Source: Saprospiraceae bacterium (GTDB taxonomy: Bacteria; Bacteroidota; Bacteroidia; Chitinophagales; Saprospiraceae). From it: a DNA stretch of 35,052 nucleotides. The first letter of the stretch is position 1. Each line of letters opens with the position of its first letter. A program made the position numbers and the translations under genes. This document shows, in pieces, positions 1 through 35,052 of the stretch. The DNA is taken from positions 1-35,052 of the forward strand of contig JAGQWX010000052.1 in assembly GCA_020436935.1 (NCBI GenBank), read 5' to 3'. Below the pieces are notes generated by a model. The model was not told the DNA's origin. It was given only the letters and a program-made list of their open reading frames with translations, and did not search any database.

Positions 1-208
1 TCCCGATTGGACGAATGTGATTCACATGTGGTGGGTTTCCCTACCAATTGGACGAATGTGATTCACATGTGGCGGACCTCCTTCCCGATTGGACGAATGT
101 GATTCACATGTGGTGGGTTTCCCTACCGATTGGACAAATGTGATTCACATGTGGTGAGCTTCTCTCACGATTGGACGAATGTGATTCACATGTGGCAAGC
201 TTCTATTC
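1..208. repeat. 41-bp tandem repeat, five copies, cut by the window edge
   Basis: Five copies follow one another with an exact 41-bp period: the ATTGG anchor falls at positions 6, 47, 88, 129 and 170. Each copy has a 28-bp nearly invariant core (CGATTGGACGAATGTGATTC then ACATGTGG) and a 13-bp variable tail (such as TGGGTTTCCCTAC or CGGACCTCCTTCC). The core contains the near-perfect palindrome ATGTGA-T-TCACAT, overlapped by the palindrome CACATGTG. No reading frame runs through it. The array may continue upstream of the window. The tails are variants of one sequence, so this is a degenerate tandem repeat and not a spacer array. Function unknown. Confidence 0.9.
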
Positions 209-255
209 CAACCCATATCATTCATAAATTCTACAGCTATTGAATTATCATTAAA

Positions 256-286
256 TTTGACTTGTATTATTATCTGAGTAGATTTG
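256..286 (+). promoter_or_regulatory. Bacteroidota-type promoter of the ArsR-like gene
   Basis: TTTG at 256-259 is followed after exactly 19 bp by TAGATTTG at 279-286. This matches the Bacteroidota primary sigma-factor consensus (-33 TTTG, -7 TAnnTTTG). Transcription should start near 293, leaving a leader of about 37 nt before the ATG at 330. It is one of the two best promoter matches in the window. Confidence 0.75.
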
Positions 287-329
287 TATATATTGTGATT
301 CTATTTTTAACCCTTGAAATATTTTTACC

Positions 330-689
330 ATGGCTTTTTCAGGAGCATCAAAATTTAGTGAAAGTGAACACTATTTTTCAACTTTAAGTAGTCTTTTTAC
401 TCACCCAGCAAGGTCAAGGATCTTAAGGAAATTAATTGAGGCTGGAAATAAAGGCGTCCCCTTTAGCCAAATCACTGAGGATCTTCCGCTTCATCGAAAT
501 ACTATTTCAAAACATCTGGAATTTCTAAGAAAAAAGAAAATTATCGTATCACAAAATTCGGGACGCACTACCATCCATTATTTGCATCCACAATTGGGTG
601 ACTCAATTTATAACATAACAGATATGTTGTTCAATATTTCGAATTTTGAATTGATGGAAACACTAAATGATTTGAGCATTGAAGAATAA
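330..689 (+). CDS. ArsR-like winged-helix transcriptional regulator
   Basis: A 119-residue protein consisting of essentially one winged helix-turn-helix domain. Residues 20-40 (LSSLFTHPARSRILRKLIEA) form the typical first helices of ArsR-type repressors. Residues 45-68 hold the helix-turn-helix, with recognition helix LHRNTISKHLEFLRKK at about 54-69. Residues 70-86 form the beta wing (IIVSQNSGRTTIHY). There is no cysteine anywhere, so classical thiolate metal sensing as in ArsR or SmtB is excluded; the ligand is unknown. The short C-terminal helix may serve dimerisation. It has its own consensus promoter 44-74 bp upstream. The only genes directly downstream on this strand are a broken one and a DUF2306 membrane protein, so its targets cannot be read from context. 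The fold is clear; the regulatory role is inferred. Confidence 0.8.
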   Translation: MAFSGASKFSESEHYFSTLSSLFTHPARSRILRKLIEAGNKGVPFSQITEDLPLHRNTISKHLEFLRKKKIIVSQNSGRTTIHYLHPQLGDSIYNITDMLFNISNFELMETLNDLSIEE

Positions 690-693
690 GGAA

Positions 694-1137
<444 letters not shown>

Positions 1138-1737
1138 ATGAAAAAAAATCTCCTTATTGGATTTTTCTTTCTTGGGGCATTTTCGATGCTTATTATGTCA
1201 TTTCATTTTTTTCAGCATGAAATATCTGGAATACTGAAGAACAAAGAAATTTCCTCCAATGATTTATATAGAATTTGTTTTAAGTCTCATATTCTGTTTG
1301 GAATAATTGCAATTTTCTCAGGTCCAACGCAATTCCTGAGCAAGTTGAGGGCAAGTAGGCTGAACTTACACAAAAGACTTGGATATCTATATTTCTGTTC
1401 TGCAATAATCAGTTCAGTGATGGGTTTTGTTGTTGCACGATATGCAATGGGAGGGCTAATCACAACCATTGGTTTTTCATTACTCGCCATTTTTTGGTTT
1501 ATATCTGCAATTGTAGCTATTAGATTTATAAAACTAAAACAAATTGACAAACATAAAAAGTGGATGTCCATCAACTATGGTTTGACTTTTGCAGCTATAA
1601 CGCAAAGAACCCTATTGCTTGTCCCTTTATTAACGGGAATCGAATTCATCCTGATTTACAGGTTATCAGCCTGGCTACCCTGGATATTTAATACGACTAT
1701 AGCATTATACCTATTCAGAAAGTCCCGTGAATCTTAA
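1138..1737 (+). CDS. DUF2306 family integral membrane protein
   Basis: A 199-residue protein with an N-terminal hydrophobic segment (about 5-24) and further membrane segments near 50-65, 83-103, 108-130, 148-165 and 165-193. Features typical of DUF2306 are the histidine opening the second helix (H51 in KSHILFG), LHKRLGY with H78, the KHKKW loop with H139, and a following helix with arginine R157. Histidines at helix ends suggest haem or metal binding, but no activity is established for the family. The ATG follows directly on the stop of the broken upstream frame, so it may once have been translationally coupled to it. I see no dedicated promoter. Family assignment is fairly firm; function is unknown. 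Confidence 0.7.
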   Translation: MKKNLLIGFFFLGAFSMLIMSFHFFQHEISGILKNKEISSNDLYRICFKSHILFGIIAIFSGPTQFLSKLRASRLNLHKRLGYLYFCSAIISSVMGFVVARYAMGGLITTIGFSLLAIFWFISAIVAIRFIKLKQIDKHKKWMSINYGLTFAAITQRTLLLVPLLTGIEFILIYRLSAWLPWIFNTTIALYLFRKSRES

Positions 1738-1898
1738 GAAAATTGATTTTTAAATCATAGCAAATCAAATTACTGAGCAGCTCTTAAAATTTCAGCTTCA
1801 TTGGTTTTAATGGCGATGTGCTTGTTCATTTAACAAGTCGAAGATTCTTTTTTGCATGATTTTTTCATGATATTTGGAACAACCAAACCCAATCAATC

Positions 1899-3959
1899 AT
1901 GAAAGCTGCAACATTGTTTTGCCTTCTGACGGTCTCATTTTTACTGAAGGCACAGTCATTTAGATTAGAGACAGACGGAATACCTGTTTCTATCGATAAC
2001 AAAACTTTTCAAAACCCATGGAATGGCGGTTACAATCAATTGACCATAGCTATGCCAGATATTGATGGCGATGGAGACAATGATTTGTTTTTCGTTGCTA
2101 CTCCGGAAGGAAAATTAAATTGGTACAGAAACGACGGAGAAGGGTCAAATGGGAAGTTCACCCTTGTCGATACAAATCTCAGTCAAATCAACCTTGGTGT
2201 CAACAACAACTGGATCTCATTCGAAGACATAGATTTTGACAATGACTTTGATCTCTTTATAGGTAGCAATGATGGCAGAATCAAGTATTTTGAGAACACA
2301 GGTTCGTCCCAGATTCCGAATTTTAAATTGATTTCAAACTTTTTTGAAGACATTGATATTGGATTTACCTCCAGTCCCACATTTGCTGACCTGGATGGGG
2401 ATGGACTCAATGACCTAATTGTTGGGAGCTATCAGGAAGGTTATTTCTGGCACAAGAGGAGAGACAGTCTTTCCTCCACATTTGAGTTTATAGATACTTT
2501 GCGAGACCAGGCAGGTAGCATCATCAAGCCTGGTTCCATATTTTACACATCGTATCTTGTTGATATTGACCATGACAATGATTTGGATCTATTTACCGGT
2601 TCTAGTGATCCGGGGATATCTTTCTATAGAAATATCGGCACAAAAAATGCCCCTGTATTTCTATTGGAACAGCAAGAATTCATAAGCACAGATAATTTTC
2701 TTGATTTCATTCATCCTGTATTAGTGGACATTGATAAAGACAATGACTACGACTTATTCTTTGGATCAAATTTTGGTGCAATTACCTATTTCAAGAATAA
2801 TGGAACACCAACGAATCCTAAGATGGAGCTAGAAAAAATACAAATACCACTAGATTATCTGGATTTTGGATATTATGCCACTCCTACCCTCATCGATATT
2901 GACAATGATGGCGACCAAGATCTTTTGGTTTCTCCTGATTATGGAAAACTGTTCTATTATTTTGAAAACACGGGAACCGCATCTTCACCATTTTTTACAT
3001 ATAGGCATGACCATTTTATAAATGATTGGATCAACTTTGGAAGTTATCCCACGTGGGCTGACCTGGATGGAGACGGCGATATAGATTTGATCGGAGGCAA
3101 CTCTTCAAGAGAAGTATATTTTTATGAAAATTCAGGTACAGCACTAGTGCCAAAATTCATTGCTTCTTTGCAGATTAAAGATAATATGTCTTCAAATGTA
3201 AACGCCTACAGACCTCAGTTTGCAGACCTGGATGACGATGGAGATTTTGATTTGTATTATGTTGCACGCAATGGTGACTTACCTGATGTTATTAGAAAGT
3301 ACGGCAATGATGGGACTGCAAGAAATTATAAGTTCACCTCCACCAACGACACATTAAAAGATGATAGCGGACAATTGATTGGAGATTATGACATGTATTT
3401 TCAATTCATAGATTTTGATCGCGACATGGATTTGGACTTGATGATAGGCGGGGCAGAAGGGAAAGTAATTTATTACGAAAATGTGGGCACGAAAGCTTTA
3501 CCTTCTTTTCATCTGAAAGGTAATAACTTCATACCGGTTGCAGGAAGTGGGAATGACAGGGCTATACCTTTTTTGACAGATATTGACGATGACACCGATA
3601 TGGATTTGTTCCTTGGAAGATTTCAGGGCGGGCTCTTTTTTTATCGAAATCTGGAATTTCCTATTGTAAGTGGCGTGGATCATCAAGATCAAGCTCAATT
3701 TCAATTGTTGCAAAATCATCCCAATCCATTTTCTAATACCACTAGCATCAACTTTTACTTGTCTGCATCAACAAATGCAAAAATCGTCATTTATGACATG
3801 GCCGGAAGGCTCATTGCAACGCCCCTGAATCAGAAGCTCTCACCAGGAATGCATACCCTCGTGTTGGATGATTTCAACTTACAACCGGGATACTATTTGT
3901 ACAGTTTGATCACCAGTCAGGGACAAAGCACAAAAAAAATGCTTTTGATCAAAGAGTAG
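1899..3959 (+). CDS. Secreted FG-GAP/VCBS-repeat protein with T9SS sorting domain
   Basis: A 686-residue exported protein. Residues 1-18 form a signal peptide (MKAATLFCLLTVSFLLKA, cleavage probably near AQS). From about residue 54 to 585 there are ten copies of a DxDxDxDxDL calcium-binding loop, such as DIDGDGDNDLFF, DLDGDGLNDLIVGS, DIDHDNDLDLFTGS and DIDDDTDMDLFLGR, each followed by a YFEN or FYRN-type strand. These are the blades of an integrin-like FG-GAP/VCBS beta-propeller. The last ~85 residues are a type A T9SS C-terminal domain: FQLLQNHPNPFSNTTSINF, then IYDMAGRL, PGMHTLVLD and KKMLLIKE. The protein should therefore cross the outer membrane through the Por secretion system and be anchored on the surface or released. 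No enzyme domain is visible, so binding or adhesion is the likeliest role. Confidence 0.88.
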   Translation: MKAATLFCLLTVSFLLKAQSFRLETDGIPVSIDNKTFQNPWNGGYNQLTIAMPDIDGDGDNDLFFVATPEGKLNWYRNDGEGSNGKFTLVDTNLSQINLGVNNNWISFEDIDFDNDFDLFIGSNDGRIKYFENTGSSQIPNFKLISNFFEDIDIGFTSSPTFADLDGDGLNDLIVGSYQEGYFWHKRRDSLSSTFEFIDTLRDQAGSIIKPGSIFYTSYLVDIDHDNDLDLFTGSSDPGISFYRNIGTKNAPVFLLEQQEFISTDNFLDFIHPVLVDIDKDNDYDLFFGSNFGAITYFKNNGTPTNPKMELEKIQIPLDYLDFGYYATPTLIDIDNDGDQDLLVSPDYGKLFYYFENTGTASSPFFTYRHDHFINDWINFGSYPTWADLDGDGDIDLIGGNSSREVYFYENSGTALVPKFIASLQIKDNMSSNVNAYRPQFADLDDDGDFDLYYVARNGDLPDVIRKYGNDGTARNYKFTSTNDTLKDDSGQLIGDYDMYFQFIDFDRDMDLDLMIGGAEGKVIYYENVGTKALPSFHLKGNNFIPVAGSGNDRAIPFLTDIDDDTDMDLFLGRFQGGLFFYRNLEFPIVSGVDHQDQAQFQLLQNHPNPFSNTTSINFYLSASTNAKIVIYDMAGRLIATPLNQKLSPGMHTLVLDDFNLQPGYYLYSLITSQGQSTKKMLLIKE

Positions 3960-3991
3960 TGAAACATTTTTGAAATGATTGAAAGTCGTGG

Positions 3992-5284
3992 TTATGCCTG
4001 ATTTTTCAACTGGTCAAATTCTTCAATGAGTACATTGATACGGCCGAGGTCATATTGGTTTTGCATATGCTGCTCACAGCTTTCTCTAATGCTTTCCCCA
4101 AACCGGATAATGGTATCGGTGTGTTCGCGGGTTCTATGGTCGGAATGGAGTAAATGATTGACCATCAGCATCAATTGCATCATGATTTTGTTGTCCTCTT
4201 TGCCATAATGTCTAATGGGAGATAAATGGCGGAACAACAAGTCATCGAGACTTGGTTCCTGCAGGAAAACTCCACCTTTGCAGTCCTCTTTTTTGAGGTG
4301 GAGGATATCATTCAATTCCATTCTTTTGATCAATAGAATGGTCAACATGTCTATGGCTTTGGAGGCGGTGCCCGGATCATTGATACCCGGAGACAATGCT
4401 TTCACAGCTACTTCAGAAATCTGTTTGCACCCAAAGTGGTAATGGTCGTCAAGTCGTTCTTCAGGATAATAAATAATGGTATTGAGGATGTCCTCTTTGA
4501 CATCGTCCGGTATATCAGAACGGCTGACTTTTATCAATGGAAAATTGCTTACACAAAAATATCCGGGATATTCGCTGATGTAAATACGGCAGTCGTGCTC
4601 GTTGCAAATCGAAAGCAGGCTATCTATTTTGATTTGTTTGAAATAGCCATTTTGCCTCACCCTAAGGTCCGACCATTTCGAAAAATCAGGTAATGTTTCG
4701 TTCCTTTTGTCCCCGTAGGAGGACATTTTTTTGCGGGTGGTTTCATAAATATTATCCAATATATTATCGACCAGGATGTCCTTGCTGATGGAATGTATAA
4801 AATATATGAAAAGGCTTAGTGAAATCACACCAAAAATCATCGAAAAAAGGACGCCAACAGATGGCAGGGGTGCATCTGCGTTTTCCTTGTTGATGTTTAT
4901 GATCAAAAGCAAAGAAAAAAGAATGGTGCCCAGATAAATGCCCAAAACTATCTGATGGGCCTTATTGGTAATAAGGCCAGGAATTACCCTGGGTGAGAAA
5001 GCCGTGGAGGCACTGTTAAGGACTACCATCACCATAGAAAAGCTAAAAACCATCAGAGAAATGATGCTGCCCACCAGCGTTCCCAAAATAAGGCGGGCGT
5101 CTTCCAGGTTTTTCACTAAAAGGAAGCTGATGTGGTCTTTGATGCCTTCAAATCCATTGATGTGCTCAACGTACATCACAAAAAAAGACAGCAACAAAAA
5201 GGCGAGGGCAATGATGGCCGGATAAAATGCGATGCTCTGCCGGATGTTGAGAATTTGTCTGTATATGCTATTGCTGATGTTCAT
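3992..5284 (-). CDS. DUF2254 family membrane protein
   Basis: A 430-residue protein with four predicted membrane helices in the first 165 residues (about 19-39, 64-90, 108-130, 141-165) and a long soluble C-terminal half. The DARLILGTLVGSIISLMVFS stretch around 62-81 and the region VAVKALSPGINDPGTASKAI are characteristic DUF2254 motifs. The family has no established function; the LSPGINDPGTA block is its most conserved soluble part and may bind a ligand or ion. It is transcribed against the FG-GAP gene, with 32 bp between their stops. A frameshifted remnant of a paralogous C-terminus lies at 694-884. Confidence 0.82.
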   Translation of the reverse strand: MNISNSIYRQILNIRQSIAFYPAIIALAFLLLSFFVMYVEHINGFEGIKDHISFLLVKNLEDARLILGTLVGSIISLMVFSFSMVMVVLNSASTAFSPRVIPGLITNKAHQIVLGIYLGTILFSLLLIININKENADAPLPSVGVLFSMIFGVISLSLFIYFIHSISKDILVDNILDNIYETTRKKMSSYGDKRNETLPDFSKWSDLRVRQNGYFKQIKIDSLLSICNEHDCRIYISEYPGYFCVSNFPLIKVSRSDIPDDVKEDILNTIIYYPEERLDDHYHFGCKQISEVAVKALSPGINDPGTASKAIDMLTILLIKRMELNDILHLKKEDCKGGVFLQEPSLDDLLFRHLSPIRHYGKEDNKIMMQLMLMVNHLLHSDHRTREHTDTIIRFGESIRESCEQHMQNQYDLGRINVLIEEFDQLKNQA

Positions 5285-5456
5285 TTTTACCGGCTATTTT
5301 CTTCGTTCGAATTCAATTGTGTAACGCCTCAGCTTGCTACGGGTTTCAATTGGGTCTATAAATTCAAGTATTAGCCATAAGAAATTGCATATGAGTTGAC
5401 TTAAATGAACAATCTACATCATGAAATTGTGGTTTGGGGAAATAATGATGCAATTT

Positions 5457-5488
5457 TCTGCATTATTGATATAGATTCGATAAATTTG
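5457..5488 (+). promoter_or_regulatory. Probable promoter of the PorP/SprF-like gene
   Basis: TAAATTTG at 5481-5488 is a perfect TAnnTTTG box. The -33 region (TTCTG, 5456-5460, about 20 bp upstream) matches only weakly. Transcription would start near 5495. That is only about 10 nt before an ATG at 5505 but about 35 nt before the in-frame ATG at 5529, which favours the later start. Confidence 0.5.
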
Positions 5489-5528
5489 AGAACGAAAGGC
5501 TGAGATGGCTGTTCATATAATCATGAGG

Positions 5529-6488
5529 ATGAAGCTTTACCGGATATATGCCTTGCTGATGTTTGCAGTTCCGTTGCTTGGGCAACAGGGTCCTCAATCT
5601 TCATTGATGATCTTCAACCCGTATACCGATCACTCTTCTTTGGGTGGTATGGAGCGATCATTGTCTATTAACGGCCAACTGAGGAGTCAATGGACCAATT
5701 TTGGCAATGGTCCCAATACCCAATACCTGGGCGCCAATATGCCGGTATATGCATGGAATGGAGCCGTAGGTGCTGATCTTTATACTTACAGCGCCGGAAA
5801 CCTCAGGACAACACAAATGAGATTTTCGTACAATTATGTGACGGGCTTCATGGGTGGACTGATATCAGGTGGTTTGAGGTTGGGCATCAACCAACTTCGT
5901 CTGGATGGCAGTAAAATTACCACTCCTGATGGGTCCTATGAAGACAACCTCATCAATCACAATGACCCTGTGCTAACCGCTGGTTTTATGAACAGTTTTG
6001 GTGTCAACTGGGAGGTCAGTGGTGCCTATACCAATAATCTTTTCACTGCTGCAGTTTCTTTTGCTGATTTGGTTTCACCCAATCAAAGTCTGGGAGATGC
6101 AAAGTTCAGGTTTGACAGGACGGTTTATGGCATGTTCAGATATGACTATGCTTTAAATGATGAAATATTACTGATGCCTAATGTTGCTTTCAGGACCAAT
6201 TTGCGCATTCTTCAAACAGACCTCGGCGTTATTGGGCAATACCGAATGCGGACCATGGGAGGCCTTATGCTCAGGGGATACAGTGGAAAATCAATTGACG
6301 CCCTGGCCATCATCGCAGGATACCAACTCTCACAGAAAGTAAGTTTGTATTACAGTTATGAGGCGGGATTGTCTCCTTTGCGTTATACTAATGAAGGAAG
6401 CCATGATTTTATTTTAAAAATCAGAATGGAGCCTTTGTTTGGCAAAAATCTACCACCAAGGATCATTTATAATCCACGATTTTTATAA
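5529..6488 (+). CDS. PorP/SprF family type IX secretion-associated membrane protein
   Basis: A 319-residue protein from the chosen start, with signal peptide MKLYRIYALLMFAVPLLG followed by QQGPQ. The start of the mature protein is diagnostic of PorP/SprF proteins: MIFNPYTDHSSLGG, then a LRSQWTNF block (the 'R.QW' motif), repeated short amphipathic beta strands, and a C-terminal strand ending near FILKIRMEPLF. PorP/SprF proteins are outer-membrane barrels linked to the T9SS translocon and gliding machinery; Bacteroidota genomes encode many paralogues, often paired with a large surface protein. No other T9SS core gene is nearby, so this is probably a lone paralogue; a partnership with the sorting-domain protein at 1899-3959 is only possible. 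ATGs at 5505 and 5523 lie in frame, but the promoter position favours 5529. Confidence 0.82.
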   Translation: MKLYRIYALLMFAVPLLGQQGPQSSLMIFNPYTDHSSLGGMERSLSINGQLRSQWTNFGNGPNTQYLGANMPVYAWNGAVGADLYTYSAGNLRTTQMRFSYNYVTGFMGGLISGGLRLGINQLRLDGSKITTPDGSYEDNLINHNDPVLTAGFMNSFGVNWEVSGAYTNNLFTAAVSFADLVSPNQSLGDAKFRFDRTVYGMFRYDYALNDEILLMPNVAFRTNLRILQTDLGVIGQYRMRTMGGLMLRGYSGKSIDALAIIAGYQLSQKVSLYYSYEAGLSPLRYTNEGSHDFILKIRMEPLFGKNLPPRIIYNPRFL

Positions 6489-6544
6489 CAGAAAGCGTTG
6501 CATCAATTCATTCAGACTGCCCCGTAATGATTGATTTTTTATTT

Positions 6545-7147
6545 TTAGTCCAGCCAACCAACTGCTCTTCGCCATTCATCCATTTCCTTCTTTCTCTTCG
6601 TTGCATCTTTTGGAGGACGCTGATGTTCCAACTTTGACCGCTCACGTATTGACTGAGTTTGTTCTTCAATACTATTCATTCCCAAAGTCGCTCTCCTTTC
6701 ATTGACCAAACTTACATTATCCATTAGATTAGGGCTCAGTTCTCCATTTTCATCCCAGTCAAACTGGGTTCCAAATTGCTGGGGCTTACCCTCCAAAACT
6801 GCTATCCTGTCGTTGAGATAAGCCAATAATTTTTTATCCGCCTTTTGATTTTCCACAGCTTCTGCCAGAAGTTGGGCAAATTTCCTCATGAACTTAGGAC
6901 TTCCAATGGAGTGTTGAGCAATCATCCAGGCTGCCTCATAGGCTTCTCGACCTACTTTGTCCGCAGTAGGAAAACCAATTTCATCCAGAATGCTTTCCAG
7001 CTGATTTGCGTTGGATAAGTGCAGAGCCTTCATATCCTTATGGTATCCGTCGCCCAATTTTTTCTCCCGGATGAGATTGTCCCTCAATGCCAGATCAGCA
7101 TGGTACATGGCCATGATTTGATCATGATAAATTTTGTTTGTTTTCAA
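6545..7147 (-). CDS. DUF6624 domain-containing protein
   Basis: A soluble 200-residue, mainly helical protein without signal peptide. The pattern matches DUF6624: AMYHADLALRDNLI at the N-terminal helix, ESILDEIGFPTADKVG near 51-66, EAAWMIAQHS near 71-80, then AYLNDRIAVLEGKPQQFGTQ near 109-128, and a final NERRATLGM block. The conserved QHS and GTQ motifs suggest a ligand pocket, but no activity is known to me. The longest frame starts with TTG at 7147; the first ATG is at 7114 and would begin just before the conserved helix, so the start is uncertain. It diverges from the hydrolase gene at 7252. Confidence 0.65.
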   Translation of the reverse strand: MKTNKIYHDQIMAMYHADLALRDNLIREKKLGDGYHKDMKALHLSNANQLESILDEIGFPTADKVGREAYEAAWMIAQHSIGSPKFMRKFAQLLAEAVENQKADKKLLAYLNDRIAVLEGKPQQFGTQFDWDENGELSPNLMDNVSLVNERRATLGMNSIEEQTQSIRERSKLEHQRPPKDATKRKKEMDEWRRAVGWLD

Positions 7148-7168
7148 TTGAAGCTAATTATAAATCAA

Positions 7169-7203
7169 TTTGATTAAGAAATATCTTTAATCGACTAGAT
7201 TTG
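7169..7203 (+). promoter_or_regulatory. Possible promoter of the secreted hydrolase gene
   Basis: TAGATTTG at 7196-7203 is a perfect TAnnTTTG box. The nearest TTTG (7169-7172) lies 23 bp upstream, somewhat longer than the usual 19-21 bp. It would give a leader of about 30-40 nt. Confidence 0.45.
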
Positions 7204-7251
7204 TTTTCGCATTAAACTTTCTTTACCGGGTTTAAAATTATGACTATTAAA

Positions 7252-8121
7252 ATGAAAAAGTGTTTCTTCTTTATTTCATACTTTTTATTGGTTTCACTTC
7301 ATGCTCAGGAAATCATTCCATTGTACCCTGGTACAGCTCCGGGCTCTGAAAACTGGACCTGGGAAGAAAAAACTGTTGGAGCGAATACAGGAAATGCTTT
7401 TGTCTATAATGTTACGAAACCTACCATGACGTATTACAGAGCACCCGAAAATATCAGAACGGGGGCAGTGATGCTGGTTGCTCCGGGAGGTGCTTTTCAC
7501 ATACTTTCTACTGAAAATGAGGGGACCAAAGTGGCTGAATTCCTCAACACTTTGGGCATAGACGCATTTGTCTTGAAATATAGGTTGTCCAGGATCCATG
7601 GGCAGGATCCCATGCAGGAATTGTTTGGTTTGATGAGCGACTTCAAAAAACTAGATGCCAACAATACGCCTACGGTAGAACTTGCGACTCAGGATGGCAT
7701 CAGGGCTTTGTCAATGATTCATGAAATTTCTGCATCAAAAGGTTTTGATACCTCTAAAATCGGCATGATGGGTTTTTCTGCCGGTGCGACCTTGACGATG
7801 TCAGTATTACTGTCTGCAGAACAAAAATTAAAACCAGCCATAATTGCACCTTTTTACCTGTACAAACCTGCGGTCATCGGCTCTATATTCCCCGAAAAAC
7901 TAACTCCCATGTTCATCGCAGTCGCCAGCGATGACGGGCTAAAGTTTGTCCCACACAGCATAGATTTGTACAACGAATGGATCTCTAAGGCTCAACCCAC
8001 AGAACTCCACATATACGAAAACGGCAATCATGGTTTTGGAATGCAGCCCAAAGGCACCGCTTCTGACCAATGGCCATCAGATTTTAAATCATGGTTGAAG
8101 CAGAGAAAGTGGTTGGAATAA
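7252..8121 (+). CDS. Secreted alpha/beta-hydrolase, acetyl-xylan-esterase-like
   Basis: An exported hydrolase of 289 residues from the MKKCFFF start (an ATG four codons earlier at 7240 is also possible). The signal peptide runs to about SLHA|QE. Numbered from the 7240 start: the oxyanion-hole strand is APGGAFH (81-87), the nucleophile elbow is GFSAG with Ser180, the acid is one of the aspartates in ASDDG (231-232), and the catalytic histidine is His264 in NGNHGFGM. The opening motif IPLYPGTAPGSENW is typical of secreted Bacteroidota esterases of the BD-FAE/acetyl-esterase group, which remove acyl groups from plant polysaccharides. The substrate cannot be read from the sequence, and no polysaccharide-utilisation locus surrounds it. 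Confidence 0.82.
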   Translation: MKKCFFFISYFLLVSLHAQEIIPLYPGTAPGSENWTWEEKTVGANTGNAFVYNVTKPTMTYYRAPENIRTGAVMLVAPGGAFHILSTENEGTKVAEFLNTLGIDAFVLKYRLSRIHGQDPMQELFGLMSDFKKLDANNTPTVELATQDGIRALSMIHEISASKGFDTSKIGMMGFSAGATLTMSVLLSAEQKLKPAIIAPFYLYKPAVIGSIFPEKLTPMFIAVASDDGLKFVPHSIDLYNEWISKAQPTELHIYENGNHGFGMQPKGTASDQWPSDFKSWLKQRKWLE

Positions 8122-8378
8122 ATTTTGACTTTCTGAAAGTGTTAAAATTTGGTTTAAAAGGCTTATGATTTCATTTAACGGCTTTAAACCAATACTGACT
8201 TTTGATCTCAGTTTCTTATGATTTACAAATCCTTCATGTTTTTGTCAATATATAAGCTGACAATAAATAAAAAATGTAAATGTGTGCAATGACACTTGGG
8301 CTAAGTTTATAATATCTACAAAGCCATTCGCTAAAACAGTCGCGTGGATAAAAACAAATTGAATCACTTACAACACCA

Positions 8379-9104
8379 TCAAACCTTCTTTAGCTTTCTC
8401 CTGAGCAAAATGAATTTAAATTTTATATCATCGTAAATCAAGCCCGCCACCAGGGTAGCGGAAGCAACCATTAAAGCTAGAAGTAGAAATTGTGCATATA
8501 ATACTCCACCCACAATCCCGCCTATAAAAAAGAAGCAAATGATGGTCAAGCGCAATTTAATAGAAGAAATCAATTTGGCCCTTTGGTCTATTTCTTTGTA
8601 AAAAAACAGCTGCGACAATTCGATGCCGAGGTCGGTAAAAAGGCCTGTCAAATGTGTAGTCCTCACAATTGAATTGGATATGGTGGTGACCAGTGAGTTC
8701 TGCAATCCCATGGCAAACAACAAGCAGAAAGCGATTGTATTTGGATTGTTTGCAACCAAATCTCTTCCTGTAAGTGCAACAAACAATAAAATCAAACTTT
8801 CGAATAAAACGGGTGCAACAAAAATATGCCGGTCATCCTTCCTCGATATGCTTTCTATGAGGAGGTTGGAGGTAAAAGAACCCAGGAAAAAGAAAAAGAT
8901 GTACAAAAAATATACAAAGCCCTGCCAAAAATTGAGTTTAAATACTTCATCCATGAAGAAGGCAAAATGTCCCGTTACATTTGTGGTCAAACGTTGCACA
9001 GCAAAATAACCGGCGACATTGACGAATCCTGCAACAAAAGATAGAAGAGAAGCTATTTTAAGGTTGTGACTTAGTGTTCGCGTCTTACCCTGATGTCTAA
9101 ACAT
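8379..9104 (-). CDS. YoaK/DUF1275 family membrane protein
   Basis: A 241-residue integral membrane protein with about six hydrophobic segments (near 16-36, 60-80, 93-113, 120-140, 184-204, 204-224). Family signatures are LSFVAGFVNVAGYF (21-34), the TNVTGHF motif (41-47), AMGLQNSLVTTIS (about 130-142) and the RTTHLTGLFTDLG block after it. DUF1275 proteins are widespread predicted transporters of unknown substrate. The gene lies downstream of the two-component pair on the same strand with a 204-bp gap, so it is probably transcribed separately. A perfect 13-bp palindrome at 9275-9287 lies in that gap. Confidence 0.8.
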   Translation of the reverse strand: MFRHQGKTRTLSHNLKIASLLSFVAGFVNVAGYFAVQRLTTNVTGHFAFFMDEVFKLNFWQGFVYFLYIFFFFLGSFTSNLLIESISRKDDRHIFVAPVLFESLILLFVALTGRDLVANNPNTIAFCLLFAMGLQNSLVTTISNSIVRTTHLTGLFTDLGIELSQLFFYKEIDQRAKLISSIKLRLTIICFFFIGGIVGGVLYAQFLLLALMVASATLVAGLIYDDIKFKFILLRRKLKKV

Positions 9105-9274
9105 TTTTTACCCTTTCTTATCGCAATGAACAAACTGCTTCTCCCAAATAATCCATCTCCTTAAAGCATTCTAAATTAATAGTGGAAATTTATAAACTTA
9201 TCGGATTTGGATTTTAATACCCCAACAAAATTAGAAAGATTAAAGCATATTTTTGCCCTTTTTCTATTTAGTTG

Positions 9275-9287
9275 TCAGACTGTCTGA
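9275..9287. promoter_or_regulatory. 13-bp palindrome, possible operator
   Basis: TCAGAC-T-GTCTGA is a perfect inverted repeat around a single central base, about 170 bp upstream of the YoaK/DUF1275 start and about 20 bp downstream of the response-regulator stop. The arms are too close to form a hairpin loop, so a protein-binding site is likelier than a terminator. The shape resembles TetR-type operators, but no TetR gene is in the window. Confidence 0.35.
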
Positions 9288-9308
9288 TCGCAGTCAAACT
9301 TCTCTCAT

Positions 9309-9998
9309 TTAAAACCAGGTTTTAACCTCTTGTCTGTAATTTTTTCCAATAGGTATAATCATTTTATTTTTCAATACTATCATATTTCCTTCCACATAAT
9401 CAACGAAATCCTTATTGAGGATAAAGGACTTATGAACCCTTTGGAAGGTAAGCGCCGTCAATTCCTCTTCAAAAGACGTCAGGGTTCTTGGAGTGAGGTA
9501 CATATCATTCGAAAGCCAAATCTTAACATAATTTCCATAACTTTCAAGACAATGAATTTCTGAAATTTCTATCTGAATCTGGCGCTTGTCTACTTTAATG
9601 AATACAGTTTTTTCACCTTTGTCAAAAGTATTCCTTAATTCCAGGTTTGCATGCACCAATTGAATTGCTTTGAGAAATCTTTCGAATGAAAAAGGCTTGA
9701 GTAAATAATCTGAAACCTGAAGCTCAAAACCTTCAAGAGCATATTCTTCAAATGCAGAAGTGATAACAATGTGTGGAACATATTCTAATGTTCTTAGAAA
9801 GTCCAAGCCGGTAAGGCGAGGCATTTGGATGTCAAGAAATATCAAATTGATCTCAGTCGATGACAATATTGCATACGATTCTGTAGCAGAATAACACTTT
9901 CCAACGATATCCAGATAGGGTATATCTGCACTAAATCGTTCTATAATACGATGGGCTAAAGGCTCGTCATCAATAATTATTGCTTTAATTTTTTTCAT
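9309..9998 (-). CDS. LytTR-family response regulator
   Basis: A LytR/AlgR-type regulator of 229 residues from the ATG at 9998. Numbering here is from an alternative ATG two codons earlier (10004). Residues 4-118 are the receiver domain: acidic pocket Asp12-Asp13-Glu14 (IIDDEP), phosphoacceptor Asp58 in LIFLDIQMP, Thr82/Ser83 in ITSA, and Lys103 in LLKPF. Residues 133-231 are the LytTR DNA-binding domain, with HCLESYGNYVKIWL, the TLTSFEEEL helix, FQRVHKSFILN and IPIGKNYRQEV. The ATG overlaps the stop of the sensor-kinase gene in an ATGA (9998-9995), which fixes this start and implies translational coupling. Likely targets are its own operon and the divergent ABC transporter operon. Confidence 0.9.
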   Translation of the reverse strand: MKKIKAIIIDDEPLAHRIIERFSADIPYLDIVGKCYSATESYAILSSTEINLIFLDIQMPRLTGLDFLRTLEYVPHIVITSAFEEYALEGFELQVSDYLLKPFSFERFLKAIQLVHANLELRNTFDKGEKTVFIKVDKRQIQIEISEIHCLESYGNYVKIWLSNDMYLTPRTLTSFEEELTALTFQRVHKSFILNKDFVDYVEGNMIVLKNKMIIPIGKNYRQEVKTWF

Positions 9999-11479
9999 AA
10001 ACAAATGTCTAAAACTGCCTTGAACGTCTCATTTATATTCAATTGCAAAACATGCCGGTCTGGATATCTAAGCTCAAGCCTACGTTTTAAATTTGTAAGT
10101 CCTATGCCATTTATATCATATGATTGCCCTTCAAAATCAAATGAGTTTTCGCAAACAAATGAAAGTTTTGAGTTTTCCTCTTTCAAAATAATAGTAATAA
10201 ATCCACCGCTATCACTTGGTTCAATGCCATGTTTAAATGCGTTTTCCACCAAATTAATCAAAAGAAGAGGGGCTATCAATTGGTCTTCGTTTTCAATTTG
10301 TGTTTGAAAATTTATGGTCACGAGTGTATGAATTCTCAAATTTTGCAAGTCTAAATAGTCCTTTAAGTAAGCTACTTCTTCACTGAGCGTGACACCGTTT
10401 TGAGACCCTTTATAGATGACATAACGCATTAACTTTGATAATTTTAAAATGGCTTCGGGAGCAAGATCAGATTTATCAAGACTCAAAGCATAAAGGTTAT
10501 TGAGGGTATTAAAAAAGAAATGAGGATTTATTTGTTGTTTGAGTAAATTCAACTCTGCCTGTGTTTTCTCATTTTTTAACTCCTGAATTGCACGTGTTTT
10601 TTTATTCCATTCAATGAGTATAATGATTGGAAAAGAAAGTAACATGACCAGTATTGGGAAAAAGTAGGCAATATCATTGAATAAATTTATTCCTGTTCCC
10701 AATGGGTGAATTGACAAATCACGCATTACAGGTAAGAGCAAAAAAAATGAATTAAGTAAAGGAGTCAGGAAAAGCACCAAACCGATACAACCGAGCAGAT
10801 ATGCAATAATACCTTTTTGCTGAAAGACATGTTTAAAAAGGAAATGATGATTTATATAATAAAAAAGATAGTAAGAAAAATAAATTAAAAATATTTGTGG
10901 GACAAAACTTATATACTTTATCATCGTTGTGCCCATAGGATCTGTGCTGCTCATTTCCTGAAATTTATTGGAGATGAGAGGCAGCATAAGTGAACCCATT
11001 GAAACCAGAATAATGGTCAATTTAAAAAAACTTAAATTTTTCAACCTATTGGTTATCAAAATAAATGAAGTATCATTTCCCGTCCATTTTAACAACCAAT
11101 AAACAATTACCAGGCCTGCATTTATTAGAAAATATTGTATTATGTTTTTGGGTAGAAACGCATCAAATCCGGTAATCAAAACATTGATAGATTGAATTGT
11201 CAGAATCAAAATGCATGGAAGAATTATGAAGGAAAAAATCCAAAAAATCCAAAAAAAGCGAGGTGTCCACTTTTGCTTTTTGGCATCCTCTAAGGAAATG
11301 AAGATGAGTACAGAAATAAAAATTAGGGTCAATAAAAAGAAATTTCCAACCATACTTCCCCACCCCAGTTCTCTGGAAACCTGCATTTGGTAGTACGCAC
11401 AAAAAAGAATAAAACCAGCGTATAACCAAACACTTGAATTCAAAAAAAATCCTTTGACTTTAGCTACAAAATCCTTCAT
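9995..11479 (-). CDS. LytS/YehU-type sensor histidine kinase
   Basis: A 494-residue membrane kinase from the ATG at 11479; a GTG two codons upstream at 11485 is the numbering origin used here. Residues 20-290 contain about seven or eight hydrophobic segments, with no recognisable periplasmic sensor domain. A short coiled coil (RAIQELKNEKTQAELNLLKQ, 298-317) leads to the His_kinase box QINPHFFFNTLNNLY with phosphoacceptor His322. The ATPase part has the N box NLVENAFKHG (411-420) and G box GIGLTNLKRRL (460-470). Kinases of this family pair with LytTR regulators, and here the partner follows with a 4-nt overlap. The signal may be sensed in the membrane or come from the neighbouring ABC transporter. 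Confidence 0.9.
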   Translation of the reverse strand: MKDFVAKVKGFFLNSSVWLYAGFILFCAYYQMQVSRELGWGSMVGNFFLLTLIFISVLIFISLEDAKKQKWTPRFFWIFWIFSFIILPCILILTIQSINVLITGFDAFLPKNIIQYFLINAGLVIVYWLLKWTGNDTSFILITNRLKNLSFFKLTIILVSMGSLMLPLISNKFQEMSSTDPMGTTMIKYISFVPQIFLIYFSYYLFYYINHHFLFKHVFQQKGIIAYLLGCIGLVLFLTPLLNSFFLLLPVMRDLSIHPLGTGINLFNDIAYFFPILVMLLSFPIIILIEWNKKTRAIQELKNEKTQAELNLLKQQINPHFFFNTLNNLYALSLDKSDLAPEAILKLSKLMRYVIYKGSQNGVTLSEEVAYLKDYLDLQNLRIHTLVTINFQTQIENEDQLIAPLLLINLVENAFKHGIEPSDSGGFITIILKEENSKLSFVCENSFDFEGQSYDINGIGLTNLKRRLELRYPDRHVLQLNINETFKAVLDICL

Positions 11480-11622
11480 TGACACAAATTAATCCTCTTT
11501 GCATAAAGCGTAAACAAATTCATGATAAAAGACCAATAATTCGTGACAAAGGGCTAAATCTCCATTGATCATTGAAATTGAGCCTTATGTCATGTAAATG
11601 CAATTAACACATAAACCGACTC

Positions 11623-11630
11623 TAGATTTG
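11623..11630 (+). promoter_or_regulatory. Candidate -7 box upstream of the ABC ATPase gene
   Basis: TAGATTTG matches TAnnTTTG exactly and lies 14 bp upstream of the ATG at 11644. No clear -33 TTTG is found 19-21 bp further upstream, which would fit an activator-dependent promoter, for example one acting with the divergent LytTR regulator. The resulting leader would be very short. Confidence 0.35.
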
Positions 11631-11643
11631 AGAGAAAAAAATA

Positions 11644-12522
11644 ATGAAGCTTAAGATAGAAAATCTTACCAAAACATATCCAAATGGTACCAAAGCATTG
11701 GATGCAGTAAGCATAGAAATCAATTCAGGAATGTTTGGTTTACTGGGCCCAAACGGGGCAGGCAAATCAACACTCATGCGTACGGTTGCAACGCTTCAGT
11801 CTCCGGACGCGGGTACGGTGACATTCAATAATATTAATGTACTCACAGAAGTGATGGAGCTGAGAAAAGTTCTGGGCTACCTGCCACAGGAATTTGGAGT
11901 TTATCCAGGGATTTCCGCAGAACGACTCCTCGATTATCTTGCTCAGCTCAAAGGAGTTTCTTCAAAAAAGGAAAGAGCAAAGCTCATTGAAAAATGTCTG
12001 GAGATCACCAATCTGTCTGAGGTAAGAAAAGTGAATGTAAGCAGTTATTCCGGTGGAATGAAACAACGCTTTGGCATTGCTCAACTATTGCTCAATGCTC
12101 CTTCGCTCATCATAGTTGATGAACCCACAGCAGGTCTGGACCCGGCTGAGCGTCAAAGATTCCTGAATATATTGCGTGAGATCAGCCGTGAAAATATAGT
12201 GATCTTTTCTACGCACATCGTGGACGACATCAAGGATTTGTGTACGGATATGGCCATACTCAATCATGGCAGGATCTTCAGTCATCTAACACCACAAGAA
12301 GCAATGAATTCTTTAATTGGAAAAATTTTTACCACGCAGATCACTGAATCAGAACTTCACATCTATAAATCCTCATACACGGTCCTGTCCTCCAACTACA
12401 ATGCAGATCATTCGCTCAACGTACGTGTTTTGTCAGAGGCAAAACCTGGTGAAAGTTTTTTATCGGTCTTGCCAACACTTGAAGACTTCTATTTTGCCAC
12501 ATTAAACCATAAGCATGTTTAG
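11644..12522 (+). CDS. ABC transporter ATP-binding protein
   Basis: A 292-residue ABC-2-type ATPase. Walker A is GPNGAGKST (35-43), the Q-loop PQEFG has Gln82, the signature is SSYSGGMKQR (133-142), Walker B is LIIVDEPTAGLD (155-166), and the switch histidine is His191 in FSTHIVDD. The C-terminal ~80 residues are an accessory domain often seen in exporters of this type. The 3' end overlaps the next gene by 8 nt (ATGTTTAG), so ATPase and permease are made together. It should power the fused permease/peptidase encoded next. Confidence 0.93.
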   Translation: MKLKIENLTKTYPNGTKALDAVSIEINSGMFGLLGPNGAGKSTLMRTVATLQSPDAGTVTFNNINVLTEVMELRKVLGYLPQEFGVYPGISAERLLDYLAQLKGVSSKKERAKLIEKCLEITNLSEVRKVNVSSYSGGMKQRFGIAQLLLNAPSLIIVDEPTAGLDPAERQRFLNILREISRENIVIFSTHIVDDIKDLCTDMAILNHGRIFSHLTPQEAMNSLIGKIFTTQITESELHIYKSSYTVLSSNYNADHSLNVRVLSEAKPGESFLSVLPTLEDFYFATLNHKHV

Positions 12523-15500
12523 AGTAATTTTCTTGCACGAAATCGGATTTTGGAGAAGAAATCCAATACCTTATATATTTGGTAGTTTCATATTTGCTTT
12601 AACCATGATCACTATGTGGGGCATGGCTGCAGAGGAAATGTCCGGCCCAAATCTTACCATTCAAAATTCTGCCTCCAGGATATCTTATCTCACCAACTTC
12701 ATCAATCAATTGGTAATTTTCATGTTGCCATCTATTGTGGGAGCGTCCATTTACCGTGATTATGGCAGCCGCATGCAAGTCATCCTTTTTTCATACCCAT
12801 TTACAAAGTATCAATATTTGCTGGCTAAATTTGCAAGTTCCTTTCTGATCGTCATTATTCTTTCTTCATTGATTGGGCTCGGGTTCGCTGTTGGTGTCGA
12901 AATGCCCAATGTCAACCCTGATGCTGTAATTCCCTTTTCATGGGTAACTCACCTGAAATTATACATGCTCTTTGTCTGGCCTAATCTATTCATAATCTCT
13001 GTATTTATTTTCACCATTGTGGGTCTCTCCAGAAATATTTACATTGGATTTATTACCGCCATTTTGATCAACATTTTCAATATTGCAATAGGTTCCCTGC
13101 CTGAAAACATTGGAGCATTTGCCGACCCATTTGGAACAAAAGCAATTCAATCAATAACAAAATTTTGGACCTTAAGCGACAGAAATCAACTTTCAATACC
13201 GATTTCAGGAATCATCATATGGAATAGATTGCTCTGGTTGAGTTTTGGGATTATTTGCGGATTTGTGATGTTATCCAAATTCCAGCTTTCTCAGTTTGCA
13301 AATATCAAACCTTCTAAAAAGTCAATAAAGCCACTTTTGCACGACCATAAAGCAATTAAACCTAATACCCATATCCAAAGAACCAGACTAAATTTCGACC
13401 CAATAAGCAAAATCCGTTTAGTCTGGAATTTATCAAATGTGGACTTTAAATACATCGTTTTTAGTTGGCCTTTTTTAGCTATTGTATTAGCGGGTGGTTT
13501 TCTTGTATTCATCCAACAAAAAGGCATGGTGCCACAAAACGGGGTAGCCATGTTGCCCACTACATCTGAGATGCTCAGGATACCGATGTTTATTTTTTCG
13601 GGACCATTTAATCTATTGACTTTTTTATTCACAGGAATACTTGTATTTCGGGACCGCGCCGTGGGCATGCAAGATCTTACAGCATCTACTCTTCAACCCA
13701 ATTGGATATTTTTAATCACCAAAATGTTGGCAATTCTTAAAATGCAGCTGGTCTTGTTGACTTTAGCTTTGCTCTCAGGCGTAATTATCCAAACCTTGCA
13801 TGGATATTACAGATATGAATTTTTACATTACTTTTTTGAATTGTATATACTGAATCTGATCCATTTTTTCATATGGGCATGTATGGCGTTTTTTGTCCAT
13901 AGTCTTTTCCAAAATATATATTTAAGCTTTTTGACCACTATCCTCATACCCATAGGAGTCCTTTTATTGCCAGACATAGGTGAAACGCTGAATATGCCTT
14001 TATTCAAAGAGCATTTTTTACAATTCAATCATGTCCCTAATATGTTCATGGGATTTAAATATTCTGACTTTAACCAATATGGATCAGCCCTGCCAGTTTA
14101 TTTTTTCTATAAACTATACTGGTCTTTAGGCGCATTTATTTTTATTCTTTTATCTCTCTTGTTTTGGAAAAGAGGATATACCTATTCTTGGCAAGAAAGA
14201 TGGCAAAAGATAAAACTTCGGCTGGATTGGCAAATGGGTATTGTGTTAATATCCAGTATGATCGTATTTTTTATAATGGGGACCAATGTTTATCTCCAGG
14301 AAAACAAGGTCAGTAAAACCTTTTATTCTGATGCTGATGAAGATAGGTTTCTTGCCAATAATGAACTTTGTTATGGTCATTTGGCAGATCATCCTCAGCC
14401 CCGATTGGCTAAGGCAAATTTAACCATGGACCTATTTCCTGATAAAAGAAACTTTTTGCTTACCGGCACTTTGAGTTTTGTAAATTTATTGGATACACCT
14501 ATTGATACCATATTGGTAGGAACGAGTTTTAAAGAAGCTGTGAAAGTACACCTAAAAACACCGTCCAGGCTGATAAATGAAGATATTGAAATGAAGTATT
14601 TGACATTCTTGCTGGATAAGCCGCTTCAACAGGGAGATAGCCTTCACATGCATATTGAGATAAAAAACTACAGGAATTCCCTCTTACATGACAATAGTCG
14701 TGTGCTCACAGATGGAACATACATTACCAACAAAGTACTTCCGAGCCTTGGAGTGCGACAAACTTTTTTGACCGATTCTTCAAAACGTGCAAAATTTGGT
14801 CTTCCTCCAAGGAAAGATAAAGCCCTGACTCCATCTGATTCGAGCTTGTTGGGTGACTCTTTCAATTCAAACAATATGCAAAATATTGAATTTGAAACTC
14901 TGGTCACCACTTCAGGAGATCAGATTGCATTTTCTCTGGGCGAACTGATTGACTCAGGAAATTTAATGGGGAGAAATTTTTTTCATTACAAATCCAACGG
15001 CCATATTAAAAGTAACATTGCCTGGTTGTCGGGGCATTATGAAAAATATACAACAACATTTGGTCAGAGGACGCTTAACATTTACCACCATCCCAAACAC
15101 AAGCAGAACCTCAAGTACTTAAGCGAAGGTGCTATGGACGGCATAGCCTACTGTGAAAAGTGGTTTTCACCATTGCAACATGAGGAATTAAGCATGATCG
15201 AGTTTCCGTTGTCTTTAGGCAGTTTTGCCACATTAAATGGCAATTTGATTCCCTTCTCAGAATCTATAATGTTATGTGATATCGATGACAAAAAAAATGA
15301 AGAATTCAATCATCCATATTTTGTTGCTGCCCATGAGATAGCCCATTATTGGTGGGGTCATAAAGTTGATCCTGCAAATGTTAACGGTGGTAAACTTATC
15401 ACTGAGTCAATGGCTGAATACATATCAAAACGTGCGATTGAAGATCAATTTGGAAAAAAAGTCATCCGTGAAAATAGGGCGAAAGCTCACGCTGTATATT

Positions 15501-16084
15501 TTGATATGAGGGCAAAATTGAGCGATGAAGTTCCATTGAGGTATGCGTCGCCAGATCAAGACTACCTCAACTATGTTAAAGGCGGGCTCGTTTTGACATC
15601 TTTGTCCAGTTACATAGGTGAAGCAAAATTCAACGGAGCATTAGCGCAATTTGAGCAATCCAATTTGGACAACAAACCACCTTACCCTACTTCATTGGAA
15701 TTCATAGAAACGATTAGAAGAGTTGTGCCCGACACTTTGGAATATTTAATTGAAGATTTATTTGAAACCATTACCATTTACGACAATCGACTGCTTTCAG
15801 CCAAACAAAATGATGGAATTTTACATCTGAAATTAGATGTACGAAAATTCCGGGCCAATGCAGTCGGTAGGAAAACTGAGGTAAAAGATTTCAATGATTT
15901 TGTGAAAGTGGGCATAATTGCTGAGAACTCAGAAGAAGAAACAACGTACATGATTAAAGTAAAAAGCGGGCTCAATGAAATCAAACTTGAAACTAAAAAG
16001 AAAGTTTCTAAGGTAATCCTGGATCCTGATGTTTTGTTACTTGATCCCAATAAAGAAGATCAGACAATTGAGATCAGCCAATAA
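12515..16084 (+). CDS. ABC permease fused to an M1-family metallopeptidase
   Basis: A 1189-residue fusion. Residues 1-260 and about 305-570 are two ABC-2-type permease modules with several membrane helices each, joined by a basic, cytoplasmic-looking linker. A last helix at about 574-597 (GIVLISSMIVFFIMGTNVYL) leads into a large extracytoplasmic part. Residues ~620-1189 are M1-aminopeptidase-like: an N-terminal beta domain, then the zinc site HEIAHYWWGH with His940, Glu941 and His944, and third ligand Glu964 in LITESMAEY. The distance to that glutamate is one residue longer than in classical M1 enzymes, which I recall as typical of this fused subfamily. The usual GAMEN exopeptidase motif is not evident. 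It overlaps the ATPase gene by 8 nt. The peptide or protein substrate is unknown. Confidence 0.88.
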   Translation: MFRVIFLHEIGFWRRNPIPYIFGSFIFALTMITMWGMAAEEMSGPNLTIQNSASRISYLTNFINQLVIFMLPSIVGASIYRDYGSRMQVILFSYPFTKYQYLLAKFASSFLIVIILSSLIGLGFAVGVEMPNVNPDAVIPFSWVTHLKLYMLFVWPNLFIISVFIFTIVGLSRNIYIGFITAILINIFNIAIGSLPENIGAFADPFGTKAIQSITKFWTLSDRNQLSIPISGIIIWNRLLWLSFGIICGFVMLSKFQLSQFANIKPSKKSIKPLLHDHKAIKPNTHIQRTRLNFDPISKIRLVWNLSNVDFKYIVFSWPFLAIVLAGGFLVFIQQKGMVPQNGVAMLPTTSEMLRIPMFIFSGPFNLLTFLFTGILVFRDRAVGMQDLTASTLQPNWIFLITKMLAILKMQLVLLTLALLSGVIIQTLHGYYRYEFLHYFFELYILNLIHFFIWACMAFFVHSLFQNIYLSFLTTILIPIGVLLLPDIGETLNMPLFKEHFLQFNHVPNMFMGFKYSDFNQYGSALPVYFFYKLYWSLGAFIFILLSLLFWKRGYTYSWQERWQKIKLRLDWQMGIVLISSMIVFFIMGTNVYLQENKVSKTFYSDADEDRFLANNELCYGHLADHPQPRLAKANLTMDLFPDKRNFLLTGTLSFVNLLDTPIDTILVGTSFKEAVKVHLKTPSRLINEDIEMKYLTFLLDKPLQQGDSLHMHIEIKNYRNSLLHDNSRVLTDGTYITNKVLPSLGVRQTFLTDSSKRAKFGLPPRKDKALTPSDSSLLGDSFNSNNMQNIEFETLVTTSGDQIAFSLGELIDSGNLMGRNFFHYKSNGHIKSNIAWLSGHYEKYTTTFGQRTLNIYHHPKHKQNLKYLSEGAMDGIAYCEKWFSPLQHEELSMIEFPLSLGSFATLNGNLIPFSESIMLCDIDDKKNEEFNHPYFVAAHEIAHYWWGHKVDPANVNGGKLITESMAEYISKRAIEDQFGKKVIRENRAKAHAVYFDMRAKLSDEVPLRYASPDQDYLNYVKGGLVLTSLSSYIGEAKFNGALAQFEQSNLDNKPPYPTSLEFIETIRRVVPDTLEYLIEDLFETITIYDNRLLSAKQNDGILHLKLDVRKFRANAVGRKTEVKDFNDFVKVGIIAENSEEETTYMIKVKSGLNEIKLETKKKVSKVILDPDVLLLDPNKEDQTIEISQ

Positions 16085-16429
16085 AAGCTATTTTAAATAC
16101 TGCTTACCCGCATACACTAATGCCTTGTACTATAGGTGTTTGAGAATCTTTTAAAACCTGTTTACACAGAATAAAGATCAACATCAAACCTTCCATTGTC
16201 AGAATTTCGGTCTCATTGCATTCATAAAATGCAAAACCCTGAAATCAATTTGTAAATGCTAAATAAATCTGGCTTTTCCCGGAACAACTTCTATCCGAAG
16301 GGATATCCCAATTGGTTTGTATGCTACCAAAAGTCCTCGTTCTATTGTTAATCTTTTAATTGGCTCCAATTTTCAATGTGGATAAAGTCCCTCCACATCC
16401 ATAATCCACCACAAATCCCAATAACACCG

Positions 16430-16437
16430 TATATTTG
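16430..16437 (+). promoter_or_regulatory. -7 box of the rimO-mutS2 unit
   Basis: TATATTTG is a perfect TAnnTTTG box; no good -33 TTTG is visible. A TTG start at 16435 would lie inside this box, so translation must begin later, at the ATG at 16474, giving a leader of about 30 nt. The rest of the 16085-16429 gap holds only a small hairpin (TTGCATT / AATGCAA, about 16216-16235) without a T-run. Confidence 0.5.
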
Positions 16438-16473
16438 CAGCCATTTTCAAAAAAACAGCAGGCATACAGCCAA

Positions 16474-17787
16474 ATGAAAACAAAAACACTTAAGAAAGAC
16501 AAGGTCAATGTGATCACTCTCGGGTGCTCCAAAAACCTGGTGGATTCAGAAAACATCATCACCCAGCTCAAGGCCAATGACTACGATGTCAGCCACGAGA
16601 GCACAGAGGATGATGCCAACATCATCGTGGTGAATACCTGTGGATTTATTGACCTGGCCAAACAGGAATCGATCAATACCATTTTGCAATATGCTGAGGC
16701 CAAAAAGCAGGGCGAGATAGATAAGCTCTATGTGACAGGCTGCTTATCACAACGCTACAAGGACGACCTCGAGGCCGAGATCCCTGAAGTGGATGCCTTC
16801 TTTGGCACGATGGAACTTCCGGGTTTACTGGCGAAGTTCAACGCAAATTATCAGCATGAGCTCATTGGCGAACGCATTGCTTCCACGCCACAGCACTACG
16901 CCTACCTCAAAATATCGGAGGGCTGCAACAGGACCTGTTCGTTTTGCGCTATCCCACTCATGAGGGGCAATCACATCAGCCGCAGCATAGAAGACTTAGT
17001 AAAGGAAGCCAAAAATCTGGCTCGAATGGGCGTAAAGGAACTCATCCTCATTGCCCAGGAACTCACCTACTATGGTCTCGACTTATACAAAGAAAGAAGG
17101 CTTGGCCAGCTGCTGGAAGCTTTGAGCGAAGTGGAAGGCATTGAGTGGATCAGGCTGCATTACGCCTATCCAAGCAAGTTCCCTCTTGACGTTTTTGACT
17201 ATATGGCTCAACTTCCCAAGGTCTGCAAATACCTGGACATCCCACTCCAGCACGCAGCAGATGGCGTTTTGCAGCGCATGCGCAGACAGACGACCATGGC
17301 AGAGCAAAAATCACTGATCGAATACGCTCGTGAAAAAGTGCCGGGTATCGCTATTAGAACTACTTTTTTGGTAGGCTTTCCTGGTGAGACAAAAGAAGAG
17401 TTCAAAGCGTTGTGTGACTTCGTGGAGGAAATGAAATTCGACCGGGTAGGTGTATTTCAATACTCGCACGAAGAAGGAACTTCTGCCTACGAAGTAGCAG
17501 ATGACGTCAGTCCAAGGACCAAAAAGGCAAGAGCTGCGAAACTTATGGAAGTCCAAAAAGACATTTCACTGAATAAAAATCATGAGAAGGTCGGAAAAAC
17601 CTTCAAAACGCTGATCGACAGAAAGGAAGGCGACTACTTCATCGGCAGAACAGAATACGACAGCCCGGAAGTAGACAACGAAGTTTTGATCGATGCCAAA
17701 AAACATTTTGTGCGCATTGGCGATTTTATACAAGTGGCAGTAACTCAGGCAGACGATTATGATCTGTACGGCGTCCCTGTCCAGTAA
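16474..17787 (+). CDS. rimO: Ribosomal protein uS12 methylthiotransferase RimO
   Basis: A 437-residue radical-SAM enzyme that adds a methylthio group to the conserved aspartate of ribosomal protein S12. The N-terminal UPF0004 domain carries the three cysteines for one iron-sulfur cluster: Cys18 (TLGCSKNLVDSE), Cys56 (NTCGFI) and Cys90 (TGCLSQRY). The radical-SAM domain carries CNRTCSFCAIPLMRG with Cys151, Cys155 and Cys158 for the second cluster. The last ~65 residues form a TRAM domain (KTFKTLIDRKEGDYFIGRTE onwards). CSKNLVDSE and SFCAIPLMRG separate RimO from the tRNA enzyme MiaB. The ATG at 16474 is chosen because the longer TTG-started frame begins inside the -7 box. mutS2 follows after 19 bp and is probably co-transcribed. 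Confidence 0.95.
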   Translation: MKTKTLKKDKVNVITLGCSKNLVDSENIITQLKANDYDVSHESTEDDANIIVVNTCGFIDLAKQESINTILQYAEAKKQGEIDKLYVTGCLSQRYKDDLEAEIPEVDAFFGTMELPGLLAKFNANYQHELIGERIASTPQHYAYLKISEGCNRTCSFCAIPLMRGNHISRSIEDLVKEAKNLARMGVKELILIAQELTYYGLDLYKERRLGQLLEALSEVEGIEWIRLHYAYPSKFPLDVFDYMAQLPKVCKYLDIPLQHAADGVLQRMRRQTTMAEQKSLIEYAREKVPGIAIRTTFLVGFPGETKEEFKALCDFVEEMKFDRVGVFQYSHEEGTSAYEVADDVSPRTKKARAAKLMEVQKDISLNKNHEKVGKTFKTLIDRKEGDYFIGRTEYDSPEVDNEVLIDAKKHFVRIGDFIQVAVTQADDYDLYGVPVQ

Positions 17788-17806
17788 AATTTAATACTTA
17801 TAAGCA

Positions 17807-20197
17807 TTGGAAGCAGTACTGTACCCCAAAGATATATTTGAAAAAACGGAATTTTCCAAAGTGATCCGTGCGATCAAAGAAAACTGTCTGGGCACTCCAG
17901 GCAAGGACTACTTTGACCACATCGAGATCAAAACCGAAGCACCGCAGGTCAAAAACCTGCTGGAAGAGGTGAAGGAATGGATGAGCGCCATCGATGCCGG
18001 AGACATTTTGCCTTTTGGATCTTATGATGACGTATCCGCAGCTATCCCACTGCTCAAAAAAGAGGGCTATGTTCTGGACGTAGAAGACATACTTCAGATC
18101 CACCAGCTGCTGTCTGTTGCAACACGCTGCAACCACTTTTTCCAGGACTACACCAAACACAAACTGTATCCCAGGCTGACCGAAATTTGTCTGGGCATCC
18201 ATATCGATCAGCATCTGGGCAAGGAAATCAACCGGGTATTTGACGAAGAAGGTGAAGTTCGCCCCAACGCGAGCGAAGAATTGCTAAAAATCTCAAAATC
18301 CATCGGCAATAAGGAAAGAGAAGCAGCCAAGGTGTTCAAAGCGGCCCTGGCCATCAACAAGGAGAGGGGTTACCTCATAGAAAACCTGGAATCCCTCAGA
18401 AACGGAAGAATGGTCCTGGTAGTGGCTGCTGAACACAAAAGAAGAGTGCCCGGTATCATCCACGATGAATCGAGCACTGGTAAAACAGTCTTCATTGAGC
18501 CTGAGCAAACCATCGCCCTCAACAACGATATCCACAGCCTATACTCTGAGCGCAGGGCGGAGATTTATAGGATCGTTAGAGAGCTCTGTAATTTCCTCCG
18601 ACCTTTTGCGGATGACATTCTCCAGACCCTGTATTCTGTTACAAAACTCGATACCATCAGGGCCAAGACCTTGTTTGGCAAAAACATACACGGCAATATT
18701 CCGATCATCAACACCAGGAGCAACATCAACATCATTGAGGGGTACAACCCCATTTTACTGCTCAAAAACCATGGTGATGCGAGTCATGTAGTACCATTCA
18801 CCCTCCAGCTGCACGGAGCGAATACCATCCTGGTGCTCAGCGGACCAAATGCGGGTGGAAAATCTGTAGCCATGAAGTCAGTAGGCCTCTTGCAACTCAT
18901 GGTACAGGCGGGAATTCCGGTTCCTGTGGATGAAAATTCACAAATGGCCATTTACCACAAGTTTTATGTAGACATCGGTGACCAGCAATCCGTGGAGGAT
19001 GACCTGAGTACCTACAGCTCTCACTTGCTGAATATGAAGAATGTGCTGGATGGTGCTGACGATAAAACACTGGTGCTCATTGATGAATTTGGATCCGGTA
19101 CTGACCCCAAAATCGGTGGTGCCATTGCCGAAGCTGTATTGCACCAACTCCATAAAAGAAAGTCGACGGCTGTCATAACGACGCACTATTCCAACCTCAA
19201 GTTTTATGCCTTCAAAACCAAGGGCATCGTGAATGCTTCCATGGAATTTGACCGTGCAAAGCTTCAACCGACTTACAAACTCATTGTGGGCAAGCCGGGA
19301 TCATCTTTTGCTTTTGAGATTGCACAGAAGAGCGGCATTCCCCAACAGGTAATTGACTATGCAAGGCATAAGACCGGACAAAATGAGAAGGCCATTGAGG
19401 AGATGCTTGTGGAACTGCAATCGGAGCGAAAAGAGTACGAAGACAAGATGGGCAAGTTGCTGGACAAGGAGGACAGGCTCGACAAGCTCATGAAAAACTA
19501 CGAAAGTCTGTTGTCGGACCTGGAGTTCAAACGCAAAAAGCTCAAAATAGAACAAAAAGAGGCGACGCTGTTTTCTATCGCTGAGGCAAAAAAGGAAGCC
19601 CAGAAAATCATCAAAGCGCTGAAAGAGGAAAAGGAACTGGAAAAGGCAGAAGCCATCGTCAAGGAAACAAAGGCGAAGGAAGTCCAGGTTGCTGAACAAA
19701 TTTCAGAGCTGAAGGAAGCGGTCCACAAGGATGTGGTAAAAAAACAAAAGCCTTTTGAGGTGGGTGATTATGTCAAAATGTTTGATGGGGGTTCGATTGG
19801 TCAGATCGTCGCCATCGACAAAAACCAGGCTGAGGTGGAAATGGGCATGATGAAACTGAAGGTGAAGGTGAAGGAGCTCATTCACGCCAATGAACCCATA
19901 GTCATCAACAAAAAGAAGTCGATCGACACGTCGAATGTGAGTGGCATGGGAGGCCAGGTAGAGACCAAGATTGATCTTCGCGGTTATCGTGTGGAAGATG
20001 CCATGTGGTTTCTGGAGGAGTTTATGGACCGCGCCATCATGAACAATGCATTTGAATTGCGCATCATCCACGGCGTAGGCAATGGCATTATGAAAAAGAA
20101 CGTACATAAGAAGCTAAAGGAATACAAGTCTATTCGGGAGTATTGGCATCCTGAGCCGGAGCTGGGAGGTGAAGGGGTGACGTTTGTGAGGATATAG
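17807..20197 (+). CDS. mutS2: MutS2 family ATPase/endonuclease
   Basis: A 796-residue MutS2. Residues ~1-320 are the core and lever domains without the mismatch-recognition domain of MutS1. Walker A is SGPNAGGKSVAMKSVG (Ser345 to Gly360, Lys352), and Walker B is LVLIDEFGSGTDPKIGG (about 421-437). A long charged coiled coil follows at about 520-650. The C-terminal Smr nuclease domain (from IDLRGYRVEDAMWFLEEF) holds LRIIHGVGNG. MutS2 proteins suppress recombination or split collided ribosomes. Translation must start at the TTG at 17807: a TAA lies two codons upstream in frame, the first in-frame ATG is codon 59, and the conserved N-terminal region (YPKDIFEKTEFSKV) would otherwise be lost. It follows rimO by 19 bp. 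Confidence 0.93.
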   Translation: MEAVLYPKDIFEKTEFSKVIRAIKENCLGTPGKDYFDHIEIKTEAPQVKNLLEEVKEWMSAIDAGDILPFGSYDDVSAAIPLLKKEGYVLDVEDILQIHQLLSVATRCNHFFQDYTKHKLYPRLTEICLGIHIDQHLGKEINRVFDEEGEVRPNASEELLKISKSIGNKEREAAKVFKAALAINKERGYLIENLESLRNGRMVLVVAAEHKRRVPGIIHDESSTGKTVFIEPEQTIALNNDIHSLYSERRAEIYRIVRELCNFLRPFADDILQTLYSVTKLDTIRAKTLFGKNIHGNIPIINTRSNINIIEGYNPILLLKNHGDASHVVPFTLQLHGANTILVLSGPNAGGKSVAMKSVGLLQLMVQAGIPVPVDENSQMAIYHKFYVDIGDQQSVEDDLSTYSSHLLNMKNVLDGADDKTLVLIDEFGSGTDPKIGGAIAEAVLHQLHKRKSTAVITTHYSNLKFYAFKTKGIVNASMEFDRAKLQPTYKLIVGKPGSSFAFEIAQKSGIPQQVIDYARHKTGQNEKAIEEMLVELQSERKEYEDKMGKLLDKEDRLDKLMKNYESLLSDLEFKRKKLKIEQKEATLFSIAEAKKEAQKIIKALKEEKELEKAEAIVKETKAKEVQVAEQISELKEAVHKDVVKKQKPFEVGDYVKMFDGGSIGQIVAIDKNQAEVEMGMMKLKVKVKELIHANEPIVINKKKSIDTSNVSGMGGQVETKIDLRGYRVEDAMWFLEEFMDRAIMNNAFELRIIHGVGNGIMKKNVHKKLKEYKSIREYWHPEPELGGEGVTFVRI

Positions 20198-20280
20198 GCT
20201 TTAGGTGTTAGGTGTTAAGTGGCTGTTTGCGGTTAGCTTTTAGCTTTATTTGGGGAGTGGCTTTGTAAGTTATACAACCT

Positions 20281-20470
20281 TTGCCGCTTTTACCCCAGGC
20301 TCCTGAAGGGGAGATAATTTCCAGATCCCTATGCAACCTTTGCCATCTTACCCCCGGCCCCTGAAGGAGAGTTTATTTCCAAGTACCCTATGCAACCTTT
20401 GCAATCCATGCCACCTTTGCCTTCTTACACTCGGCACCTGAAGGTAAGTTTATTTCCCAGAGCCCTATGC
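20281..20470. repeat. REP-like repeat array, left part
   Basis: Three copies of an intergenic repeat anchored on CCTGAAGG at 20302, 20360 and 20437 (spacings 58 and 77 bp). Each unit runs roughly CCCCGG-C(T/C)CCTGAAGGGGAG, then TTTATTTCCCAGTACCCTATG, then a run of 9-bp steps (GCAACCTTT, GCAATCCAT, GCAATCTTT) and GCCTTCTTAC. CCCC-TGAA-GGGG can form a small hairpin. Length differences between units come from loss or gain of the 9-bp steps. The array ends abruptly at CTATGC (20465-20470), where the inserted element begins, and resumes at 22119. The preceding 20198-20280 holds only TTAGGTG-like low-complexity sequence. Confidence 0.85.
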
Positions 20471-20817
20471 CTCTTCTATGTTGTCTACAAAGTTTTAATT
20501 CAGGTTTTTTTGAAATACTTTCAATTTTAGCTGAATTAGGGCATGAAGAATTTTTTGCTATGCACCTGCACATAGCCACTTTTTTGTTTTTCCCAGTTTA
20601 AAAAATCAATCTTCTGCAATCAGTCTTCTATCAGCGGTCCTTTTTATCGGCTGCAATTCTGTTGTTCATATTGAGAAGTGGGGACGTAGTCTATGCCTAG
20701 CGGTCTTCCATTTTTAAGGTGCTGCAATTGCATAATTTCGTTTGTTCCCCCTCTCGATTTGTCGAGATTGATTTTTATAAGTGTTACTCAGATAGGTTTC
20801 GTGGTTATTCAAATCGT

Positions 20818-20920
20818 AGGCCACTCCTGGGTTGTATTATTGAATCTTGTCAAGGGCGGATGGTGGCGTGGCCTTGTGTGTTGCCATCCGTTTATATACC
20901 CTTGACTGTTCAATAATACA
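20818..20920 (-). ncRNA. Candidate bridge RNA structure in the IS110 3' flank
   Basis: Three nested perfect stems lie just downstream of the transposase stop: 20833-20844 with 20909-20920 (12 bp), 20849-20856 with 20899-20906 (8 bp), and 20857-20863 with 20884-20890 (7 bp). Internal loops are 4/2 nt and a one-sided 8-nt bulge; the apical loop is 20 nt. Seven loop bases, 20868-20874 (GTGGCCT), are fully complementary to 20818-20824 (AGGCCAC) beside the stem, a possible pseudoknot. A smaller hairpin (TCTCGA-TTTG-TCGAGA) is at 20752-20767. IS110-family elements encode a guide ('bridge') RNA in a non-coding end, in the 3' end for the IS1111 branch. The strand is taken from the transposase. The structure is seen directly; its identity and true ends are inferred. 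Confidence 0.5.
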
Positions 20921-20952
20921 TGCCCATCTTTGCCTTAAGGATTTGATTAACA

Positions 20953-22035
20953 TCATTGAACGACACCTGTTTGATATACTTCCTTTGTCCTTAATACGTA
21001 CCGTATCCTACTTAGTATTTTACGCGCTATTCGTATTATAGCTTTGTTCTTGTTCATTCGCTTACATAATTCACTAAACTTTAGTGTTAGGGCAGGGTCC
21101 TGACGTATTGCTACCCAAGAACATTCTATTAAATTTATCTTGAGTTCTTTTCTTCCTCTTTTTACCATGCCTCCCGTTTTTATCTCTTCTCCCGAGGAAT
21201 ACGTTCTTGGTGCTAATCCAACATAAAGACATAATTGATCCAACGTTTTAAATCGTCCTACATCTCCTATTTGCAGCAAGAAAACCATAGCTGTCATCTT
21301 GCCTACCCCTGGTATTGTCATTATCAGCCCGAACTCCTCCTTATATCTTTCTTTTCTACTTAACTCCAGTACTGCTTTATTACATTCTTTTAGTTGACTT
21401 GACAATTCTTTACCTATTTCTATATACCGATCTATTGCTTTTTTGAACGAGCTGGCTGACACTTGTATACTATCAACCCATTTCAAATATTCTTTTGTCC
21501 ACTTACGTGATGCTTCTTCATTTATTTCTTCAGGAATCTTAATACCTATCTGGAAAAATAAGGATTTTAATCTATTTTTTGTCCTGGACAAATCCTTCAT
21601 AACTCGAATTCTTTGTCGCAATAAGGCTCTGTCTGCTTCTAATTCCTCATCTGGTATATGGATATATTCTTGCTTGGGGTCAAAATGTAAACTGCATAAT
21701 CTTCTACTGTCTACAGTGTCTGATTTCATTTGCTTGTCTTTGTTACTCCTTGGAATATCCAAAGCGTGAACTAACTTACATTCTATCCCCTTTTCCGCAA
21801 ATTCTCTACTCGCACTAAATCCACTGAAGCCTGCCTCATATAATACTCTAATTGTCGCTCCTGGATAATTATTCTTGAAATAATTTATCAATGTATGTGC
21901 ACTCGGTTCTTGGCTGAATGTCTTCAAATGATGGTGTTCATTCCTTACCGTTACTTTCCACGATTTCTTGTGAACATCAATTCCCGCATAAATTGTTTGT
22001 CCTTCAAAAGAGTTATTGTTAATTTTAAGTCTCAT
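20953..22035 (-). CDS. IS110-family DEDD transposase/recombinase
   Basis: A 360-residue recombinase from the ATG at 22035; a longer TTG-started frame reaches 22077. Numbering below is from the TTG. The N-terminal RuvC-like DEDD domain has IYAGIDVHKKSWKV (Asp34), RVLYEAGFSGF (Glu81) and KSDTVDSRRL (Asp120, Asp123). The C-terminal Transposase_20 domain has IPGVGKMTAMVFLLQIGDVG (255-274), then LCLYVGLAPRTYSSGE, whose serine (294 or 295) fits the catalytic serine of the family, and KRGRKELK. The frame is intact and full length, so the element may be active. The ATG is preferred because the upstream extension lies in a hairpin (22034-22098). Confidence 0.92.
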   Translation of the reverse strand: MRLKINNNSFEGQTIYAGIDVHKKSWKVTVRNEHHHLKTFSQEPSAHTLINYFKNNYPGATIRVLYEAGFSGFSASREFAEKGIECKLVHALDIPRSNKDKQMKSDTVDSRRLCSLHFDPKQEYIHIPDEELEADRALLRQRIRVMKDLSRTKNRLKSLFFQIGIKIPEEINEEASRKWTKEYLKWVDSIQVSASSFKKAIDRYIEIGKELSSQLKECNKAVLELSRKERYKEEFGLIMTIPGVGKMTAMVFLLQIGDVGRFKTLDQLCLYVGLAPRTYSSGEEIKTGGMVKRGRKELKINLIECSWVAIRQDPALTLKFSELCKRMNKNKAIIRIARKILSRIRYVLRTKEVYQTGVVQ

Positions 22036-22098
22036 GAGCTGAAGTTTATTAGTTATTGATTTTTTTGTCAAATTCAAGTTACTAATTCTTCAGCTCAT
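22034..22098 (-). promoter_or_regulatory. Hairpin covering the transposase start codon
   Basis: ATGAGCTGAAG (22034-22044) is perfectly inverted at 22088-22098, and the inner ATTAGT (22048-22053) is inverted at 22081-22086, leaving a 27-nt loop. In a minus-strand transcript the transposase ATG (22035-22033) lies at the foot of the 3' arm. Such a stem in a read-through transcript would hide the start codon, a known way for insertion sequences to limit expression from outside promoters. It could also act as a subterminal inverted repeat recognised by the recombinase. Confidence 0.6.
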
Positions 22099-22118
22099 CC
22101 TTCTGACAAACATACAGT

Positions 22119-22445
22119 CTATGCAATCTTTGCAATCTTTGCCTTATTACCCCGGCACCTGAAGGTAAGTTTATTTCCCAGCACCCTTTGCAATCCATGC
22201 AATCTTTGCCTTCTAACACCCGGCCCCTGAAGGGAAGTTTATTTCTCAGTAGCCTATGCAACCTTTGCAATCCATGCAAGCTTTGCCATCTTACCCCCGG
22301 CTCCTGAAGGGGAGTTTATTTCCCAGTACCCTATGCAACCTTTGCAATCCATGCAATCTTTGCCTTCTTACATCCGGACCCTGAAGGGGGAGATTATTTT
22401 CCAGAACCCTATGCAAGCTTTGCAACCCGTGCCACCTTTGCAATT
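22119..22445. repeat. REP-like repeat array, right part
   Basis: The array resumes with CTATGC-AATCTTTGC and carries four more units, anchored on CCTGAAGG at 22158, 22226, 22303 and 22380 (spacings 68, 77 and 77 bp), plus a final partial run of GCAAGCTTT/GCAACCCGT steps. Units share CCCGGC.CCTGAAGGGGAG, TTTATTTCCCAGTACCCTATG and the 9-bp steps. With the left part there are seven units. No conserved reading frame runs through it. It ends about 60 bp before the UDP-glucuronate decarboxylase gene. Confidence 0.85.
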
Positions 22446-22472
22446 CAAATTTTCATGTCTGGAGAATCCTGT

Positions 22473-22480
22473 TAACTTTG
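22473..22480 (+). promoter_or_regulatory. -7 box of the UDP-glucuronate decarboxylase gene
   Basis: TAACTTTG matches TAnnTTTG exactly, 22 bp before the ATG at 22503. The -33 region has only a T-rich TTTTC at about 22450-22454, so the promoter is incomplete by consensus. It lies just outside the last repeat of the array. Confidence 0.45.
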
Positions 22481-22502
22481 TGGCTGTTTTAAAAATTGAT
22501 GT

Positions 22503-23444
22503 ATGAAAAAGGTATTGGTCACCGGTGCGGCAGGTTTTATAGGATCACATCTGTGCGATAAATTTATTTCTGAGGGTTATCATGTGATTGGCATGGACAA
22601 CCTTATTACAGGAAATATGGACAATATTGCGCATTTGTTTCCTTTGAAGCAATTTGAATTTTACCACCACGATGTGAGCAAGTTTGTGCATGTACCCGGC
22701 AATCTCGATTACATACTACATTTTGCATCTCCGGCCAGTCCGATCGACTATTTGAAAATGCCGATCCAGACATTGAAGGTAGGTTCTTTGGGCACGCACA
22801 ATCTGTTGGGTCTTGCGAAATCAAAAAAGGCGAGGATACTGATTGCTTCGACATCAGAAGTATATGGCGACCCATTGGTACATCCCCAAACAGAGGAGTA
22901 CTGGGGAAATGTAAATCCAATTGGTCCAAGGGGGGTTTATGACGAAGCAAAGCGTTTTCAGGAAGCCATAACGATGGCATATCATACTTACCACGGACTG
23001 GAGACCAGGATTGTGAGAATATTCAATACCTATGGACCGAGGATGCGCGTTGAAGACGGACGAGTTCTTCCGGCATTTTTCTCTCAGGCCATCAGAGGGG
23101 AAGGCCTTACCGTCTTCGGCGACGGAGGTCAGACAAGGTCTTTCTGTTATGTGGACGACCTGGTCGATGGCATCTATAAGCTGATGCTCAGCGACTATCA
23201 TATGCCGGTAAATATTGGTAATCCGGCAGAAATAACGATTCGTCAGTTCGCTGATGAAATCCTGGCTTTGGTCAACAATCCCAAGGCACACATCATCTAC
23301 AAAGATTTGCCCGTCGATGATCCAAAACAAAGACAGCCGGACATCTCAAAAGCCAGAAATATCCTGGGATGGGAACCGAAGTTTAACCGTGAAAAAGGGT
23401 TGGAACTGACCTACGAATACTTCAAAAGTGTCGTAAAAGTCTGA
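22503..23444 (+). CDS. uxs: UDP-glucuronic acid decarboxylase (UDP-xylose synthase)
   Basis: A 313-residue extended short-chain dehydrogenase/reductase. The Rossmann NAD motif is [10 protein letters not shown] (8-17). The catalytic residues are Ser118 and Glu119 in [10 protein letters not shown], and Tyr146 and Lys150 in [43 protein letters not shown] and [14 protein letters not shown] are close to the signature of UDP-glucuronate decarboxylases, which make UDP-xylose for cell-surface glycans, and separate it from dTDP-glucose dehydratases. It stands alone between the repeat array and the convergent oligopeptidase gene. Confidence 0.88.
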
Positions 23445-23484
23445 TTCTTAGCAACTAAATTAAGCTCTAATTTCTTAAAAGCCC

Positions 23485-25623
23485 TTATTTCCAGGTCCCT
23501 GTCTCGTGAAACAAGAAGGACCACATATCAGCAGCCTCCTCAATCCTTTTGTCAGTGGGTACACCTGCACCGTGCCCTGCGGAGGTTTCAATTCGAATCA
23601 GGACAGGGTTGGTTCCGGTATGTTTTTCCTGAAGTGTTGCTGCAAACTTAAAAGAGTGTGCAGGCACTACCCTATCGTCATGGTCAGCTGTGGTGATCAT
23701 CGTAGAAGGATACCTGACGGCCTTCACATTGTGCAACGGGCTGTATTTATACAAATATTTGAATGCCTCAGGGTCGCTGCTTTTGCCGTAATCACTGGCC
23801 CATGCCCACCCAATTGTAAATTCATGGTACCTGAGCATGTCCAGAACGCCTACCGCAGGAAAGGCCACTGCAAATAAATCGGGGCGCTGGGTCATACAAG
23901 CTCCTACCAGCAGACCACCATTGGATCCTCCCCTGATGGCCAATCTGGACTTGGAGGTATAGCTTTGGTCTATCAAAAATTCTGCGCCTGCGATGAAATC
24001 ATCGAATACGTTTTGTTTGCGTTCTTTGGTACCAGCCTTGTGCCATGCCTCTCCAAATTCTCCACCACCTCTGATGTTGGCAAGGGCGAATATCCCACCC
24101 TTTTCCAGAAAGGTGATGATGGAGGGACTGAAATTTGGAGTCTCAGAAACATCAAATCCTCCATAACCATACAACATGGCCGGGCTTTGACCATCCCGTT
24201 TCATCCCTTTTTTATAAGTAATGAACATGGGTACACTGGTGCCATCTTTACTCTTGTACCATTGCTGTTCGACCACAAAGTCATCAGGTTCAAAATCCAG
24301 GGTCGGCTTGTTGTAAAGATCGCTTTCAAAAGTTTTGGTATTGAGTTTGAATACTGAATTTGGATAGTTGAATGATGTAAAACTGTAAAATCCAAAGTTG
24401 TCTTCTTTTCTACCTGACACCCCACTTGCATTGCCAAGGCCCGGCAATTTTACTGATCCAAGTAACCTGCCATTGATGTCGAATGCTTTGATTTCGCTGG
24501 CTACATTGTGGAGGTAGTTGACGAAAAATTTGCCATCCAGTAAGCTTACACTTTCTAGCTTGTCTTCACCTTCAGGAATTACGGTGACCCATTGGCTTCG
24601 CTCTGTTTTTTTGATGTCAATGCCTATCAGCTTTGATTTTGGTGCACCATCATCGGTAATGAAGTACAACATATCGCCTTCGCTGTCGATGAATGTAAAA
24701 TTCTTTTCAAAAGAGGTCACAACGTCGATCATCGGGCTATTGGCCTTTGATAAGTCTTTGATTTTAAAGGCATTTCCACTTGTTGACTCCACAACAGAAA
24801 CCACAAGAAATCGCTCGTCATCACTCGTTGAGGCGTAGACATTGCGCAAAGGATGCTCATCATCCCTAAATACAAGTTGATCCCTGGATTGGTCGTCGCC
24901 AATTTTATGATAATAAAGGCTGTGGTATTCATTTTTTCCGGAGAGTACCTGACCATCAGAAGAAGCCGGATATCTGGAGTAATAAAAGCCATGACCTGCC
25001 CATGAAGTTCCGGAGAACTTGATCCATCTCAAATTGTCTTCGAGATCCTTTCCTGAATCCACGTGTCTGACTTTGCCAATTCTCCAGTCAGAACCTGCTT
25101 CAGAGATCAGGTAAGCCATCAGTTTGCCGTCTTTGGAAAACTCAACGGAGGAAAGAGATGTAGTGCCATCTGATGACAACTTATTGGGATCTACAAATAC
25201 TTTTCCCTCTTGTTTGAGCCCTGAGGCCTGGTATAGTATGCTTTGATTCTGGAGTCCGTCGTTTTTATAATAATAGTAGTGGCTTCCTTCCCTAAACGGT
25301 GCGGAAACCTTCTCATAATTCCACAAGGTCTTCAATCTGGCCTTGATCTCTGCCTTGTAGGGAATCGCATTCAGATAACCGAAAGTAAGCTTATTTTGTG
25401 CCTCAACCCAAGACTTTGTAGCTGCCGAGTTGTCGTCTTCCAACCATCGGTACGGGTCTGCCACTTTTGTCCCAAAATAGTCTGTTATGGTGTCGACTTT
25501 CTTTGTTTTGGGGTATACAATGCCCATAGCAGGCTCATGATGGTTCATTTGTTCCATTGTTTTTTTCGATGGGGTGCAGCCAAAAATTAAGACGACTGCC
25601 ATCATTATTATATTTTGTTTCAT
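23485..25623 (-). CDS. Prolyl oligopeptidase family serine peptidase (S9A), lipoprotein
   Basis: A 712-residue S9A peptidase. The N-terminus MKQNIIMMAVVLIFGC is a lipoprotein signal with lipobox Cys16, so the enzyme is probably anchored in the envelope. Residues ~35-80 (YPKTKKVDTITDYFGTKVAD and the following PYRWLEDD) open the family domain. The middle (about 110-440) is the beta-propeller gate. The C-terminal alpha/beta-hydrolase carries GGSNGG with Ser567, DHDDRVVP with Asp649, and SAGHGAG with His684. It should cleave short proline-containing peptides. Its start lies 14 bp after the stop of the 4-alpha-glucanotransferase gene on the same strand, so both are likely co-transcribed although their functions look unrelated. 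Confidence 0.92.
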   Translation of the reverse strand: MKQNIIMMAVVLIFGCTPSKKTMEQMNHHEPAMGIVYPKTKKVDTITDYFGTKVADPYRWLEDDNSAATKSWVEAQNKLTFGYLNAIPYKAEIKARLKTLWNYEKVSAPFREGSHYYYYKNDGLQNQSILYQASGLKQEGKVFVDPNKLSSDGTTSLSSVEFSKDGKLMAYLISEAGSDWRIGKVRHVDSGKDLEDNLRWIKFSGTSWAGHGFYYSRYPASSDGQVLSGKNEYHSLYYHKIGDDQSRDQLVFRDDEHPLRNVYASTSDDERFLVVSVVESTSGNAFKIKDLSKANSPMIDVVTSFEKNFTFIDSEGDMLYFITDDGAPKSKLIGIDIKKTERSQWVTVIPEGEDKLESVSLLDGKFFVNYLHNVASEIKAFDINGRLLGSVKLPGLGNASGVSGRKEDNFGFYSFTSFNYPNSVFKLNTKTFESDLYNKPTLDFEPDDFVVEQQWYKSKDGTSVPMFITYKKGMKRDGQSPAMLYGYGGFDVSETPNFSPSIITFLEKGGIFALANIRGGGEFGEAWHKAGTKERKQNVFDDFIAGAEFLIDQSYTSKSRLAIRGGSNGGLLVGACMTQRPDLFAVAFPAVGVLDMLRYHEFTIGWAWASDYGKSSDPEAFKYLYKYSPLHNVKAVRYPSTMITTADHDDRVVPAHSFKFAATLQEKHTGTNPVLIRIETSAGHGAGVPTDKRIEEAADMWSFLFHETGTWK

Positions 25624-25637
25624 TCGATTAGGTTATA

Positions 25638-28316
25638 TCATCTCTTGCTGTTGTTGACCATAGCTCTTATTTTTTCACAAAAGCTCTGATTTTCAACCAG
25701 ACTTTCTATGTCCAGGTGCATTCTGTATCTCCAATAATGTTTGGGATTTGCCGGGTCGTTGATTTGCTCTGAGAAAGGATCCATTTTGCGCAGGCTTTGA
25801 TCCATGCCCAGCAAGTCCTGGATGGGAAATATAGCAAACATTGATGGTGAATTGAGGTGATCCCTGATGATCGTCTCAACGATTTCTGTGGTTGCTTCCC
25901 GTGGAGCCTCTCCGTCCCGGTGCAAGACCAGATGATGATAAGCCCTTGCGGTATTGGCATTGCCTTCCCACCAACCGCGTATGGTTGACATATCATGGCA
26001 TGACGGTGAACATACAGATTCATATGGATATGTATTGCAATCCCCAAATAGGGTATTACCCTTGGGCATGCGCTGAATTTCAAGGGTCAGAATATTCAAA
26101 TCATCCATGACTTCAGCAACTGTCTCGGGAATCATCCCAAGGTCTTCGCCACAAATGAGCATTTCTGTTGCTTTCAGCAGAACGGGCAGTTTCCACAAAG
26201 CCTGCTCCTTCCAGAATTGGGAATGACGGCTATAAAAATAGTCGTTGTATATCCTGTCCAATGCGCGTTTGTTCATCTCATCCAGATCCCGGTAAGCGTG
26301 TGTCGTATGCAGCGTGATCCTTGGATTATACCTTGCTGTTACCTCTCCCTCTTCTTCCAGGAGTAAAACTTCTGTGAGCAGCGAAGCGAGGTTTTGGGCC
26401 AGCTCTGATTTGTCGGTGATATCCTGAGTCTCGAAATAAGCAATGATGTCCTTTTGATGTTTGAACTGAGGTTTCAGCAGGTAGGCGTCATGAAATACTT
26501 CGTCGAGGAAATTTTCTACGATATAAGGTACATTCACACCAAATAAGAAATTAAGCATATACCTTCTGATGTAAGGTTTGGTAAACCTGTTGATGTCACC
26601 TTTAAGGCCCATCGATGCCAAATTCTCTAATGTATAAGGTAGTCTGGGATTGAATTTACCAAGGGTTCCTGTGATTTCATTGAATGGAATGGACCATATT
26701 CTGAAAAAGCCAAGAATGTGATCTATTCTCAGGGCATCGAAGTATTCCGCGAGTTTTTGCATCCTCAACTGCCACCATTCGAAGTTGTTGAGGCTCATTT
26801 CCTTCCAGTTGTAGGTTGGAAATCCCCAGTTTTGACCATTAACTGCGTAGTCATCCGGTGGTGCACCTGCCTGCTGATCCATGTTGTAAAGTTGTGGCTG
26901 GGTCCAGGCATCGCAACTATAGCGGTAGATTCCAATTGGAAGGTCCCCTTTGAGCACTATGCCTTTTTCTTTGCCATACGCTCTGGCATCGCTCAATTGT
27001 TTGTCCAAATGATACTGCAGATAAACATAAAAGTGTAGTTTTTCTTTCCAGCCTTTGTCATCCCACATCGATATTATGGTGTCCTTATGGTAAACTGCAT
27101 ATTTATCCCACAAAGAAAAATCTGGACTGCCAAAATAATCTCGCAGAACGCAGAAAGCCGCATAATCCTTCACCCACCATTCATTAGCTGAAATGAAGTC
27201 GGAATAAGATGTATCCTGGTCAAGCTTTTTGTACGCTGATTTAAAAAGGAGTTTTGCGTACTTGATTTTGCCTTCCAAAACTTTTTCAAAATCTACCTTA
27301 TCAAGTGCATTTAGTTCCTGCTGGTCATTTTGATAGTTCTGTGCATCCTTTTTGGAAAACTTTCCTACCGATGGAAGATGAAGGTATACCGGATTGAGCG
27401 CAAAGACTGAGATGGCTGCATATGGGTATGAGTCCGTCCAGCTTTTGTTTGCTATGGTGTCATTCACTGGGAGGATCTGGACGATTCTGAGATTGGTCGC
27501 CGCTCCAAAGTCAATCAGTTTTTTAAGATCGACAAAATCCCCGATGCCAAAGCTTTCCCTGCTCCTCAGTGAAAAGACGGGTATGGCGACTCCGGCAGCT
27601 TTCCACCAATTTTCTGCATATCTGAATTGTTCATCATTGCATATGTGCCCATAACCGTAGTCGTCAGCAAATTGGTGTTCTATTCTTCGGTTGGGTCCGG
27701 TTTCCCAATATTGCACTTCACCTGATTTTTTATCGATAAGTACATACTTGTATTCCAGGCTTAAGTGCGATTCATCAACCATCATTCCGGCTGTCCATAC
27801 GGGAAAGTTTTCGTTGCCCATGTGCAATGGTTTGGCCCAGGTCCCCATCTGAGGATGATTTCCTGCAACACCAACGATGCTGTCCTTGGGGATATCAGGT
27901 GAAGCCAGGTTGAATTCAACATAAAAACGTCCAGCTCCTTTGGTTGTTGAAGGAATGATTTTGTCCCTTTTGAGTAAAATATCGGAAAATGCTGTTGAAT
28001 AGAATACATTTTTGCTGCTGTCGGTAGCCTTCCAGAAGTCCCTGACGTGGATAGATTTCAATTCCTTGGTCAGTGCGCTGTCCAGTACTCTTGGTTTAAG
28101 CCCTTCTTCCTTGATCTCTCTGTTTTTGAGCACTTCATATTTGTAATAAAGCGGCCCCTCCTCCTCCAAAATGAGCTGAGCAATCCAGTTTTCTCCATCA
28201 TAGGTGATGAATTCTCTGTATTTAAAGCCTTTATCAAAGCCCGCATCTTTCGTGTATTTTATTCTGATGCGTTCTCCAAATGAGGTTTTATAATGTATTC
28301 TAAAATTTATAATCAT
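25638..28316 (-). CDS. malQ: 4-alpha-glucanotransferase, DPE2-like with N-terminal CBM20 domains
   Basis: A GH77 enzyme of 892 residues from the ATG at 28316 (a TTG eight codons earlier gives 900). Bacterial MalQ is usually about 500-700 residues; the extra length is an N-terminal tandem of starch-binding CBM20-like domains (about 1-95 and 115-220, the latter with VGVAGNHPQMGTW). This matches the plant and bacterial DPE2 type that works on maltose and glycogen-like glucans. Catalytic residues by family motif are Asp532 (ALRIDHILGFF), Glu724 (ICGEDLGMIP) and Asp775 (SCHDMSTIRG). There is no signal peptide, so it acts in the cytoplasm. A minus-strand TATTTTTG (28397-28390) could be its -7 box. 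The prolyl oligopeptidase gene follows after 14 bp. Confidence 0.9.
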   Translation of the reverse strand: MIINFRIHYKTSFGERIRIKYTKDAGFDKGFKYREFITYDGENWIAQLILEEEGPLYYKYEVLKNREIKEEGLKPRVLDSALTKELKSIHVRDFWKATDSSKNVFYSTAFSDILLKRDKIIPSTTKGAGRFYVEFNLASPDIPKDSIVGVAGNHPQMGTWAKPLHMGNENFPVWTAGMMVDESHLSLEYKYVLIDKKSGEVQYWETGPNRRIEHQFADDYGYGHICNDEQFRYAENWWKAAGVAIPVFSLRSRESFGIGDFVDLKKLIDFGAATNLRIVQILPVNDTIANKSWTDSYPYAAISVFALNPVYLHLPSVGKFSKKDAQNYQNDQQELNALDKVDFEKVLEGKIKYAKLLFKSAYKKLDQDTSYSDFISANEWWVKDYAAFCVLRDYFGSPDFSLWDKYAVYHKDTIISMWDDKGWKEKLHFYVYLQYHLDKQLSDARAYGKEKGIVLKGDLPIGIYRYSCDAWTQPQLYNMDQQAGAPPDDYAVNGQNWGFPTYNWKEMSLNNFEWWQLRMQKLAEYFDALRIDHILGFFRIWSIPFNEITGTLGKFNPRLPYTLENLASMGLKGDINRFTKPYIRRYMLNFLFGVNVPYIVENFLDEVFHDAYLLKPQFKHQKDIIAYFETQDITDKSELAQNLASLLTEVLLLEEEGEVTARYNPRITLHTTHAYRDLDEMNKRALDRIYNDYFYSRHSQFWKEQALWKLPVLLKATEMLICGEDLGMIPETVAEVMDDLNILTLEIQRMPKGNTLFGDCNTYPYESVCSPSCHDMSTIRGWWEGNANTARAYHHLVLHRDGEAPREATTEIVETIIRDHLNSPSMFAIFPIQDLLGMDQSLRKMDPFSEQINDPANPKHYWRYRMHLDIESLVENQSFCEKIRAMVNNSKR

Positions 28317-28406
28317 CGGTTTGAATTGTAAAATCAGCAAGTATTGAAATAATACTCATCGGAAATAGATTTGTCCATTAAACTGCTGTCAAAAATACAA
28401 ATTTCT

Positions 28407-28453
28407 GCGTTGTTAAGCCTCGCCGGAGCGTCCACTCCGTCTGCGTTTAACGC
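28407..28453. repeat. GC-rich imperfect palindrome between two genes
   Basis: Nested inverted segments lie in otherwise AT-rich sequence: GCGTT (28407-28411) with AACGC (28449-28453), CGC (28421-28423) with GCG (28443-28445), and CGGAG (28424-28428) with CTCCG (28435-28439) around a 6-nt loop. It sits between the Asp-box gene and the glucanotransferase gene, both on the minus strand. No T-run follows on either strand, so it is not a clear terminator. It may be a single REP-type element. Confidence 0.4.
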
Positions 28454-28535
28454 CTTGAACTTTGCATTTTTGCCCGCACATTTTAAAAGGACAATCCATT
28501 TTCCGACGAGTATAAATAGTTCAACGCTTTAAAAA

Positions 28536-31500
28536 TCAGTCTGTTTCATTGAATATTTTTGTTTCCAGCTTTGATACCCTTTGCTTGTAGGATGACCAAT
28601 GTACATTCATAAAATCATTGACCATTTTTTTGGCTTTTATGACCTCACTTACTGCAATTTCCCTGGCCCTGTCAGCATTAGGTCCTGATTTGTAAAGCCT
28701 GCCATAGTAGTAGGTTAACGCAAAGTCAATTTTGGCCGAAATACAGTCACTGTTGTCGAGGTAACCTTTACCTTCACTTTGTCCAAAATATGCAATTTCG
28801 ATGCTGTCGATTTTGGATTGCATTTTGGTATTGAGCATGCCTACTTCCTTTTTGATGCTATCTGCCTGATGAGTTATCAAAGCCTCAACTATCCTGATGC
28901 TTTCTCTGGCCTTCCTCAATTTATCAAATTCCCCATTGAGTTCTGAAATTTGTTTGGTGAATGCTTCATAATCCTCCTGCTTAAGCTTCAATTGTCTTTG
29001 AGAAATAGACTGTCGAGGGTCCATACGTACCACAGCCCTCACAGAATCAATAAAGTTTTTGTACTGAAATACCACTGAATAATCCCCAGGCAAAACATCC
29101 AGACCAGCAGGTAGATCATCGTCATCTCTGCTTTGTCTTCTTCTTGCAGGCATTTTTATGCCATCACTTTCAAGGTTCCATGTGATTTTATTGATGCCTT
29201 CTGTGATATGCGATGTAAGTGTCCTCACAGTGTCACCTTCTGTATTGATAATGCTTACTTTTAGTTTTCCTGATTTTTTATCGTCTGTCTTGACAGAATC
29301 TTTTGCAATGCTGTCCGCAGGCATGACCAGTTCCGGCTTAGGAGCTACTTCTTCCTTCTTTTTCTTCTTTTTGCCTGTTGGATCTTTTTCTTCAACCACT
29401 TCCTTTTTCTTACCTTCCTTAGCGCTGTACCAGACTTTAAAATCGATCTTGTGCCAGCTTCTGTTGTCTCCGATAAAATCATCCTGTCCTAAAAACCTTT
29501 CTCCGGCTGCTGCGAGATTGGTCGTCAGATAACCCGTTTGACCATGTACCGCAAAAAATTGTTTTGAAAACAAAGCAGGATTTGCTGCTCTGGCTTCAAA
29601 TAATGATAAATCATCAAGTATCCAAAATGAACGGCCAAATGTTGCAATGGCCAGGTCGTTTTCAGCATCGTGAATTTTAAGGTCAGCAATCTGGACCTTA
29701 GGCATATTGGATTGTACGTACTCCCAGGAATTGCCCTTGTCAAACGACACATACAAGCCTGCGTCTGTTCCCATGAAAAGGAGGTTTGGTGTGCAGGGAT
29801 GCTGAACCACGCAGAGCACAAAACCATCCACCTGGCTTTGGTCGGCTATCCTTCTCCATGTCTGACCATAGTCTTCCGTATGGTAGGCGTATGGTTTGTA
29901 ATCATTTTGTCTGTAATTATTGACCACCACGAAGGCCTCGCCGGGATTGACTTTGCTGACTTCGATGAAGGGTATCCATGCCTTAGAGGGAGCACTTTTA
30001 ATGTTTGAAATCACATTGGTCCAGGTTTTGCCACGGTCTTTGGTAACCTGCAAATTGCCATCATCTGTTCCCACCCAAATCACGTTTTCATCTGCAGGAC
30101 TTGGTCCGATGGAAATGATGGTGCAGTGGTTTTCTGCTCCGGTAGCGTCGATGGTAAGACCTCCGCTTTCTTTTTGTTTTTGCTTCTCGGGATCGTTTGT
30201 AGTGAGGTCAGGGGACAACTTTTCCCACATCTCACCATTGGTAGTTGAATGGTATAAAAACTGACTGCCGAAGTAAACTCCGTCGGCTCTGATGGGATCT
30301 ACTGCCAGTGCTGCATTCCAGTTGTATCTCAGCTTGGTGGAATCAGTAGTGACGGGTTGAATGAAACGATTGTTGCCTGTCAGACGATCGAAGTACATCA
30401 GGTAGCCTTCCTGTGACATGGAATAGCCATACCTGCTGTTGAGGGGATAAGGCGCTATGTCAAAGCCATCGCCAAACTGTACTTCCTGAAAATCATGGTT
30501 TCTGATGCCGCCATTGGCTAGTTTTGAGGAAGGACCTACCCATGATCCATTGTCCTGCATGCCCCCGTATACATTGTAAGGAAAGTCGTAGTCAACATTG
30601 ATGTGATAAAATTGACCTACAGGAATATTGGATGCAAACATCCATGATTTTGCTTTGTCTCTGGAGATATACAAACCGCCATCGTTTCCGTCAATGAGGA
30701 AAGATGGGTCTTCGGGATGGATCCAAAAGGCGTGATGATCAGGGTGGACATTATTGCCGTAGTCCATGATTGTTTCAAAAGTTTTACCACCATCTTCACT
30801 CTTGGAAACGTAAGACCAAAGGTTATAGATGCGGTTTTCATTTTTGGGATCAACGTATATTTCTGCATAATAAAAAGGCCTGTTGCCGATGTTTTTGTCT
30901 GACACCATTTTCCAGGTCTTGCCGCCGTCCTCACTTTTGTACAAAGCATTGGTTTTGGCTTCAATCAGTGCGTACACAATATTGGGTGATGAAGGTGCGA
31001 AAGCAAGTCCGACTCTGCCAAGATCTCCAGACGGCAATCCATCTTTTTCAGTGAGTTTTTTCCAATGATCACCACCGTCGAAAGTGATATAAATACCGGA
31101 ACCTTTTCCTCCACTGTTGAAGGTCCACGGTTTGCGTCCGTGCTCCCACATGGCAGCAATAAGTTTTCGAGGATTTGTTGGGTCGACTACAAGGTCAGCA
31201 GCTCCTGTATTGTTGTCAACAAATAGTGATTTGATCCAGGTTTTTCCCCCATCGGTGGTTTTGAATACCCCCCTTTCGCTGTTGGGACCCCATGGAGATC
31301 CAAGTGCTCCTGCATATACAGTATTTCCATCAAAAGCATCAATGATGATTCGGTGGATGGTTTTGGTTTCTTCCAGGCCCATGTTTTGCCAGGTGATTCC
31401 ACCATCTATGGATTTAAAAATACCCCTTCCAGTATTGACAGAATTTCTTGGATTTCCTTCTCCTGTTCCAACCCAGATCTCTGCCGGGTTTTTCTGATTG

Positions 31501-31805
31501 ATCTTTATCGACCCGATCGAAAGTGTATTTTGTTGATCAAAAACGGGTTTCCATGAGGTGCCTCCGTCTGAACTTAACCAGACACCCCCTGAAGCTGCTC
31601 CGGCAAAAATGCGGGAAGTATTGCTCAGGTCTACGTCTATTGCCGTGATTCTACCGGACATACCTGCAGGACCTATATTTCTGATTTTCAAATCTTTAAA
31701 TCCAAGAGGAAGAGAGTCCGCAGGATAGAAACTGGTTGCTTTTCCCATCAAGGAAAAACTTGCAAAAATCAGAACAAAGAGGCTTTTAAAGGAGTAATTA
31801 TTCAT
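28536..31805 (-). CDS. Secreted Asp-box (BNR/sortilin-like) beta-propeller protein
   Basis: A 1089-residue exported protein from the ATG at 31805 (an in-frame ATG at 31832 adds nine residues). The signal peptide is MNNYSFKSLFVLIFASFS. The first ~720 residues hold at least nine Asp-box turns such as SSDGGTSW, SIDGGITW, TTDGGKTW, SEDGGKTW and SFDKGNSW, the mark of VPS10/sortilin-like and sialidase-like propellers. A long charged linker follows (KKEVVEEKDPTG then a run of lysines), then a beta domain with DTVRTLTSHITEGINKITW and a helical tail. Sialidase catalytic residues are not evident, and no T9SS sorting domain is present. In this phylum such proteins are often annotated as glycosyl hydrolases by similarity only. 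Protein or glycan binding is the safer inference. Confidence 0.78.
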   Translation of the reverse strand: MNNYSFKSLFVLIFASFSLMGKATSFYPADSLPLGFKDLKIRNIGPAGMSGRITAIDVDLSNTSRIFAGAASGGVWLSSDGGTSWKPVFDQQNTLSIGSIKINQKNPAEIWVGTGEGNPRNSVNTGRGIFKSIDGGITWQNMGLEETKTIHRIIIDAFDGNTVYAGALGSPWGPNSERGVFKTTDGGKTWIKSLFVDNNTGAADLVVDPTNPRKLIAAMWEHGRKPWTFNSGGKGSGIYITFDGGDHWKKLTEKDGLPSGDLGRVGLAFAPSSPNIVYALIEAKTNALYKSEDGGKTWKMVSDKNIGNRPFYYAEIYVDPKNENRIYNLWSYVSKSEDGGKTFETIMDYGNNVHPDHHAFWIHPEDPSFLIDGNDGGLYISRDKAKSWMFASNIPVGQFYHINVDYDFPYNVYGGMQDNGSWVGPSSKLANGGIRNHDFQEVQFGDGFDIAPYPLNSRYGYSMSQEGYLMYFDRLTGNNRFIQPVTTDSTKLRYNWNAALAVDPIRADGVYFGSQFLYHSTTNGEMWEKLSPDLTTNDPEKQKQKESGGLTIDATGAENHCTIISIGPSPADENVIWVGTDDGNLQVTKDRGKTWTNVISNIKSAPSKAWIPFIEVSKVNPGEAFVVVNNYRQNDYKPYAYHTEDYGQTWRRIADQSQVDGFVLCVVQHPCTPNLLFMGTDAGLYVSFDKGNSWEYVQSNMPKVQIADLKIHDAENDLAIATFGRSFWILDDLSLFEARAANPALFSKQFFAVHGQTGYLTTNLAAAGERFLGQDDFIGDNRSWHKIDFKVWYSAKEGKKKEVVEEKDPTGKKKKKKEEVAPKPELVMPADSIAKDSVKTDDKKSGKLKVSIINTEGDTVRTLTSHITEGINKITWNLESDGIKMPARRRQSRDDDDLPAGLDVLPGDYSVVFQYKNFIDSVRAVVRMDPRQSISQRQLKLKQEDYEAFTKQISELNGEFDKLRKARESIRIVEALITHQADSIKKEVGMLNTKMQSKIDSIEIAYFGQSEGKGYLDNSDCISAKIDFALTYYYGRLYKSGPNADRAREIAVSEVIKAKKMVNDFMNVHWSSYKQRVSKLETKIFNETD

Positions 31806-32036
31806 CAATAAAGGGATACTTCTCAAAGACATATATTACATTTTGTGTTAAAAACTGTCTGAAAAAAAGCATGTCCAATTCTTTGGTGTTACAATCAGCG
31901 GGTTCGCCATGAAAATAAGCGCTTATGCTCCATTGGAGTATGGTTTCATGTCAAGACCGCGCTGAATTTAATTCCGTAAAAAAAGTGGAAATTCTACATT
32001 CCATTCAGCACAAACGAAGATATGACAAAGTATCGA

Positions 32037-32067
32037 ATTGCTTTCTATTTGGGAAGTCTTACCTTTG
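32037..32067 (+). promoter_or_regulatory. Promoter of fmt
   Basis: ATTG (32037-32040) is followed after 19 bp by TACCTTTG (32060-32067), a perfect TAnnTTTG box with a near-consensus -33. Transcription should start near 32074, giving a leader of about 17 nt before the ATG at 32091. The rest of the gap to the divergent Asp-box gene shows nothing further. Confidence 0.65.
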
Positions 32068-32090
32068 CACTTCACTAATTTTTTGATGGC

Positions 32091-32993
32091 ATGAAAATTG
32101 TTTTTTTTGGTACCCCTGACTTCGCCGTTGCTTCTCTTAAAGCATTGGTGGACCATGGATTTGAGGTAGTGGCAGTAGTCACAGCTACCGACAAACTCGG
32201 GGGAAGAGGAGGGAAACAATTGTTGCAATCGCCGGTAAAAACCTATGCATTAAGCCAGAACATTCCTGTATTGCAGCCGGCAAACCTGAAGTCAGAGGGT
32301 TTTGTGGACGAATTGCGTTCTTTTGGTGCGGATGTACAAGTGGTAGTGGCTTTCAGGATGCTCCCTGAGGTTGTGTGGAATATGCCTGCGATGGGTACCT
32401 TCAATGTTCACGGTTCTCTCTTGCCGAAATACAGGGGAGCAGCACCCATCAACTGGGCCATCATCAATGGTGAAAAGGAAACGGGTGTGACAACTTTCAA
32501 ATTGAAACACGTCATAGATACCGGAGATATTGCCATACAAAAGAAGATGGAGATTTTTTCTGATGACACCGCCGGCACCGTCCACGACAGAATGATGGAA
32601 CTTGGCGCTGAGGCCATCGTTGAGACTCTGGAATTACTTAGGGAAGATCGTTTGACCTTTTCTCCTCAGCAAGAAGGCGAATCTTGCCCCGCTCCAAAAA
32701 TTTTCCACGAAGACTGCCAGATCAATTTTCAAAAAGATGCAAATCAGGTCCACAATTTCATTCGTGGTCTGAGCCCATATCCGGGAGCCTGGACTACTTT
32801 TGAAGACCAGGAAATGAAAATACTCAAAACGGTACCATACAGCGAAGACCTTACCGAACCGGCAGGCAGATTTGTTTTCAGTAAAAAAACATTGAAAATC
32901 TCATGCGACACTGGATGCATTGAAGTTTTGCAACTCAAGCCCGAGGGGAAGAGACAAATGGAGGTGGCTGATTATCTGAATGGGAGGAGATAA
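32091..32993 (+). CDS. fmt: Methionyl-tRNA formyltransferase
   Basis: A 300-residue Fmt, which formylates initiator Met-tRNA with 10-formyl-tetrahydrofolate. The N-terminal formyltransferase domain begins MKIVFFGTPDFAVASLKAL. The catalytic site is FNVHGSLLPKYRGAAPINWA with Asn105 and His107, and the conserved aspartate lies in VIDTGDIAIQ (143-146). The C-terminal OB-like domain starts near 205 (INFQKDANQVHNFIRGLSPY). Length is normal for Bacteroidota Fmt. It has its own promoter and converges on the membrane protein gene with only 11 bp between their ends. Confidence 0.95.
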   Translation: MKIVFFGTPDFAVASLKALVDHGFEVVAVVTATDKLGGRGGKQLLQSPVKTYALSQNIPVLQPANLKSEGFVDELRSFGADVQVVVAFRMLPEVVWNMPAMGTFNVHGSLLPKYRGAAPINWAIINGEKETGVTTFKLKHVIDTGDIAIQKKMEIFSDDTAGTVHDRMMELGAEAIVETLELLREDRLTFSPQQEGESCPAPKIFHEDCQINFQKDANQVHNFIRGLSPYPGAWTTFEDQEMKILKTVPYSEDLTEPAGRFVFSKKTLKISCDTGCIEVLQLKPEGKRQMEVADYLNGRR

Positions 32994-33004
32994 GTCCTAA
33001 AATG

Positions 33005-34786
33005 CTATTCAGAACCGGAATAAAGGCTTACATCGGTAAACATCAAATGTTTTTTTGACGGGTTCCAAAGTTCTATCTGCAATGTATCACCTACATCAAA
33101 TTTATTGGAAGGAATGGCAAATCCGACTTCAGACCAAACATTGTCTCTGTAGTCATGAATGTGTGTTGGTTCGCCTTTCTTTTTACCTACCTTATTGTTG
33201 AGCTTAATGCCTCTCCAGAACTTATTTTTTTTACCTTTTTTCACCTTGACGAAAAGCATGTGATGTTCATATGTGCTGTATACAACCCAAGGCAGATTGA
33301 AACAACCCTCAACGTAGATAAAGTCATTTTCAAGATGATGGGGTTCCATTGTATATTTAAACAAAATACTTTCCTCTTCAAAAAAATTAATAATTGTGTC
33401 CTGGTTTGATCTGCTTGAAGCCATTTTCTCTTTGGTTGACAACACGGGTTGACGAAAACGGGTATCTCGTAAAATCAGGTCAGAGACCTCAATGCCTGAT
33501 TTAAAGAATGTCCCAAAATTATACGCGTGTGTGGATTCTTCAGACAGGAGGATATCATCTAGCTGCTTATACGTATAGTTTAAATTTACAAACCCAAGTA
33601 TCAGGCTGAATACAATTACCGTATATCTCAATTGATGACAAATATGGGTCAACATTGCGGAAAATCCTATGGCTAACAGGCCATATAAGTGGATCATCGG
33701 ACGAGAACCCAAGCCGTTGATATACGAAAAACACCACCAGGAATATGCTATATAAATATAAATGGGAAGTAGCACCATAGATGCCCATTTGACATTGTAT
33801 TTGAACCTGGAGATGTATAATGCACATATTAAAACCAAAGCTACAGGGGTATAAGTAAGCCATCCATTGTTTGCGCCAAAAAGTCCAGGGTATATCTGAG
33901 GTCTGGTCCAATTGAAAGTCTGATCTTTATAGCTGTCAAAAAAATAAGTTCCTGTCAGCATTTTCCAATACAAGAGTTGTGGTAGGACGGGGATCAATGC
34001 CATAAGAGCGCCAATTCCCAGCACTTTCAGACCATTCTGTTTGAAAAATGCCCATCTGTTTTTCCACTCCTTACCATTATTGACTCCATATAAAATTGGG
34101 ATCAAAACAAATATAAAATCTGTGGGTCTGATCAGTATGATGACTCCCAGGACAAGGCCGATGGCTGCAATCATTGAATTTGAAGGCTTATCCCAAAACT
34201 TATCACTCAAAAAGATCAACAGGGTGACCAGGAAAAAGAGATTGATGTGGGCCATACCAGGCTGAAAAAAAGTAAACCAAAACAGGTTTGTTCCCCAGAA
34301 CATAATATTGATGGATAGAAGCCCCATTTCTTCTTCAAAGCCCCATTTTTTGAACATTCTCCAGAGCAGCAATAAACCCATACTGGCATAAAACAAAGCA
34401 GAAAGCCTCAATCCAATAGCGTACCATTTTCCATATCCATCCATCGGCATGCCGGTTAAGTACGAAGCCAAATGGCCAAGCCCAAAAAATGGAAGATTGG
34501 TAAGGGCAACTCCATATGTATATTGAATGATGACGTTACCACTGTCATTTACCGCATATGATTGTGGCCAATAGCTCATATTTGCTTTAACTTCCTGCGG
34601 AATAGTCTCTACATTTATAACATCCTGAATATGATCAAGATTATCATGAATAAAAGTGGCTGGCAGGTAGGCATAATAACCCAATGCATCACCATAGTAC
34701 ACCTGTCTTGATGTTAAAAAGTCAATCGTGACTAATAGGAATATAAGCGGTACAAGAACTATAGATAGTCTGAAAACAACTTTCAT
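33005..34786 (-). CDS. GT-C-like polytopic membrane protein, possible glycosyltransferase
   Basis: A 593-residue protein. Residues ~8-420 hold roughly ten to twelve hydrophobic segments; residues ~430-593 are a soluble, mainly beta C-terminal part (for example FDVGDTLQIELWNP and MFTDVSLYSGSE). The first loop, YYGDALGYYAYLPA (31-44), carries an acidic residue just after the first helix, as in lipid-sugar-dependent GT-C transferases of the PMT/GT39 type. A helix-loop pattern like theirs follows, including RPTDFIFVLIPILYG. The donor and acceptor are unknown. It could modify surface glycans or proteins. No glycan cluster surrounds it. It starts 190 bp from the group II intron end. Confidence 0.6.
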   Translation of the reverse strand: MKVVFRLSIVLVPLIFLLVTIDFLTSRQVYYGDALGYYAYLPATFIHDNLDHIQDVINVETIPQEVKANMSYWPQSYAVNDSGNVIIQYTYGVALTNLPFFGLGHLASYLTGMPMDGYGKWYAIGLRLSALFYASMGLLLLWRMFKKWGFEEEMGLLSINIMFWGTNLFWFTFFQPGMAHINLFFLVTLLIFLSDKFWDKPSNSMIAAIGLVLGVIILIRPTDFIFVLIPILYGVNNGKEWKNRWAFFKQNGLKVLGIGALMALIPVLPQLLYWKMLTGTYFFDSYKDQTFNWTRPQIYPGLFGANNGWLTYTPVALVLICALYISRFKYNVKWASMVLLPIYIYIAYSWWCFSYINGLGSRPMIHLYGLLAIGFSAMLTHICHQLRYTVIVFSLILGFVNLNYTYKQLDDILLSEESTHAYNFGTFFKSGIEVSDLILRDTRFRQPVLSTKEKMASSRSNQDTIINFFEEESILFKYTMEPHHLENDFIYVEGCFNLPWVVYSTYEHHMLFVKVKKGKKNKFWRGIKLNNKVGKKKGEPTHIHDYRDNVWSEVGFAIPSNKFDVGDTLQIELWNPSKKHLMFTDVSLYSGSE

Positions 34787-34976
34787 ATGAGCTTAAATAT
34801 ATTTTGCAATTTATGCATTAACCCAAAATTTAATGCTTTATACCCTCAAAGTTTTAAAAACGTTTCTTTTTTAGATTGATAATTTATATCAAATATTATT
34901 ATAGGAAAATTGCGTAAAAACAATAATAAAACTGAATCACCAGAAAAAACACAGTTACACCTTTCATCCCTTCATA

Positions 34977-35052
34977 ATCGAGTAGGTGACAAAGATAAAT
35001 GACTTTAGATCAAATTTATCTTTGTCGACCTCTCACACCACCGTATGTACTT
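34977..35052 (-). mobile_element. Group II intron, 3' end (domain VI and part of domain V)
   Basis: Read on the minus strand, the window edge begins with AAGTACATACGGTGGT, which resembles the 3' strand of domain V, followed by GTGAGAGGTC. A perfect 13-bp stem comes next: GACAAAGATAAAT (35026-35014) with ATTTATCTTTGTC (35000-34988). Below it AGGT (35031-35028) pairs with ACCT (34987-34984), and GAG (35034-35032) pairs with CTC (34982-34980). This leaves one unpaired A at 34983, the expected bulged branch-point adenosine, seven nucleotides from the end CTCGAT. The sequence from GTGAGAGG to CTACTCGAT is typical of domain VI and the 3' splice site in bacterial introns. The intron body and any maturase lie beyond the window. 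34787-34976 shows no other feature. Confidence 0.7.

What the first reader, a model, noticed from the sequence alone, without database searches (positions are those of the whole stretch)
20690..20952. Candidate bridge RNA with nested stem and pseudoknot beside an IS110-type transposase
Three perfect nested stems (12, 8 and 7 bp) form one hairpin directly after the transposase stop, and its loop has seven contiguous bases complementary to a flanking segment (20868-20874 with 20818-20824). This much pairing is unlikely by chance. IS110-family recombinases use a guide RNA encoded in a non-coding end of the element; here only the 3' end is long enough. The compact, pseudoknotted shape is not the layout with two large internal loops described for IS621, so it may be a distinct bridge RNA architecture or only one part of a longer RNA.
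Basis: partly seen in the sequence, partly recalled or inferred. Interest (0 to 1): 0.75.

Follow-up and report, generated by a model that had tools for sequence, protein, structure and literature searches.

The report
Shared hairpin beside IS110 bridge RNA
The hairpin is real but is not the transposon's guide RNA, which lies just beside it; the hairpin belongs to an apparently undescribed structured module that sits behind the transposase genes of four unrelated families of jumping elements.

Summary
The hairpin exists as described (stems of 12, 8 and 7 bp, 7-nt loop complement; z -5.3, 0 of 200 shuffles). It lies inside an IS110-family element on the minus strand (about 22118-20473), 32 nt after the transposase stop.

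It is not the bridge RNA. A covariance model built from 22 relatives without the window places the bridge RNA at 20752-20620, minus strand (E 4e-8). In the relatives that RNA covaries strongly, and its guide segments match the left flank and complement the right flank (0 of 20,000 permutations each).

The hairpin is a copy of a separate module: GTMAAGGS arm, TATATAAA bulge, CCCTTGAC arm, with variable covarying stems. It follows a transposase gene on the same strand in 16 of 25 full-length genomic places (IS3 7, IS256 5, IS110 3, IS21 1; not all independent). No Rfam match. The pseudoknot is not supported.

Function is inferred only: a 3'-end or insulator structure of transposase transcripts. 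In IS256 relatives simpler palindromes stand in its place in 12 of 28 loci.

The parts
20473..22118 (-). IS110-family element, from 4 nt before TATG at the left end to the AG core at the right end (ends inferred)
   Evidence: Ends aligned by hand with relatives: AG lies 4 nt before TATG at the left end and follows CATANN at the right end. Not proven by an empty site.
22119..22120 (-). AG core at the left junction (target-derived copy)
20953..22077 (-). IS110-family transposase gene (374 aa from TTG; ATG at 22035 possible, 360 aa)
20804..20951 (-).
   Evidence: 114.9 bits; the window is a training sequence
20940..20951 (-). helix P1, 5' arm (3' arm 20804-20815)
   Evidence: I7; P1 tested
20926..20933 (-). 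conserved unpaired segment GCAAAGAT of the module
20909..20920 (-). helix P2, 5' arm (12 bp; 3' arm 20833-20844); sequence variable, covaries
20899..20906 (-). helix P3, 5' arm GTCAAGGG (3' arm CCCTTGAC 20849-20856); conserved in sequence
20891..20898 (-). conserved bulge TATATAAA
   Evidence: 22 of 30 copies identical; partly by selection of the searches
20884..20890 (-). helix P4, 5' arm (7 bp; 3' arm 20857-20863); variable, covaries
20868..20874 (-). loop segment complementary to 20818-20824 (the proposed pseudoknot)
   Evidence: present but not supported by other copies
20620..20752 (-). bridge RNA (seekRNA) of the element
   Evidence: R2, built without the window: 50.8 bits, E 4.2e-8; covariation in relatives
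20727..20734 (-). right-target guide TATGCAAT (5 nt contiguous with the right flank)
   Evidence: position inferred from relatives; weak in the window itself
20691..20698 (-). left-target guide AGGCATAG (6 nt contiguous with the left flank, core included)
   Evidence: position inferred from relatives; the script's own best left-flank match in the window was another 6-nt stretch
20624..20631 (-). donor guide ATAGAAGA, identical to the right end at 20479-20472
20473..20474 (-). AG core at the right end

Best explanation
Shown by computation: the element is an IS110-family insertion sequence whose bridge RNA lies in the 3' non-coding end at 20752-20620 (minus). The hairpin at 20920-20833 is not part of that RNA's conserved fold. 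It is the centre of a separate module of about 150 nt (20951-20804) with four helices (P1 to P4), a conserved GTMAAGGS/SCCTTGAC helix, a conserved TATATAAA bulge and a conserved CAAAGRT segment. The same module sits behind the transposase gene in IS3, IS256 and IS21 elements, inside the element where the ends could be read. Inferred (about 0.3): it works in the sense strand as the 3'-end structure of the transposase transcript. It would stabilise or define the mRNA 3' end and insulate the right end, which in circle-forming elements becomes the junction that carries the transposase promoter. Other palindromes stand in its place in relatives, so it would be a generic structure and not a guide. 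In the window it would also separate the transposase message from the bridge RNA behind it.
For: Bridge RNA location. Module: 9 sequences (the window, L005 noticed by eye, and 7 of the 11 other places of the similarity search) give 26 pairs, 17 with changes on both sides; covariation score 0.502 against 0.153, 0 of 500 shuffles. In 23 distinct copies own P2 and P4 arms pair better than swapped arms (0 of 5000 each), P1 1 of 5000 (16 of the 23 were picked with the help of a model that contains P2 and P4 pairs, not P1). Context: 16 of 25 full-length genomic places follow a transposase gene on the same strand, with four kinds of Pfam transposase domain. In L038, L061, L064 and L066 inverted repeats that beat shuffled controls put the module inside the IS, its end 32-42 nt from the right repeat; two IS256 copies, L039 and L048, share sequence to the same right end. 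Strand: the sense strand scores above the antisense (window 114.9 against 20.1 bits; training sequence). Replacement: 12 of 28 IS256 loci with at least 60 nt of flank carry another inverted repeat (score 14 or more, 0 of 30 shuffles) that begins within 40 nt of the stop.
Against: No function was tested. No T-tract follows the hairpin on the transposase strand, so it is not a textbook intrinsic terminator. In the window, L003, L029 and L011 an extra stretch lies upstream of the bridge RNA; if the bridge RNA comes from the transposase transcript, as proposed for an IS1111 element (PMC11187229, section 3 part 2), a full stop there would harm the element. Of the 25 places, 6 have no transposase that I could see on either strand and 3 lie at transposase 3' ends on the opposite strand (by eye). 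The 16 are not all independent (L039/L048 and L061/L064/L070 are related IS256 copies), and three lie far from the stop or behind a broken gene (L005, L058, L060). Phage-like contigs carry it away from transposases. Many IS copies carry no module: R1 found it in 2 of 33 IS110-homologue loci (window and L005) and 3 of 28 IS256 loci show its core. No random-position control was run.
Confidence: 0.75

Rival explanations
1. The hairpin is the bridge RNA, or an essential part of it, in a new pseudoknotted architecture.
For: It lies in the long 3' non-coding end of an IS110 element and folds strongly.
Against: Another segment of the same end has the bridge RNA fold and the guide and donor matches. 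The hairpin type occurs in IS3, IS256 and IS21 elements. It stands before the bridge RNA in the window and after it in L005 and L060. The pseudoknot is not conserved.
Confidence: 0.04
2. The module is itself a mobile or exchanged parasite that hitch-hikes in the non-coding ends of insertion sequences, with no benefit to them.
For: Near-identical cores of about 50 nt occur in IS256 (L061, L064, L070) and IS3 (L062, L066) elements. In L062, L065 and L066 an open frame of the transposase gene runs into it. It is absent from most relatives.
Against: Low copy number (1 or 2 places per genome in the 18 genomes); mostly one orientation and one place relative to the transposase; simpler palindromes stand in the same place in relatives.
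Confidence: 0.25
3. It acts as DNA: a hairpin or cruciform on one strand used in replication or circle formation of elements that move by circular intermediates.
For: IS3, IS21 and IS256 share the figure-of-eight and minicircle pathway (PMC3299598, abstract); conserved unpaired segments lie on one strand only.
Against: IS110 elements use another chemistry (recalled); no protein common to all is known to me; nothing was tested.
Confidence: 0.15
4. It is a processing site (for example for RNase III) that releases the bridge RNA from the transposase transcript.
For: In the window it lies between the stop and the bridge RNA; it has long double-stranded helices.
Against: In L005 and L060 it lies after the bridge RNA, and 13 of the 16 transposase-linked places are in families not known to me to have a bridge RNA.
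Confidence: 0.12

Closest known systems
Bridge RNA / seekRNA of IS1111-type elements (PMC11208160, PMC11187229)
   Same: RNA in the 3' non-coding end; a right-flank complement precedes a left-flank match, the order reported for IS1111 seekRNAs; donor segment equal to the right end; two guide regions, each with a small hairpin.
   Different: This concerns 20752-20620, not the hairpin. Transposase length of 360-374 aa is outside the 330-350 aa given for IS1111 transposases; end repeats were not measured. Siddiquee et al. also mention IS110-family members with a downstream NCR, so group membership is open.
IS621 bridge RNA (IS110 group)
   Same: Two guide regions with target and donor complement; recombinase related in sequence.
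   Different: IS621's RNA is in the left end; here it is in the right end, with the target guides in the order reported for IS1111.
3'-end RNAs of other transposons (omega RNA of TnpB, recalled; RAGATH-18-derived RNA behind IS607 TnpB, PMC11061315, listing only)
   Same: Conserved RNA directly behind a transposon gene.
   Different: The R1 module follows DDE and DEDD transposases; none of the 19 proteins scanned gave a TnpB hit; its variable parts pair with each other, and I ran no guide test on it.
Transposase-resistance motif (Weinberg et al. 2010, PMC2864571, table only)
   Same: A candidate RNA named for transposase genes.
   Different: Marked as a possible cis-regulator and without an Rfam number in that table, so my Rfam scans do not test it; not compared here.

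Membership tests
IS110-family element | DEDD_Tnp_IS110 and Transposase_20 domains | tested here: met
   PF01548 43.7 bits, PF02371 76.8 bits, both above cut-off
IS110-family element | no target duplication; short core shared by both ends | tested here: inconclusive
   AG at both junctions in the window and most relatives with both ends read, GG at both in L025; core differs between ends in L014, L022, L029/L035 and L031, and is not AG at the right end of L009 and L010; no empty site compared
Bridge RNA (20752-20620) | conserved fold with compensatory changes | tested here: met
   in 22 relatives (16 of 17 pairs with double changes; 0 of 500 shuffles); window hit by left-out model; several window pairs are non-standard there
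Bridge RNA (20752-20620) | guides matching target flanks and donor | tested here: met
   across 20 and 24 elements (0 of 20,000 each; wrong-sense controls 590 and 4609 of 20,000; own match strictly best in only 4 of 20 and 6 of 24); donor (5-nt matches chosen by context, no permutation). In the window alone the target matches are short (6 and 5 nt)
Bridge RNA (20752-20620) | RNA bound by the transposase and needed for movement | not testable with these tools
   needs RNA-protein experiments
Bridge RNA (hairpin 20951-20804) | same conserved fold as relatives' bridge RNA | tested here: not met
   no hit in the hairpin up to E 5
Bridge RNA (hairpin 20951-20804) | conserved position in homologous elements | tested here: not met
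   extra stretch in the window; R1 in 2 of 33 IS110-homologue loci
IS1111 group | subterminal inverted repeats of 7-17 bp, long right end with RNA | tested here: inconclusive
   long right end with RNA met; end repeats such as TATGTTTGAAAAA / TTTTTCAACATA seen by eye in L005 but not measured
Known RNA family (Rfam 15) | score above gathering threshold | tested here: not met
   (one group II intron hit elsewhere); permissive scans searches gave only sub-threshold hits outside the module
Intrinsic terminator | GC-rich hairpin followed by a T-tract on the transcribed strand | tested here: not met
   no terminator-like site on the minus strand in 20400-22200 (consensus scan)

The most novel reading that the evidence does not exclude
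Unrelated circle-forming insertion sequences (IS3, IS21, IS256, IS110) carry one and the same structured RNA at the 3' end of their transposase genes, swapped between families and recognised by a host factor through the TATATAAA bulge and CAAAGRT segment: a shared control device of the mobilome that has no known counterpart.
Probability: 0.3. Interest if true: 0.85.

Novelty: new variant of a known kind. Interest (0 to 1): 0.6.

Why it matters
The bridge RNA located here, with donor guides found in 27 elements, gives a ready set of 3'-end bridge RNAs from a lineage with longer transposases. More surprising is the module. Transposases of four families carry the same folded element behind the gene, and near-identical module cores occur in different families. 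Either insertion sequences share a control device through the host, or a small structured element parasitises them. Both are testable by removing the module.

Tried and rejected
Pseudoknot: tested by swapping loops and 3' strands among 21 copies; own 4.43 bp against 4.32 swapped, 1679 of 5000 permutations as good; with G-U pairs 3903 of 5000; 14 long-loop copies alone 1506 of 5000. Rejected as a conserved feature.

Canonical terminator: no T-tract. High-copy REP-like repeat: two R1 hits in the window's genome, no second copy of the 3' end or of its 19-nt core at up to 3 mismatches. DNA similarity in the plasmid and phage collections: none at E 0.1.

MAFFT alignment of the module's P1 and P2 arms is imperfect because linker lengths differ, hence the swap tests, in which the best stem of a copy was not always at the expected place. 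The structure of A1 was derived from A1, which favours it.

Rows dropped. Seeds of the module: of the 12 places I left out L041, L045, L046 and L047 (short matches). Swap tests: of 30 copies I left out 7 near-duplicates or partial copies. Guide test: L026 and L033-L035 left out as near-duplicates, then elements without a usable flank: left flank 20 of 26, right flank 24 of 26. Of L001-L035, L007 (no right end found), L015 (truncated), L016 and L021 (duplicates), L023 (no bridge RNA recognised) and L033-L035 (copies of L029) are not in the 27. Ends were read by hand; in rows with several ATANN matches I took the one in the GACYGCT-like context, and L011 has one mismatch. The left-out bridge RNAs L009 and L010, and L069, were not hit by R2. 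Shuffles keep dinucleotides only approximately, those keep single bases only.

Papers: PMC11208160 (passages, section 12), PMC11187229 (outline and abstract, passages, section 3 part 2), PMC3299598 (abstract, passages), PMC2864571 (passages, table); others seen in search listings only. That the module is not in print rests on Rfam and searches in an open-access library only.

Full report
What was checked. The finding names a hairpin at 20690-20952 beside an IS110-type transposase. The gene lies on the minus strand at 22077-20953 and carries the two IS110 domains; the only two solved sequences that match it are the ISCro4 and IS621 transposases. Read on the minus strand, the hairpin has arms of 12, 8 and 7 bp, an 8-nt bulge TATATAAA and a further outer helix. 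The region folds better than each of 200 shuffles (plus strand as given).

The element. Homologues came (loci L001-L035). Their left ends read AG-NNNN-TATG and their right ends CATANN-AG, with exceptions. By that pattern the window element runs from about 22118 to 20473. It is flanked on both sides by copies of one genomic repeat. Four copies in G804 (L029, L033-L035) support the ends. The 3' non-coding end is about 480 nt. No empty site was compared.

The bridge RNA. In 29 of 31 listed rows, copies included, a match to the right-end bases ATANN was found inside the 3' end in a usable context (L011 has a mismatch, L023 none assigned). Five bases alone are often chance; the context made the choice and no permutation was run on it. 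Taking this as the donor guide, the stretch before it is comparable among 27 elements. Across 20 elements with a readable left flank, the longest match of the left flank to that stretch averages 5.90 against 4.75 for swapped pairs. Across 24 elements the reverse complement of the right flank gives 6.46 against 4.83. Neither is reached in 20,000 permutations. The wrong-sense controls are reached 590 times (left) and 4609 times (right). The own match is strictly the best in only 4 of 20 and 6 of 24, so the signal is statistical. The best cases include L032 (10 nt right, 7 nt left) and L030 (9 and 7). The order, right-flank complement first and left-flank match second, is the one reported for IS1111 seekRNAs (PMC11187229, passages).

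An alignment of 22 of the 27 (A3; without the window, L006, L009, L010 and L026) supports 17 pairs: 87.4% of cells paired against 71.0% in shuffles, 16 pairs with changes on both sides, covariation 0.483 against 0.216, 0 of 500 shuffles; sliding by one to three columns destroys it. The model R2 made from it finds 20752-20620 in the window (50.8 bits, E 4.2e-8). Its next hit there is at E 0.67, elsewhere, and it has none in the hairpin up to E 5. It also finds the left-out L006, L026 (a near-duplicate of a training sequence) and L060, but not L009, L010 or L069.

In the window itself the target matches are short: GCATAG on the left (6 nt with the core) and GCATA on the right (5 nt). Because the target is a repeat, the left guide AGGCATAG matches the right flank over 8 nt and the right guide complements the left flank over 8 nt (control rows). 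I read this as the array having GCATAG on both sides, not as evidence for the window's exact target.

The hairpin is something else. In 23 of 27 elements the donor guide lies 78-194 nt after the stop; in the window 321, L003 301, L029 300 and L011 266. The window's extra stretch is the hairpin. Strong inverted repeats (score 12 or more, above all 30 shuffles) occur in 10 of 26 elements, two before the bridge RNA and eight after it. A similarity search of 298 genomes of the same family with the hairpin gave matches in 11, the window's own included, some of them short and chance-like. Of the seven good ones used below, four lie behind transposases seen (L038, L040, L043, L048) and a fifth behind one seen (L039).

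Nine sequences (the window, L005 seen by eye, and seven) align into a module of about 150 nt with 26 pairs, 17 with changes on both sides; covariation 0.502 against 0.153, 0 of 500. The helix GTCAAGGG/CCCTTGAC hardly varies and so says nothing for or against pairing. The model R1 gave matches in 18 of 298 genomes of the family, own included, and, besides the window's genome, in 5 of the other 202 genomes of a phylum sample, three of these only to the hairpin part.

After removal of three opposite-strand repeats of the same places there are 25 full-length places (23 at E 0.01, L140 and L141 at E 0.001). Of the 25, 16 follow a transposase gene on the same strand: IS3 in 7 (L038, L043, L058, L062, L065, L066, L141), IS256 in 5 (L039, L048, L061, L064, L070), IS110 in 3 (window, L005, L060) and IS21 in 1 (L040). 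Pfam domains were confirmed for 13 of the 14 copies outside the window and L005: rve or rve_3, which I read as IS3; Transposase_mut, read as IS256; IstB; Transposase_20. L039's transposase was seen by tblastn. In L058 the frame stops 240 nt before the module and in L060 229 nt; in L005 the bridge RNA lies between. Some of the 16 are close relatives of each other. Three more (L063, L069, L071) lie at a transposase 3' end on the other strand, by eye. Six (L042, L044, L057, L059, L068, L140) have none that I saw. No random-position control was run.

The module is inside the elements where the ends can be read: inverted repeats that beat shuffled controls flank it in L038, L061, L064 and L066, 32-42 nt from the module's end; L043 and L093 only just beat the control, and L040, L048, L058, L062, L065 and L141 do not. 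Two IS256 copies share sequence through the module to the same right end (L039, L048). Near-identical cores occur in IS256 (L061, L064, L070) and IS3 (L062, L066) elements. Of 28 IS256 loci with at least 60 nt after the stop (of 30 held), 12 carry another palindrome there (inverted-repeat score 14 or more, 0 of 30 shuffles), 3 show the R1 core, and the rest weaker repeats or none.

The pseudoknot. Swapping loops and 3' strands among 21 copies gives 4.43 own against 4.32, with 1679 of 5000 permutations as good. Helices P2 and P4 pass the same kind of test (0 of 5000) and P1 nearly so (1 of 5000). The P2 and P4 tests are favoured because 16 of the 23 copies were picked with the help of a model containing those pairs; P1 was not in the model.

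How it may work. The families that carry the module share circular intermediates: for IS3, IS21 and IS256 see PMC3299598 (abstract), which also describes the junction promoter of IS2 (passages); for IS1111 elements see PMC11187229. I infer that a structure between the stop and the right end would define the mRNA 3' end and shield the junction from transcription round the circle. The sense strand carries the conserved unpaired segments, which favours a role in the transcript or in one DNA strand. Against a plain terminator stand the missing T-tract and the bridge RNA downstream of it in the window. A hitch-hiking parasite is the main rival.

What is known. The bridge RNA part is a new member of a known kind. 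For the module I found no Rfam family, no plasmid or phage DNA match and no paper in the open-access library.

Noticed in passing
window 20280-20470 and 22130-22460: Array of genomic repeats (GCAAAGATTGCATAGGGTACTGGGAAATAAACT...) on both sides of the IS110 element; the element sits inside it.
   Followed up: partly
L112, L115, L118, L131 (3' of IS256 transposase): Long palindromes with the tip TTCCGGCCTACGGCCTCCA or its complement directly after the stop; another palindrome type with an AAGCCC..GGGCTTTT-like tip occurs in IS256 (L116, L125) and IS110 (L002) elements.
   Followed up: partly
L004, L030, L032 and L017-L019, L029 (3' ends of IS110 elements): Other shared segments (with GTTACACTGG, or CAAGTTGCTCC..GCAGAGCC-like) beside the bridge RNA, possibly further structured modules.
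   Followed up: no
L081 11100-11239, 12720-12855, 13942-14077: Three R1 copies in one 14-kb stretch of a viral contig; two near-identical ones flank a two-gene unit, like cassette borders.
   Followed up: no
L142, L143, L144, L086: Only the GTCAAGGG-TATATAAA hairpin part, behind what look like phage genes in genomes of another family and in a viral contig.
   Followed up: no
L029 994-1070: Group II intron match (RF00029, 43.8 bits) close to one of the four IS110 copies of G804.
   Followed up: no
L014, L022, L029, L031, L035: The core bases differ between the left and right junction, although the bridge RNA carries AG in most; tolerance or decayed flanks.
   Followed up: no
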